NCBI GenBank assembly: GCA_027314645.1 | Contig: DAHVAL010000012.1 | Span: 1-53,553 of the forward strand | Origin: Nitrospirota bacterium | GTDB taxonomy: Bacteria; Nitrospirota; Leptospirillia; Leptospirillales; Leptospirillaceae | Direction: 5' to 3' | Length of the DNA stretch: 53,553 nt | Shown: positions 1 through 53,553 of the stretch, one piece after another | Numbering within the stretch: position 1 is the first letter of the stretch | How the letters are laid out: every line of letters starts with the position of its first letter | Notes under the pieces: model-generated | What the model saw: the letters and a program-made list of their open reading frames with translations, nothing else | Databases searched by the model: none | What the model was told of the DNA's origin: nothing | Made by a program: the position numbers and the translations under genes

Positions 1-2311
1 CCTTTCTGCCAAGCCTTTTCAGAAGATCGATGGCAAACGTTGCCCCTCCGGCCGCCACCAGGACACCCAGGATGACCGAAACGGGAAGAGGGTCCATGAG
101 AACCGATGTTCCCGAAAGCACCCCCGCCACAACAACGTCCGCGGCCAGAATCATGAAAAGCGGTCTGGACGGCAAAGAACGATAAAAGGGGCCGGGATCC
201 CTCACCACCAGGACGTTCCCGATCCCGGTCAGCACGAGGGTCAGAAAGGAAAGGGTCTGGCATTCGTCATGGGAAAGGTGAAGGAGGGTTTGGCCGACAC
301 GGAAAATCGAAAAGGTCAGGAAAAGCCAGCTTCCGGCATAAAGAAAACCCATTTTTAGGGTTTCGCCCACCCTGATGGGATCGGGCCTGTTCGACGGTTT
401 CGCTTGATCGCTCGCCAACGCGAGCGTGACGAAATCGTTCGTAAAGATCAGAAGAAGAATTTGCAGGGATCCGATGACGGCCGTATGGAGCAGAAGAAGT
501 CCTCCCGTGAGAAAAAGGGCGATTTCAAGGGTTTTGACGATTTTGTTGAGAATATAGCTCTGGAGTCTGCGTGTGACGCGACGACCTTCCTTGACGACAT
601 CGAGAAGCCCGGAAAGTCCTGGAGAAAGAAGCACCAGCCCGGCTGAAGCCCGGGCGATATCCGTGGCATGGGACACCGCGATCCCGACCTCGGCCTGATG
701 CAGGGCGGGAGCGTCGTTGACGCCGTCTCCCGTCATCCCGACGATCCGACCCCGGTTCTGAATTTCCCGAATGAGAAAAAATTTATCTTCCGGAAGGATT
801 CCGGCATAGAGTTCACATTCGTCCCGAAATCCGGAACGCGTGGTGGTACAGACAGGACCGGAAAATCCAAGAGTGCGTCCCAGGGGAAGGGCGGCGTCGG
901 GGGTGTCCCCCGACGCCAGTCTGATCCGGATTCCAAGGTCTCGAAGCCGTGCCAGGGTCGAATGACTGTCCGCCCTCAGCCGATCAGAAAACGAAATGAC
1001 CCCGAGAAAGGAGAGCGGCCCTTCTCGGGGGCCGGAGAGGACGGCCACGGGCCTCTGCCCCCCCGAAGCGATTCCAGGGGGAGAATTGAGAAGGCCTTCC
1101 GATGCCAGGAGGGCGGGGGACCCCTTGATGATCCGGAGGGTGCGGCCGTCGAGGCTTATGAAAACCTCCGTTCTCTTCGTCTCAGGATCAAAGGGAATGA
1201 ATCGGGCTCTTGTGCTTGGGGGGCTTTGGACAAGCCCCCGCTTGACTCCTGCGGTGATGACCGCCATGTCGAGGGGGTCTTGGGAGGAGAGATCCGAGGC
1301 GTCCATGGCGGCCTTAAGCACCTCGTTTTCCGATCGGCCCGGGACAGGAGTGATCTCATGGACCTCCAATCGATTTTCCGTCAGGGTGCCCGTCTTGTCG
1401 CACACAAGCTCTTCCATGGCCGCCGCATCGGAGATGGCGGAAAGTTTTGTCACCAGCACCTGCACCTTCCCGAGGACGAGGGCCGAGAGGGCGTTTGCCA
1501 GCGTGAACATCGGCGGCAGGGCGATCGGGATCGCCGAGAGGACAAGGATCAGCAGAAAGGCGACGAGAGAGGAGAAAGGGACGCCGGTCTCGTATGCCAA
1601 GGGAACGATGACGAAGGCGAGGAGGAGGTCGACCATCAGGAGCGATTTGACGATCTGAAGAACCGTCTCTTCGGCGTGGCTGCGTGTGTGGGAATCATGG
1701 AGAAGCTGGACGGTTTTTCCATAGGCGCATTGTCCTCCGGTCCGGAGGACGTTCCCTGTTCCTTCCCCTCTTCGGAGGACCGTCCCGGCGAAGAGCTCAT
1801 CCCCCTTTCCCTTGGACACAGGCATCGATTCGCCCGTGAGAGAGGACTGGTCGAGCAAAGGGGTCCCGCTTTCCAGCCTCATATCGGCGGGAACGAAATC
1901 TCCCATCCGGACATGGACCAGATCGCCGACCACAATGTCCCGTGCGGGAATGATTTTCCATTGGCCGTCCCGGCGGACCCTGGCGGTGACCTCCATCCGT
2001 TCCTGAAGCAGCCGAAGGGCCTTTTGACCTTTTTCTTCTTGGATAAAGGCGAAAACGCCGTTCATCAGGAGAAGGAGGAACACGATTCCCCCCTCCATGG
2101 TTTTTCCTGTGAGAAATTCCAGAAGACCGGCGACTTCAAGCATCCAAGGAACGGGTCCCCAGAATTTCTGGACAACCCGTCGTATGGGAGAAGGTTCGGG
2201 AAGAGGGACCGTGTTTGGGCCGGTGCGGAGAAGGCGTTCCCGGGCCTGGGCTTCGGAAAGCCCAGGCGAATCAGGTCCGGAAAGATCCGTCTGATCGAGC
2301 GGACGGTTCAT
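1..2311 (-). CDS. Plasma-membrane-type proton-translocating P-type ATPase (partial, 3' end beyond window)
   Basis: ATP-driven cation pump of the P3A (H+-ATPase) kind, acting in the inner membrane. Translating the complement from the ATG at 2311 gives 770 codons with no stop before base 1, so the C-terminus is missing. Visible in order: N-terminal cation-ATPase segment, paired hydrophobic helices near residues 60-100, TGES actuator motif at about 159-162, phosphorylation motif DKTGT with Asp at about 305, hinge TGDGVNDAP at about 527, then several C-terminal membrane helices. The start lies 6 bases after the stop of the XRE-cupin gene, so the two are probably cotranscribed. Overall spacing resembles plant/fungal and bacterial H+-ATPases rather than heavy-metal pumps, since no N-terminal CxxC metal domain or CPC motif is seen. 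H+ as substrate is inferred from family resemblance; a role in pH homeostasis is inferred. Confidence 0.9.
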   Translation of the reverse strand, partial: MNRPLDQTDLSGPDSPGLSEAQARERLLRTGPNTVPLPEPSPIRRVVQKFWGPVPWMLEVAGLLEFLTGKTMEGGIVFLLLLMNGVFAFIQEEKGQKALRLLQERMEVTARVRRDGQWKIIPARDIVVGDLVHVRMGDFVPADMRLESGTPLLDQSSLTGESMPVSKGKGDELFAGTVLRRGEGTGNVLRTGGQCAYGKTVQLLHDSHTRSHAEETVLQIVKSLLMVDLLLAFVIVPLAYETGVPFSSLVAFLLILVLSAIPIALPPMFTLANALSALVLGKVQVLVTKLSAISDAAAMEELVCDKTGTLTENRLEVHEITPVPGRSENEVLKAAMDASDLSSQDPLDMAVITAGVKRGLVQSPPSTRARFIPFDPETKRTEVFISLDGRTLRIIKGSPALLASEGLLNSPPGIASGGQRPVAVLSGPREGPLSFLGVISFSDRLRADSHSTLARLRDLGIRIRLASGDTPDAALPLGRTLGFSGPVCTTTRSGFRDECELYAGILPEDKFFLIREIQNRGRIVGMTGDGVNDAPALHQAEVGIAVSHATDIARASAGLVLLSPGLSGLLDVVKEGRRVTRRLQSYILNKIVKTLEIALFLTGGLLLLHTAVIGSLQILLLIFTNDFVTLALASDQAKPSNRPDPIRVGETLKMGFLYAGSWLFLTFSIFRVGQTLLHLSHDECQTLSFLTLVLTGIGNVLVVRDPGPFYRSLPSRPLFMILAADVVVAGVLSGTSVLMDPLPVSVILGVLVAAGGATFAIDLLKRLGRK

Positions 2312-2317
2312 GGTCGC

Positions 2318-2863
2318 TCAAAGGGAAAGAACGATCAGAATCATGGCGGGAGTCTCCCCGGCATTTTTCCAATTGTGCGGTTGATGGGGATCGAAGTATA
2401 CGGCATCCATCGCGCCCAGGGTATAGGCTTTTCCCCCCTGCTCAAAGTTGACCGACCCCGAGACCACAATCCCGAACTCTTCCCCCTTGACGCCGGCGTA
2501 GGGATGTTCCCCCACTTCCCCTCCCGGATCGAGGGTGAGAAGGAGGGGCTGCATCTTTTTTCCGGAAAGCCCCCGGGCCAGGGGTTCGACCGTGGCATGA
2601 GAGGTCGTGCTGTAGAGACGGCGCCGATTCATTGCGGGCATCAATAAGGGGTCGATCCCGTTTTCCGGTTCGTCGAAAAGGGAGGTGACGGGAAGGGAAA
2701 GGGCTGCGCAGATCTTTTCAAGGGTGGCGATCGAGGGAGAGACCTGTCCCGCCTCGATCTGGGAAAGGGCACTGGCGGAAATCCCTGCATTTTTGGCGAG
2801 CATGCGGAGGGAAAGGTCACGATTCTGTCTCAATTGGCGGAGGCGCTCGCTCACCTGTTTCAT
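2318..2863 (-). CDS. XRE-family regulator with C-terminal cupin domain
   Basis: Transcriptional regulator of 181 aa. Residues about 4-62 form a lambda-repressor-like helix-turn-helix (SERLRQLRQ... ISASALSQIEAG). Residues about 105-178 form a small beta-barrel cupin with the usual HPYAG...EEFG...VNFEQGG pattern, normally a ligand sensor. The ATG at 2863 was chosen because the HTH begins there; an open frame extends 64 codons upstream but has no domain content and crosses the promoter. The downstream proton-ATPase starts 6 bases after this gene ends, so the protein is a good candidate for its local regulator. The ligand is unknown. Confidence 0.88.
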   Translation of the reverse strand: MKQVSERLRQLRQNRDLSLRMLAKNAGISASALSQIEAGQVSPSIATLEKICAALSLPVTSLFDEPENGIDPLLMPAMNRRRLYSTTSHATVEPLARGLSGKKMQPLLLTLDPGGEVGEHPYAGVKGEEFGIVVSGSVNFEQGGKAYTLGAMDAVYFDPHQPHNWKNAGETPAMILIVLSL

Positions 2864-2869
2864 GAACCT

Positions 2870-2898
2870 AGTGTAAGAGAAAGAGCGAATTGGTTCAA
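2870..2898 (-). promoter_or_regulatory. Candidate sigma70 promoter for the XRE-ATPase operon
   Basis: On the - strand TTGAAC (2898-2893) and TACACT (2875-2870) are separated by exactly 17 bases. Only six bases lie between the -10 box and the chosen ATG at 2863, so transcription from this promoter would start at or next to the start codon and the mRNA would be leaderless or nearly so. Confidence 0.5.
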
Positions 2899-2953
2899 GA
2901 AAATCGAACGGTGGGAAAAAGCAAGGGGGTCCGAGCCTTCCTCCCGATCTCCA

Positions 2954-2982
2954 TTGACAAAAGTTTTTATTGAAACTAGCAT
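2954..2982 (+). promoter_or_regulatory. Candidate sigma70 promoter for the CDGSH gene
   Basis: A perfect -35 box TTGACA (2954-2959), a 17-base spacer and TAGCAT (2977-2982). It diverges from the XRE promoter 55 bases away, leaving about 115 bases of leader before the CDGSH start. Confidence 0.6.
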
Positions 2983-3101
2983 GGGTCAAGAGTCGTTGAA
3001 AATGTGGGGAATGCTTCGGGTAAGAAGCTGGAGGCCCCTGTCTTCCGCGAACCAAGGGGTTCGGGAGAAAAGGAGCGCACCCTTAAACAGTGGAGGATCC
3101 C

Positions 3102-3287
3102 GTGGAAGTTTCCGTCAAGTGCATGAAAAATGGCCCTCTCGAGGTCAGAGGAGAGATCGAGATCACGGATGACCATGGTAAGGTCATGAAGGACGGGCAA
3201 AATGTTCACCACCTTTGCCGGTGTGGCCATTCCGCCAAAAAACCCTTCTGCGACGGATCGCATACCCGTGCTCACTTCACCACCTGA
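3102..3287 (+). CDS. CDGSH-type iron-sulfur protein
   Basis: Small cytosolic [2Fe-2S] protein of 61 aa. The signature C-x-C-x8-CDGSH is complete: Cys39, Cys41, Cys50 and His54, giving the 3Cys-1His cluster ligation known for mitoNEET-like proteins. Such proteins are linked to electron transfer or redox sensing; the partner here is unknown. The GTG at 3102 was preferred because GGAGG lies 5 bases before it; an in-frame GTG at 3090 would add four residues but has a poorly spaced Shine-Dalgarno. It stands alone between a strong promoter and an inverted repeat. Confidence 0.85.
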
Positions 3288-3296
3288 GAACATTCC

Positions 3297-3335
3297 GGAA
3301 CGGCCCGGCCTTTTCTTGGGGAACCGGGCCGTTCC
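3297..3335 (+). terminator. 12-bp inverted repeat after the CDGSH gene
   Basis: GGAACGGCCCGG (3297-3308) is perfectly complementary to CCGGGCCGTTCC (3324-3335) with a 15-base loop. It begins 9 bases after the CDGSH stop. No run of T follows, so it is either a bidirectional or Rho-assisted stop, or an mRNA-stabilising hairpin. Confidence 0.5.
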
Positions 3336-3385
3336 CTCGGGACTTGGCCCGCCGTTGCCCGTACCTTTCGTCCGTCGACCCCTCC

Positions 3386-3414
3386 TTGAGTCTTTCAGCC
3401 TCCTCCGCTAATAT
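3386..3414 (+). promoter_or_regulatory. Candidate promoter for glyQ operon
   Basis: TTGAGT (3386-3391), 17-base spacer, TAATAT (3409-3414), 43 bases before the glyQ ATG. Both boxes are 4/6 matches. Confidence 0.4.
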
Positions 3415-3457
3415 CGAGGCAGAAAGTAGAACCCACCCCTCGATTCAAGGATCCCGA

Positions 3458-4330
3458 ATGAAGACCTTTCAGGATATGGTGATGACCCTCAAGGCGTTCT
3501 GGGCCAAGGAAGGGTGTCTCATTCTCGAACCCTACGACCAGGAGATGGGGGCGGGAACCTTCCATCCCGCCACTTTTTTCGGCGCCCTCGGCCCTGAAGA
3601 GACGCGGGTGGCCTACGTTCAGCCGTGCCGCCGTCCGACAGACGGCCGTTATGGAGAGAATCCAAACCGCCTCCAGCACTATTACCAATTCCAGGCCCTG
3701 CTCAAGCCTTCGCCGATCCAGTCCCAGGATCTCTATCTCAGAAGTCTCGAAGCGCTGGGCCTCGACCTCTCTTCGCACGACATCCGTTTTGTCCATGATG
3801 ATTGGGAGTCGCCGACCCTCGGGGCTTGGGGGCTGGGATGGGAAGTCTGGCTAGATGGGATGGAGGTCACGCAGTTTACCTATTTCCAGGAGGTTGCCGG
3901 CCTCCCTCTCGATCCGATCAGCGTCGAAATCACCTACGGTTTGGAGCGACTCGCGATGTACCTTCAGGGGATCTCGAATGTCTTCGACTTGCACTATAAC
4001 GACCGTGTCACATATGGAAAAATCTTTCAGGAGAACGAACGCCAGCAGTCCATCTGCAACTTCGAGAAAACTGACAGAGCGGTCGTGAGGGAGCAATTCG
4101 AGTTTTTCGAGAGGGAGTCCCTTGCCCTTCTTGAAGAGGGGCTCTATCGGCCCGCCTACGAACGGGTTCTCAAAATGTCCCACTCCTTCAACCTTCTCGA
4201 TGCCCGCGGGGCGGTAGGCGCGGAGGAGCGGCAGCGGCTGATCGGCAGGGTTCGAGGATGCGCCCGGAAGGTAGCCTCGCTTTATGTGGCTCCCCGGGAA
4301 TCCGGCGTCAGGGCAGGGGAGCCTTCATGA
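3458..4330 (+). CDS. glyQ: Glycine--tRNA ligase alpha subunit
   Basis: Charges tRNA-Gly with glycine as part of the bacterial alpha2beta2 glycyl-tRNA synthetase. The 290-aa product begins MKTFQDMV and carries the highly conserved stretches [36 protein letters not shown] and QYYQF-like LQHYYQFQ, covering class II catalytic motifs. The ATG at 3458 follows an AAGG and matches the family start; the frame is open further upstream without conservation. The stop overlaps the glyS start (ATGA), so both subunits are translationally coupled. Confidence 0.97.
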
Positions 4331-6510
4331 CCTCAAATGCTTCTTCGGACCCAAAAAACAGCGCGATTCTCGAAGTCGGGTGCGAGGAACTTCCGGCCGG
4401 CTTGCTTCCGGGGGTCATCGCCAACATGAGAATGCTTGCGGAAGAGGCGATGCCGATCCTGGGAATTTCCGCGGAACGGGTCCGCGCTTTGGGCACTCCG
4501 GTGCGCCTGATTCTTCGTCTGGAAGGACTCTCTCAAGACACCATTCCACGGGAAACCCTCATCCCCGGCCCGCCACTCTCTGCGGCCGGAACGTGGCCTC
4601 AAGCCCCATCTCCCGCGGCAGCCGGATTTTCCAGGACTCACGGGGTTCCCATGGAAACGCTCGAGATCGTCGACTTTCCGAAAGGGAAATATCTGTGCGT
4701 TCGGAAGAAAGAGGAGAGCCGGCCGGTTTTTGACGTCCTCCCCGAGCTTTTTGGCCGGGTCCTTTCGGGTCTGGAATTTCCGAAGGCGATGCGCTGGGCC
4801 GGGGGCACCGGCCCTTTCCTCCGGCCCGTCCTGTGGATTCTGGCCCTTTACAGAGATGAGGTTGTGGGATTCGAATTTGCTGGACAGGTGTCGGGTCGCC
4901 TCACCTTTACGCCCCGTTTTCTTGGAATGGAGCCGGTACTCCTGAGGAATGTCGCCCAGTACGCCCAGGAAGTGCGCGGTTGGGGGGTGGAACTCGACTT
5001 GGAGGCGCGCAAAGAACGGATCCAGAACGACCTCACCCTCTCCCTCAAATTGGAGGAAAGTTCAGAAAACTGGGAGGATGGCTCCACCCTTTTGACCGAT
5101 CCAGACCTTCTTCAGGAAGTGGCGTGTCTGGTGGAAGGATTTCGGGTGATTCCGGCGGATCTTCCGGAAAAATACCGCACGCTTCCTCCCGCAGTGATTC
5201 GAACCGTGCTCAAGGTCCATCAGCGGTTCTTCGTCGTGGATTCTCCAAAGGGGGACACGGTCGTTCATTTTTTTGGCGTGTCCGCAAATCCGAAGGGGGA
5301 CCTTGCAGTGGTTCGGGATGGATATGTTCGCGTGGTGACCGCCCGTCTCGAAGATGCGGCCTACTATATCGCCCGCGATCGCCGTCAAACCCTTTCCGAT
5401 CGTCTTCCGGAGCTTGACGGGGTGGCCTTTTTCCCGGGGGTCGGCTCACTTGGGGACAAGGTGCGTGCAGCCCGGCGGATGGTCCTTGAATGCATGGCCC
5501 TTCTCCCCGATGCCATCCTGACGGCACAAGATCTGACCCGGGAGGGATTGTCCATCATCCTTGAGCGTGCGGCCACCCTCTATAAAGCGGATCTTGTGAC
5601 AGGACTCGTGAAGGAATTTCCAGAATTGGAAGGGGCCATCGGGAGAACCTACTATCTGTGGGAACGGGAAGGGGCGGGGACCGATCCGTACGATGCGCAG
5701 ATCGCCCAGGCGATGGCGCTCCACTATCAGCCCCGGACCTTCCGGGACCCCTGTCCGGAAGATCTTCCTTCGGCGCTCCTGTCCTTGGCCGATCGTGCGG
5801 TCAGTCAGGCCGGAGCCTTTCTCGGCGGCGCCAATCCGAGCGGCTCCCTGGATCCTTTCGCGCTTCGCCGATCGGGACAGGGGATGCTGAGGCTTCTTGT
5901 CGAACACAGGTGGCCCATCCGCCTTTCGTCTCTGGCTCAACTGGCCCTTGCCGCCTGGAATCACCCTGAGGGGGCCCGGGTGGGGTCTCTTTTAGTCGAT
6001 TTCTGGGAGGATCGCCTCCTTGCCGTCCTGTCCAAGGAGGGGGACTCCCTGTGGGGACGCGCCGCAAGATTGGGAGACGAACCCCCATTCGTGACCGCTC
6101 GTCGAGGCGAATTTCTTCAGGAATTTTTGAATTCACAGGATTTTTCGTCCTTTGAAATGCTGAAAACTCGTGTGGAGAGGATTCTCCCTGATGAATCCTT
6201 CGGATCCGTTGACCCGGGGCTCTTTACGGAGAAGGATGAAAAAAGCCTGTGGGACCCGTTGTCGGTCCTGGATCGTCATCCATTTCCCGACGCGCCCGAA
6301 AACGCGGATTTTTATGGGGAGGTCCGTCGCCTTAAGCCGCTGATCCCGTTGGTGGAGTCATTTTTCGACTCCGTTCTCGTGAACGATCCGGACCCGGTTG
6401 TCCGGAAGAACAGATTGGCCCTTCTGTCGGTTCTTCGAAAGCGCCTTTCGGTCCTCGGGCGACTCGACCTTCTCCTTGCGTCAGCCAGAAAGGAGCGGAC
6501 TCCGGGGTGA
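4327..6510 (+). CDS. glyS: Glycine--tRNA ligase beta subunit
   Basis: Partner of GlyQ, contributing tRNA recognition. The 727-aa product is slightly longer than the usual 690 or so. Conserved family features include the N-terminal [10 protein letters not shown] segment, KxMRW (KAMRWAGG) near residue 155, RPVLWILAL, and the [15 protein letters not shown] segment around residue 355. The ATG at 4327 overlaps the glyQ stop by four bases. Its own stop overlaps the ribD GTG start (GTGA), tying translation to riboflavin synthesis genes in this organism. Confidence 0.96.
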
Positions 6511-7643
6511 CCTCTCCCGCTGACGATCTCCGCTGGTTGCGTCGCGCTCTCGCCCTCGCATGGCGAGGACGCGATACCGTCCCTCCGAATCCCATGGTGG
6601 GTGCAGTGGTGATTCGTAAAGGCCGATTGGTGGGAGAAGGCTACCACGAGAAAGCCGGCCTCGATCACGCAGAGGTCGTCGCGCTCAGGATCGCAGGAGA
6701 AAAGGCCCGAGGAGCCACGCTCTACGTGAACCTCGAGCCTTGCTGCCACACAGGAAAGAGAACCCCTCCCTGCACAGAAGTCATTTTGAAGGCCGGAATC
6801 TCCCGCGTGGTGCTCTCCATGAAGGATCCGAACCCGAAGGTGTACGGAGAAGGAATCCGAACCCTTCGGGAGAACGGGATCGAGGTGTCGAGCGGGCTCA
6901 TGTCCTCCGAGGCCTTTGAGCAGAATCGGGGGTTTGCCTCCCTTATCCGCCAGGGTCGGCCCTTTGTGACCGTCAAAGGGGCGATGAGCCTCGATGGAAA
7001 GATCGCCACCGCGTCCGGGGATTCGCAATGGATTTCCGGCGAAGAGTCTCTCCGTTACGCCCATCGATTGCGCCATTCCCACGACGCCATCGTTGTGGGA
7101 ATCCGGACGGCGCTTGCCGATGATCCCAGGCTGACAACGAGAACAGGAAAGTCCCACCCTCACCAGCCGATTCGTGTCGTCCTTGATGCGGTATGCCGGC
7201 TCTCTCCGTCCTCACGTCTCTTTGCGGAACCGGGAGGAGGGCCTGTCTGGGTCGTTGTCGGTCCAAGAAGTTCCCGGAGGTCCATCGAAGCCCTGGAACA
7301 TGTGGGGGCCAATGTGCGGATTCTGCCGGAGACCGTCCCAGGAGAAATCGACCTTCAAAAGCTCCTTGCGGAGCTGGCCTTTGCCGGAGCCCTCACGGTT
7401 CTCGTGGAAGGGGGGTCCCGGATCAACGCATCCTTTCTCTCTGCGGGGTTCGTCGACCGGATCCGGGTTGTTTTGGCCCCCCTTTTGATCGGCGGGACCG
7501 ATGCCATCGGTTGGATCGGAGGGCATTCGCCCGAGCGCCTGGGGGATGCCTTGAGACTTCCCGGGTTCTCGATGTTTCGACGCTTGGGCTCCGATCTCCT
7601 GATCGGGTCCGATCTCTGGGGAGGGGACACCCTTCCCTCATGA
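6507..7643 (+). CDS. ribD: Bifunctional riboflavin biosynthesis protein RibD (deaminase/reductase)
   Basis: Catalyses the deamination of the diaminopyrimidine made from GTP and then NADPH reduction of the ribosyl side chain. The 378-aa protein shows the zinc deaminase motif HAE at residues 54-56 with Cys79 and Cys89 in EPCCHTGKRTPPC. The reductase domain starts near residue 150 (PFVTVKGAMSLDGKIA) and includes LVEGGSRINASFL. The GTG start at 6507 overlaps the glyS stop. ribE follows after 57 bases; ribBA and ribH are not in the window. Confidence 0.95.
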   Translation: MTSPADDLRWLRRALALAWRGRDTVPPNPMVGAVVIRKGRLVGEGYHEKAGLDHAEVVALRIAGEKARGATLYVNLEPCCHTGKRTPPCTEVILKAGISRVVLSMKDPNPKVYGEGIRTLRENGIEVSSGLMSSEAFEQNRGFASLIRQGRPFVTVKGAMSLDGKIATASGDSQWISGEESLRYAHRLRHSHDAIVVGIRTALADDPRLTTRTGKSHPHQPIRVVLDAVCRLSPSSRLFAEPGGGPVWVVVGPRSSRRSIEALEHVGANVRILPETVPGEIDLQKLLAELAFAGALTVLVEGGSRINASFLSAGFVDRIRVVLAPLLIGGTDAIGWIGGHSPERLGDALRLPGFSMFRRLGSDLLIGSDLWGGDTLPS

Positions 7644-7700
7644 ACCCGAAAAAACGCTATAATCAGGAATCGATGCGTTGCGTTTTGTCAGGAGGAATGA

Positions 7701-8333
7701 GTGTTTTCCGGAATCATTGAAACGACGGGCCGGGTGTCCGCCCCCGTCTCTCCGGAAGGGGGCCGGCTGGTCATTGCCGGAGTCTCTTTCGCAAAGGAAC
7801 TTTCCCTGGGAGAATCGGTGGCGATCAATGGCGCCTGTATGACCGTCGTCTCTTCAGACAACGAGGGATTTTCCGTCGACGTGTCCCGGGAGACCCTTCG
7901 CGTGACCCGAATGGGCGCTCTGGTTCGGGGAGACCGCGTCAACCTGGAAAGGGCCATGCGACTTTCGGACAGGGTGGGCGGCCATGTGGTATTGGGTCAC
8001 GTCGATTGCCTGGGACGGATCGACGGCCGCCGGGCGGAAGGAAACACCGAGTTCTTTTCGGTCTTTGTTCCCGCTCCCTTCCATCGTTACCTCATCCCGA
8101 AAGGGTCCATCGCGGTCGAAGGGATCAGTCTCACGGTGAATCGTTTTGAGGATTGTTCCGAGGATGCGGGGAGCCTCGTCGAACTGGCGATCATTCCCCA
8201 TACACTCAAGGTGACCGCCTTGGGCGAACGCGTCCCGGGAAACCTTGTCCATCTCGAACTCGACATGATGGGCAAATATGCGGACCGTTTCCGCGAGATG
8301 GATCACAGGTCCGATGGGAATAGGCGTGTCTGA
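7701..8333 (+). CDS. ribE: Riboflavin synthase alpha chain
   Basis: Dismutates two 6,7-dimethyl-8-ribityllumazine molecules to riboflavin. The 210-aa protein starts with the diagnostic MFSGIIETTG and shows the internal duplication of the family: two lumazine-binding barrels, each with a GESVAINGACMTV / GSIAVEGISLTVN stretch and an LGHVD segment. GTG start at 7701 has AGGAGGA a few bases upstream. The 3' end overlaps the start region of yacG. Confidence 0.95.
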   Translation: MFSGIIETTGRVSAPVSPEGGRLVIAGVSFAKELSLGESVAINGACMTVVSSDNEGFSVDVSRETLRVTRMGALVRGDRVNLERAMRLSDRVGGHVVLGHVDCLGRIDGRRAEGNTEFFSVFVPAPFHRYLIPKGSIAVEGISLTVNRFEDCSEDAGSLVELAIIPHTLKVTALGERVPGNLVHLELDMMGKYADRFREMDHRSDGNRRV

Positions 8334-8550
8334 GACCATCCATGTGCGGCACTGCTCGATCTGTCACAAGGACATTCCTGCCGATCTCCGCTCCCCGTTT
8401 TGCTCGGATCGCTGCCGGCAAATCGATCTCTCCCGCTGGCTTTCGGAAGAATACCGGATCCGGAGAGGGGAAGGAGAGGGGGAGGGGAGCCTCATGTATT
8501 CCCAAGAAGCGGGCGACGATGGGAAAGATGAACACGGGGAGGAGGAATGA
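8314..8550 (+). CDS. yacG: DNA gyrase inhibitor YacG-like zinc protein
   Basis: Small zinc-binding protein of 78 aa with the four-cysteine YacG pattern (HCSICHKD ... PFCSDRC) followed by the conserved RQIDLSRWL. E. coli YacG binds GyrB and inhibits gyrase; that activity is inferred here. The C-terminal 25 residues are very acidic and Gly-rich. Start is uncertain: ATG at 8314 or GTG at 8326, both overlapping the end of ribE. Its stop overlaps the cobI ATG, placing it inside a riboflavin-cobalamin run. Confidence 0.8.
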   Translation: MGIGVSETIHVRHCSICHKDIPADLRSPFCSDRCRQIDLSRWLSEEYRIRRGEGEGEGSLMYSQEAGDDGKDEHGEEE

Positions 8551-9311
8551 GCCGTCTTGAAACCAACAAAGGAACGCTCCCCGGAATTCTTTACGGAATC
8601 GGGGTTGGACCGGGTGATCCTGAACTCTTGACGTTGAAGGCCGCCCGGATATTGAAAGAGGTTCCTGTCATCGCCGTTCCGACCTCCTATTCCGATGCGG
8701 GGTCGATGGCGATGGAGGTGATTGCTCCGATTCTTGGGGAACGGAAAAAAAACGGCAGCGATCCGGAGATCGTGAGCCTCCTTTTTCCGATGACCCGTGA
8801 CGAACGGATTCTTGAAGAAGCGAGGAACAAGAACGGAGAGCGGCTTCTCGGAGCCCTCGCCACAGGAAACGTGGCCTTTGTGGCGCTGGGGGACATCCTC
8901 TTTTACTCCACCTTCGGAAATCTTTTGACGGGGCTTTACTCGCTGAGGCCCGACACCAACGTCGAAGTGGTCCCGGGGGTCACCTCGTTTGCCGCGGCAT
9001 CCGGCCGTCTTGTCGAGCCGCTTGTCCAGGGATCTGAGCGTCTGGCGGTTCTTCCTGCCGTGTACGACCCGGCCGAAATCGACGCGGTGCTTGACCGCTT
9101 CGACGTCGTGGTTCTGATGAAGATCAATAAAGTGTTTTCGCAGATTCGGGATCTGCTGGACCGGAAAGGGCTTCTTGCAAAATCCGCCTTTGTCTCCATG
9201 GTGGGATTGCCGGAGGAGCGGGTGTCGCGGGTTTTGTCGGATTTACGCCCCGAAGAGGTTCCCTACATGTCCCTTCTGGTTGTCAGAAAAAACGGATGGG
9301 TGGGGCGATGA
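8547..9311 (+). CDS. cobI: Precorrin-2 / cobalt-precorrin-2 C20-methyltransferase
   Basis: SAM-dependent methylation at C20 of the corrin ring precursor in cobalamin synthesis. The 254-aa protein has the tetrapyrrole methylase fold: GIGVGPGDPELLTLKA near the N-terminus, GDILFYSTFGNL (residues about 112-123), and VVPGVTSFAAAS. Sequence cannot tell the late- (CobI) from early-cobalt (CbiL) form. Four-base ATGA overlaps link it to yacG upstream and to a small membrane protein downstream. Confidence 0.92.
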   Translation: MSRLETNKGTLPGILYGIGVGPGDPELLTLKAARILKEVPVIAVPTSYSDAGSMAMEVIAPILGERKKNGSDPEIVSLLFPMTRDERILEEARNKNGERLLGALATGNVAFVALGDILFYSTFGNLLTGLYSLRPDTNVEVVPGVTSFAAASGRLVEPLVQGSERLAVLPAVYDPAEIDAVLDRFDVVVLMKINKVFSQIRDLLDRKGLLAKSAFVSMVGLPEERVSRVLSDLRPEEVPYMSLLVVRKNGWVGR

Positions 9312-9820
9312 TTCTTTCACCGGCAAATCGTGACCGGGAAGCCGCGGTGAAGTACGTCCAGCGATATTTTCTCCCAAGCTCGGCCTTGTTGGGCATGCTT
9401 GGGATGATCGGGGTCTTCCTTTTGTCCTCGGTGGAGTGGCAGCGGCATACTCTCACGATTCCGGCCTTTACGAGGGAGATGACCATCGGGCTCATGGGTG
9501 CGCTTCTGTCTTTGCTCCATGCCCGCTATCAATATTTTTTGTTCGAACATTTTCCGGGTCACTATCGGGGCCTGCTCGAGCGAGCGGATCGCTTTTCCCT
9601 CGACCGGCCCGCTCCCGTCCGGCATCCCCGGAGAACTCTTGTGATGTGGGCTTATGCGGGGGGAACGATCCTTTACGGGGTGGCCATCTGGTTCCTCCAC
9701 GAGGGGGTCTCCTGGATCGGGATCGTGTCGTTTGCATTGTCGGGATTTTTTATCACACGCGCGGTGTTTTGGAAGCGCGTGGTGGATGAGCAGGCCATCA
9801 CGGGAAGAGGAGCCCGATGA
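9308..9820 (+). CDS. Small integral membrane protein of unknown function in the cobalamin operon
   Basis: I do not recognise this 170-aa protein. It has four hydrophobic stretches, at about residues 24-44, 58-75, 110-130 and 134-154, with basic loops (HPRRTL between helices 2 and 3), and no signal peptide cleavage site or cofactor motif. It is sandwiched between cobI and cobM with ATGA overlaps on both sides, so it is translated together with them. Possible roles are cobalt or precursor transport, or membrane anchoring of the pathway, but nothing in the sequence decides this. Confidence 0.82.
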   Translation: MILSPANRDREAAVKYVQRYFLPSSALLGMLGMIGVFLLSSVEWQRHTLTIPAFTREMTIGLMGALLSLLHARYQYFLFEHFPGHYRGLLERADRFSLDRPAPVRHPRRTLVMWAYAGGTILYGVAIWFLHEGVSWIGIVSFALSGFFITRAVFWKRVVDEQAITGRGAR

Positions 9821-10629
9821 ACCGTAAAAACCGAGACACCAGACGCGGGTGCGTCTATTTCATCGGGGCCGGGCCGGGGGATCCGGACCTGTTGACGGTC
9901 CGCGCATCAAGGATCCTGTCCCAGGCGGACAGGATCATCTATGCGGGCAGTCTTGTTCCCGAGGAGGCCCTTCATGATCTCAACAGCCGCGGTCTCTGGA
10001 TCGATTCATCGGGTTTGACGCGGGAGGAGATTGTGTTCCACCTTGTCGAGGGGGTGGAAAAACATGAGATTGTGGTCCGTCTGGCCTCGGGGGATCCGTC
10101 GATTTTCGGGGCGATGGCTGAAATGACCACCGAACTCGATGGCCGGAATATCCCTTGGGAGGTGGTGCCCGGCGTCTCTTCAGTGTTTGCTGCCGCGGCC
10201 GCTCTTCGTATGGAGCTCACGCTCCCTGAGGTCAGCCAGACGGTCATCTTGACCCGAACGGCGGGACGGACTCCCATGCCGCAGGGAGAAGAAATCGCCG
10301 CGCTCGCCGCTCACGGAGCCACGTTGGTCATTTTCTTGTCAATCGACCGCATCGAAGAGCTTACGGAGCGTCTCATGACCGTCCGTCCCCCCTCGACGCC
10401 CGTGGCCGTCGTCGCCCGGGCCAGTTGGGACAACGAGATCATCTGCCAGGGAACCCTGGAAACGATCGCAAAGGAGGTGCGCAAGGCAAAGATCGTGCGC
10501 CAAGCCCTCCTGATTCTGGGGGAGGTGCTCGACCCCGCTCTGAGGAAAAAAGCCCGAAGCCGCCTTTATGCCGCCGATTTTTCCCATGGATTCAGAGAGG
10601 GAACCGATCCCGGTCCAACGTCATCCTGA
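9817..10629 (+). CDS. cobM: Precorrin-4 / cobalt-precorrin-4 C11-methyltransferase
   Basis: Methylates C11 of the corrin precursor using SAM. The 270-aa protein carries the methylase landmarks YFIGAGPGDPDLLTVRA, YAGSLVP, RLASGDPSIFGAM and VVPGVSSVFAAAAAL, and the CbiF/CobM-typical SQTVILTR. Linked to the membrane protein upstream by a four-base overlap. The cluster ends here; the remaining cobalamin genes resume at 12161. Confidence 0.94.
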   Translation: MNRKNRDTRRGCVYFIGAGPGDPDLLTVRASRILSQADRIIYAGSLVPEEALHDLNSRGLWIDSSGLTREEIVFHLVEGVEKHEIVVRLASGDPSIFGAMAEMTTELDGRNIPWEVVPGVSSVFAAAAALRMELTLPEVSQTVILTRTAGRTPMPQGEEIAALAAHGATLVIFLSIDRIEELTERLMTVRPPSTPVAVVARASWDNEIICQGTLETIAKEVRKAKIVRQALLILGEVLDPALRKKARSRLYAADFSHGFREGTDPGPTSS

Positions 10630-10873
10630 TTTTTGGACATGTTCTCCGCCCTTCGATGGGTCCTTGGCAATGATGCATTTTTGAACGGCCAAGGTTTCTT
10701 TTGGGAAACATTTCCCCGCCCCGATCTCCCTTCCAAGATATGTGAAATCCCATTGAAAGATTGGATTTTTTCCATTTTCGCGAGGATGGCACGGTTTGTG
10801 CTCTCTTACTCTTTTTGCTTTTGGGCAAGAATCATTTTTCCGCGGATTGACTCCTTGCGGTAAAGGACCTGAT

Positions 10874-11716
10874 GTGCGCCTTCCCCTTTCGAAACTTCGT
10901 GACCTCGTGACCGATTTTAACGCCTTGGCCGATGATGCCAACTGGAACCGCTTCAAAAGCCTCCCCTGGAAGGACATAAAGCCCGACCTTCTGACCCAGG
11001 GCCAGAAAGAGGCCATCATCTTCGTCACCCATGTGGAGGATTACACCCCCGGGTACTGCGCGGAATACCAGGCGCTTTTTCCGGTCAATGCCCCGTCCAG
11101 GGACGAGGCCATGCACAATCGGGAGCTCTTTCATTTCGTCTCCCGCTGGGGCCTGGAAGAAGACCGGCATGCCCAGTCGCTCGCCCTCTACCAGGTGAAG
11201 GCGGGAATCGAATCGGATTGGGACACCCTGTCTGCACAAATGATTGTCGAGAGTCAAAAGGAATTTGCCGTGGGATATCGCAGTCTCCTTCAGGTGTGTA
11301 CTTATGCCTTTCTCCAGGAGAAAGCCACGCAGCTTTATTATCAGAGTTTTGCACGAAACGTGTCCGAACCCGTATTGATCAAACTTCTCCATTATCTCAC
11401 CCGGGACGAATCCCGCCATTTTATCTTTTTTTCCAAGGTGGTGGGGGCCTATTTCGATTGTTTCGGACTTGATTGTCTTTCAGAAGTCGAAGAGGTTGCC
11501 GTAAATTACCGGATGCCCCTTCACAACACCATGTTGGATTACCGGAGACGCGCGATTCGAATGGCCCGGGAAGCCCCCGGCTATGACCGCGCCATTCCTT
11601 TGAAAATCCTTTTCCGCTTTCTTGAGCAGATCGCCATCCGCCATCTTGAATGGAGAGAGAGCATCAACGCCTCCATCGACCGTATGGCGGGTCGCCTCCG
11701 GCTCTCCCTTCCCTGA
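10874..11716 (+). CDS. Acyl-ACP desaturase (ferritin-like diiron)
   Basis: Introduces a double bond into acyl-ACP using O2 and ferredoxin-type electrons. The 280-aa product shows the two diiron E-x-x-H-type motifs of the family, EEDRHAQ around residue 94 and DESRHFIFF around residue 177. The GTG at 10874 was chosen because AAAGGA lies 6 bases upstream; the open frame extends 26 codons further without conservation. It lies alone between the two cobalamin clusters. Alternative ferritin-like oxidases are possible but the spacing fits acyl-ACP desaturases. It implies oxygen-dependent control of membrane unsaturation. Confidence 0.82.
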   Translation: MRLPLSKLRDLVTDFNALADDANWNRFKSLPWKDIKPDLLTQGQKEAIIFVTHVEDYTPGYCAEYQALFPVNAPSRDEAMHNRELFHFVSRWGLEEDRHAQSLALYQVKAGIESDWDTLSAQMIVESQKEFAVGYRSLLQVCTYAFLQEKATQLYYQSFARNVSEPVLIKLLHYLTRDESRHFIFFSKVVGAYFDCFGLDCLSEVEEVAVNYRMPLHNTMLDYRRRAIRMAREAPGYDRAIPLKILFRFLEQIAIRHLEWRESINASIDRMAGRLRLSLP

Positions 11717-12160
11717 GGGATCCCCCGAGGATTCCCCCCTCAAAGGCTCCCATTCGCACCGTTTCCTCCTGTTTTTGCCAATTTTTGTGAGATATGACAT
11801 CCGGATCAGGATCTGGTCAAGGAAAATCCGAATCGAAAATGTCTTAGATTTCTTTTATGTGTAAGTGTCTGATTTTGCGAGAGATATTTTAATGATATTT
11901 TTTGAGCCCATATGTGGAAAACCTGTGGGGAATGTTGTGGAGGAGGTTTCCTAAGTAATGAAGAGGATACGGAGGCGAACATTTTGCCCATAAATTGATC
12001 ATTCCGCTGGGGGGATCGGAGGGCGTCGGATTCCGTCTTTGGGAAGGGAACCACCGAAAAATCGGGCGGAATTTTTCCTCTTGAACTGATCCCAAGGAAA
12101 AAAGGAAGATAGGTTTATGTGAGATTTTCCTTAGATCATTTGCGAAAGGCGTGGATTACG
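11717..12160. other. Intergenic region upstream of cobQ, AT-richer than surroundings
   Basis: No credible gene. The segment 11780-12000 is visibly richer in A/T than its neighbours and holds a tandem GATATTTT (11883-11890 and 11894-11901) and three TGTGG repeats (separate entry). I looked for a cobalamin riboswitch B12 box and did not find one. It probably contains the cobQ promoter, but no clear -35/-10 pair stands out. Confidence 0.6.
11913..11940 (+). repeat. Three helically phased TGTGG direct repeats
   Basis: TGTGG starts at 11913, 11924 and 11936, i.e. 11 and 12 bases apart, so all three face the same side of the helix. The first unit, TGTGGAAAA, is close to a reversed DnaA box. Likely a protein-binding array; the protein is unknown. 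Confidence 0.4.
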
Positions 12161-13717
12161 ATGTCTGCGTTAAGAAGGATGGTGCTGGGCACGGGGTCGG
12201 GGGTGGGCAAGTCTCTGACGGTGGCAGGAATTTGCAGGGCGGCCGCCCGGATGGGTTTGCGGGTGAAACCCTTCAAGTCCCAAAATATGTCCAACAATTC
12301 GGCCGTCCTTCCTGGGGGAGGGGAAATCGCGAGGGCTCAGATGATGCAGGCGCGCGCCGCCCGCGTTTCCCCCGAAGCCGCCATGAATCCCATCCTGCTC
12401 AAGCCGATGGGGGATTCGAAGTGTCAGGTCATCTTCATGGGCCATCCGTTAGGCATCTACACCATCGCGGAATACAGGGATTTAAAACAGGAGCTTTTCC
12501 CGAAGGTGTGCGGTCTTTTTGAGGAGTTGGCCGCGGATTGCGATCTGGTCGTCCTTGAAGGCGCAGGTTCGCCCGCCGAAATCAATCTTCTGGAGGAGGA
12601 CATCGCCAATACGAGGATGGCTCGGGCCGTTGGGGCCTCGGCCCTCCTTCTGGGAGATATCGAGCAGGGGGGAGTGTTTGCCTCTCTTTTTGGAACCCTC
12701 GCTCTTCTTCCTGAACAGGACCGTCGTGTGATCCGTTGGTTGGCCATCAACAAATTCAGGGGCGATGCCTCTCTCCTCGAGACGGGAACCGCGGCGATGA
12801 CAGCCATGACGGGAATTCCGATGTTGGGGGTCATGAATCATTTGGGCCCTTTTTCTCTTCCCGACGAAGATTCCTATCGAATGCGCGTCTCCGTTTCGGA
12901 AGGCGGGAGTCCGCCCCTCCTGAAAATTGGCGTCCTGTCCTGGCCCCATTTGTCGAACAAATCGGACCTCGACCCATTGTTGAATGATCGGGGCATCGAG
13001 GTTCGATTCCTTCCGCTTTCGACCGAACCTCCCGAGCCTGTGGATGGAATCATTCTTCCCGGGACGAGGCGGACCATGGAGGACCTTGCGGCCTTTTACG
13101 ATTCTCCCCTCTATCCGTGGTTTTCGGCCCATGCCCGCTCCGGGAAGGCCGTCGTGGGGATTTGCGGGGGGTACCAGATGATGGGGCGGGACATTTCCGA
13201 TCCGGAATGCGTTGAGTCGAATCGGCGATGGATGCCCGGGTTAGGGCTCCTTCCGCTTTCGGTCCAGTTTGTGCGCGAAAAAATATCCCGGCCGGTCTTG
13301 GCGAAGATCCTCCGGTCTCCTTTTCCCAGGGAGGAGGAGATGGCGGGGAGAATGATGGAGGGATACGAAATCCGCCATGGACGCCAGGAGGTGGACGGGA
13401 TGAGGCTTTTCGATCTTTACGATCCCTCCGGAACATCGTTGGGGCAGGAAGGGGCGATGGCAGACAACGGAGCGCTCCATTTCGGATCCCCCATCCACGG
13501 CCTCTTTGAGAGCACGCTCTTTCGTCGGGCTTTTTACCGGGCCCTTCGTCCGGAGGGGGTTCCCGAGCCCTATTTGACGGATCCGGTTACCTTGCTGGAG
13601 GCGGAAATCGACCGGATTGCCGATGAGGTAGAATCCTCTCTCAATCTTTCTTCTTTCCTCTGCCCGGAACCCTCAGAGGTACGCTCGGGGGATCTCGGTC
13701 ACCCTCATGCGCCCTGA
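12161..13717 (+). CDS. cobQ: Cobyric acid synthase
   Basis: Glutamine- and ATP-dependent amidation of four side chains of adenosylcobyrinate a,c-diamide. The 518-aa protein has an N-terminal ATPase domain with P-loop GTGSGVGKS and KPFKSQNMSNNS, then a class-I glutamine amidotransferase domain with the nucleophile in GICGGYQMMG (about residue 332). The ATG at 12161 puts the P-loop at the usual distance from the N-terminus; the GTG at 12119 is possible. The 3' end overlaps cbiB by 11 bases. Confidence 0.95.
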   Translation: MSALRRMVLGTGSGVGKSLTVAGICRAAARMGLRVKPFKSQNMSNNSAVLPGGGEIARAQMMQARAARVSPEAAMNPILLKPMGDSKCQVIFMGHPLGIYTIAEYRDLKQELFPKVCGLFEELAADCDLVVLEGAGSPAEINLLEEDIANTRMARAVGASALLLGDIEQGGVFASLFGTLALLPEQDRRVIRWLAINKFRGDASLLETGTAAMTAMTGIPMLGVMNHLGPFSLPDEDSYRMRVSVSEGGSPPLLKIGVLSWPHLSNKSDLDPLLNDRGIEVRFLPLSTEPPEPVDGIILPGTRRTMEDLAAFYDSPLYPWFSAHARSGKAVVGICGGYQMMGRDISDPECVESNRRWMPGLGLLPLSVQFVREKISRPVLAKILRSPFPREEEMAGRMMEGYEIRHGRQEVDGMRLFDLYDPSGTSLGQEGAMADNGALHFGSPIHGLFESTLFRRAFYRALRPEGVPEPYLTDPVTLLEAEIDRIADEVESSLNLSSFLCPEPSEVRSGDLGHPHAP

Positions 13718-14714
13718 TCTTCTTCATTTCGCGCCATTGGCCCTGACGGCTCTCCTCATCGATCTTTTCACGGGGGAGAGGCTGTTTTTCCTTCACCCGG
13801 TCCCATTGATGGGCCGGATGATCCAGTGGATCGAACGATTCATCCGGAAAAACATTCCCTCCCCATGGTTTAAGCCGGCTGGCGCCGTTCTCTCCTTGTC
13901 AGTGTGCGGCCTCTTCGGAGGAGGGAGCTGGCTTGTCCTTTCCCTGGTCCAGCAGGAAGGGGGGACGCTGCTGCGGGAGGGCCTTGAAGTGTATTGGGCG
14001 ACCCAGCTCTTGGCCGCGCGAAGCCTCTACGACCATGTCCATGATGTGGCCCATCCTCTGGGATCCGGGGATCTTTCAGGAGCACGTGTCGCCCTCTCGC
14101 GCATCGTTGGGCGAGATACGGACGGTTTGGGGAAGGAAGGCATTGCCCGCGGCGCGCTTGAAAGTCTCTGGGAAAACACCAATGATGCGCTGGTGGCGCC
14201 TCTGTTTTATCTTCTCCTTGGGGGCGTCCCGCTTCTCATGGTCTATAAGGCGTCAAGCACGCTGGACTCCATGGTGGGCTACAAAAACGAACGCTACCGT
14301 GATCTCGGTTGGGCGAGCGCACGCACCGACGATCTTCTCGCATGGGTTCCGGCCAGACTCACCTTCACTCTGATGTTCCTCTTTCTTCTCCCGTTTGTCC
14401 CTCCGCAACAGGAGGGACAGCCCCGCATTGCGGGAAAGAATTCTGTCCTCTCCACGGCGCTGAGGTTCCGCCGTGCCCATCCCAGTCCGAACAGCGGGTA
14501 TCCGATCGCGGCCTTTTCCGCCATACGGGGCATCCGATTGGGCGGAGGGGCCTTTTACTTCGGCCGGTGGGTTGACAAGCCCTTCATCGGGTCGGGTCCG
14601 GATCCCGACGCGCCCGATCTTGAGGCCGGACTCCGGATCTATCGCATGTTTCTCTTCTCATTGGTGGTATCGCTGGCCCTTCTTTGCTTGATCCGGTGGA
14701 GCCTCTTCCGGTGA
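13707..14714 (+). CDS. cbiB: Adenosylcobinamide-phosphate synthase CbiB
   Basis: Membrane enzyme that attaches aminopropanol (phosphate) to adenosylcobyric acid. The 335-aa product shows family marks HPVPLMGRMI near residue 30, the conserved ESLWENTNDALVAPLFY around residue 153, KASSTLDSMVGYKNERY and several membrane segments. Overlaps both neighbours (cobQ and the CobD-like gene), so the three are one translational unit. Confidence 0.93.
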   Translation: MRPDLLHFAPLALTALLIDLFTGERLFFLHPVPLMGRMIQWIERFIRKNIPSPWFKPAGAVLSLSVCGLFGGGSWLVLSLVQQEGGTLLREGLEVYWATQLLAARSLYDHVHDVAHPLGSGDLSGARVALSRIVGRDTDGLGKEGIARGALESLWENTNDALVAPLFYLLLGGVPLLMVYKASSTLDSMVGYKNERYRDLGWASARTDDLLAWVPARLTFTLMFLFLLPFVPPQQEGQPRIAGKNSVLSTALRFRRAHPSPNSGYPIAAFSAIRGIRLGGGAFYFGRWVDKPFIGSGPDPDAPDLEAGLRIYRMFLFSLVVSLALLCLIRWSLFR

Positions 14715-15820
14715 GCGGGGGGGCGGACACGACCCATTGGGACCATGGAGGGCCTGAGCCGGGCGACCGGATTCGCCTGGACATCGACGCCAGCACGACG
14801 GTCAACCCCTTCCTGTCCCAGGACCTCCGAAGGTGCCTGGAAGGATCGATTCTGGAGTCCCGCAGCTATCCCGACCCATGGGCAACGGATTGCCGGAAGG
14901 TGATCGGCGGGCGTCATTCCCTCCCTCCTGAAAACATTGTCGTGGGGCCGGGGGCCACCATGCTCCTCTACCAGCTGCTGCAGGATGAGGCCTTCGGGCG
15001 GCTGATTCTTTCCGAACCCGTGTTTTCGGAATATGCCCGGGGAGGACTCGGGACCGGAAAGAAAATTCTCAGGGTGCCCCCCGGATTGGATTTACCCTTG
15101 GGGAATGGAGAATCTCTGCGATGGGGCATCGATCTTTTGAGCCTCGCCCCCGGCGTCCGCTCCGGAGACCTTCTCGTCCTTGTGAATCCGGTCAATCCCA
15201 CCGGACAGGAATTCAGGGAGCAGGACATTTCGAAGCTTCTGCACACGATTCGAAAGGAGGGCGGATGCCTTCTGGTGGATGAATCCTTCCAGGATTTCAT
15301 CGACAACCGGTCGTCGGTCCTGTCTCTTGCCGGAACGGACGGATTGATCGTCCTTCGTTCCTTCACAAAGGTGAGCGGGCTTCCCGGCATTCGGGCAGGA
15401 TTTTTGGCCGGTCCCGAAGGTCTTGTGTCCCGGGTCCGTGCCAGAATGGGGCCCTGGAGCCTGGGACAGTCGGAACAGAGACTGATCCGATGGGCGGTCG
15501 AAAGAAGGAACGCGTGTGAATTCGGATGGAGAGAATCTGAAAAGACGCGGCTTTTTTCATCGCTCGGAAATCTTGGGGTTCCCTGTGTCCGTGGAGAGGG
15601 GCCGATGATCCTTGCCCGGCCCGGGTGGAGCGAGGAACGGGCCCGGGGGATCAAATCGCGCCTCTTGGAGAAGGGAGTCCGGATCCGTTTGGCGGAAGGA
15701 TTCGGTCCTTCCGAGGGGGCGACTCTGGTGCGCTTCGGGTTCGAGGCTTTTTCCCGCCAGGAGGACTTTCTTGGGCACCTCGCCGAGTTTGTCAAAGGAC
15801 CTGGGGGTTCAGGTTCCTGA
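14711..15820 (+). CDS. cobD: Threonine-phosphate decarboxylase-like PLP enzyme (CobD/CobC)
   Basis: Fold-type I PLP enzyme of 369 aa, expected to make (R)-1-amino-2-propanol phosphate from threonine phosphate for the cobalamin nucleotide loop. Visible: the N-terminal DASTTVNPF (the 'S-x-NxNPxG' position of CobD), NPVNPTGQEF, DESFQDF and the PLP lysine in SFTKVSGLPGIRAG. The GTG at 14711 overlaps the cbiB stop (GTGA); a TTG nine codons earlier is possible. Histidinol-phosphate aminotransferase is a related alternative but position after cbiB supports CobD. Confidence 0.88.
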   Translation: MSGGADTTHWDHGGPEPGDRIRLDIDASTTVNPFLSQDLRRCLEGSILESRSYPDPWATDCRKVIGGRHSLPPENIVVGPGATMLLYQLLQDEAFGRLILSEPVFSEYARGGLGTGKKILRVPPGLDLPLGNGESLRWGIDLLSLAPGVRSGDLLVLVNPVNPTGQEFREQDISKLLHTIRKEGGCLLVDESFQDFIDNRSSVLSLAGTDGLIVLRSFTKVSGLPGIRAGFLAGPEGLVSRVRARMGPWSLGQSEQRLIRWAVERRNACEFGWRESEKTRLFSSLGNLGVPCVRGEGPMILARPGWSEERARGIKSRLLEKGVRIRLAEGFGPSEGATLVRFGFEAFSRQEDFLGHLAEFVKGPGGSGS

Positions 15821-15850
15821 ACGGCCCGGAATGAAAAAAATTAAAAACTC

Positions 15851-15882
15851 TTGAAAACAGCGTTCAAATAGATCAGTATAAA
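15851..15882 (+). promoter_or_regulatory. Weak candidate promoter for HTH protein
   Basis: TTGAAA (15851-15856) and TATAAA (15877-15882) lie in an A/T-rich patch, but the spacing is 20 bases, longer than ideal. Confidence 0.25.
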
Positions 15883-15952
15883 AATAAGGGTCGAGTCGAA
15901 AGACATCGTTCCGTTCTGTGAACCATCGAACTCAGAAATTCAGGAGGAGGAC

Positions 15953-16150
15953 ATGGAAGAAGGAAAGTACCAGAAACTCCTGACGGTCCGTGAGGTGGCA
16001 GAAGTCTTGGGAGTTTCCCAGGTGACCATTCGAACGTGGGACCGCATGGGAAAGATCCGAACCATCCGCACTCCAGGCAATCATCGGCGGATTCCGGAAG
16101 GGGAGTTGAACCGGTTGCTGAATCCGTCGGAAGAAGGAGCCACTGTCTAA
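15953..16150 (+). CDS. Small MerR/excisionase-type helix-turn-helix protein
   Basis: A 65-aa DNA-binding protein consisting of little more than a MerR-like winged helix: LLTVREVAEVLGVSQVTIRTWDRMG, then GNHRRIPEGELNRLL. Shine-Dalgarno AGGAGGAG 4-11 bases before the ATG is very strong. Similar to BldC-type or excisionase-family single-domain regulators; no effector domain. It is followed by a strong terminator, so it is monocistronic. Confidence 0.85.
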   Translation: MEEGKYQKLLTVREVAEVLGVSQVTIRTWDRMGKIRTIRTPGNHRRIPEGELNRLLNPSEEGATV

Positions 16151-16232
16151 CTAAGCCCAAGATCGATCGAACGGTGTTCCCTTATCCGGAAGCAAGGATA
16201 GAATCCCGGTTAGATTCATTTTGTGCTTTTTA

Positions 16233-16264
16233 GGGGAAAGCCCTATGGGCTTTCCCCTTTTTTT
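16233..16264 (+). terminator. Rho-independent terminator
   Basis: GGGGAAAGCCC (16233-16243), loop TAT, GGGCTTTCCCC (16247-16257), followed by seven T. A perfect 11-bp stem and T tract. Confidence 0.93.
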
Positions 16265-16357
16265 GATCTTTTGGAGAGGACGTGTCCGGCGGAGGGACCC
16301 ACGTGGGCGATCGCGTGAATCCTCCTCCCTCTCCGGGGTGCCAGTGGGTGGCCGGGA

Positions 16358-16387
16358 TTGTCACGAAAGGGGAGAATGGTGTATGAT
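16358..16387 (+). promoter_or_regulatory. Candidate promoter for tRNA-Pro(CGG)
   Basis: TTGTCA (16358-16363), 18-base spacer, TATGAT (16382-16387); about 45 bases of 5' leader before the mature tRNA. Confidence 0.6.
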
Positions 16388-16439
16388 GAACCCGTTCTCT
16401 TGCGTTCCGTGGAATCGATCCTCTGGCCAGGAACATTGT

Positions 16440-16516
16440 CGGGGCGTGGCGCAGCCTGGTAGCGCACACCGTTCGGGACGGTGGGGTCGAAGGTTCAAAT
16501 CCTTTCGCCCCGACCA
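16440..16516 (+). tRNA. tRNA-Pro (anticodon CGG)
   Basis: 77 bases including an encoded CCA. The acceptor stem CGGGGCG pairs with CGCCCCG, the D stem is GCGC/GCGC, the anticodon stem CACCG/CGGTG encloses loop TTCGGGA (anticodon CGG), and the T arm is GAAGG-TTCAAAT-CCTTT. All arms fold without mispairs apart from one G-T at the end of the T stem. Confidence 0.95.
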
Positions 16517-16611
16517 AAATTATATTCCAGTCATCTCGGCCAGCAAGTCCCGTTCCTGGCCTCCTTGAAGATGTTTCCGGATCCTCAACCATTTATTAAT
16601 GCCATTTTTCC

Positions 16612-16923
16612 ATGAACGAAAGCGCCATTCGCATAAGGGTGACTGGACATGTGCAGGGAGTCGGGTTCCGTGCCTATGTCAAGGCCCGGGCCGACGAAAG
16701 AAGCATTCGGGGATGGGTGTGCAACCATACGGACGGGTCCGTCCATGTGCTTTCCATTCTCCCGGAAGAGGGGGTGGATTCCTGGATTGAGATCATTCGA
16801 ACCGGGCCGGCTAGATCGGTCGTCGAGGCGCTGGAGGTCTGGCAGGCGTCTCCCGAGGAGACCGGAAGGGTGAGGGCGGATGAGGGGATCCAGGAATTCA
16901 GGATCGAAAGGACGTGGGAATGA
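16612..16923 (+). CDS. acyP: Acylphosphatase
   Basis: Hydrolyses acyl phosphates. The 103-aa protein matches the family in length and has the catalytic pair Arg20 (VQGVGFRAYV) and Asn38 (GWVCNHTDGSV). No clear Shine-Dalgarno precedes the ATG; the upstream sequence is T-rich. The stop overlaps the start of the sigma factor gene by three bases, so the two are coupled. Confidence 0.93.
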   Translation: MNESAIRIRVTGHVQGVGFRAYVKARADERSIRGWVCNHTDGSVHVLSILPEEGVDSWIEIIRTGPARSVVEALEVWQASPEETGRVRADEGIQEFRIERTWE

Positions 16924-17864
16924 CTGACGATCTCCTGGCAGATGCCGAATCGCCGGAGGAATCCGGAGAGGAGTCATCTTCAAGCGGAACTCCCCAAGAA
17001 GAGGGGAGCACTTCGGTTGAGGCGGGTTCCTTGGGGCTCTATCTCAAGAATCTCCGCGACTACTCCTTGCTGACCGCCAAGGAAGAGGTGACCCTCGCCC
17101 GGGAAATCGGCCGCGGCAATCAGGCGGCCCGTGAGAGAATGATTCTTTCCAATCTGCGCCTGGTGGTATTGATCGCCAAGCGGTACATCGGCCGGGGCCT
17201 CGCTTTTTCGGACCTGATCGAAGAAGGCAATATCGGACTCATGAAGGCAGTGGACCGTTTTGATCCCGAAAAGGGATTCCGGTTCAGCACCTATGCGTCC
17301 TGGTGGATCCGGCAAGCCATTGAACGGGCTGCGATCAACCAGGGGCATCTCATCCGGCTCCCCGTCCACATGATGGAGAAGGTGAATCAATACCTCTCCC
17401 AGATCGAGCAGATGGTGGCGGACGGAAAAGATCCGGACTCCGAAGAAGCGGCGCGAAAGGCCCGCCTCTCCGTCTCCGAATTTGAATCCTTGCATCAGGT
17501 GCTCCGCACCGCTGTCTCCCTTGATGCCCCCATCGGGGAACGGGATGAAAATAGCCTGAAGGATATCCTGGAGGACAGGAGTGCGGATTCTCCCTTGGAT
17601 ATGGTCGAGCGCAAAGAGGATTTTCAGGGTGTATCGGCAGCCTTCGAGGTTCTGAAACCGAAAGAGCGACAAGTGATCACTTTTCGGTTTGGACTGGAAG
17701 GGAGGGATTCGTTGACTCTTGAGGAAATCGGGAAAATCCTCGGAGTGACTCGGGAAAGAGTCCGCCAGATCGAGGCGGTGGCACTTTCGAAAATGCGTGC
17801 CTATCTCGACGATGCCCGGCCCTTTGCCGCTCACCCGTCCTCAGGGTTGCCCGGAGGAAAGTGA
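16920..17864 (+). CDS. RpoS-like group 2 sigma-70 factor
   Basis: Alternative primary-like sigma factor of 314 aa. Region 1.1 is replaced by an acidic Ser/Glu-rich tail of about 35 residues. Region 1.2 begins at about residue 38 (LGLYLKNLRDYSLLTAKEE). Region 2 holds NLRLVVLIAKRY, DLIEEGNIGLMKAVDRFDP and FRFSTYASWWIRQAIERA. Region 4 holds the HTH LTLEEIGKILGVTRERVRQIE. Length and region order resemble E. coli RpoS more than RpoD. ATG at 16920 overlaps the acyP stop. Expected to direct a stationary-phase or stress regulon; that is inference. Confidence 0.9.
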   Translation: MTDDLLADAESPEESGEESSSSGTPQEEGSTSVEAGSLGLYLKNLRDYSLLTAKEEVTLAREIGRGNQAARERMILSNLRLVVLIAKRYIGRGLAFSDLIEEGNIGLMKAVDRFDPEKGFRFSTYASWWIRQAIERAAINQGHLIRLPVHMMEKVNQYLSQIEQMVADGKDPDSEEAARKARLSVSEFESLHQVLRTAVSLDAPIGERDENSLKDILEDRSADSPLDMVERKEDFQGVSAAFEVLKPKERQVITFRFGLEGRDSLTLEEIGKILGVTRERVRQIEAVALSKMRAYLDDARPFAAHPSSGLPGGK

Positions 17865-17907
17865 GCGTGTCACCTTTATCAACCGTTTCTCTCTAAGGAG
17901 AAGGCCT

Positions 17908-18426
17908 ATGGATTTTGGGACTTATGTCCGTACGGTCCCTGATTTTCCGAAAAAGGGGATTTTGTTTTACGACCTCATGCCGTTGTTTGGATCGGCCGAG
18001 GCCTTTCCCAATCTTGTGGAATTTCTGGCAGCACCATACCGTGGAAGAGGAATCACCCGAGTCGTGGGAATCGAAGCCCGAGGGTTTATTCTCGCCGCCC
18101 CGGTCGCCAAGGTCCTGGGGGCGGGGTTCGTTCCCGTCCGGAAAAAAGGGAAGTTGCCTGGCGCCGTCCGGGAACTCTCCTATGACCTTGAATATGGGCA
18201 GGATACCATCGCCATTCAGGAAGGGGCCATTTCCAAAGGAGAACGCGTGCTGCTGGTGGACGATCTCCTGGCGACGGGCGGAACGGCGAAAGCGGCCCTG
18301 GGGCTGGTCCGGACCTTGGGCGGAGACGTTGCGGAAATTCTTTTCGTCGCCGAACTCCTCGGGCTCGGGGGGCGAGACAGGCTTTCCGGGGAAAAGGTTC
18401 GTTCGGTCCTTTCTTATAAGGTCTAG
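17908..18426 (+). CDS. apt: Adenine phosphoribosyltransferase
   Basis: Salvages adenine to AMP with PRPP. The 172-aa protein has the usual family length, begins with RTVPDFPKKGILFYDLMPL, and has the PRPP-binding motif LLVDDLLATGGT at about residues 113-124 and GIEARGFILAAP. ATG at 17908 has AAGGAGAAGG upstream. Follows the sigma factor gene by 43 bases, in the same direction. Confidence 0.95.
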   Translation: MDFGTYVRTVPDFPKKGILFYDLMPLFGSAEAFPNLVEFLAAPYRGRGITRVVGIEARGFILAAPVAKVLGAGFVPVRKKGKLPGAVRELSYDLEYGQDTIAIQEGAISKGERVLLVDDLLATGGTAKAALGLVRTLGGDVAEILFVAELLGLGGRDRLSGEKVRSVLSYKV

Positions 18427-18434
18427 GAGCGGGG

Positions 18435-18746
18435 ATGGGGAAAGGGTTCCGGTTTTTTTTCGTCCATGTCGTCTACTTGCGGCCTTTTTCGGAGGTGGAG
18501 CCATTTGTCGTGTCCCATCGGGAATTTCTCGATCAATGTCTCACACTGGGGACCCTCCTTCTCTCCGGCCCGCTCATTCCAAGGACCGGCGGACTCCTCC
18601 TCATCCGAGGAACGGACAAGGACGAGGTGGCATCCCTTCTTGCGAAAGACCCATACGCCAAAGAGGGCGTCGCCCGTCACGACATTTTTGAATTCCAGCC
18701 GATCAAAGCGTGCCCAGAATTATCCGGATTGCTGGGCGGGGACTGA
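18435..18746 (+). CDS. YciI-family protein
   Basis: A 103-aa ferredoxin-like-fold protein of the YciI/YCII family: conserved His in VSHREFLDQ, SGPL, and the C-terminal DPYAKEGVARHDIFEFQP pattern. Function of the family is largely unknown, with weak enzymatic precedents. AGGAG lies 5 bases before the ATG, 8 bases after apt. Confidence 0.78.
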   Translation: MGKGFRFFFVHVVYLRPFSEVEPFVVSHREFLDQCLTLGTLLLSGPLIPRTGGLLLIRGTDKDEVASLLAKDPYAKEGVARHDIFEFQPIKACPELSGLLGGD

Positions 18747-18778
18747 AGCATCGTTTCCGGTTGGAGGGAGTCTTCCTG

Positions 18779-20083
18779 ATGGCGTCGTCGGGACGCTTCT
18801 CTCCGAGAGGATTTGTCGAGGCTTTTCGAGGGGGGCTCCTGAGCCGGACCCTCGCGTCCGCGCCCTTTGTTGGCCTTTTGGTGGCCTATATGCTGACCCA
18901 GTTCAGCGAGGGAATGACCCAAACGGCCCTGACGTGGATCGCCTTCCGCATCCGGCACGACGATGTGACGCTCGTCGGAAGGATCGGAATGCTCCAGACC
19001 CTCATTCCCTTCCTGATTCTGATCCCTGTCGGCATCCTGATCGATCTTCTTCCCCGAGAAATATTCATTGCGGGAATCAACCTGTTCAAGGGGGCGACCT
19101 ATGCGATCATCCCCCTCCTGAGTCTCTTTGAACCGATCCGGACAAACTCCATCCTCGTTGTTGTGGTCGGCACGGCCCTGTTGTCCGCCGGATTTGCTCC
19201 GGCATTCAATGCCGCGATTCCCGGATTCGTTCCCGCCGATCGGTTAAAGCATGCCAACGGATGGATCCAGATTGCCGGTCAGGGAGGATATTTTCTCGGA
19301 CCCCTGATAACGGCCGGATTGCTTCTTTTTTTCCCCGCCCCATGGATCCTCTTTCTTTCTGGCGGAGGCTTTGTCCTTTCGGCCTTTCTTTTCGCCTTGA
19401 TTGTCCCCCCGTTGCGTCGAGAAGGGCCGAGGAAAAAAAAACCAGGCCCCCTGTCCAGAACGGACGGAGCAGGAGCCGATGGATTCCCCGGGGGGATCGT
19501 CCATTCCGCGGGACTGCTCCTCCGAAGCCCCGTCCTGCTGATGTGCGCCGTCCTCCTGATGTTATTCGCCTTGTTCAATGCTCCCATGACGATGGTTTTT
19601 CCCCTTTTATCCTCCGAAGTGTTCAAAACGCCCCCATCCTTTTACGCGCTGTTGTCCGGGGCCTATTTCCTTGGGTCCTTCCTTGGGGGAATCGTCCTCT
19701 TGGGGAAGCGTCTTCCGGGTCATTTTTCCATGATTATCGCGGGGATGCTGGTGGCGTCCGGGGCCGTTCTTCTGATTCCCCTTCTTCCCTGGCCCTGGTC
19801 GGGGGTCTTTCTCCTCATGGTGACGGGCATCGGCCTTTCTTGGGCGCAGCCTCTCGTCTTTTCACGCATCCAGCAGATTGTTCCCGGATATGCCCTTGGG
19901 AGGGTGCTGGCGGTAGTCATGACACTCTTTCTCTTTTCTGCCCTCATCGGGATCCAGGGAGGAACGAATTTCCTTCACACCCATCCGGTGGGAAACTTTT
20001 TGCATCTGGAAGGAACGGTCCTTTTGGGGATCTCCCTCGGGATGTTTCTTTTGGTAACGCTTTTCCGTGCCCGCCTGTCCTGA
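18779..20083 (+). CDS. Major facilitator superfamily transporter
   Basis: Inner-membrane carrier of 434 aa with about 12 hydrophobic helices in two halves separated by a basic loop (PPLRREGPRKKKPG, about residue 218). The pattern resembles the enterobactin-exporter/macrolide-efflux type of MFS proteins (GFAPAFNAAIPGFVP in helix 5 region). ATG at 18779 has GGAGGGAG 8 bases upstream. Substrate cannot be told. Follows yciI closely. Confidence 0.85.
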   Translation: MASSGRFSPRGFVEAFRGGLLSRTLASAPFVGLLVAYMLTQFSEGMTQTALTWIAFRIRHDDVTLVGRIGMLQTLIPFLILIPVGILIDLLPREIFIAGINLFKGATYAIIPLLSLFEPIRTNSILVVVVGTALLSAGFAPAFNAAIPGFVPADRLKHANGWIQIAGQGGYFLGPLITAGLLLFFPAPWILFLSGGGFVLSAFLFALIVPPLRREGPRKKKPGPLSRTDGAGADGFPGGIVHSAGLLLRSPVLLMCAVLLMLFALFNAPMTMVFPLLSSEVFKTPPSFYALLSGAYFLGSFLGGIVLLGKRLPGHFSMIIAGMLVASGAVLLIPLLPWPWSGVFLLMVTGIGLSWAQPLVFSRIQQIVPGYALGRVLAVVMTLFLFSALIGIQGGTNFLHTHPVGNFLHLEGTVLLGISLGMFLLVTLFRARLS

Positions 20084-20309
20084 CCGGGTACGTTTTTTGT
20101 GCCAAATCCCCTCCCGAATCGTTGTCTTCTCCATAACTCATGATGTCTTGTGTGTTTGGCTCGGATTTTGCAATTAGTCATCATGCCTGAGACGGGAGGA
20201 TCATAAAAAATGACCGGGCCTCCCTCGATGAAGGCTGCCAATGACGCCACGCCGGTGGCAGAATCCGACCTTCGGCTCGAGCCGGATGGGTCGCCCAAGG
20301 AGAGAGTCG

Positions 20310-21401
20310 GTGAGAATAGCCCTGGTTTCAACCCCTTATGTCAGTGTTCCCCCCAAAAAATATGGAGGAACGGAGCTTTTCCTGTACCATCTTTCCGAAA
20401 AACTGATCGATCGGGGACATGAGGTCGTTCTCTTTGCCACGGGGGATTCACGGACCCGCGCCTATGTGGAATGCGCGTTTCCATCGGCCCGCTGGCCGAT
20501 CGTTCCTCGGGACGAACAAATCCATCTGGCCTTTTCGGCCAATCGAATCATGGCAAGAGGGGATATAGACCTCGTCCATTGGCAATCTCCTGGGGCGGTC
20601 CCGTATGCATCCATTACCGGCCTTCCCTCCGTCGTGACGCTTCATCACGTGCATACCCCCGAGTTTTCGGAAATCTACCGCCACTACCCGGACAACCATT
20701 ATGTGGCCATCAGTCACTCCCAGAAAATGCAGGAAATCGGCCTTCCCCGATTTTCTGTGATCCACCATGGCTTGGATCCGGCGGCCTATCCCCCTTCCTT
20801 CGAGGCGGGCGCCTATGCGGCCTATCTTGGCAGGCTGGCACCGGAAAAAGGGCCGGACAGTGCGTGCAGGGTGGCGTTCAAGACGGGAATCCCTCTTCAT
20901 GTCGGTGGCGCAGTCCATAGCGATGATCTCACCTTCTTTCACGAGACGCTCCGGCGCACTCTTCAGAGCCCCCTTGTCAATTGGCTGGGTCAGGTGGATC
21001 ATCTCCAGAAGGTTGCCCTTCTCCAGGGGGCGAGAGCGCTTTTGGTGCCCCTTCGCTGGGAAGAGCCGTTCGGCCTTGTCATGATCGAAGCCATGCTCTG
21101 CGGGACGCCCGTCATTGCCTTCAAGCGCGGGGCCGCGACGGAGCTTGTGGAGGACGGCATCACGGGGTTCCTCGTAGACACCGAAGAGGAGATGGCCGAC
21201 GTTTTGGCCCACAAGGTCTCCTCGATCGACCGGCGGGCGTGCCGGGCCAGAGCCTCCGAACTGTATTCGACAGAGGTCATGGTCGGGGCGTACGAGGCGC
21301 TCTACCGCTCCATCCTGAGGGAGGCAAAGCCCCAGATCAGGCCCGAGATCAAGATTGAAACGCCGTCGGTCCTGAAGCGTCCTCTCACGGAGGTCAGGTG
21401 A
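20310..21401 (+). CDS. GT4-family glycosyltransferase
   Basis: Retaining glycosyltransferase with GT-B fold, 363 aa. N-terminal VRIALVSTPYVSVPPKKYGGTE is the acceptor-side loop of GT4; the donor-binding end shows YLGRLAPEKG and E-x7-E in EEPFGLVMIEAM plus ATELVEDGITGFLV. GTG at 20310 is preferred since AAGGAG lies 7 bases upstream; open frame extends 23 codons further. The stop overlaps the OtsA start, so it is coupled to trehalose synthesis, but donor and acceptor are unknown. Confidence 0.88.
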   Translation: MRIALVSTPYVSVPPKKYGGTELFLYHLSEKLIDRGHEVVLFATGDSRTRAYVECAFPSARWPIVPRDEQIHLAFSANRIMARGDIDLVHWQSPGAVPYASITGLPSVVTLHHVHTPEFSEIYRHYPDNHYVAISHSQKMQEIGLPRFSVIHHGLDPAAYPPSFEAGAYAAYLGRLAPEKGPDSACRVAFKTGIPLHVGGAVHSDDLTFFHETLRRTLQSPLVNWLGQVDHLQKVALLQGARALLVPLRWEEPFGLVMIEAMLCGTPVIAFKRGAATELVEDGITGFLVDTEEEMADVLAHKVSSIDRRACRARASELYSTEVMVGAYEALYRSILREAKPQIRPEIKIETPSVLKRPLTEVR

Positions 21402-22981
21402 TGGGCGCTGTCCTGTCCCTGTCACACATTTCCTCCGTCACGAAAGAACGTGGGCCGGAGGCGTGCCAGAGCCCGGAGGAGATGGTCGCAACCTATCACA
21501 ACGCGTTTGGGCAGGCCCCAATGCTTGTGGTGACGAATCGGGAACCGATCATCTGGGAGGGGGGCGGGTCTTTTTCCTTTCCCCCCGGCGGGGTGAGCCA
21601 GACCATCCATCGGTTGATGGGACAGGTCGGCGGGGAATGGATCGCCTTTCGGGACTCTTCCGGGCCCGACCTTGTCAGGGTTCCGGCGGAGATTCGAAGG
21701 GGGACTCCTCCGGGGTATCTTCTGCGCCGGGTGTCTCTTCCCGGCCAATTGCGGGATGCGCATTATGCCGGTTTTTCAAACGGCGTCCTCTGGCCCTTTT
21801 TTCACGACGATCCTTCCCGGATCGATCGGACCGGGGACTTCTTCGAGCCCTATCTTCAGGTGAATCGGCGTATGGCAGGGAGGATTCTGGAGTCCTTGAC
21901 CGCATGCCCGGCAGGAGCCATCTGGATTCATGACTATCAAGTCGCTCTCGTGGGCCGGGAAATCCGCAGAATGGCGGGGCATGCGCTCCCTCCGCTGGCG
22001 TTTTTCTGGCATATTCCCTGGTGCGAGGGGGTCAGTGAAAAATCGTTTGACGAATTTCCTTGGCTTTCCGAGCTTGTGGACGGTCTTCTCAGCCATGATC
22101 ACGTCGGCTTTCAGACCACGCTTTACCGTGAACGTTTTCTGGAGTCTGTGAAGGTCCTGTACGGAGAGAGCCGGGTCACCTGGGACGGTGCGATTCTTTC
22201 AGTGATCACCTCATGGGGGACCCGGACGCTCTCCCTGGGGGTCCATCCCGTCTCCATCGATCCCGGCCATTTTGATCGCCTGGCCGGGGCCGAGGAAGGG
22301 GTGTCCGAAGCTCGGAAGGTGCTAAGGGAGACGGGATTGCTCGATATGGACGGCAGGGCGGTCCCATTTTTGATTTCTGCCGAGCGAATGGACTATTCGA
22401 AGGGATTTTTGGAACGGCTCGAGATCCTGGAGTCCCTTTTCACCCACTATCCTTGCCGGATCGGCCGGCTTTCCTTATTGCAGATCGCCCCTCCGACCCG
22501 ACAGAACGTGGACTCCTACCGAACCTACAGGAAAAAGGTTCAAGAAGCCGAAAATCGCTTGAATGCCCGGTTCAGACAGGAAGACGGATGGGTGCCGGTC
22601 AGGACGGTCCCCCGCGCGTTGGATCAATCCATCCTTGCTCCCCTTTACAGGATGGCCGCCGGAGCGCTCATCACGTCGACGAGGGACGGGATGAACCTTG
22701 TGGCAAAGGAATTTTTGGCCTCCCAGCGCGGGAAGGGTGGCATTCTCTTCTTAAGCCGGTACACGGGAGCCGCCCAAACCATGGAAGGCCCCGTTCAGAT
22801 CGACCCATTCGCCCCGGCTCATTCGGCCCGTCTCATCCATGAGGAGCTTTTGCGCGACCCCTCGATTCGAAGACGCCGGAACCTCCTCGCTTTGGCAGAC
22901 CTTTCGAAGCACAACGTCTATCAATGGATGCTGGAAAACCTCTCATCGCTCCGGGAGGCCTCCGTCCCCGCGGAAGGATAA
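21401..22981 (+). CDS. otsA: Trehalose-6-phosphate synthase (GT20)
   Basis: Transfers glucose from UDP-glucose to glucose-6-phosphate. The 526-aa protein has the GT20 landmarks IWIHDYQVALV, FFWHIPW, DHVGFQT, SAERMDYSKGF (UDP/phosphate-binding Arg and Lys region), LQIAPPTRQNVDSY and TSTRDGMNLVAKEF. The first 40 residues form an extension compared with E. coli OtsA. HIPW replaces the common HIPF. A preceding in-frame GTG at 21398 is possible. The stop overlaps otsB by one base. Confidence 0.9.
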   Translation: MGAVLSLSHISSVTKERGPEACQSPEEMVATYHNAFGQAPMLVVTNREPIIWEGGGSFSFPPGGVSQTIHRLMGQVGGEWIAFRDSSGPDLVRVPAEIRRGTPPGYLLRRVSLPGQLRDAHYAGFSNGVLWPFFHDDPSRIDRTGDFFEPYLQVNRRMAGRILESLTACPAGAIWIHDYQVALVGREIRRMAGHALPPLAFFWHIPWCEGVSEKSFDEFPWLSELVDGLLSHDHVGFQTTLYRERFLESVKVLYGESRVTWDGAILSVITSWGTRTLSLGVHPVSIDPGHFDRLAGAEEGVSEARKVLRETGLLDMDGRAVPFLISAERMDYSKGFLERLEILESLFTHYPCRIGRLSLLQIAPPTRQNVDSYRTYRKKVQEAENRLNARFRQEDGWVPVRTVPRALDQSILAPLYRMAAGALITSTRDGMNLVAKEFLASQRGKGGILFLSRYTGAAQTMEGPVQIDPFAPAHSARLIHEELLRDPSIRRRRNLLALADLSKHNVYQWMLENLSSLREASVPAEG

Positions 22982-23805
22982 TGGCGCTGCCCTCTTCCCC
23001 ACGTGATCAAATCCCCGTCCTGTTCCTGGATTTCGACGGAACCCTGGCCCCGATTTCGCTGCATCCGGATCGCGTCCGTCTAAAAACCGATCAAATCGCT
23101 CTCCTGGAGTCCCTTTCCCGGTCGATGCCTGTATTTGTGATCTCTGGCCGGGCCTTCCCCGATATCGAACAAAGAATTCCGGTCATCTCCCTCTCCGGCC
23201 TCTCAGGGGATCACGGGGCGGTGAGAAAGTTCAAGAACCGGTTGCACATTCACCCCGAGGCGGCGCGCTCAAAGGAGGCCTTGAAAGACTTCGGGGCCCA
23301 TCTGGTCAATGTCACCAACACCGTTCCGGGAGCCCTCACGGAGGTGAAGGATTTCAGTCTTTCCGTCCATTACCGGGGCGTGGACGCGGACCACCTTCCG
23401 CTCTTGACCCGGGAAGTTGAGCGATTGTTCAACGCCTGGAGCGAGCGGAGGAGGTTTCGGATTTCCCCGGGGAAGATGGTGTGGGAAATTCGCCCGTCCC
23501 AAGGAGTGACGAAAGAGGAAACGGTGGATTTTTTCCTGAATCTTCTGCGGGAGGAATCGGCCCAGCCGGCGGGAACCCTCACCCCGATCATGGTCGGAGA
23601 CGATACCACGGATCTTGGCGCGGTCAATCATGCGGCCACACTTGGAGGCCGGGGACTTTGGGTCGGACCTCCCCCTCAGGGCCTTGACCCCCGAGTGAAA
23701 ATACTCGCCAGCCCGGAGGAGGTGTGGGATCTCCTCGCACGGTTTATAAAGGTGCTGGAGAGTGGCGGGGATCTCTTGGAAGAAGAATTCCTCAGCTCCG
23801 AATGA
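22981..23805 (+). CDS. otsB: Trehalose-6-phosphate phosphatase
   Basis: HAD-type phosphatase converting trehalose-6-phosphate to trehalose, 274 aa. Motif I is FLDFDGTLAPI near residue 16, motif II VISGR near residue 53, followed by GDHGAVR, and motif IV MVGDDTTD near residue 206. Start and stop of otsA share one base with this start (TAATG). Trehalose is a general stress and osmotic protectant. The 3' end overlaps the convergent rmlD-like gene by 14 bases. Confidence 0.92.
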   Translation: MALPSSPRDQIPVLFLDFDGTLAPISLHPDRVRLKTDQIALLESLSRSMPVFVISGRAFPDIEQRIPVISLSGLSGDHGAVRKFKNRLHIHPEAARSKEALKDFGAHLVNVTNTVPGALTEVKDFSLSVHYRGVDADHLPLLTREVERLFNAWSERRRFRISPGKMVWEIRPSQGVTKEETVDFFLNLLREESAQPAGTLTPIMVGDDTTDLGAVNHAATLGGRGLWVGPPPQGLDPRVKILASPEEVWDLLARFIKVLESGGDLLEEEFLSSE

Positions 23806-24697
23806 CGCCAAGAGTCCCAAGATAGGATTCTAGCGCCTCATTCCACCCGGGAAGGACAATGCCGGCCCGGTGCGCCCTCCCGTTCGAAAGGACGGAAAAT
23901 GGAGACCTCGGGGCGGCCGGGCGATATTCGGAAAGAGGCACGGGGGTGAGATCGGGCGATTGGCCAGAAAGCGCGAATATTTCCCGGGCGAACTCGAACC
24001 AGCTCACATTTCCGTCGTTTGTCAGATGCCAGATGCCGAATGGATGGGCTGCGGTCACCAGGGTCGCGATTCCATGGGCGAGATCTCTGGCCGATGTCGG
24101 CCCCACCCGCTGGTCCGAGACGACGCGGATCGGACGGCCTTCCCGGGCAAGGCGGAGCATCGTGGTGACAAAGTTTCCCCCTTTCTGCCCCGACCCTCCC
24201 GCGCCATAAAGGCCGCACGTCCGAACGATCCAGGTTCTTTCCCAAGCGGAGGCTGCAAGCCGTTCCCCGGCGGCCTTTGAAATCCCGTAGACTGAGAGGG
24301 GACGGACGGGAGAGTCTTCCGAATAGGGGATTTGCTCTTCTTCGTTGATCCCCCCGCTCATGACGTAATCGGTCGACACATGGAGGAGGGCGGTTCCCGA
24401 GTCGCGGCAGGCCTTGGCCAGAGCATGCGGGGCAAAGGCATTCAGCCTGAAACAGGCTTCGATCTCGGTTTCGGCTTTGTCAACGGCGTTGTAGGCGCTG
24501 GCGTTGATGATGGTGTCGAATCCGGCTCCGATGAGGGACCCAAGGGAGGCCTCAGAGGTGATGTCGAACCCGGGACGATCGAGGGAGCAAAGGGCGATGC
24601 TCCTTGCAAAATCGGGTGCGGAAAAACGTCGAAGGAGTTCCGAGCCCAACTGCCCGCGCGATCCGATCAGACCGATTTTGAGGGATTTCCCCACGGG
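23792..24697 (-). CDS. rfbD: dTDP-4-dehydrorhamnose reductase-like protein (RmlD family)
   Basis: NAD(P)H-dependent SDR reductase making dTDP-L-rhamnose for surface polysaccharide. About 301 aa: Rossmann motif GLIGSRGQLGSELL at the N-terminus, DITSEASL, NASAYNAVDKAE, STDYVMSGG, and the catalytic Tyr-Lys in VYGISKAAGE. The GTG at 24697 has AAAGGA 9 bases upstream; in-frame ATGs at 24712, 24724 and 24736 are alternatives. No rfbA, rfbB or rfbC is nearby, so the exact substrate is less certain. Confidence 0.83.
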   Translation of the reverse strand, partial: PVGKSLKIGLIGSRGQLGSELLRRFSAPDFARSIALCSLDRPGFDITSEASLGSLIGAGFDTIINASAYNAVDKAETEIEACFRLNAFAPHALAKACRDSGTALLHVSTDYVMSGGINEEEQIPYSEDSPVRPLSVYGISKAAGERLAASAWERTWIVRTCGLYGAGGSGQKGGNFVTTMLRLAREGRPIRVVSDQRVGPTSARDLAHGIATLVTAAHPFGIWHLTNDGNVSWFEFAREIFALSGQSPDLTPVPLSEYRPAAPRSPFSVLSNGRAHRAGIVLPGWNEALESYLGTLGVIRS

Positions 24698-24767
24698 CTT
24701 GGGTCCTTTCATGAGTTCTGACATAATGTTGGGCATGGGGGTCGTGTTACGCAAAGAAACCTTGGGA

Positions 24768-24776
24768 ATCATAGCA
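24768..24776 (-). promoter_or_regulatory. Candidate extended -10 promoter for rfbD-like gene
   Basis: TGCTATGAT on the - strand fits an extended -10 element (TGnTATGAT). No good -35 is seen. Confidence 0.35.
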
Positions 24777-24835
24777 TAGCCGATTGAGAGACGACAGAGG
24801 CGGGCTGCGGGTGCCGCGGAAACAAGGAGACAATC

Positions 24836-25759
24836 ATGCGATATCTGGTAACGGGAGGAGCAGGCTTCATCGGATCGAACCTTGTCCTGCGTTTGGAAAA
24901 GGACCGGCACGATGTCACGGTGATCGATGATCTCTCATCAGGACATTTCAAGAACCTGATCGGGTTTCGAGGGGATTTTTTTGCAGAAGATCTCTCCGAG
25001 ATGGACCTCATTGCCCGTTTTGACAGGAAACCCCCGTTTGATGCCCTCTTTCACCAAGCGTCCATCACCGATACCACGGTCATGGACCAGAAATTGATGA
25101 TGAAGCGAAATGTCGAAGGCTTTCATCGTATCATCGAGTATGCCCTCCGTTTCCAGATTCCGGTCGTGTATGCCTCCTCCGCCGGCGTCTATGGAGCCAA
25201 TCCAAGCCCCCAGGACGAGGATCAGGGTCCCGCCCCCCTGAATGTGTACGGATTTTCGAAGGCCGTCCTCGACAATGTGGCCCGGAGGGCCGCGGCCGGA
25301 TTTTCCCGGACAATCGTAGGGCTTCGCTACTTCAATGTGTTCGGACCGGGAGAACAGCACAAGGGGTCCGCCGCCTCCATGATCTATCAGCTCTACTGCC
25401 AGATGAAATCGGGAAAGGCTCCCCGGGTCTTTAAGTGGGGGGAGCAAGGACGCGACTTCGTCTATGTCAAGGATGTCGTGGAAGCCAACATCCTTGCCCT
25501 CACCGCCCGCTCCTCGGGAAGCTTTAACGTGGGCTCGGGGTCGGAAACCTCGTTCAACACGCTGATCGACACGGTCCGGACCGCTCTGGGTCTTGATCTG
25601 AAAACGGAATATTTTGACAATCCCTACGACTTTTACCAGGAGCACACCTGTGCGTCGATCGAGCAGGCGGGGGCCGTCATGGGATATTCTCCCCGATTTT
25701 CCGTCGTGGAAGGCATCCGAGATTACCTCGACTATCTTGAGCACAAAAAAAGTTCGTAA
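24836..25759 (+). CDS. hldD: ADP-L-glycero-D-manno-heptose 6-epimerase
   Basis: Epimerises ADP-heptose for LPS inner core. The 307-aa SDR begins [13 protein letters not shown], then has HQASITDTTVMD (replacing the usual HEGA.SST), YASSAGVYG, catalytic Tyr-Lys in NVYGFSKAVLDN, GLRYFNVFGPGEQHKGSAAS and DFVYVKDVVEAN, all typical of HldD rather than GalE. AAGGAGA lies 8 bases before the ATG. Together with LpxA it indicates a full LPS. Confidence 0.9.
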   Translation: MRYLVTGGAGFIGSNLVLRLEKDRHDVTVIDDLSSGHFKNLIGFRGDFFAEDLSEMDLIARFDRKPPFDALFHQASITDTTVMDQKLMMKRNVEGFHRIIEYALRFQIPVVYASSAGVYGANPSPQDEDQGPAPLNVYGFSKAVLDNVARRAAAGFSRTIVGLRYFNVFGPGEQHKGSAASMIYQLYCQMKSGKAPRVFKWGEQGRDFVYVKDVVEANILALTARSSGSFNVGSGSETSFNTLIDTVRTALGLDLKTEYFDNPYDFYQEHTCASIEQAGAVMGYSPRFSVVEGIRDYLDYLEHKKSS

Positions 25760-25765
25760 AAGGGA

Positions 25766-27610
25766 GTGAAGGTCCAGGTGAGAGGATCGTCTTTGGCAGG
25801 CTCTGTCCTTCTCCTTGGCGGGTTGCTTTTTTCGATCCTGCCTGCTTCCCGGGTCGGGGCCGCTCCGACGTCTGAGGGCCGTCCGCAAGGAGCGATTTCC
25901 TATTCGGACCTTTCCGCCCTTTCCGTCGTGGATCGCGTGGAGAGTGAACGGGAAGACCTGGCGCGGGTCACCACCGAAATAGAATTGCACTATGGGACCG
26001 TCAAGAGTCGATCGATCGCCAACGCCCTGAGGGGGATTGCGCGCTCTCTGACACCGTTTCTGCTCCATCCCGCTTTTCCCGTCGAGGTCATCTTGATCGA
26101 TGCAGACAAGCCGGCGGGATTTTATCTTGGAGGTGAGACGGTTGTCCTGACCCGCGGCCTGGTATTTTCCGGGCTCATTCACGATACCGATACCTTGGCC
26201 GGGATTATCGCCCTTCTTCTCTCCCGCCACGACCTCTTAGACGATTCCTCCGGCCAGTTTTTGTCCGGGCAAAAACTCATCCTCCGCCGGAACAGGGAAG
26301 CCAAAAATGCGGCCATGATCCTTTTGCGGTCCGGATATCATTACGGAGGGCTTGTCGAGGCCGTCCGGATCCTCGATACCCTCCGAAGCGGCCCGGACTG
26401 GTCCAAGACCATCGATTGGCTGATCCGTAACAAGGACCGGATCATTTCCGGAACCGCAGAACTCCAGGACGGCATTTCCTTGCTTCTCTCCGGGCGTCCG
26501 GCCGCCTCCGTCCCGTTTCTTGTCCGATACGCGGATACCTCGCCCCGTTCCATTGAAGGCCGATACTGGCTTGGACTCGCCTATTACCGGGATTACTTCA
26601 GAACGGTCCGGGTCGGACCCGAGACCTTCCTGTTTTCCGTCGATCCTCTTCCGGAAGAGACGTCGCTTCCGGCGAAGGAAGGGAAAAAGCGACGGTGGGA
26701 GCTTGATTTTGCTCGAACCATCTGGTCCGGAATCCTTCAAGATTCGCCGTCTTTTTCGCCGGCATGGAATGGGCTGGGGAGAATCGCTCTGATGGACGGT
26801 CATCCCCGAACCTCCCTCAAATTTTTTGGGAGGGCGGCGCACCTCAACCCTGATTCGCCATGGTATTCGGCGGATTATGCCTTGGGACTCTGGATGAGGA
26901 ACCACAAGGTCCTGGGGATCCGACGCTGGATGGACGCGACGAATCAAGCGGGGTACGATCCCCGCCTCATCTATGATCAGAGTATTCTCGCAAGGATGGG
27001 GGGGCCTCTTGAGCCCTTGGGCATCCAGCGGGTTATGAAGATGCCGGGATGGGAATTTGCGCGGGGCCTCCGGGGAAAAGGAAAGGAAAAAACGGAAAGC
27101 CGGCCAATTCCATCCTTTATCGGTCCGATTCTCCCGGCCCCGATCCTGCCGGGAGTGGATTCGATGCGTGTCAAAAGGGTGCTAGGGATACCGACGACGG
27201 CGCCCATCCATTCCCATCGCTACCTCATTTGGGATTACCGATTCAAATATTACCGACTGGCCTTTCGGGGAAAAACGCTCCGCCTTGCAGAATATTTCGG
27301 AAAAGTTCAGATGAAGCTTCCGGAATATCCGCCCCGGCCAATCTCGAAGACGTCGAGAAAATTTCCGGAGGACGATCCGGTTGAAGTCATTGCCTATGCG
27401 CGCATTGCCTTCCTCCGCTACCAAACGAGCAGACATCAATGGATTGTACAAAGGGTGGACAAGGTCCTCGACCGATTTATCGTGGTCTCCATCCGGCCGG
27501 ATGTTCCGGGGGGAATTTCTCCGGTCCGGTCGGCGTCGCCCAGGCCCCGCTCCGATCAAAATGGTCGGGGGAAGGGAAGGACACTGCCTCCCGGCGGGCT
27601 GGGCCAGTGA
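25766..27610 (+). CDS. Exported M48-like protein lacking HExxH, with TPR-like region
   Basis: Secreted or periplasmic protein of 614 aa. A signal peptide (basic start, hydrophobic stretch to about residue 28, SRVGAA) is followed at about 100-155 by an M48-peptidase-like segment: VEVILIDADKPAGFYLGG and VVLTRGLVFSGL. Where M48 enzymes have HExxH this protein reads LLLSRH, so the zinc site is broken. Residues about 325-385 look like TPR helices (SPAWNGLGRIALMDG). The C-terminal 60 residues are Pro/Arg-rich. GTG 25766 is close to its Shine-Dalgarno; GTG 25778 may be the true start. Possibly a BepA-like chaperone that has lost protease activity; this is inference. Confidence 0.72.
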   Translation: MKVQVRGSSLAGSVLLLGGLLFSILPASRVGAAPTSEGRPQGAISYSDLSALSVVDRVESEREDLARVTTEIELHYGTVKSRSIANALRGIARSLTPFLLHPAFPVEVILIDADKPAGFYLGGETVVLTRGLVFSGLIHDTDTLAGIIALLLSRHDLLDDSSGQFLSGQKLILRRNREAKNAAMILLRSGYHYGGLVEAVRILDTLRSGPDWSKTIDWLIRNKDRIISGTAELQDGISLLLSGRPAASVPFLVRYADTSPRSIEGRYWLGLAYYRDYFRTVRVGPETFLFSVDPLPEETSLPAKEGKKRRWELDFARTIWSGILQDSPSFSPAWNGLGRIALMDGHPRTSLKFFGRAAHLNPDSPWYSADYALGLWMRNHKVLGIRRWMDATNQAGYDPRLIYDQSILARMGGPLEPLGIQRVMKMPGWEFARGLRGKGKEKTESRPIPSFIGPILPAPILPGVDSMRVKRVLGIPTTAPIHSHRYLIWDYRFKYYRLAFRGKTLRLAEYFGKVQMKLPEYPPRPISKTSRKFPEDDPVEVIAYARIAFLRYQTSRHQWIVQRVDKVLDRFIVVSIRPDVPGGISPVRSASPRPRSDQNGRGKGRTLPPGGLGQ

Positions 27611-27659
27611 AGAGGGGTGGAATCGATCGTTCCCAAAGAGTTGCGGAAAGGAGTCTCGA

Positions 27660-28016
27660 GTGAAAAGGAGTGCCCGATTGTCACGGATCGGTGGTGGGAT
27701 GGTCCTTCTTGCCCTGGTGGCGGCGATAGGACCCTTGGCCTCCGGGTGGGCAGACGGAGAGGGGGGCAAGAGGATTTACCTTGCACGCTGCCAATCCTGC
27801 CATGGTGTCCATGGAGACGGGAAAGGCCCCAAGGCCCGGGGGCTTGTTCCTCCTCCCCCGGACTTTACCGACCCCTCCTATTGGCAGAACAAGACGGATC
27901 CGTACCTTTTCCACGTGATCCAGAATGGGATGGGGGCGATGCCCGGCTGGTCGGACACGCTCTCGCCGGACAGCATCGAAGACGTGCTCTCCTATATCCG
28001 GACCTTCCGCCCCTGA
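27660..28016 (+). CDS. Small class I cytochrome c (exported)
   Basis: Periplasmic monoheme cytochrome c of 118 aa. A hydrophobic signal sequence spans about residues 12-31. The heme motif CQSCH is at about 45-49, followed by GVHGDGKGP, and the distal methionine probably lies in GMGAMPGW near residue 91. The GTG at 27660 has AAAGGAG 8 bases upstream. It lies downstream of the M48-like gene and converges on the ferredoxin gene with a gap of 7 bases. Electron partner unknown. Confidence 0.9.
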   Translation: MKRSARLSRIGGGMVLLALVAAIGPLASGWADGEGGKRIYLARCQSCHGVHGDGKGPKARGLVPPPPDFTDPSYWQNKTDPYLFHVIQNGMGAMPGWSDTLSPDSIEDVLSYIRTFRP

Positions 28017-28023
28017 TTTTTTC

Positions 28024-28359
28024 TTATGAAAAGGCAGGGGCGCCGGGATTCGGGATCTGGAGTTCGGACACGATCCGCCCTTCCAAAAGGTGTTCCTTCA
28101 TGATGCGGGAGATTTCCTCCCGATTGGTGATCCGATAGTAAATGCCATCGGGATAGACGGCGAGAACGGGACCCTGTTCACAGGCATCGAGGCAGCCGGA
28201 ACGGTTGGCCCTGAAAGGACCCGGGACTCCCGCCTTTTTGGCTTCTTCCTTCACGATGTCGAGGAGGGGGGTCGCCCCTCGTCCCTGGCAGGATCCGCGG
28301 GGATGGTCGGGCGGACGTTCGTTCGTGCAAAGGAACAGGTGGTATCGATAACGGCTCAT
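28024..28359 (-). CDS. Thioredoxin-like [2Fe-2S] ferredoxin
   Basis: Shethna-type ferredoxin, 111 aa, with thioredoxin fold. Cluster cysteines are seen as CTNERPPDHPRGSC near the N-terminus and SGCLDACEQGP in the middle. The family carries electrons in cytosolic redox reactions or stabilises other Fe-S enzymes. ATG at 28359 has AAGGAG 5 bases before it. An upstream 76-codon frame ends in the ATGA overlapping this start. Confidence 0.92.
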   Translation of the reverse strand: MSRYRYHLFLCTNERPPDHPRGSCQGRGATPLLDIVKEEAKKAGVPGPFRANRSGCLDACEQGPVLAVYPDGIYYRITNREEISRIMKEHLLEGRIVSELQIPNPGAPAFS

Positions 28360-28586
28360 GGCGCTCCTTCCGTGACGGACAAATCGGACATGACGGCTCT
28401 CCCCGAAGGATCAGACAGAAGTCGCCCCGCATTTCTGGCCTCCGGGCGCAAAAGGAACCCAGGCAACACAGGAGGAATCTCATTCCAAGCCCGGGCAACT
28501 CTCCTTCGTCCCACCGCAGGCCAGGAGTGTTCTTCATCATACCTCAGGCGGGTTTTCCGGACAAAGTGACGGATTGTGCCAGTCAT
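28356..28586 (-). CDS. Possible small basic protein or leader ORF upstream of ferredoxin
   Basis: A 76-codon frame whose TGA overlaps the ferredoxin ATG (ATGA), the coupling geometry used throughout this window. The predicted product is Arg-rich with no recognisable domain. No Shine-Dalgarno precedes its ATG, and a candidate promoter lies inside it (28536-28564), so it may be only a fortuitous frame in the leader. Confidence 0.22.
   Translation of the reverse strand: MTGTIRHFVRKTRLRYDEEHSWPAVGRRRVARAWNEIPPVLPGFLLRPEARNAGRLLSDPSGRAVMSDLSVTEGAP
28536..28564 (-). promoter_or_regulatory. Candidate promoter for the ferredoxin gene
   Basis: On the - strand TTGTCC, 17-base spacer, TATGAT. It would leave a leader of about 170 bases before the ferredoxin ATG. 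Confidence 0.4.
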
Positions 28587-28599
28587 GATGGTCGCTTGT

Positions 28600-28628
28600 T
28601 TGCAGGTCGATCGGTAATTTGAGATAAT
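28600..28628 (+). promoter_or_regulatory. Candidate promoter for the aspartate-family operon
   Basis: GATAAT (28623-28628) is a 5/6 -10 match; TTGCAG (28600-28605) lies 17 bases upstream. A leader of about 90 bases precedes the aminotransferase start. I saw no transcription attenuator in it. Confidence 0.35.
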
Positions 28629-28723
28629 CCAAGGACGTGGTACTCTGGATTTTCATGACCAAAAGGCACCCTTAAAATGGTTCCTGGTGTGAGCCCTTAA
28701 CCCCGGAAGGCCATGCTCTCAAA

Positions 28724-29926
28724 ATGATGGAATTCAAGCGAATCACCCAGCTTCCTCCCTATGTATTCAGCGCTGTCAATGATATGAAGTTGGCTGCCCG
28801 CCGAAGGGGGGAAGATATCATCGATCTTGGAATGGGAAACCCGGACCTTCCCACCCCCGCTCCTATTGTGGACAAAATGGTGGAAGCCGTTCGCAACCCG
28901 CGGAACCACCGCTATTCGACCTCGAAAGGCATTCCCAGGCTCAGGGAAGCCATTGCGGCGTGGTATGCCCGGAGGCATCAGGTCACGCTCGATCCCGACA
29001 CCGAGGCGGTTGTCACGATCGGCTCAAAAGAAGGGATTGCGCACCTGGCCCTGGCGACGATCGATCCCGGTGACCGGGTCCTGGTTCCGAACCCTTCCTA
29101 TCCCATCCATGCCTTTAGCTTTGTTCTGGCCGGGGCGACGGTGAGCCACTATCCCATGATTCCGGGACGGGATGTCTGGAACGATCTCCTGGAGGCACTG
29201 GAGCGCGCCGAAGGGCCGATAAAAGCGGTTCTTCTCTGCTACCCCCACAACCCCACCGCTTTGACTGTTCCGGAAGGGTTTTTTGAGAAAATTGTGGCCC
29301 TGGCGCAGGAGCGGAATTTTTTTGTGATCCATGACCTTGCCTACGCCGACATCACCTTCTGCGGGTACAAGGCTCCGTCGTTTCTTTCGACCCCTGGGGC
29401 CAAGGAGGTCGGCATCGAATTCTACACCCTGTCGAAATCGTACAACATGCCCGGATGGCGGGTCGGGTTCTGTGTCGGAAACAAGACCATCGTGAATGCC
29501 CTGACCCGACTCAAAAGCTATCTCGATTACGGGACATTCCAGCCGATTCAGATTGCGAGCATCATCGCCTTAAACCAAATGGACCACTTCCCCCGACAGA
29601 TCGCCGATGTCTATGAAAAGCGGTGCCATGTTCTCGTCGATGGGCTGGTCAGGGCGGGGTGGGATGTGTCGATGCCGAAGGGGTCCATGTTTCTGTGGGC
29701 GAAGATTCCCCCGCAATGGGAGTCGATCGGCTCCCTTGAATTTTCCAAGCTCCTGATGTCCGATGCTCAAGTGGGGGTTTCTCCCGGCATCGGGTTCGGT
29801 TCGATGGGAGACGATCACGTGCGATTTGCGCTTGTCGAGAATGAAAGCCGTATCCGGCAGGCAACGATGAATATTCGCCGGTTTTTAGCGAGAAGCCGAC
29901 CGGGAATGGAAGAGGTGCATTCATGA
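28724..29926 (+). CDS. Class I/II PLP aminotransferase, AlaC-like
   Basis: 400-aa fold-type I aminotransferase. It has GMGNPDLPTP near residue 38, YSTSKGIPRLREA, PNPSYPIH, NPTALTVP, the Asp of HDLAYADITF and the PLP lysine in TLSKSYNMPGWRVG near residue 239. The pattern is that of AlaC-type alanine/glutamate or aspartate-family aminotransferases. First gene of the operon leading to hom, thrC and lysC, so a role in supplying or balancing aspartate/alanine/2-oxobutyrate-family amino acids is likely. ATG at 28727 is an alternative start. The stop overlaps the next gene (ATGA). Confidence 0.9.
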   Translation: MMEFKRITQLPPYVFSAVNDMKLAARRRGEDIIDLGMGNPDLPTPAPIVDKMVEAVRNPRNHRYSTSKGIPRLREAIAAWYARRHQVTLDPDTEAVVTIGSKEGIAHLALATIDPGDRVLVPNPSYPIHAFSFVLAGATVSHYPMIPGRDVWNDLLEALERAEGPIKAVLLCYPHNPTALTVPEGFFEKIVALAQERNFFVIHDLAYADITFCGYKAPSFLSTPGAKEVGIEFYTLSKSYNMPGWRVGFCVGNKTIVNALTRLKSYLDYGTFQPIQIASIIALNQMDHFPRQIADVYEKRCHVLVDGLVRAGWDVSMPKGSMFLWAKIPPQWESIGSLEFSKLLMSDAQVGVSPGIGFGSMGDDHVRFALVENESRIRQATMNIRRFLARSRPGMEEVHS

Positions 29927-30606
29927 ATATCGTTCGGACTTCTAAGAGGCGCATTAAAAAGGGAACCTCCCTATTTTTCGGGGCAATCATGGCCTGGGCG
30001 CTGGTGACTCCGACTCATGCAATGGCATGGAGCTGGCAATTGGGAACGACCCAAGAGACCATCCTCGGGATCTTCAAAAAGGGGGACCCCGGTCTCGCAC
30101 CGAGAAAAGGGGCGTCCACCGAACTTCCGTGCGGCATCTACACCGATTATGACGCTCATCCGACCGATCGATTTCTTTTCTACTCCCCGACAAAGCTTCC
30201 CAACGGCCGGATGTCCCCGGAGTTCCAGTTCGAATTTCGGAGGAACACGCTTCAGGCCGTTCTCGTGACGGCCCCCTTTCAAGGGATCAAGTCCGATCCG
30301 ACCTGGCGGCTTCGGGATATTCTCCCGGTCGCGCTCCAGGGTGTGCCTCCCCGCATCATACACGCGGGTGTTCTCTCCCAGGCCAAGGGGATCAATCTCC
30401 CCAAAGATGCCGTCCTTATTTGGGATTACCCGGGAAGTGGTGGAAAGGTCCGAGAACTCCAAGTCCTCGTCTACAATGCCGATCTGTCCCCGGACTACCT
30501 TCCGGACGCACCGGTTGCGGCCTACCTGCGAGCCTACCGTGACGTTCTTCTAGACGAGGGGAAAACCATCCCGCTCCCGATGTCCAATCCATTCATGAAA
30601 TATTAA
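29923..30606 (+). CDS. Secreted protein of unknown function in amino-acid operon
   Basis: I do not recognise this 227-aa protein. A basic N-terminus (KRRIKKG) and hydrophobic stretch at about 16-33 ending THAMAWS predict a Sec signal peptide. The mature part is about 190 residues, has a single Cys and no known motif. It is coupled to the aminotransferase by ATGA and lies 25 bases before hom. Why an exported protein sits within a cytosolic biosynthetic operon is unexplained. Confidence 0.8.
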   Translation: MNIVRTSKRRIKKGTSLFFGAIMAWALVTPTHAMAWSWQLGTTQETILGIFKKGDPGLAPRKGASTELPCGIYTDYDAHPTDRFLFYSPTKLPNGRMSPEFQFEFRRNTLQAVLVTAPFQGIKSDPTWRLRDILPVALQGVPPRIIHAGVLSQAKGINLPKDAVLIWDYPGSGGKVRELQVLVYNADLSPDYLPDAPVAAYLRAYRDVLLDEGKTIPLPMSNPFMKY

Positions 30607-30631
30607 TCACCCCTTACCTAAGGATGTTCGT

Positions 30632-31981
30632 TTGTTGACTCACAACGAAAAAAATTCCCCCGTCCGGGTGGGAATCGTGGGACTTGGGACGGTTGGCCAG
30701 GGATTTCTGCGCCTTCTCCTGACGAACCAGGATCTTTACCGGCAACGCCTGGGGTTCCCCCTCCAGCTGGGAGGAGTCTGCGAAAGAAATCACTCGATCC
30801 TGCAGTCTCTTGCCCTGCCTTCGGATTGCCTTGTCTTTTCCAGTTGGGAGGACATGGTCAAGGACCCTCGCATCACCCTGGTGGTGGAACTCATCGGAGG
30901 AATTGAGCCCGCCAGGTCCCTCATTCTTGCGGCGATGAAATCGGGGAAGTCGGTCGTGACCGCCAATAAGGCCCTGCTGGCCCAGCACGGGGAGGAGATT
31001 TTTGGTGCCGCGGCCTCTCAAGGCGTTGACCTTGGATTCGAGGCGGCGGTGGGAGGGGGCATTCCCATTTTGCGGACTCTCCGTGAAAGTCTGGCGGGGG
31101 ACAGGATTCTGAAACTTGCGGGAATCATCAACGGCACGGCGAATTACATCCTCACCCGGATGAGCAGGGAGGGGCTTGAATTTGAAACCGTCCTGGCGGA
31201 GGCCCAGCGTCTGGGATATGCAGAGGCGGACCCGACCTTTGATATCGATGGTGTCGACTCGGCGCACAAGGTGGCCATTCTCGCCATGATGGCCTTCGGC
31301 TCCCCGATCAGACTGGAAGAAATCCCGGTGGAGGGAATTCGCCACATCAAGCCGATCGACCTCGAGTTCGGGCGGGAGTTCGGGTACGTCCTTAAGCTTT
31401 TGGGGATCGCGGTCGACCACGGGGACTCCATCGATATCCGGGTCCACCCATCCTTTCTCCCGGAAAACAGCCTCCTTGCGGAAGTGGATGGAGTCTTTAA
31501 TGCCATCGAGCTTTCGGGGCAGTTTCTGGGGTCCCTTCTTCTCTATGGGCGGGGGGCCGGAGGCGACCCGACGGCGACGGCCGTCATGGGGGACGTCATG
31601 GAATGTGCCCGGGGAATCCAGCATGCGTCTCGGGGGCAGGTCCCGGCCCTGGGATTTCACGTGGCGGACCGGGTCCGTAAATCCCTGAGGCCCCTTTCGG
31701 CGATCTATTCGGAATACTATCTCCGCTTCATGGCTCAGGATCAGCCGGGGACACTGTCCTATCTTTCCGGGGTCCTGGGGGAGCGGGGGATCAGTATCGA
31801 ATCGGTGATCCAGAAGGGCCGGCAGAGTGGAGGCTCCGTTCCGGTGGTCGTCACGACCCACCGCGCCACTGAATCCCAGATACGGAACGCCCTTTCCGTG
31901 ATCGATGCGTCGGACCACGTGACTGAAAAGACCGTCGTCATTCGGATTGAGGATGTGTCGATGGAGGGTCCCCTGTCGTGA
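30632..31981 (+). CDS. hom: Homoserine dehydrogenase
   Basis: Reduces aspartate semialdehyde to homoserine. The 449-aa protein has an N-terminal Rossmann domain (GIVGLGTVGQGF near residue 14), NKALLAQHG, GIINGTANYILTRM and DPTFDIDGVDSAHK, then a C-terminal ACT domain (about 370-440: QPGTLSYLSGVLGERGISIESV) for allosteric control. Start is TTG (30632) with AAGGA 8 bases upstream; a second TTG follows directly. The stop overlaps thrC. Confidence 0.95.
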   Translation: MLTHNEKNSPVRVGIVGLGTVGQGFLRLLLTNQDLYRQRLGFPLQLGGVCERNHSILQSLALPSDCLVFSSWEDMVKDPRITLVVELIGGIEPARSLILAAMKSGKSVVTANKALLAQHGEEIFGAAASQGVDLGFEAAVGGGIPILRTLRESLAGDRILKLAGIINGTANYILTRMSREGLEFETVLAEAQRLGYAEADPTFDIDGVDSAHKVAILAMMAFGSPIRLEEIPVEGIRHIKPIDLEFGREFGYVLKLLGIAVDHGDSIDIRVHPSFLPENSLLAEVDGVFNAIELSGQFLGSLLLYGRGAGGDPTATAVMGDVMECARGIQHASRGQVPALGFHVADRVRKSLRPLSAIYSEYYLRFMAQDQPGTLSYLSGVLGERGISIESVIQKGRQSGGSVPVVVTTHRATESQIRNALSVIDASDHVTEKTVVIRIEDVSMEGPLS

Positions 31982-33045
31982 TGAAGACATCCTGGCGTGG
32001 AATCATTGCGGAGTACGCCTCATTTTTCGGATTTCCCGCGCCCGGGGACGCTGTGACTCTCCAGGAAGGAGGGACCCCGCTCATACCTCTGGAAACAATC
32101 GCCCGGGAAATTCCTGTCCCTGTCAGACTTTGGGCGAAATTCGAAGGGGCCAATCCCACCGGAAGCTTTAAGGACAGAGGCATGACCCTCGCCGTTTCCA
32201 GGGCCGTCAAAAAAGGAGCCCGCGCCCTCATCTGCGCGTCGACGGGCAATACCTCCGCCTCGGCCGCGGCCTATGGAGCCCGGGCCGGCCTTCGGGTCTT
32301 TGTGGTCATTCCCGATGGAAAGATCTCGCGCGGAAAGCTTGCCCAGGCCATTGTCCACCATGCCACGGTCATTCAGGTCGAAGGACTGTTCGATCACGCC
32401 CTCCAGATCGTTCGCGAGGTGGCGGAATCCCATCCGGTCGCCCTCGTCAATTCAATCAACCCGGATCGGCTGGAAGGGCAGCGTTCGGTGGCGTTCGAAA
32501 TCATAGATCAATTGGGGGAGGCCCCCGACTTTCATTTTTTGCCTGTGGGAAATGCGGGAAACATTACCGCGAGCTGGGCCGGATACATGGCCTACAAGGA
32601 TGCAGGCCGCCTGACGACCCTTCCGAAGATGATGGGAGTGCAGGCGGAAGGGGCCGCCCCGATCGTTCTGGGGCATATTGTCGAAAAGCCTGAAACTCTT
32701 GCCTCTGCCATTCGAATCGGTAATCCTGCCTCATGGCAGGGAGCCATTTCCGCCGCCCGGGAGTCTGCAGGAACAATCCTGGCCGTGTCCGACAGCGAAA
32801 TTCTTGAGGCCTACCATCTGCTTGCCGCGAAAGAGGGCGTATTCTGCGAGCCCGCGTCGGCCGCATCACTGGCAGGAGTGTTGAAGCGGGCCCGTTCCGG
32901 GGGATTTATCGGCGGGGAACGGATTGTTTGCACCCTTACGGGACATGGGCTCAAGGATCCGGATACCGTCTTTCGCACCTCTCCTCCGGAGATACGGGTG
33001 CCCGCCCGCAAAGAGGAAGTTCTTTCCATCCTGGGGTTCACGTGA
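31978..33045 (+). CDS. thrC: Threonine synthase
   Basis: PLP enzyme converting O-phosphohomoserine to threonine. At 355 aa it is the short class of ThrC. PLP lysine is in NPTGSFKDRGM (about residue 63); phosphate-binding loop is in the VGNAGNITA segment. GTG at 31978 or ATG at 31981, both overlapping hom. Needs phosphohomoserine, yet no GHMP-type thrB is present; the next gene probably fills that role. Confidence 0.94.
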   Translation: MMKTSWRGIIAEYASFFGFPAPGDAVTLQEGGTPLIPLETIAREIPVPVRLWAKFEGANPTGSFKDRGMTLAVSRAVKKGARALICASTGNTSASAAAYGARAGLRVFVVIPDGKISRGKLAQAIVHHATVIQVEGLFDHALQIVREVAESHPVALVNSINPDRLEGQRSVAFEIIDQLGEAPDFHFLPVGNAGNITASWAGYMAYKDAGRLTTLPKMMGVQAEGAAPIVLGHIVEKPETLASAIRIGNPASWQGAISAARESAGTILAVSDSEILEAYHLLAAKEGVFCEPASAASLAGVLKRARSGGFIGGERIVCTLTGHGLKDPDTVFRTSPPEIRVPARKEEVLSILGFT

Positions 33046-34265
33046 ACGGAGGGCCCGGCGACAGGGATCTTCTCGTCATCTTGGACGGGCTGGCCGAACC
33101 GGTCTCCAAAAACGCCACGACGCTGGCGTCCGCAAAGACCCCGTTTCTCGACCGTCTCGCCGGCATGGGGGTTCTCGACCGGATCGATCCCCAAGATGGG
33201 GCCCTGGATCGGGACATCAGCTCGGAGCGCGGAATCTCGAGACTTCTTGGAATGTCCGCCCTCGAGGCGAGGGATTTTTCCAGAGGGTTTCTCCTGTCGC
33301 TCCTCTCCCGCCAAGACGCCTCAAGACACTGGTTTTTTTTGGCCACCCCGGTTTTTCTGGATCCGGAGGGTCGCCTGCTGCGGTTTGTCAACGCCCCTGC
33401 GAATGAGCATGCGTTTTGGACCGTCTTTCTCGAAGGTCTTTCAGGGCAGGAACCTTGGCGATTTCTTCCTGTCCGGGCCGCGGGAGGCCGGATCGACCGG
33501 ATGGTCGTGGCGTTTTCCCGGCCGTTGGGCTATTCCGGGTGTCCGCCCAGGCTTGGAGGGCGCTTTGAAACAGTTCCCGTCCTTCAAGATTTCTTCGAGT
33601 GGTTGAAAGGGGCGCTCCCGTCCCGTTGGACGGAGGACGACGATTCTTCCTGTGCCGTCAATGGTCTCTGGCTGTGGGGGGGAGGGGAGGACCACCGGGG
33701 TATTCCCCCTTCACGCCCCGACCGGCTTTTGGTCGGAGCGGCCCAACTTGTCCGGGCGTTGGGCCGCTTGAACGGGTTCCAGGTCCCCTCCCTTTCCCGT
33801 GCGACCGGGGACATCGACACCGACCTCGCTCAAAAGATGCGCCACATCGAACAAGGACTCCGCCGCGGGTGCCGCCGACTCGTCCTGCATCTCGAGGGCT
33901 TCGACATGGCGAGCCATCGGCGGGATCCGGCGGGAAAGAAAGCCTTTCTGGAAAAAACGGATCGCATGATCTTTTCCCGTCTCGTACAATGGGTGTGCGA
34001 GGATGTCTTGACATCTCTCTCCATCACGTCCGATCATCAAAGTTCTCCCGTTTCAGGCAACCATGAAGCCGGTTCCGTTCCTGCCCTCACGATCGATCGG
34101 CACCAGGAACGCAGGGCGAACGAACGAATGGGGCGGATGACGGAATGGTCGGTAAAGGATCTGCCGCTCACCCCCCTGGAGACATGGGCCCAAAGGTCGG
34201 GGAACGAATTGCACAGGGATGGCGGCGTCAATTCCGGAAAGGATCTATGTCTCGCATCGTCATGA
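33042..34265 (+). CDS. ApgM/alkaline-phosphatase-superfamily protein, probable homoserine kinase
   Basis: 407-aa member of the archaeal-type cofactor-independent phosphoglycerate mutase superfamily. N-terminal LLVILDGLAEP gives the first metal-binding Asp; SSERGISRLLGM aligns with the usual GSD-x-A-N-L-S-x-L-G, keeping the Ser but with Glu for Asp; HLEGFDMASHRRDP, TSDHQSSPVS and NHEAGSVP keep the metal-binding Asp, His and DH. A subfamily clustered with hom, thrC and lysC has been proposed as homoserine kinase in species lacking ThrB; position here (hom-thrC-this-lysC) fits exactly. Start GTG overlaps thrC; the divergent Ser loop makes this copy unusual. Confidence 0.78.
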   Translation: MNGGPGDRDLLVILDGLAEPVSKNATTLASAKTPFLDRLAGMGVLDRIDPQDGALDRDISSERGISRLLGMSALEARDFSRGFLLSLLSRQDASRHWFFLATPVFLDPEGRLLRFVNAPANEHAFWTVFLEGLSGQEPWRFLPVRAAGGRIDRMVVAFSRPLGYSGCPPRLGGRFETVPVLQDFFEWLKGALPSRWTEDDDSSCAVNGLWLWGGGEDHRGIPPSRPDRLLVGAAQLVRALGRLNGFQVPSLSRATGDIDTDLAQKMRHIEQGLRRGCRRLVLHLEGFDMASHRRDPAGKKAFLEKTDRMIFSRLVQWVCEDVLTSLSITSDHQSSPVSGNHEAGSVPALTIDRHQERRANERMGRMTEWSVKDLPLTPLETWAQRSGNELHRDGGVNSGKDLCLASS

Positions 34266-35488
34266 AATTCGGAGGGACGTCCGTTTCTAACATCGAACGG
34301 ATCCGCCACGTGGCCGATCGGGTGGCGGAAGTTCGACGGGAAGGCCATGAAGTCGTGGTTGTCGTAAGCGCCATGGCTGGGGATACCGACCGGCTCATCC
34401 GGCTCGCCCAGGAAATCACTCCAGACCCGCCGGAGCGGGAAATCGACATGCTGCTCTCTTCCGGAGAACGGATCACAAGCGCGCTCCTTGCCATGGCCCT
34501 TTTGACAATGGGGCTGCCGTCCCGTTCGTTTTCGGGGCGCCAGGTAGGAATTCATACGGACAGTACGCACACAAAGGCCCGGATCGAGCATATCGAATCG
34601 GGACGGCTTCTCGCTGCGATTTCTGGGGGGATCATTCCGGTTGTCGCAGGATTTCAGGGGATTTCTCCCAGCGAGGATGTCACGACTCTTGGCAGGGGAG
34701 GATCGGACACGACGGCCGTTGCGCTGGCTGTGGCCATTGCCGCCGATCGGTGCGATATTTACACGGATGTGACCGGAGTATTCACCGCCGATCCCAATAT
34801 GGTGCCCAAAGCCCGCAAACTCGACCGGGTCTCCTACGAGGAAATGCTTGAAATGGCCGCCTTGGGGGCAAAAGTGCTCCATTCCAGGTCGGTGGAATTC
34901 GCCATGCGCTACCGGATGCCTCTTCGTGTCCTTTCCACATTTTCAAAAGACCCAGGAACACTTGTGACGGAGGAAGATAAAAAAATGGAACAAATGGTCG
35001 TCTCGGGGGTCACGGTCGACAGAAATCAGGCCCAGGTCATTGTCTGCGATGTTCCGGACAAGCCGGGACTGGCGGCGACCCTCTTTAGGGATCTATCGGA
35101 CAATGCCGTCATCGTGGACATGATCGTTCAAAACGTGGGGCAGGACCATTTGACGGATATTTCCTTTACGGTCCCTCGCTCGGAGGCTCGTAAGACGATT
35201 CGGATTGCCAGTGAGGTCGCCCGTAAGATCGGGGCGGGAGAAGTCAGGTGCCGGGAGGATATCAGCAAGCTCTCCATCGTCGGGGTCGGGATGCGATCCC
35301 ATTCGGGCGTGGCCGCGCGCATGTTCGAAACATTGGCGACCGAGGGGATCAACATCCTGATGATCTCGACCTCCGAAATAAAGATCTCCTGCTTGATCGA
35401 TGAAAAATATGGGGAGTTGGCCGCACGCGTCATCCACCAATCGTTCGGCCTTGATAAAAATGAGGTGGGGGAGCCGGTTCGTGGATAA
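34247..35488 (+). CDS. lysC: Aspartate kinase
   Basis: Phosphorylates aspartate, the entry to lysine, threonine and methionine. The 413-aa monofunctional enzyme starts with the kinase signature MKFGGTSV, has TLGRGGSDTTAVALA and two C-terminal ACT domains (from about residues 265 and 345: DVPDKPGLAATLF, GVGMRSHSGVAARMF). Start is ATG 34247, 19 bases inside the previous gene, with AAGGA close by. An ATG at 34262 forms an ATGA overlap with the previous stop and is a real alternative. Confidence 0.95.
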   Translation: MSRIVMKFGGTSVSNIERIRHVADRVAEVRREGHEVVVVVSAMAGDTDRLIRLAQEITPDPPEREIDMLLSSGERITSALLAMALLTMGLPSRSFSGRQVGIHTDSTHTKARIEHIESGRLLAAISGGIIPVVAGFQGISPSEDVTTLGRGGSDTTAVALAVAIAADRCDIYTDVTGVFTADPNMVPKARKLDRVSYEEMLEMAALGAKVLHSRSVEFAMRYRMPLRVLSTFSKDPGTLVTEEDKKMEQMVVSGVTVDRNQAQVIVCDVPDKPGLAATLFRDLSDNAVIVDMIVQNVGQDHLTDISFTVPRSEARKTIRIASEVARKIGAGEVRCREDISKLSIVGVGMRSHSGVAARMFETLATEGINILMISTSEIKISCLIDEKYGELAARVIHQSFGLDKNEVGEPVRG

Positions 35489-37076
35489 CGTCTCCGGGGA
35501 CATCGTTCTCTACGACACCACGTTGCGTGACGGATCCCAGATGGAGGACATTTCCTTCACCCTCGAGGACAAATTGAGGATCGTTTCGGTCCTCGATTCC
35601 ATCGGGATCGCCTATATCGAAGGGGGCTGGCCAGGGGCCAATCCCAAAGATCAGGAATTTTTTGCGCGGGTGAGGGAAGTTCCCTTGACCAACGCCCGGA
35701 TCGCGGCCTTTGGAAGTACGCGGAAGGCAGGGAACAAGGTTTCTGAAGATCCGGTTGTCCAGGATCTCCTCTTTGCCGCCACCCCTGTCGTGACAATCTT
35801 TGGAAAGTCCTGGCGTCTTCATGTCAAGGAGATCCTGGGACTTTCCGAAGAGCAGAACCTGGCCATGATCGGCGACACTGTCGACTACCTCAAGCAGCAC
35901 GGAAAGGAGGTCGTCTATGACGCCGAACATTTTTTTGACGGCTTCGCGGAAGATGCTGAGTTCGCGCTGAGGAGCCTGGATGCTGCCAAAAAAGCCGGAG
36001 CGGACTGGATCATTCTTTGCGACACCAACGGAGGGAGCCTTCCCTGGCAAGTCGAACTCGCGACGCGCCAGGCGAGCTCTTTCCTCGGAGGCAATATCGG
36101 CATCCACGCCCACAACGACTCCGATCTCGCCGTCGCCAACTCTCTCGCGTCGGTCCTGGCGGGAGCCCGGCAAATCCATGGCACCATCGGGGGGATCGGG
36201 GAACGGTGCGGAAACGCCAACCTGATCTCCGTGATCGCCGACCTGGTCCTCAAGATGAATCTTCCGGTGGTCGGAAAAGAGGCTCTGGCCCGTCTTCGGG
36301 ATACCGCCGCCTTCGTGTTCGAGCTGGCAAACCGGTCCCTCCCGAAAAACATGCCGTTTGTCGGAGATTCGGCCTTCGCCCATAAGGCGGGGGTCCATGT
36401 CCACGCGGTTCGGAAGGTTTCGCGGGCCTATGAGCATATTCGTCCTGATTCCGTCGGGAACCGTCAGCGGATTCTTTTGTCGGAGCAGGCGGGACGATCC
36501 AACCTTGTGGAGAAGGCGAGGCAGTACGGACTGTCTGTCGAAGACGGGGACCGGCATTTTTCCTCCTTGTTGTCCAAGCTTAAAGAAATGGAATTTGCCG
36601 GATATCAGTTTGAGGGGGCCGAAGCGTCCTTCGAACTTCTCATGCGTCAGGCCCTGGAGTCCGTGACGCCTTATTTTTCCCTCGATTTTTTCCGGATCGG
36701 GATGGGAAAGGGAGAGGAGAAAGAGTCGGGGTACGCCGAGGCGACGGTCCGGGTCCGGGTCGGGTCGGCGTTCGAGCATACCGCCGCTTTGGGGAATGGT
36801 CCGGTGAACGCCCTCGACAACGCCCTCAGGAAGGCCCTCGGGACGTTCTATCCCGAGATTCGCCATATCTCCCTCCTCGATTACAAAGTGCGGGTTCTTT
36901 CGGGAACTTCAGGGACGGCCTCCCGGGTACGGGTCCTCGTGGAATCGACGGACGGGCACCGGAAGTGGGGAACGGTCGGTGTGTCAGAAAACGTGATCGA
37001 GGCAAGTCTCCTGGCCTTGAAGGACAGCATCGAATATTTTCTCCTGACTTCGGGAGCGCGCCGTTTTGAAGGCTGA
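35481..37076 (+). CDS. cimA: (R)-citramalate synthase
   Basis: Condenses pyruvate and acetyl-CoA to citramalate, the threonine-independent route to 2-oxobutyrate and isoleucine. The 531-aa protein resembles isopropylmalate synthase: YDTTLRDGSQMEDISFT near residue 9, GIAYIEGGWPGANP, HAHNDSDLAVANS, GTIGGIGERCGNANL, and a C-terminal regulatory region from about 400. The EGGWPG motif and length point to CimA rather than LeuA. Start GTG 35481 overlaps lysC by 8 bases. ilvD lies 11 kb downstream. Confidence 0.9.
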   Translation: MDNVSGDIVLYDTTLRDGSQMEDISFTLEDKLRIVSVLDSIGIAYIEGGWPGANPKDQEFFARVREVPLTNARIAAFGSTRKAGNKVSEDPVVQDLLFAATPVVTIFGKSWRLHVKEILGLSEEQNLAMIGDTVDYLKQHGKEVVYDAEHFFDGFAEDAEFALRSLDAAKKAGADWIILCDTNGGSLPWQVELATRQASSFLGGNIGIHAHNDSDLAVANSLASVLAGARQIHGTIGGIGERCGNANLISVIADLVLKMNLPVVGKEALARLRDTAAFVFELANRSLPKNMPFVGDSAFAHKAGVHVHAVRKVSRAYEHIRPDSVGNRQRILLSEQAGRSNLVEKARQYGLSVEDGDRHFSSLLSKLKEMEFAGYQFEGAEASFELLMRQALESVTPYFSLDFFRIGMGKGEEKESGYAEATVRVRVGSAFEHTAALGNGPVNALDNALRKALGTFYPEIRHISLLDYKVRVLSGTSGTASRVRVLVESTDGHRKWGTVGVSENVIEASLLALKDSIEYFLLTSGARRFEG

Positions 37077-37881
37077 ACTGCACCCGACGGCCATCGTCGA
37101 ACCCGGCGTCGAGCTGGGGGACGGGGTCCGGGTGGGCCCATTTTGCGTCCTCCGGGGCCCCTCACGGATCGGAGACGGCTCTGTCCTGATGGAAAGGGTG
37201 TCGATCGGTCCATATGTGACGATGGGGGTCCGGAACCGGGTCCATATGGGGGCTGTCATCGGACACGAGCCTCAGGACCATTCCTTTAAGGGCGGAATAT
37301 CGGAAACGATCGTCGGTGATGACAACGAAATCCGGGAATATGTGACCATTCATCGCGGAACGAAGGAGCACACCCGAACGGTGATCGGATCCGGGACTCT
37401 CCTGATGGCCGGATGCCACGTGGCGCACAATTGCGAAGTGGGGGACCGGGCCATTTTGGCCAACGGGGTCCAGCTTGCCGGCTATGTGACGGTCGGGTCG
37501 GGGGCCTTTCTCTCGGGCGGGGTCCTTGTTCATCAGTTCATACGCATCGGCCGTCTGGCGCTCCTGAGGGGAGGATCCCGGACAAGCCGGGATGTTCCCC
37601 CGTTTGCGATCATGGACGGCACGCACAGCCTTCGGACCATCAACCGGGTCGGCCTGCGCCGGGCGGGTTTTTCCCGGGAGATGATCGATGCGATCGGACG
37701 GTTCTATCGCGAATATCTTCTTGGTGGGGTGATCGATCGGGACAGGGTGTCTTCGGTGGATCGGAAATTTCCCGAAATCGGGGAAATCGTGGATTTCGTT
37801 TTGTCGAGCCGGCGGGGGATCTGCTTTCCACCCAAAAGGTCCCTCGCCAGTGCGCAGGAAATTTCCGCCGAAGAGGAATGA
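37066..37881 (+). CDS. lpxA: UDP-N-acetylglucosamine acyltransferase
   Basis: First step of lipid A synthesis. The 271-aa protein is a left-handed beta-helix of hexapeptide repeats (HPTAIVEPGVELGDGVRVGP..., IGHEPQDHSFKG) with the catalytic His in GCHVAHNCEVGD near residue 120 and GGSRTSRDVPPFAI. Uses a TTG start (37066), overlapping cimA by 11 bases. It lacks lpxD/fabZ neighbours common elsewhere; here it ends an amino-acid operon. Confidence 0.94.
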   Translation: MKAELHPTAIVEPGVELGDGVRVGPFCVLRGPSRIGDGSVLMERVSIGPYVTMGVRNRVHMGAVIGHEPQDHSFKGGISETIVGDDNEIREYVTIHRGTKEHTRTVIGSGTLLMAGCHVAHNCEVGDRAILANGVQLAGYVTVGSGAFLSGGVLVHQFIRIGRLALLRGGSRTSRDVPPFAIMDGTHSLRTINRVGLRRAGFSREMIDAIGRFYREYLLGGVIDRDRVSSVDRKFPEIGEIVDFVLSSRRGICFPPKRSLASAQEISAEEE

Positions 37882-37893
37882 CGGCTTTTCGGG

Positions 37894-37922
37894 TTGACAT
37901 GATGGACGCATCTACGTATGAT
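37894..37922 (+). promoter_or_regulatory. Strong sigma70 promoter for ihfA-like gene
   Basis: Perfect TTGACA (37894-37899), 17-base spacer, TATGAT (37917-37922). The best promoter match in the window, about 26 bases before the TTG start. Confidence 0.75.
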
Positions 37923-37948
37923 TATCATCCGAAATAAGGAGGTTTCCC

Positions 37949-38269
37949 TTGAATCGTACAGATATAGTCGAGTATACACGCAATCATGGCGGTGGAGCGG
38001 GTCTTCCCCGGAAGACGGTTCGTGAAGCTCTGGACTTTGTGATCGAGGAGATTACCCAGGCGGTTCTCTCGGGGGAATCCGTGAAATTGACTGGCTTCGG
38101 AACTTTCGAGGTCCGCAAGCGCGAAGATCGGCTTGGGCGGAACCCGAAAACTGGAGAGCCCCTTCTCATCAAAAGCCACCGTGTCGTTGTTTTCCGTCCG
38201 ACCCGACATTTCTGGGGAAATGACGAGGCCCCCAAAAAGACTGCCTCGAGCCGCAAGAAATCCGGTTGA
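37949..38269 (+). CDS. ihfA: HU/IHF-family DNA-bending protein (IHF alpha-like)
   Basis: Nucleoid protein of 106 aa with the HU/IHF fold: RKTVREALDFVIEEITQAVLSGESVKLTGFGTFEV split across the first half and the DNA-binding arm RLGRNPKTGEP around residues 60-71. A short Lys/Arg/Ser tail is extra. The TTG start has AAGGAGG 6 bases upstream. IHF-alpha versus HU cannot be settled by eye; the VKLTGFGTFEVRKR and NPKTGEP features lean to IHF. Strong promoter precedes it. Confidence 0.88.
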   Translation: MNRTDIVEYTRNHGGGAGLPRKTVREALDFVIEEITQAVLSGESVKLTGFGTFEVRKREDRLGRNPKTGEPLLIKSHRVVVFRPTRHFWGNDEAPKKTASSRKKSG

Positions 38270-38317
38270 TTCTTTTCGGAGCATGGCGTGTCCCTCCGAA
38301 AAACAGGAGATCCGACG

Positions 38318-38647
38318 GTGGCGTCGTCCGGAAGAAAATACAAGATTGGTGAAGCGTCCTCATTGCTTGGAGTGCCGATAACCACTCTTCGCTCGTGGGA
38401 AAGGGCCTTTCCCATGCTTGCTCCGTCCAAGACGAGGGGCGGTCATCGGGAGTACTCTGAATCCGATCTCAGTTTTCTGACACGGATCATTGATCTTCTC
38501 CGGAACGAAGGTCGGTCTGTTCCCAGCGTCCGGAGCATCCTCGAAAAACGTCCTCCGGCCCTTGATGCCCCCACCGTCGAGAGCCTTTTGCTCGAGATCC
38601 GGAAGGGTCTCGCCATCTTGTCTGCTACGGACCGGGAGATTGCCTGA
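38318..38647 (+). CDS. MerR-family helix-turn-helix protein
   Basis: 109-aa regulator with N-terminal MerR winged helix ([25 protein letters not shown], then [11 protein letters not shown]) and a short helical C-terminus. No effector or metal-binding cysteines. Follows ihfA by 48 bases. Two starts have good Shine-Dalgarno sites: GTG 38318 (AGGAGA, 7 bases) and GTG 38288 (GGAG, 6 bases). The ihfA-merR pair is a common arrangement in bacteria (next to pheT elsewhere). Confidence 0.85.
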
Positions 38648-38678
38648 AAGGCGATTGTCCCAATGACGATCCAACAAT

Positions 38679-38755
38679 CGGGGCGTGGCGCAGCCTGGTA
38701 GCGCACTCCCTTGGGGTGGGAGTGGTCGAAGGTTCAAATCCTTTCGCCCCGACCA
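38679..38755 (+). tRNA. tRNA-Pro (anticodon GGG)
   Basis: 77 bases with encoded CCA. Acceptor CGGGGCG/CGCCCCG, D stem GCGC/GCGC, anticodon stem CTCCC/GGGAG with loop TTGGGGT (anticodon GGG), T arm GAAGG-TTCAAAT-CCTTT. Outside the anticodon arm and variable loop it matches the tRNA-Pro at 16440. Begins 31 bases after the MerR-like stop, so it is probably cotranscribed with it. Confidence 0.95.
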
Positions 38756-39182
38756 ATTTCAAGCCCTTTAGAGACATCCCGTTCGGTTTATTGGAACCCC
38801 TCCCCCAAAGACCCAATCTGTGTCCTCCATCGAACTTTCCATATTCCGAATATTTTTTTCAAGAAGCGTTGACTGGGCCGCTGTCGTGGAATCCCGGCAC
38901 AATCCCACGCAAATGGGAGAAACCCGGAAGAGGTGGTCGCCGCCGACCGCTCCCGCCTGCCGTGGAGTCTTTGAGCGGACCATGGTAAGATAGGGTCCCA
39001 TGCGACGGGAATATCCCCCGAAAAGCCCGAGTTTCCCCCCCGGAAAAGACCGGGAGTTCTTGGGGGAGCCTGTCCGATTTTCCTGATCTCGCCGGGTGGC
39101 GGGATGGATCAATGGAAAGGATTGCCGGGGTTGTCTTCTGTTTCTGACCTATTTGGATTTTATCGGGTGATCCAGTCCCGTC
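38756..39182. other. Intergenic region before surE
   Basis: No convincing ORF. Contains a TTGACT at 38869-38874 without a matching -10, and a hairpin at 39034-39066 (separate entry). It likely carries the surE promoter and the end of the tRNA transcript, but no T-tract terminator is visible. Confidence 0.5.
39034..39066 (+). repeat. GC-rich hairpin upstream of surE
   Basis: CCCGG (39039-39043), loop AAAAGA, CCGGG (39050-39054), extended by flanking C and G runs that can pair after a bulge. Possibly a leader hairpin; no T tract. Confidence 0.3.
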
Positions 39183-39203
39183 ATGGACGGAGAACGGGTC
39201 TTC

Positions 39204-40025
39204 ATGGCTGATGCCCGCCCTCTTATCCTGATTTCAAACGACGACGGGATCGATTCGCGGGGGATCTCGGTCCTCGAAGAGGCCGTTCGAGATCTTGGCG
39301 ATGTTTATGTGGTGGCCCCTGAATCCGAACGCTCGGCCGCCTCTCACGCACTGACCCTCCACAAGCCGTTGCGCATTTATGAACGGTCTCTGCGGCATTA
39401 TGCGGTGTCGGGGACGCCGACCGATTGCGTGAATCTCGCCGTCTTCACCATCCTCCCCCGAAAGCCGGACATTTTGTTGTCCGGCATCAATCATGGCCAA
39501 AACATGGCTGATGACGTGACCTATTCCGGCACCGTTTCCGCGGCGTTCGAAGGATCCATTCTTGGAATCCCCTCGATGGCCTTTTCCCTGACCGTTCCAG
39601 ACGATCCTTCCCTTCCTCCGGCCTTTGACTCAGCCCGTCATTATGCGACGCACCTCGTTCGAAAGATGATCGAGGACCGTCCCGCGGCATCGGTGCTGTT
39701 TTCAGTGAACATTCCCGATCGGCCTCTCGGAGATATTGGGGGAATTCGGATGACCCGACTGGGAAAACGCGTTTTTGGAACGGGGGACATCCTCCGCAAG
39801 GAAGATCCCAGGGGGCGTCCCTATTACTGGATCGGGCTCTCTCCCAAAGACTACGAGCCGGACCCCCAGTCCGACCTCCATGCCGTCGACCATGGATTCG
39901 TGTCGGTGACTCCCCTTCATCTCGACCTCACGCACTACCCCTCCTTGAGCCGATACCAATCCTGGGAATCCCCGGACCATTCACTGCAACAGCCCGGGCT
40001 CCGGGCTCATCCGATGGCCCCTTGA
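39204..40025 (+). CDS. surE: 5'/3'-nucleotidase SurE
   Basis: Metal-dependent nucleotidase linked to stationary-phase survival. About 273 aa from ATG 39204. N-terminal ILISNDDGIDS holds the metal-binding Asp pair, then VVAPESERSAASHALTL, SGTPTDCVNLA and LSGINHGQN. Neither start has a good Shine-Dalgarno; ATG 39183 would add seven residues. The stop lies against cysS, which begins 11 bases later. Confidence 0.93.
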   Translation: MADARPLILISNDDGIDSRGISVLEEAVRDLGDVYVVAPESERSAASHALTLHKPLRIYERSLRHYAVSGTPTDCVNLAVFTILPRKPDILLSGINHGQNMADDVTYSGTVSAAFEGSILGIPSMAFSLTVPDDPSLPPAFDSARHYATHLVRKMIEDRPAASVLFSVNIPDRPLGDIGGIRMTRLGKRVFGTGDILRKEDPRGRPYYWIGLSPKDYEPDPQSDLHAVDHGFVSVTPLHLDLTHYPSLSRYQSWESPDHSLQQPGLRAHPMAP

Positions 40026-40036
40026 GCGGATCTTCC

Positions 40037-41500
40037 ATGCCGACCCTCCCCATCAGGCTCTACAACTCTTTGACCCGGCAGGTGGAAGTTTTTCGCCCCC
40101 AGACTCCCGACGAGGTCAAGATGTACGTATGCGGGGTGACAGTCTACGACGACTGCCATTTGGGCCATGCCCGGAGCCAGATGGTGTTCGATACGCTCAA
40201 TCGGCTCTTTTTGGAATCCGGGTACCGGGTCCGCTATGTCCGGAATATTACGGATATCGACGACAAAATCATTCGAAAAGCCCGCGACGCGAACAAGCCC
40301 ATCGGGGAAATCACCGCACGGTATATCGACTCCTTTAACCGCGACATGTCCCGGCTTGGGATCCTCCCCCCCACGGCAGAACCGCGCGCCACCGAATTCC
40401 TTGGCGCGATGCTTTCTCTGATCGGTCGGCTTGTGGATTCGGGCGCTGCATATTTGGCGGGTGGGGACGTGTACTTCCGGGTCCGCAAGTTTACGGGATA
40501 TGGGGCGCTTTCCCATCAGGTCCTGGAAGACTTGAGATCCGGCGCCCGCATCGAACCGGGAGAACAGAAGGAGGACCCTCTCGATTTTGTCTTGTGGAAG
40601 GGGGCCAAGGAAGGAGAGCCGGCGTATCCGTCTCCTTTCGGAGACGGTCGACCGGGCTGGCATATTGAATGCTCCGCGATGAGTCTTCATTATCTGGGAC
40701 CGACCCTGGATCTGCATGGCGGGGGAATGGATCTTCTCTTCCCGCACCACGAGAACGAGCGCGCCCAAAGCGAGGCTGCCACCGGCGAAACCTTTTCCAG
40801 GACCTGGATCCACAACGGATTTGTGACGATCCGGGAGACCAAGATGTCCAAGTCCTTGGGAAATACCCTCAAGATCCGAGAGTTTTTCGAGGGTTCCCCG
40901 TCTCCCGAAGAGGTGACCCGCGAATGGCTCAGGTACTTTTTTCTGTCAACGCATTACCGTTCTCCGGTCGACCTCACGGATCAAGCCTTGTCGTCGGCCA
41001 AGAACGCTCTTGACGGTCTGTATCAATGCCGGGCCCTCTTGCTCCTTGACGATGGGGAACCGCCCAAGCGCCCTCGAGAGGGGGGCAGCGGTTTCATGGG
41101 GGAATTCATGGAGGCTCTCCGTTCCGACATGGATTCTCCGGTGGCGTTGTCCGTCCTCCATGCGGCCAAGACCCGCATCAACCCTTGGCTGTCAGGCGGC
41201 CGAACGGGGACCCCTCCGGCGGATCTTTCAGAAATTCGGGCGCTTTTTGATTTGGCGGGGCGGACTCTGGGAATCCTTCTCCTTCCTCCGGGCCAATGGG
41301 TCAGCGGTCTGAGGACGGCCCGGACATCCGGGGAAACGGGAATTCCGGATGAGGAAATCCGCCAATTGGTTCTCCTCCGGGAAGAAGCCAGGAAAAATCG
41401 TGAATTTCAAAAAGCTGACGCGATCCGCGAGCGTCTGAAGGACGCGGGCGTGGTTCTCGAAGATCAGCCGGGAGGCCCCCCACGGATACGGAGGATCTGA
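40037..41500 (+). CDS. cysS: Cysteine--tRNA ligase
   Basis: Class I aminoacyl-tRNA synthetase, 487 aa, one subunit. Zinc ligand Cys in VCGVTVYDDCHLGHARS (also holding the HIGH-type HLGH), GWHIECSAMS, GGGMDLLFPHHENE and the KMSKS motif KMSKSLGN near residue 270. C-terminal DALR helix bundle. A TTG at 40022 overlapping the surE stop is an alternative start. Followed by rlmB, a pair often seen together. Confidence 0.97.
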   Translation: MPTLPIRLYNSLTRQVEVFRPQTPDEVKMYVCGVTVYDDCHLGHARSQMVFDTLNRLFLESGYRVRYVRNITDIDDKIIRKARDANKPIGEITARYIDSFNRDMSRLGILPPTAEPRATEFLGAMLSLIGRLVDSGAAYLAGGDVYFRVRKFTGYGALSHQVLEDLRSGARIEPGEQKEDPLDFVLWKGAKEGEPAYPSPFGDGRPGWHIECSAMSLHYLGPTLDLHGGGMDLLFPHHENERAQSEAATGETFSRTWIHNGFVTIRETKMSKSLGNTLKIREFFEGSPSPEEVTREWLRYFFLSTHYRSPVDLTDQALSSAKNALDGLYQCRALLLLDDGEPPKRPREGGSGFMGEFMEALRSDMDSPVALSVLHAAKTRINPWLSGGRTGTPPADLSEIRALFDLAGRTLGILLLPPGQWVSGLRTARTSGETGIPDEEIRQLVLLREEARKNREFQKADAIRERLKDAGVVLEDQPGGPPRIRRI

Positions 41501-41514
41501 GCGACACCCAGGGA

Positions 41515-42249
41515 GTGGTCGGGGGCTTTCATCCGGTCATGGAGCTTCTGTCCGTCAAGCCGGGGCATGTGGTCCATCTCTATTTCAGGGACGATCGCCA
41601 CCATGATTCCCGGAGAAGGGAACTCATCCGGACCGCCCGCTCATTGGGAATCCCCGTCGACTTTCTTCCGGCCCAGGCAATGGACCGGATGGCCCCGGCG
41701 GGATCGCCCCACCAAGGGGTGCTGGCGAGGGTTCAGGAGGTATCGACCTATTCCTCCATGGAGGAGTTCTTGGATACCCGGGACACCTACCCGCCCACGC
41801 CTCTCGTGGCTGTGGACGGGGTCCAGGATCCCCGCAATCTGGGAGCTCTGTTGCGGACGTGCGATGCGGCCGGAGTGGCGGGAGTTCTCCTGCCAAAACG
41901 GCGCGTCGCCCCACTTTCCGGGACGGTCTCCAAAACCTCCGCGGGAGCCCTTTTTACGCTCCCCCTCGTGCGGGTCGGCAATCTGGCCATGAGTCTTCGT
42001 TTCTTGAAGAAGGAAGGATACGGGGTGGCGGTCCTTGATCTTGCCGGAGAGCCCCTTCCCGAAGGACCGCTTCCGTCCCCCCTGATTTTGGTGGTCGGCT
42101 CGGAGGAGAAAGGGGTCTCCCGCCCCGTGGCCGACCTCGCCGACTGGAAAATCCGCCTTCCGATGCGGGGCCATGTTCAGAGCCTGAACCTGTCGGTGGC
42201 GGCAGGGATTTTCCTCTACAGGCAAATGGCCCACAGTCCTGTTTCGTAG
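41515..42249 (+). CDS. rlmB: 23S rRNA 2'-O-ribose methyltransferase RlmB-like (SpoU)
   Basis: SAM-dependent TrmH/SpoU-family RNA methyltransferase, 244 aa. N-terminal substrate-binding part (GGFHPVMELL, GSPHQGVLARV) and SPOUT knot with the three family motifs: DGVQDPRNLGALLRTCDAAG, LVVGSEEKGVSR, and LPMRGHVQSLNLSVAAGI. Start uncertain: GTG 41515 has no well-spaced Shine-Dalgarno. Lies 14 bases after cysS. Confidence 0.9.
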   Translation: MVGGFHPVMELLSVKPGHVVHLYFRDDRHHDSRRRELIRTARSLGIPVDFLPAQAMDRMAPAGSPHQGVLARVQEVSTYSSMEEFLDTRDTYPPTPLVAVDGVQDPRNLGALLRTCDAAGVAGVLLPKRRVAPLSGTVSKTSAGALFTLPLVRVGNLAMSLRFLKKEGYGVAVLDLAGEPLPEGPLPSPLILVVGSEEKGVSRPVADLADWKIRLPMRGHVQSLNLSVAAGIFLYRQMAHSPVS

Positions 42250-42261
42250 ATACGATTCCCG

Positions 42262-42387
42262 TTAGGGGAGAAGACGCCGGTAAAATCCCGGTTCTTCAAG
42301 GAAGCGTTCCAGTGTTCTGAGACATTCCACGAGTCTGGCAAGGGTGCCGATTTTGGGTGAAACAAAATGAACCTTCATGAGGCGCAT
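42262..42387 (-). CDS. Candidate small protein of 41 aa, unknown function
   Basis: Starts with ATG at 42387 preceded by AAAGGAG at a spacing of 6 bases, one of the best ribosome-binding sites in the window, and ends with TAA. The peptide begins MRLMKVHFVSPKIG and its second half is an amphipathic helix with alternating Leu and charged residues (LARLVECLRTLERFLEE). It is encoded in a non-coding gap, on the strand opposite its neighbours. No family recognised. Could be a small regulatory or membrane-surface peptide. Confidence 0.45.
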   Translation of the reverse strand: MRLMKVHFVSPKIGTLARLVECLRTLERFLEEPGFYRRLLP

Positions 42388-42417
42388 TGGGCGCTCCTTT
42401 CAACGAGGCGGGGTTGA

Positions 42418-42436
42418 ACGTCTAAAATTGAGACGT
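42418..42436. repeat. Perfect inverted repeat upstream of the 41-aa ORF
   Basis: ACGTCT (42418-42423), 7-base A/T-rich centre, AGACGT (42431-42436). It lies 31 bases before the start of the small - strand ORF, where an operator would be expected. Confidence 0.4.
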
Positions 42437-42590
42437 GTCAGCCCTTGGGATCAAGGTTTCCGGCGCCTGGGAGCGAAAGGATCGGGGGATAAAGCAAAGG
42501 AAGGGTCGGAAGACGGTGAGGATGGAACACATCAAGGTCGTTCCAGAACCTTAATCCCCCTCTCTCTTGGCCCGGGGCGAACCGGACGTG

Positions 42591-42619
42591 TTGTTGTCTT
42601 GCGAGCCGGGGTCCATAAT
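42591..42619 (+). promoter_or_regulatory. Candidate promoter for the Sel1-repeat gene
   Basis: TTGTTG (42591-42596), 17-base spacer, CATAAT (42614-42619), about 110 bases before the ATG. Confidence 0.4.
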
Positions 42620-42735
42620 GGACGACTCCTTTGATAAGGTGAGTTTCTCCCCTTCCCATGCGAAGACGGACAAGGAAACCTCCCGTCTTCAAGAAATCAG
42701 GAAAGAGTCCACCGTGTAGTGTAGGAGGCCCATTG

Positions 42736-43584
42736 ATGGATGTCAAGGACCCGAAAAAATCCATCCGGCGACCCCTTAAGAGTCGGCTGATGCAAGGGGT
42801 GGGCGTTCTCGCTGCGAGCCTTCTCCTGGGAATGTCCGCGTCCGCGGTCGCGGATGAGTCCCCCTCCTTGCAGGAGCTGATGAAAAAAGCCGGCGCGGGG
42901 GATCCGTCCGCGATGATCGTCCTTGGCCTCCGGTACGACTATGGGGAAAAGGGCGCGCGGCATGACCTCCCTCAAGCCATTTCCTGGTACAAAAAGGCCG
43001 CTTCCATGGGCAATCCCCCGGCGATGATGCTTCTCTCAGAGCGGTACGAAATCGGCCGGGGGGTTCCCATGGATGACAAAAAGGCCCTTCATTGGCTGAG
43101 TCGTGCGGCCCGCCTTGGATATCCCCCGGCGGAAGACGCACTGGGGGATCGCTATGCCGGAGGGCAGGGGGTGGCCAAGAATGATGGTGCCGCGGTGCGG
43201 TGGTATCTCCGTGCGGCCTCTCATGGATACGGCGAATCCCAGGATCTTCTGGGTGAACGCTACGAGATCGGGCTGGGGCTGCCAAAAGATCCTTCGAAGG
43301 CGTTCTATTGGTACCTCCGGGCGGCAAAGGACTCTGGAAATCCCGACGCCTTCTACCGCCTTGGAGTCTTTTCGGAAACTGGGCTGGGAGGGGCGAAGAG
43401 AAGTGCGGTCGAGGCGTGCTTCTGGTATTCCTTGGCCCAGCAAACAAGCCTTTCTGCCAGAAAGGCGATCGAGCGCCTCGAGCCCCATCTCTCCGACCGG
43501 GAGAAAGCCTTGGCGAGGGAAAAAAAGACGAAATTTCTTGCCCGATACAAGAGACGTTGGACCCGGTGGATCTTGCGCCCCTGA
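42736..43584 (+). CDS. Exported Sel1-repeat protein
   Basis: Secreted protein of 282 aa with a signal peptide (basic start, hydrophobic stretch at about 20-38, SASAVADE). The mature part consists of about five Sel1-like (SLR) repeats between residues 52 and 235, each with A-x-x-x-L-G-x-x-Y..G.G...D...A..WY..AA. Such solenoids scaffold protein-protein contacts in the periplasm. ATG at 42736 has AGGAGG 7 bases upstream. No partner visible; converges on the uracil-DNA glycosylase gene. Confidence 0.9.
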   Translation: MDVKDPKKSIRRPLKSRLMQGVGVLAASLLLGMSASAVADESPSLQELMKKAGAGDPSAMIVLGLRYDYGEKGARHDLPQAISWYKKAASMGNPPAMMLLSERYEIGRGVPMDDKKALHWLSRAARLGYPPAEDALGDRYAGGQGVAKNDGAAVRWYLRAASHGYGESQDLLGERYEIGLGLPKDPSKAFYWYLRAAKDSGNPDAFYRLGVFSETGLGGAKRSAVEACFWYSLAQQTSLSARKAIERLEPHLSDREKALAREKKTKFLARYKRRWTRWILRP

Positions 43585-43610
43585 GGGACCGTGCGCGGGT
43601 GCCGCGCGGG

Positions 43611-44303
43611 TCAGGACGCGAGAATTTTCCGGGCCTTCACGAGGATCTGTCCCATCATCTCCAGGGTGAGGAGTCCCGTCTGCGTATTGCGGGCACTCGG
43701 ATGGTAGGAGGCCAGCATTCCGGGAAATCCTTTGACGGGGGGAAGATGGAGGCCATGGACGAAGCGGGGAAACCGGACGGGGTAGGGAGCATCGAAGGAA
43801 TCGAGCATCGCCTGGGCGGCTTTGTACGCGGCCGCTCCCAACACGAGGACGAGTTTTAAGGCCTCGAGTCCCTGAAATTCGCTGGAGAGGAACGGCCGGC
43901 ACGCCGAAAACTCCCCGGGGGACGGCCGATTGTCCGGGGGAGCGCACCGGACGGCCGCGGAAATGTAAAGGTCCTTGAGCACCAGGCCGTCGTCTTTGAA
44001 GAGAGAGGTCCCCTGATTGCAGAACCCCGCCTCATAAAGGGCCCGGAAGAGGAAGTCCCCCGATCGGTCGCCGGTAAAGACCCGCCCCGTTCTGTTGCCC
44101 CCATGGGCTGCCGGGGCCAGGCCGATGATCCAGAGCCTTGCGTTCGGGTCACCGAATCCTGGAACCGGACGCCCCCAATAGGATTCCCCCCTGTGCCGGG
44201 CGACCTTGTCCCGGGCGATTTTTTCCCTCCAGGCCACGAGACGGGGACATCGGCGACATTGGATGACCTCGGCGGCAAGACTGGAAAGATCCGTCGCTCC
44301 CAC
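43611..44303 (-). CDS. Family 5 uracil-DNA glycosylase (UdgB-like)
   Basis: Fe-S uracil-DNA glycosylase of 230 aa, removing uracil (and other deaminated bases) from DNA. Cys ligands are in VIQCRRCP at the N-terminus and VRCAPP...FSACRPF. Motif A is GLAPAAHGGNRTGR with FTGD, and the C-terminal motif has SYHPSARNTQTG. GLAPA instead of GEAPG favours family 5 over family 4. GTG 44303 is the best-placed start; it overlaps nothing, lying 8 bases after the glycine oxidase stop. Confidence 0.88.
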   Translation of the reverse strand: MGATDLSSLAAEVIQCRRCPRLVAWREKIARDKVARHRGESYWGRPVPGFGDPNARLWIIGLAPAAHGGNRTGRVFTGDRSGDFLFRALYEAGFCNQGTSLFKDDGLVLKDLYISAAVRCAPPDNRPSPGEFSACRPFLSSEFQGLEALKLVLVLGAAAYKAAQAMLDSFDAPYPVRFPRFVHGLHLPPVKGFPGMLASYHPSARNTQTGLLTLEMMGQILVKARKILAS

Positions 44304-44311
44304 GAGACGGC

Positions 44312-45451
44312 CTAGCCCCGGTCGGATTTGAGAAATCTCGCCGGGAGAAATGGGGTGCTGGCGTCCGGTGCGCCACCATCGATCCAGTCGGCCATGATTT
44401 CTCCCGTGACCGGCGCCAGAAGAATGCCGTTCCGGTAATGGCCCCCCGCGAGAAAGAGTCCGGGACATTCGGGGTGGGGGCCCATGATGGGGAAACCGTC
44501 GGAAGATTTTGGACGCAATCCCGACCAGGTGTGATGGAGCGGAAGGTCAAGGAGTTCCGGTGCGAGGCCGGCGAGGGGAGAGAGAAATTCCATAAGGCCC
44601 GCGGGGGTGACCCGTGTGCGTGGCCCGATCGATTCTTCGGTGGCACCGATCACCACCGTCCCGTCGAGTTTCGGGACGAAATATCCGTGGGGCGGATAGA
44701 AGACCACCCGCCTGTAAAAAGACCCGGGGGACCGGACGGCCAAAATTTGGCCATTGACGGGGAAGACCGCAATGCGCGTTCCCGGGATTTCGATGTCGGA
44801 AAGCAAGGCCCCCGCCGCGAGGATGACTTTTTCCGCCTCCCGGCACTCCCCTTCCTGGTCATAGACCAGAAGGGTCCCATGTCCCGAGGGGGCGATGCGG
44901 GTCACGGCCACGCCCTGCTCGAGCGGCACCCGCCGGCGGGTGAGCGCCCCTAAAAGGGCTTTGATCAGCCGTGGGGCGAACACATGCCCTTCGTCCGGAT
45001 AGTAAATCGCGCTGTCGAAAGGCCCGGTGAGGGCGGGTTCGAAGAGACGGGCCTGGTCGGGTTCGCAAAACACGATGGACGGATCGAGGGCCGATTGCCA
45101 GGCGTATCGCTCCAGCAGACCCCCGCGTTCCTCGCCGCTGAGCGCCACGGAGAGAATCCCGCTCGGTTCGAAATCCGGGGAAAGCCCCGTTTCCTCGATC
45201 AGGCGCGCGACAAAGTCGGGGTAAAGGTGCAGGCTCCGGCGCATGAGATCGAGAAAAGGCCCTGGACGATCGGTTTCGTTGAACGGTCCGAGGATCCCGG
45301 CGGCCGCATGCGTGGCGAGCCCGCCCGGTTCCTGCCGTTCCAGGATCCGCACCGATCTCCCTCGGCAGGAAAGCTGCCAGGCGATGGAACAGCCGATGAT
45401 TCCGCCGCCCACGATGATCACTTCCTCAGGCCTTCGAGATGTTGCCCTCAT
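44312..45451 (-). CDS. thiO: Glycine oxidase ThiO-like FAD protein
   Basis: FAD-dependent DAO-family oxidase, 379 aa, expected to turn glycine into dehydroglycine for the thiazole moiety of thiamine. N-terminal dinucleotide motif VIIVGGGIIGCSIAW, then HAAAGILGPF, and C-terminal HTWSGLRPKSSDGFPIMGP with GGHYRNGILLAPVTG. ATG 45451 has AGGAG 6 bases upstream. No thiG/thiS nearby, so the specific role is inferred. Followed by the uracil-DNA glycosylase in the same direction. Confidence 0.87.
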   Translation of the reverse strand: MRATSRRPEEVIIVGGGIIGCSIAWQLSCRGRSVRILERQEPGGLATHAAAGILGPFNETDRPGPFLDLMRRSLHLYPDFVARLIEETGLSPDFEPSGILSVALSGEERGGLLERYAWQSALDPSIVFCEPDQARLFEPALTGPFDSAIYYPDEGHVFAPRLIKALLGALTRRRVPLEQGVAVTRIAPSGHGTLLVYDQEGECREAEKVILAAGALLSDIEIPGTRIAVFPVNGQILAVRSPGSFYRRVVFYPPHGYFVPKLDGTVVIGATEESIGPRTRVTPAGLMEFLSPLAGLAPELLDLPLHHTWSGLRPKSSDGFPIMGPHPECPGLFLAGGHYRNGILLAPVTGEIMADWIDGGAPDASTPFLPARFLKSDRG

Positions 45452-45478
45452 GTGTGCTCCTGCCGACTCCCAAAGAAG

Positions 45479-45508
45479 TTGTACGGTTTTTCCCCTTTGG
45501 TGTAGTAT
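45479..45508 (+). promoter_or_regulatory. Weak candidate promoter for ugd
   Basis: TTGTAC (45479-45484), 18-base spacer, TAGTAT (45503-45508), between the divergent thiO and ugd. Confidence 0.3.
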
Positions 45509-45553
45509 CACATCGACAAGACCATTTCATCAATCTTTTCCGGAGCAGGGACA

Positions 45554-46891
45554 TTGAAACTATGCGTGGTGGGATCGGGGTATGTGGGGCTGGTGACCGC
45601 CGTCGGATTTTCCGAGATGGGCCACACCGTCATCGGAGTCGACCAGGACAAGGAAAAGATTGCCATGCTCTCCGAGGGACGCTCCCCCATCTACGAACCC
45701 GGGCTGGAGGAGCTTCTCAGACGGAATATGGAGGGAGGGCGCCTGTCCTTCACCACGGATTTGGGCAAGGGAGTTTCTGAGAGCCTGTTCTGCTTCATCG
45801 CCGTGGGCACTCCCACTGCCGACGACGGGTCCGCCGATCTCGGGGCGGTTCTGGGTGTCGCCCGGAGCATCGCCCGGCACATCACCGATTACCGGATCGT
45901 GGTCGTCAAGTCGACGGTGCCCGTGGGAACATCGAGACAGGTGGACCGCGTCATGCGTGAGGTCCTGGACCTTCCCCCCTCCGAACCCCAAAGCTATTTC
46001 GATGTCGTCTCCAACCCCGAGTTTCTGAAGGAAGGGTCAGCCCTCGAGGACGTGCTGCGGCCGGACCGGGTGGTGGTCGGGGTCGACAATCCGCGCGTGG
46101 GGGAGCTGGTCAAGGAGCTTTATGCGCCTTTCACCCGGAACGGGCATCCCGTGTTGCTGATGGACGTTCCCTCGGCCGAACTGACGAAATATGCCTCCAA
46201 TGCCTTCCTGGCCACCAAAATTTCCTTTATCAACAAAATGGCGGAGTTCTGCGACAAGACCGGAGCGGACATCATGAAGGTTCGCCTGGGAATGGGGGCG
46301 GATCCCCGAATCGGCATGCCGTTTCTTTATGCCGGCGTCGGATACGGAGGGTCCTGCTTTCCGAAGGACGTCAAAGCGTTGATTCATACGGGGGAAAGCC
46401 TGGAAATCCCGATGGGGATCCTGCGCGAGGTCGAGGCCATCAATGACAGCCAAAAGAAAATCCCGGCCAGGATCATCGATTCCCTCTTTCCCGTCGGGAC
46501 GGACCTCTCGGTCGCGATCTGGGGGGGGGCGTTCAAAGCGGAGACCGACGATATTCGCGAAGCCCCCTCGATTCCACTGCTGGACCATCTTGTGGCGCGA
46601 CACGCCCGGATCACTCTTTATGACCCGGAAGCGATTCCCAATCTTCGGCGCCGGTATGGAGACCGGATCCGATGGGGAAAAGATCCTTACGATATCCTGG
46701 AGGGGGCCCAGGTGTTGTGCCTCCTCACGGAGTGGCGCATCTTCCGCACGCCCGATTGGGAACGCGTCAAGTCGCTCATGCGGTCCCCCCTGGTGATCGA
46801 CGGACGGAATCAATACGATCCGAAAGATCTCGAGTCCCGGGGCCTTTCCGTCATCGGAATCGGACGGGGCCGGTCCAGGGAGACCCGTTAG
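45554..46891 (+). CDS. ugd: UDP-glucose 6-dehydrogenase
   Basis: Oxidises UDP-glucose to UDP-glucuronate with two NAD+. The 445-aa protein has the N-terminal GSGYVGLVTAVGFSEMGH, IAVGTPT, KSTVPVGTS, NPEFLKEGSALED, the catalytic Cys in GGSCFPKD near residue 262 and GGAFKAETDDIREAPS. TTG start at 45554. Product feeds the UDP-glucuronate decarboxylase at 49610. Divergent from thiO. Confidence 0.96.
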   Translation: MKLCVVGSGYVGLVTAVGFSEMGHTVIGVDQDKEKIAMLSEGRSPIYEPGLEELLRRNMEGGRLSFTTDLGKGVSESLFCFIAVGTPTADDGSADLGAVLGVARSIARHITDYRIVVVKSTVPVGTSRQVDRVMREVLDLPPSEPQSYFDVVSNPEFLKEGSALEDVLRPDRVVVGVDNPRVGELVKELYAPFTRNGHPVLLMDVPSAELTKYASNAFLATKISFINKMAEFCDKTGADIMKVRLGMGADPRIGMPFLYAGVGYGGSCFPKDVKALIHTGESLEIPMGILREVEAINDSQKKIPARIIDSLFPVGTDLSVAIWGGAFKAETDDIREAPSIPLLDHLVARHARITLYDPEAIPNLRRRYGDRIRWGKDPYDILEGAQVLCLLTEWRIFRTPDWERVKSLMRSPLVIDGRNQYDPKDLESRGLSVIGIGRGRSRETR

Positions 46892-47092
46892 TCTGTCAGA
46901 TCGGCCGAACCGGAACCAGGGGGTGTCTCCTCCCTTGGAACATCTCCGGGCCGTGCTCCCGAAATCGTAGGACCCGCGGCCGCACACCGCCGGAAAGAAA
47001 GGCAGGCCCGGCTCCCAGGAGGCCCGCGGGGCGAGAGCCCGGCACTCCTCACACTGCATCCCTCCCTTCCTCCTGAAAGGATCGAAAGCCGG

Positions 47093-47812
47093 ATGTTGTA
47101 CGACACCCCTCTTGTTTCTGCCGTGTTCATGGAGAGGCACAAACGCTTCCGCGTGCTTGCCCACATCCGGACCAACGATGGGCTTGTCGAAGCATGGTGC
47201 CATTGCCCGAATCCAGGGCGGCTCACAAGCTGTCTTGACACGCCAGGGGTTCCCCTCTATCTCGCCCCTCTTCCGTTCAACCCCAAAAATCCGGACGGGC
47301 TCAGATTTCGGACGGAGCAGTCGGAGCCGGACCCAGGGAACCGGGTCGGTATCAATCCCAATCGGGCCAATTCCCTGGCCTTGGAGATCCTCGGAAACCA
47401 CCCAGGGTTCCTTCCCGAGTGGACCCGTAAGGGGTCGGAGGTCCCGTATGGAAAGGGAAGCCGGATTGATCACCTGTTTCAGGATTCCCGGGGAGGGCTC
47501 TGCTTCGTCGAGGTCAAGAGCGTGACGCTTCGTGACGGAGACTGGGCCCTTTTCCCGGATGCCGTTTCGGAGCGGGCGGTCCGCCATCTCGAAGAGTTGA
47601 CGGACCGGGTCGCGGAAGGACATCGGGCATTGCTGCTCTTTGTCGTCCAGAGGAGGGACTGTCGGAAGGTCGGACCGGCGGACGAGGTGCATCCGGCCTA
47701 CGGAAAGGCATTGCGGAGCGCCGTTTTAAAGGGACTCGCGGTCCGAGGGGCCCGGTTTTCTCCGGATACGTCGGGAATTGTGTTCGACAGGGAATTGCCG
47801 GTCGAGCTTTAG
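47093..47812 (+). CDS. sfsA: SfsA-family nuclease-like protein
   Basis: Protein of 239 aa from the SfsA family (sugar fermentation stimulation). Visible marks: [22 protein letters not shown] (usual H.PN.GR), [15 protein letters not shown] and FVEVKSVTL, the last resembling a PD-(D/E)xK core EVK. Exact biochemical role is unsettled; a nuclease fold is known for the family. GAAAGGA lies before the ATG. 201 bases separate it from ugd. Confidence 0.9.
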
Positions 47813-47835
47813 CCGTTCTGAGAAGGCCGGTTCCC

Positions 47836-47864
47836 TTGAGGTTTTTCGGGAAAAAAGGGACAAT
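47836..47864 (+). promoter_or_regulatory. Candidate promoter for ilvD operon
   Basis: TTGAGG (47836-47841), 17-base spacer, GACAAT (47859-47864). A small hairpin (GCTTCC...GGAAGC) follows in the leader. Confidence 0.4.
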
Positions 47865-47927
47865 GAAGCTTCCTTTTCATTTGGAAGCCCTTGCGAGACT
47901 GGATATGTACGAGGGAGGACCACGAGA

Positions 47928-49613
47928 ATGCGAAGCGACATCATGAAAAAGGGGGTCGACCGCGCCCCCAATAGAAGCCTTCTGAAGGCCTGCGGGGTGA
48001 CCGATGACGAGATGGGCAAACCCTTCATTGCCGTCGCCAACTCCTATGTGGGGATCGTTCCCGGTCACGTGCATTTAAACCGCTTAGGGGAGATCGCCCG
48101 GGAAGCAATCCGGGCGGCGGGGGGTGTGCCCTTCGAATTCAACACGATCGGGGTGGACGACGGAATTGCCATGGGACATGGAGGGATGCGATATTCCCTC
48201 GCCAGCCGTGAACTGATCGCCGATTCGATAGAAACCATGGTCATGGCCCATCCTTTTGATGGCATGCTCTGCCTGACCAACTGCGACAAGATCACCCCCG
48301 GAATGATGATGGGGTCTCTTCGGGTCAACATTCCCACGGTCATGGTCTCGGGGGGGCCCATGGAGGCCGGACGCCTCAAGAGCGGAGAGGTGGTCGATCT
48401 CATTTCCGTGTTCGAAGGAGTCGGGGCCCTGAAAGCCGGAAAGATTTCCGAGGATCGCCTCAAAGAGATCGAGGACAACGGATGCCCCACCTGCGGATCC
48501 TGCTCCGGGATGTTCACGGCCAATTCGATGAATTGCCTGGCGGAAGTGCTGGGAATCGCCCTTCCTGGAAACGGAACCATCCTGGCCACCGATCCAGCCC
48601 GCGAGGATCTGGTGCGCAAGGCCGCCCGAAGGGCGGTCGAGCTCGCGCGGGAGGGGCGGAATATCAGAGAGTTCGTCCATGCCCGCGCCCTCACCAATGC
48701 CCTGATTCTGGACATCGCCATGGGAGGATCCACCAATACCATCCTTCACGCCATGGCCGTGGCACATGAAGCGGACATTCCGTTCTCACTGGCCCGCCTC
48801 AATGAGCTTGCCGACAAGGTTCCCTATATCTGCAAGGTGTCCCCGGCCGGCTCCTACCATATCCAAGATGTGGCCAGAGCCGGAGGCGTCATGGCGATCA
48901 TGAAGGAACTGGCCAAGATTCCCGGACTTCTCGATCTTGATGTCTTGTCTGTTTCGGGCAAGACCTTGGGAGAAATGATCGCTCAGGCCGAGGTCCAGGA
49001 TCGGGACGTCATCCGATCCCGCGACAGGGCCTACAGCGCAAAGGGGGGCCTTGCCATTCTTTATGGATCCCTGGCTCCGGATGGAGGCGTGGTAAAGGTC
49101 GGAGCGGTCGATCCCTCGATGCGAAAATTCGAAGGTCCTGCGGTGATCTTCGAATCCCAGGAGGCGGCCTGTGAGGGGATTCTGGGGGGACAGGTAAAGG
49201 CGGGCGATGTGGTCGTGATCCGGTACGAAGGTCCGGCGGGAGGTCCTGGAATGCAGGAAATGCTGGCCCCGACGGCCAATCTCATGGGCATGGGCCTTGG
49301 CGACAAAGTCGCGCTCGTGACGGACGGACGGTTTTCCGGCGGGACACGGGGCGCCTGTGTCGGGCACATATCACCCGAAGCCTTTGCCGGAGGCCCGATC
49401 GGGCTAGTGCAGGCCGGAGACCGCATCCGGATCGACCTCGAGGGGCGGACGCTCGACCTTTTGGTCTCCGAGGAGGAGTTGGGCCGGCGGAGAAAATCCT
49501 TCAAGCCCTTGCCCCCCAAGGTCACCCGCGGATACCTGGCCCGGTATGCGGCCCTTGTGGAGAGCGGGAGCCGGGGAGCGGTATTGCGAACGCCGGGGCA
49601 GGCAATTTCGTGA
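47928..49613 (+). CDS. ilvD: Dihydroxy-acid dehydratase
   Basis: Fe-S dehydratase, third step of isoleucine and valine synthesis. The 561-aa protein starts [19 protein letters not shown], with cluster cysteines in [11 protein letters not shown] (about residue 122) and [17 protein letters not shown] (about 192-198), [10 protein letters not shown], and [20 protein letters not shown] 47928 has GAGGGAGGA 8 bases upstream. Its stop overlaps the uxs GTG, an unusual coupling of amino-acid and nucleotide-sugar genes. Confidence 0.96.
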
Positions 49614-50599
49614 CCAGGGAGAGCCTGAGGGAGGTGTACGACCTGTCGAAGCGCACGATTCTCCTCACGGGGGGAGCGGGCTTCATCGGCTCCCATTTGG
49701 CCGACCGTCTCCTGTCCCTGGGGGCGACGGTCGATGTTCTCGACAATTTTTCCACAGGTTATGCCCATAATATCCCGAAGGGCGTCCGAAACGCCTGGAA
49801 GGAGGACGTGGCCGCCCCTCCGAAGCTTCCGGCCTATGACCTGATCTTTCATCTGGCCTGTCCGGCCTCTCCCCCGCGCTACCAGGCAGATCCGGTCGCG
49901 ACCTTCCGGACTGCGGTCTACGGGACGGTGTCCATGCTCGAGGAGGCCCGAAAAAATCGCTCGCGGATTCTCCTCGCCTCCACCTCTGAAATTTACGGCG
50001 ATCCCCTCGAACATCCCCAAAAGGAAACCTATTGGGGCCATGTCAATCCCATCGGACCAAGGTCCTGCTATGACGAGGGGAAGCGTGCGGCCGAGACGAT
50101 CGGCACCGATTATCGAAGGAAGTATGGGATCGATCTTCGGATCGTTCGAATCTTCAACACCTACGGGCCCCGGATGGATCCCTTCGACGGCCGGGTGGTC
50201 AGCAATTTTGTTCGCCAGGCTCTGGACAACCTTCCCCTGACCATCTACGGGGACGGCTCTCAATCCCGCTCTTTCTGCTATGTGTCCGACCTTGTGGAGG
50301 GAATCCTGCGCGCGGGCCTCGTCGACAGGCTCGACGAACCGGTCAACCTGGGAAACCCCGCCGAGTTTACGATCAAGGAGCTTACCGGTCTCATCGAGGA
50401 CGTCCTGGGCCATCCCTTGAAACGGGAGTTCAAGCCTCTTCCGGAGGATGATCCCCGCAGAAGGCGCCCGGACATCTCCCGGGCCCGGGCTCTCCTCTCC
50501 TGGACTCCCGAAGTGTCCTTGCGAGACGGCATCCTGCGCACCCTCGACGACTTTCGTGCCCGCCATCCCTTTCATCCCACCGATGGGACTCTTCCCTGA
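49610..50599 (+). CDS. uxs: UDP-glucuronate decarboxylase (UDP-xylose synthase)
   Basis: SDR enzyme of 329 aa turning UDP-glucuronate into UDP-xylose. Rossmann motif [11 protein letters not shown] at about 20-30; then the UXS-specific [33 protein letters not shown] and [17 protein letters not shown] with the catalytic Tyr-Lys; [19 protein letters not shown] follows. GTG start overlaps ilvD (GTGA). Substrate is made by Ugd 3 kb upstream. Confidence 0.93.
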
Positions 50600-51642
50600 T
50601 GGGAAAAGGCCGATGGGTCCATCTTCTCATCGCCCTGGCCATCAGCGGAGCCGCATTTTTTCTGGCATTCCGCCACGTCTCCCTTCACCGACTGGGGCAT
50701 GTTCTCTGGAAGGGACATTACGGCTGGCTTCTTCCTGCCACCGTTCTTCTCCTCCTGATCTACGCCCTGAGATCCTTGTTCTGGCGCCAGACGCTGTCCG
50801 TGACCCGAAAAGTCCCCTACACATCCCTCTATTCCTCGGTCGTCGTCGGATATATGGCGAACTATGTCCTTCCCTTTCGGGCGGGAGAAATGATCCGCGC
50901 CCTGTATGCCAGGAAGCGTGAAAACCTTCCCCTCCCGCTCCTTTTGTCGACCATATTCGTCGAACGGCTTTTCGACCTGATCTCCCTCTCCCTGCTGCTC
51001 TTCCTTTACCTGACGACCGTCGGCCAGCCCCTCGGCCAGAAAAGCCTTTGGGTGATCGGGGGGACCTCCGGATTATTTGGCGGCCTGGTTGTTCTGGTGA
51101 AAAGCCGCCAATGGATTCTTTCATTCCTGGCCCGCAGGGTGCTGCCCCTTGTGAAAGGGCACCCTTTGGCGGTTCGAGTCCTTCTGATGGCGGAGCAGGC
51201 CCTTCATGGCCTTTCAAGCCTTTCGTCCCCGATCCTGCTTCTCCGGCTGCTTTTGACGAATCTCATGATCTGGTTTTTGACGCTTTCATACAGCTGGCTT
51301 TCTCTGATCACCTTCGACGTCACCCACCCTGCGGTTGAAGCCACCCTGGCTTATGTCGTCTTTACCAATCTGGCGCTCCTCATTCCCTCGTCACCGGGGG
51401 GAATCGGGGTGGTTCAACTTGCGACGGTCTATGCCCTTGCCCCCTACCATGTGTCGAGTAACCGGGCCGTCGCCCTTTCCTTGGTCAGCCAGGGGGTGGT
51501 CATTGCCGTGACGGGGGTTTTGGGCTATCTTTTCATGAGCCTGTCGCACTTGTCCCTCGGAGCCATGCAGGATCAGGCCCTGGACCTGTCCGACCGGGAG
51601 GGTTCGGAGGAGACGCTTTCCGGGATCGGAAAGACGCCGTGA
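50599..51642 (+). CDS. UPF0104/lysylphosphatidylglycerol-synthase-TM-like membrane protein
   Basis: Integral membrane protein of 347 aa with about eight hydrophobic segments, resembling the transmembrane part of MprF/LPG synthase (UPF0104, AglD-like): NYVLPFRAGEMIRAL, FVERLFDLISL, and LIPSSPGGIGVVQ are family marks. No aminoacyl-transferase domain is attached. In other species relatives act near glycolipid synthesis; adjacency to uxs supports a role in glycolipid or polysaccharide export. Starts on the last base of the uxs stop. Confidence 0.85.
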   Translation: MGKGRWVHLLIALAISGAAFFLAFRHVSLHRLGHVLWKGHYGWLLPATVLLLLIYALRSLFWRQTLSVTRKVPYTSLYSSVVVGYMANYVLPFRAGEMIRALYARKRENLPLPLLLSTIFVERLFDLISLSLLLFLYLTTVGQPLGQKSLWVIGGTSGLFGGLVVLVKSRQWILSFLARRVLPLVKGHPLAVRVLLMAEQALHGLSSLSSPILLLRLLLTNLMIWFLTLSYSWLSLITFDVTHPAVEATLAYVVFTNLALLIPSSPGGIGVVQLATVYALAPYHVSSNRAVALSLVSQGVVIAVTGVLGYLFMSLSHLSLGAMQDQALDLSDREGSEETLSGIGKTP

Positions 51643-52592
51643 GTCGCCTGGTCAATTCTTTTTCGTATTCCCATTCCCGGGGGGATCTTTTCAGAACGTG
51701 CCCCCGCCGCTACTGGTTCGTCCGGTACGGTTCATGGGGCGGCTGGGAGCGCGATGCCGATCCGGAGACCCGGGAGATTTACCGGTTGAATAAACTCTCA
51801 AACCGATATCTATGGACCGGACATCATGTCCACGAGGTGGTCCGGGATCTGTTGGAACCGGCACGGAAAAAAGATCCCCTTCCTCCGATCGAGTCGGTCA
51901 GAAGCGGGCTTCTGGACCTGTTTCGCCGGGAATTCGCGCACTCCCGGAACGACAGGTCAGGACGGAACCCCGTCAGAAAAGGGTTTTTCGGTCTTCTGGA
52001 ACACGAGGGGAGCCCTTTTGCCGTCGCCGATTCCGAGTGGAAGGGAGTCGTGGACAGGGCCCTCATGGCGGTCGAAGGGTTTTACAAAAGCTGGGTGCTT
52101 GAAGAAATCGCCGGTCTTCCGGCGGACCATATCCTCGATCAGGACGAAGAGCTTCGGACGCTTCCCCTTGAGGTCGATGGACGCGAGGTTCCAGTCCATT
52201 TGAAGATCGACCTCGCCTTCAGAAGCCGGGAGGAGACGGTCCATATCCTTGACTGGAAAACCGGGCGCCCAGGAGGAGCAAGGGACCATGACCGCCAATT
52301 GGGGCTTTACGCGTGGTATTTTACCGAAGCGCACGGGATTCCGCTCGAGACCCTCCGCCTGGGACCGGTCTATCTGGCCTTCCGACCGAAACGGAGGGAA
52401 GAGGAAGGCATTTCGCCGGACACGGTGGAGTCCGTTCTTCGTGACACCCGTTCGACCATCCGGGACATCCTTTCCTTGATCGACGATCCTGATCAGGGCG
52501 TGGCGCGGAAAGAGAGGTTTCCTGTGACGACACGAGCCTTCACCTGCCGAGATTGCCCGTTTACCTCCTTCTGTCCGGACCGCCCCCGATGA
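51639..52592 (+). CDS. PD-(D/E)XK nuclease with Cas4/AddB-like Fe-S cysteine pattern
   Basis: 317-aa RecB-family nuclease-like protein. Cys21 near the N-terminus and Cys303-x2-Cys306-x5-Cys312 at the C-terminus match the 4Fe-4S arrangement of Cas4 and AddB. Nuclease core motifs: GHHVHEVVRDLL (motif I His), VHLKIDLAF (Asp), VHILDWKTGR (D-x-K) and DRQLGLYAWY (Q-x3-Y). No helicase domain and no cas genes are nearby. GTG start overlaps the previous gene. Likely a ssDNA exonuclease in DNA repair; that is inference. Confidence 0.83.
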   Translation: MSRLVNSFSYSHSRGDLFRTCPRRYWFVRYGSWGGWERDADPETREIYRLNKLSNRYLWTGHHVHEVVRDLLEPARKKDPLPPIESVRSGLLDLFRREFAHSRNDRSGRNPVRKGFFGLLEHEGSPFAVADSEWKGVVDRALMAVEGFYKSWVLEEIAGLPADHILDQDEELRTLPLEVDGREVPVHLKIDLAFRSREETVHILDWKTGRPGGARDHDRQLGLYAWYFTEAHGIPLETLRLGPVYLAFRPKRREEEGISPDTVESVLRDTRSTIRDILSLIDDPDQGVARKERFPVTTRAFTCRDCPFTSFCPDRPR

Positions 52593-53553
52593 ATCTGCAC
52601 GACCAGGGCTTTCGAGAACTGGGCCGCATCAGCGGAGGGGCGGGAAAGGAGATCGCCGGGCGCCTGGAGCGGCTCTCGTCCACCATGCGGGACCTCCTGG
52701 TGTCCCAGGGCTACGGAACGGTGTTTGCCGGGCCTGAGCTTTCCAGGCAGTTTCGGGAAGTGGCGACGGTGGCGATCCTGGCGGCGGGAGGATACCAGTC
52801 GGAACTCCGGATTCATCTCAAAGGCGCTCTTCGGGTCGGCGTTGATCCGGCCGAACTCGTGGCGCTTGCCGAACACTTGAGCCTTTATGCGGGACTTCCC
52901 CGCATGATCGAAATGGCGGATCTCCTTTCTGACATTGTCGGCGACGCCCCGTCCCCGCTATTGGGTCGTCCCCTGTCGCTTGAGGATCATGAGACGCGTC
53001 TGATCGACCGGGGTGGGACGGGCCCCCCTCTCGTCCTGATTCATTCGATCGGAACGAGCCGCTGGTCCTTCCGTCCACTTCTCGACCGTCTCGGCGACCA
53101 ATTTCGCGGGATTTCCTACGATCTTCGGGGACACGGGTCTGCCCATGCCGATGCGTCGACGGTGTCGATCGAGGCCTGGGTCAACGATCTCGCCCTCCTG
53201 ATCGATCGCCTGGGACTGGAGCGGATCCACTTGGCGGGCCTCTCCCTCGGGGGATCGGTCGCCCTCGCTTTCGCCGACCGTTACCCTGACCGCCTCTTGT
53301 CCCTTCATCTTCTCGCGCCTCCTTCCCCGGACCCCGGAAAGTATGCCGGCAGGGCTCGGTCGATTCGGGAGGATGGATCGGAAAACCAGATAGGACCGAC
53401 CCTGGGGCGGTGGTTCACCCCCGCGTTTTTAGGGGCCGATCCCTGGGAGGTGCGGATCACCAGAGAAAGCCTTCGAGTGATGGACCCGGACTCCTGGGCC
53501 GCCTCCTTCGAGGCCCTGGCGACGATTCCCTCTCCCCTGGCGGTGCGAAAGTA
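52589..53553 (+). CDS. Carboxymuconolactone-decarboxylase-like / alpha-beta-hydrolase fusion (partial)
   Basis: Continues past the right edge; 321 codons are visible. Residues about 45-112 resemble PcaC-type carboxymuconolactone decarboxylase (FREVATVAILAAGGYQSELRIHLKGAL, split in the family as RELVTIAAL..ELRLHVRGAL), without the CxxC of AhpD-like members. Residues about 135-321 are an alpha/beta hydrolase: LIHSIGTSRWSF oxyanion region, YDLRGHG, nucleophile Ser219 in GLSLGGS. Known PcaL fusions place the hydrolase first, so domain order is reversed here. ATG overlaps the nuclease stop. No aromatic-degradation genes are nearby, so the real substrate is open. Confidence 0.82.
   Translation, partial: MNLHDQGFRELGRISGGAGKEIAGRLERLSSTMRDLLVSQGYGTVFAGPELSRQFREVATVAILAAGGYQSELRIHLKGALRVGVDPAELVALAEHLSLYAGLPRMIEMADLLSDIVGDAPSPLLGRPLSLEDHETRLIDRGGTGPPLVLIHSIGTSRWSFRPLLDRLGDQFRGISYDLRGHGSAHADASTVSIEAWVNDLALLIDRLGLERIHLAGLSLGGSVALAFADRYPDRLLSLHLLAPPSPDPGKYAGRARSIREDGSENQIGPTLGRWFTPAFLGADPWEVRITRESLRVMDPDSWAASFEALATIPSPLAVRK

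Follow-up and report, generated by a model that had tools for sequence, protein, structure and literature searches.

A probable exported pseudoprotease of BepA/LoiP-type M48 ancestry, encoded directly behind hldD in Leptospirillaceae

The window, by which we mean the whole 53,553-nucleotide stretch of DNA analyzed here, comes from a Nitrospirota bacterium of the family Leptospirillaceae. An open reading frame on its forward strand, at 25766–27610, begins with GTG and encodes a protein of 614 amino acids. Directly upstream lies hldD, whose product scores 315.1 bits against TIGR02197 (cut-off 274.6); six bases separate the hldD stop from the GTG. The features are as follows:

24836..25759, + strand: hldD, ADP-glyceromanno-heptose 6-epimerase (TIGR02197)
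25766..27610, + strand: whole gene (ORF), encoding a putative, probably exported pseudoprotease of M48 descent that carries TPR repeats
25766..25864, + strand: signal-peptide-like N-terminus, aa 1–33, without cysteine (translation read by eye)
25988..26380, + strand: M48-like domain, BepA/LoiP type, aa 75–205 (hhalign, P 5.8e-9, 130 columns)
26114..26158, + strand: segment aligning with NAF..PGG and with TRGLL-like motifs in active M48s (profile alignments)
26213..26227, + strand: LLLSR in place of HExxH, with loss of the zinc site (alignment)
26288..26290, + strand: Arg at the inferred third zinc ligand position, with the GYHY Gly 15 residues further on (spacing)
26507..26902, + strand: TPR-like region, aa 248–379 (Pfam below cut-off; designed TPR proteins)
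27155..27244, + strand: weak BamE-like motif, aa 464–493, tentative (hhalign)

A first-pass annotation of this DNA proposed an exported M48-like protein with a TPR-like middle, and that outline holds. The protein starts with a hydrophobic, signal-peptide-like stretch, recognized by eye, and is probably exported to the periplasm. Pfam TPR matches in the middle fall below the cut-off, with the best at aa 324–379, and alignment with designed TPR proteins spans about aa 248–369. An M48-like part (aa 75–205) followed by TPRs (about aa 248–379) is the order found in BepA. The C-terminal part comprises about 150 aa, and the tail, earlier called Pro-rich, is not conserved. The Pfam M48 profile (PF01435) does not match the window protein up to E 10, and a PDB sequence search with the N-terminal family profile returns no match. 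AlphaFold models, built from five close sequences only, are unusable (mean pLDDT 32.1 for the full length and 42.1 for the N-terminal domain). These low-confidence models show the LLLSR stretch as helical, preceded by two short strands, a predicted arrangement that fits M48 and proves nothing; Foldseek with the N-terminal domain model of pLDDT 42.1 finds nothing at E 0.001, its top candidate standing at E 0.53.

Matches to the protein occur in 24 of 395 Nitrospirota genomes. Fifteen of these are among the 21 genomes of the window’s family; the nine from other families are weak and lie mostly in the TPR part. The same-genus set consists of the window and nine others at 57–68% identity, one of them partial, and four sister genera contribute five orthologues at 32–35% identity. 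A full-length profile matches at E 0.001 in 239 of the 395 genomes; outside the family, among the matches listed (at most three scored candidates from each genome), only the TPR part is covered. An N-terminal profile run on 148 genomes finds the 14 known members and, beyond them, weak short matches in 15 genomes (best E 0.006). The six family genomes without the gene are 66–80% complete. They are also without an hldD orthologue, the best relatives being 27–35% identical, and they keep an hldE-type domain, in one case just under the cut-off. Because these genomes are incomplete, miss hldD too, and keep the hldE-type domain, assembly gaps likely explain the absence, and we dropped co-loss of hldD and the gene as evidence.

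The orthologues in 14 other family genomes, together with dN/dS values of 0.04–0.20 across three regions and four pairs, rule out a chance open frame. Specifically, dN/dS (NG86, four close pairs, of which the sister-genus pair approaches saturation in dS) is 0.043–0.124 in the M48-like part, 0.049–0.126 in the TPR part, and 0.069–0.203 in the C-terminus. Purifying selection acts on the M48-like domain. All 14 members that retain the N-terminus share 33 unchanging N-terminal columns. The RG of (T/S)RG, D..AG, and G.HY are likewise invariant over the 14.

The ancestry of the N-terminal part was assessed with hhalign, by comparing a family profile of the 14 orthologues with M48s of other Nitrospirota families. 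Against a profile of 25 BepA/LoiP-type proteins from those families, LoiP-type being our own label, the N-terminal family profile aligns over 130 columns with P 5.8e-9 and 95.9% probability, and the whole-length profile aligns with P 1.9e-8. The best of 60 column shuffles reaches P 0.017. Profiles built separately from the nine same-genus members and from the five sister-genus members match at P 6.9e-7 and P 2.2e-7, respectively, and the match extends to the downstream helix around GYHY. A preceding profile of 20 mixed M48s (11 BepA/LoiP-like and nine Ste24-like) had given P 2.1e-7, with its controls, 10 shuffles and a reversal of the family profile, at best 0.085. It was rebuilt because nine of its 20 members are Ste24-like, and the clean 25-member profile matches better. 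Ste24-type ancestry is not supported (P 0.075–0.38), nor is HtpX-type ancestry (HtpX-only profile, P 0.032–0.17); a mixed HtpX and LoiP-like profile gives P 0.0033. M48 profiles of 6, 13 (mixed), and 17 sequences match weakly (P 3e-4 to 0.026).

Could the resemblance be chance or convergence, so that the protein is an exported TPR scaffold whose N-terminal domain has nothing to do with M48? Such a reading would account for the lack of a Pfam M48 match and of a usable model, and single members score weakly against the 25-member profile (E 1.1e-5 to 0.18). Moreover, the M48 comparison set was picked after the likeness had been seen by eye, so the P values hold for a chosen hypothesis. Against this stand the wide gap between the family profile and its 60 shuffles, the independent matches of the two subclades, the specificity for the BepA/LoiP type, and the extension to the helix around GYHY. 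A ranking test points the same way: when the 14 members and 950 ORFs, including 20 real M48s of which 12 are in the profile, were searched with the 25-member profile, none of the 930 non-M48 ORFs outranked any of the 14 members. The margin was narrow, with the lowest member at E 0.18 and the best decoy at E 0.19; under the mixed profile, one member at E 0.23 fell behind one decoy at E 0.16. We regard coincidence as highly improbable. These profile comparisons give good support to a BepA/LoiP-type M48 origin of the diverged N-terminal domain.

The zinc site of this domain has been lost throughout the family. No HExxH occurs in the window gene's open frame, nor in those of 14 further orthologues, one of which is partial; an intact motif elsewhere in the protein, the possibility raised at first pass, is thus ruled out for all 15 frames. 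With the zinc positions placed by gapless alignment on the preceding Asp...Ala-Gly, the first His position of HExxH reads L in six, I in three, Y in four, and F in one of the 14 orthologues with an N-terminus. The Glu position is L in all 14, and the second His position is R in nine and E in five. For the downstream ExxAD glutamate, a 15-residue spacing found in 8 of 11 BepA/LoiP-like controls points to a position occupied by R (nine), I (three), T (one), or V (one). HPxxxxR, the BepA His-switch motif, is absent within 80 residues in 14/14 orthologues and present in 20/20 control M48s; these controls were chosen by HExxH, and the ExxAD-type and HPxxxxR patterns matched in all 20. As far as the accessible text of PMC7950410 describes them, the BepA zinc ligands are H136, H140, E201, and H246, and the four lost positions correspond to these residues. 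For its part, hhalign opens a gap of four residues where the family would have HExxH. A deleted helical turn in place of substitutions is therefore possible, and no ligand would be left either way.

The first-pass annotation had read LLLSRH in place of HExxH. LLLSR does occupy that position, but the RH is no landmark, because the five sister-genus members read LLAEQ, LLAER, LLAEK, or LLSER there. Its question whether the loss is common to the clade can be answered: HExxH is gone in 14/14 orthologues with an N-terminus, from five genera. Given this breadth and the purifying selection, the loss is ancestral in the family and the protein has been conserved since. Because all four zinc positions are lost, the window protein should be non-proteolytic and without catalytic zinc.

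One alternative grants the ancestry and denies it a function: the M48 remnant would be a fossil spacer, and the TPR and C-terminal parts would do the work, for example in a BamE- or BamD-like role. Pfam does recognize only the TPRs, plus one chance-level family, and the C-terminus carries the weak BamE-like motif. Specifically, hhalign aligns this stretch with BamE over about 30 columns for the whole family (25.3%, P 7.6e-4) and over 29 columns for the sister genera only (56.1%, P 1.1e-4). The best of 20 shuffles gives 0.12, and the comparison set consists of nine weak BamE matches, four of them over the cut-off. Pfam finds no BamE match in the C-terminus of the window protein, and BamE likeness is only hinted at. 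Selection speaks to both sides of the question. The M48-like part is not the part with the lowest dN/dS in two of four pairs; in the other two it is, its values are low in all four, and the RG, D..AG, and G.HY positions have remained fixed across the 14 members. We consider a fossil spacer unlikely, and we favor an M48-like part that retains a function of its own. Separately, the window’s genome encodes another BamE-like frame (L102; contig C9, 25259–25471), which has a lipobox-like start and scores 22.4 bits against a Pfam cut-off of 23.2.

The neighborhood of the gene offers a clue to what that function might be. As the first-pass annotation had placed it, hldD is the upstream neighbor, and it lies directly upstream in all 12 loci for which upstream DNA is available (eight in the same genus and four in sister genera). 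The second flank claimed there, a cytochrome c gene, stands for the same genus only: cytochrome and ferredoxin genes follow in nine same-genus loci but in 0/5 sister-genus loci, where a convergent amidophosphoribosyltransferase-like frame, named from its translation, follows in 5/5. The cytochrome neighbor is uninformative. The location of the gene immediately after hldD suggests that its product takes part in building the LPS/outer-membrane layer. We did not find hldD in the available flanks of 50 M48 loci of other families, apart from one distant 27% relative, so the synteny ties the gene to no particular active M48.

Other features of the window deserve brief mention. The cytochrome at 27660–28016 (+), which adjoins the gene in the same genus only, is small and distantly like cytochrome 579 (NF033864, 39.2 bits, cut-off 280). 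A frame at 29923–30606 (+), directly after an aminotransferase gene, encodes a protein of 227 aa whose start resembles a signal peptide by eye; it has no Pfam match up to E 1 and no NCBIfam match up to E 0.001. Finally, a trehalose synthesis pair, otsA–otsB, lies at 21398–23805 (+), with OtsA at 304.8 bits, well below the equivalog cut-off of 564.85.

The family appears to be without an active BepA-type M48, since nearly all of its genomes carry a single M48 match, of the HtpX type wherever it is complete. Specifically, PF01435 has exactly one match in 20 of 21 family genomes. Nineteen of the matching proteins are complete, and all of these are HtpX-type with intact HExxH, 66–91% identical to that of the window’s genome; none is BepA-type, and the 20th is partial. 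Outside the family, 53 genomes were sampled: two to eight matches occur in 47, one in four, and none in two. In a second Nitrospirota group, the genomes G003, G013, G031, G039, and G046 (family f4, genus g8) have zero or one M48 match each and none to the window protein.

Acidity might explain the lost site. If an extremely acidic periplasm protonates His ligands, exported His-zinc proteases would be useless and the zinc site would decay. The HtpX active site faces the cytoplasm, and HtpX is the only M48 type that the family retains. Leptospirillum, moreover, is termed the sole extreme acidophile of its phylum in the accessible text of PMC7231039. Two points weigh against the idea: the presumed exported M23 zinc peptidases of the family keep both ligand motifs, by pattern, in 25 of 30 loci (five are unmatched), which weakens the explanation, and the window’s source organism is an acidophile by inference. 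We rate acid-driven loss as very unlikely.

We consider it probable that the protein is a periplasmic pseudoprotease derived from BepA/LoiP-type M48s that acts as a chaperone or scaffold, perhaps in LPS or outer-membrane assembly. A non-cutting helper role is probable because the zinc ligands are lost and yet the protein is kept beside an LPS gene. The chaperone or scaffold role draws on BepA biology and on hldD synteny. In E. coli, per the accessible portion of PMC8423444, the BepA edge strand (mutated at 105–107) contacts LptD and is needed for both chaperone-like and proteolytic activity. The window family keeps a counterpart of this strand, AGFYLGG or MAYLLNG. The notion is that the edge-strand counterpart and the TPR surface would hold outer-membrane assembly intermediates and that bound clients could not be degraded, the zinc site being gone. 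The protein could thus serve as a holdase or scaffold for assembling outer-membrane or LPS-export proteins. We favor this idea because the edge-strand stretch is kept and the RG of (T/S)RG is invariant; client binding, and with it the link to LPS or outer-membrane proteins, is what we infer from these features. LptD itself is unsupported as the client, because PF04453 is found in only 2 of 21 family genomes.

Loss of proteolysis does not by itself turn BepA into a good chaperone. The same portion of PMC8423444 reports that LptD maturation is weakened with the protease-dead BepA(E137Q); from it and the accessible part of PMC7950410, this variant is a weak helper and worsens vancomycin sensitivity in E. 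coli. A more ambitious version of the chaperone or scaffold reading, which we offer as doubtful speculation, joins a BepA-type module without zinc, TPRs, and a C-terminus like BamE in one exported protein that is co-made with the last enzyme of ADP-heptose synthesis. It would be a dedicated, non-proteolytic assembly factor tying LPS core supply to the outer-membrane translocon or to barrel assembly, and it would have replaced active BepA family-wide.

Pseudoenzymes are common, and the window protein is ordinary in kind as one, but it is real and family-wide. Among the M48/BepA papers listed, none reports a zinc-less BepA in its title or at the start of its abstract, and we found no literature joining Leptospirillum with an M48 peptidase. 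BepA, M48, and HtpX are absent from the main text of an acidophile proteostasis paper (PMC10490939). In E. coli BepA, the chaperone-like and proteolytic tasks are tangled, and E137Q makes a poor helper, as the available text of PMC8423444 describes. A natural BepA relative that dropped its zinc site before the genera split, and is nonetheless conserved, would cleanly test the fold’s own non-proteolytic function. The protein is also a lead for outer-membrane biogenesis in the leptospirilli.

How does the protein compare with known systems? Other metallopeptidase families likewise contain conserved proteins with dead zinc sites; in a term search, M48, BepA, Oma1, and Ste24 are absent from the main text of the review of such pseudopeptidases (PMC11266112). 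BamE (SmpA/OmlA) shares the short, weak VxxxLGxP...WxY-like stretch. HtpX of the window’s genome (locus L029) is also an M48, but it has an intact HExxH and hydrophobic N-terminal segments. LoiP/YcaL-type single-domain M48s are part of the matching 25-member profile, but they have HExxH and, at about 280–340 aa, no room for the TPR part. The closest parallel is BepA (YfgC) of E. coli, which has the same M48-then-TPR order and belongs to the type for which the profile match is specific; the edge-strand and TRG regions were aligned with BepA-like M48s of other Nitrospirota. Unlike BepA, the window protein is without HExxH, the third-ligand Glu, and HPxxxxR, has about 150 further C-terminal residues, and is coupled to hldD.
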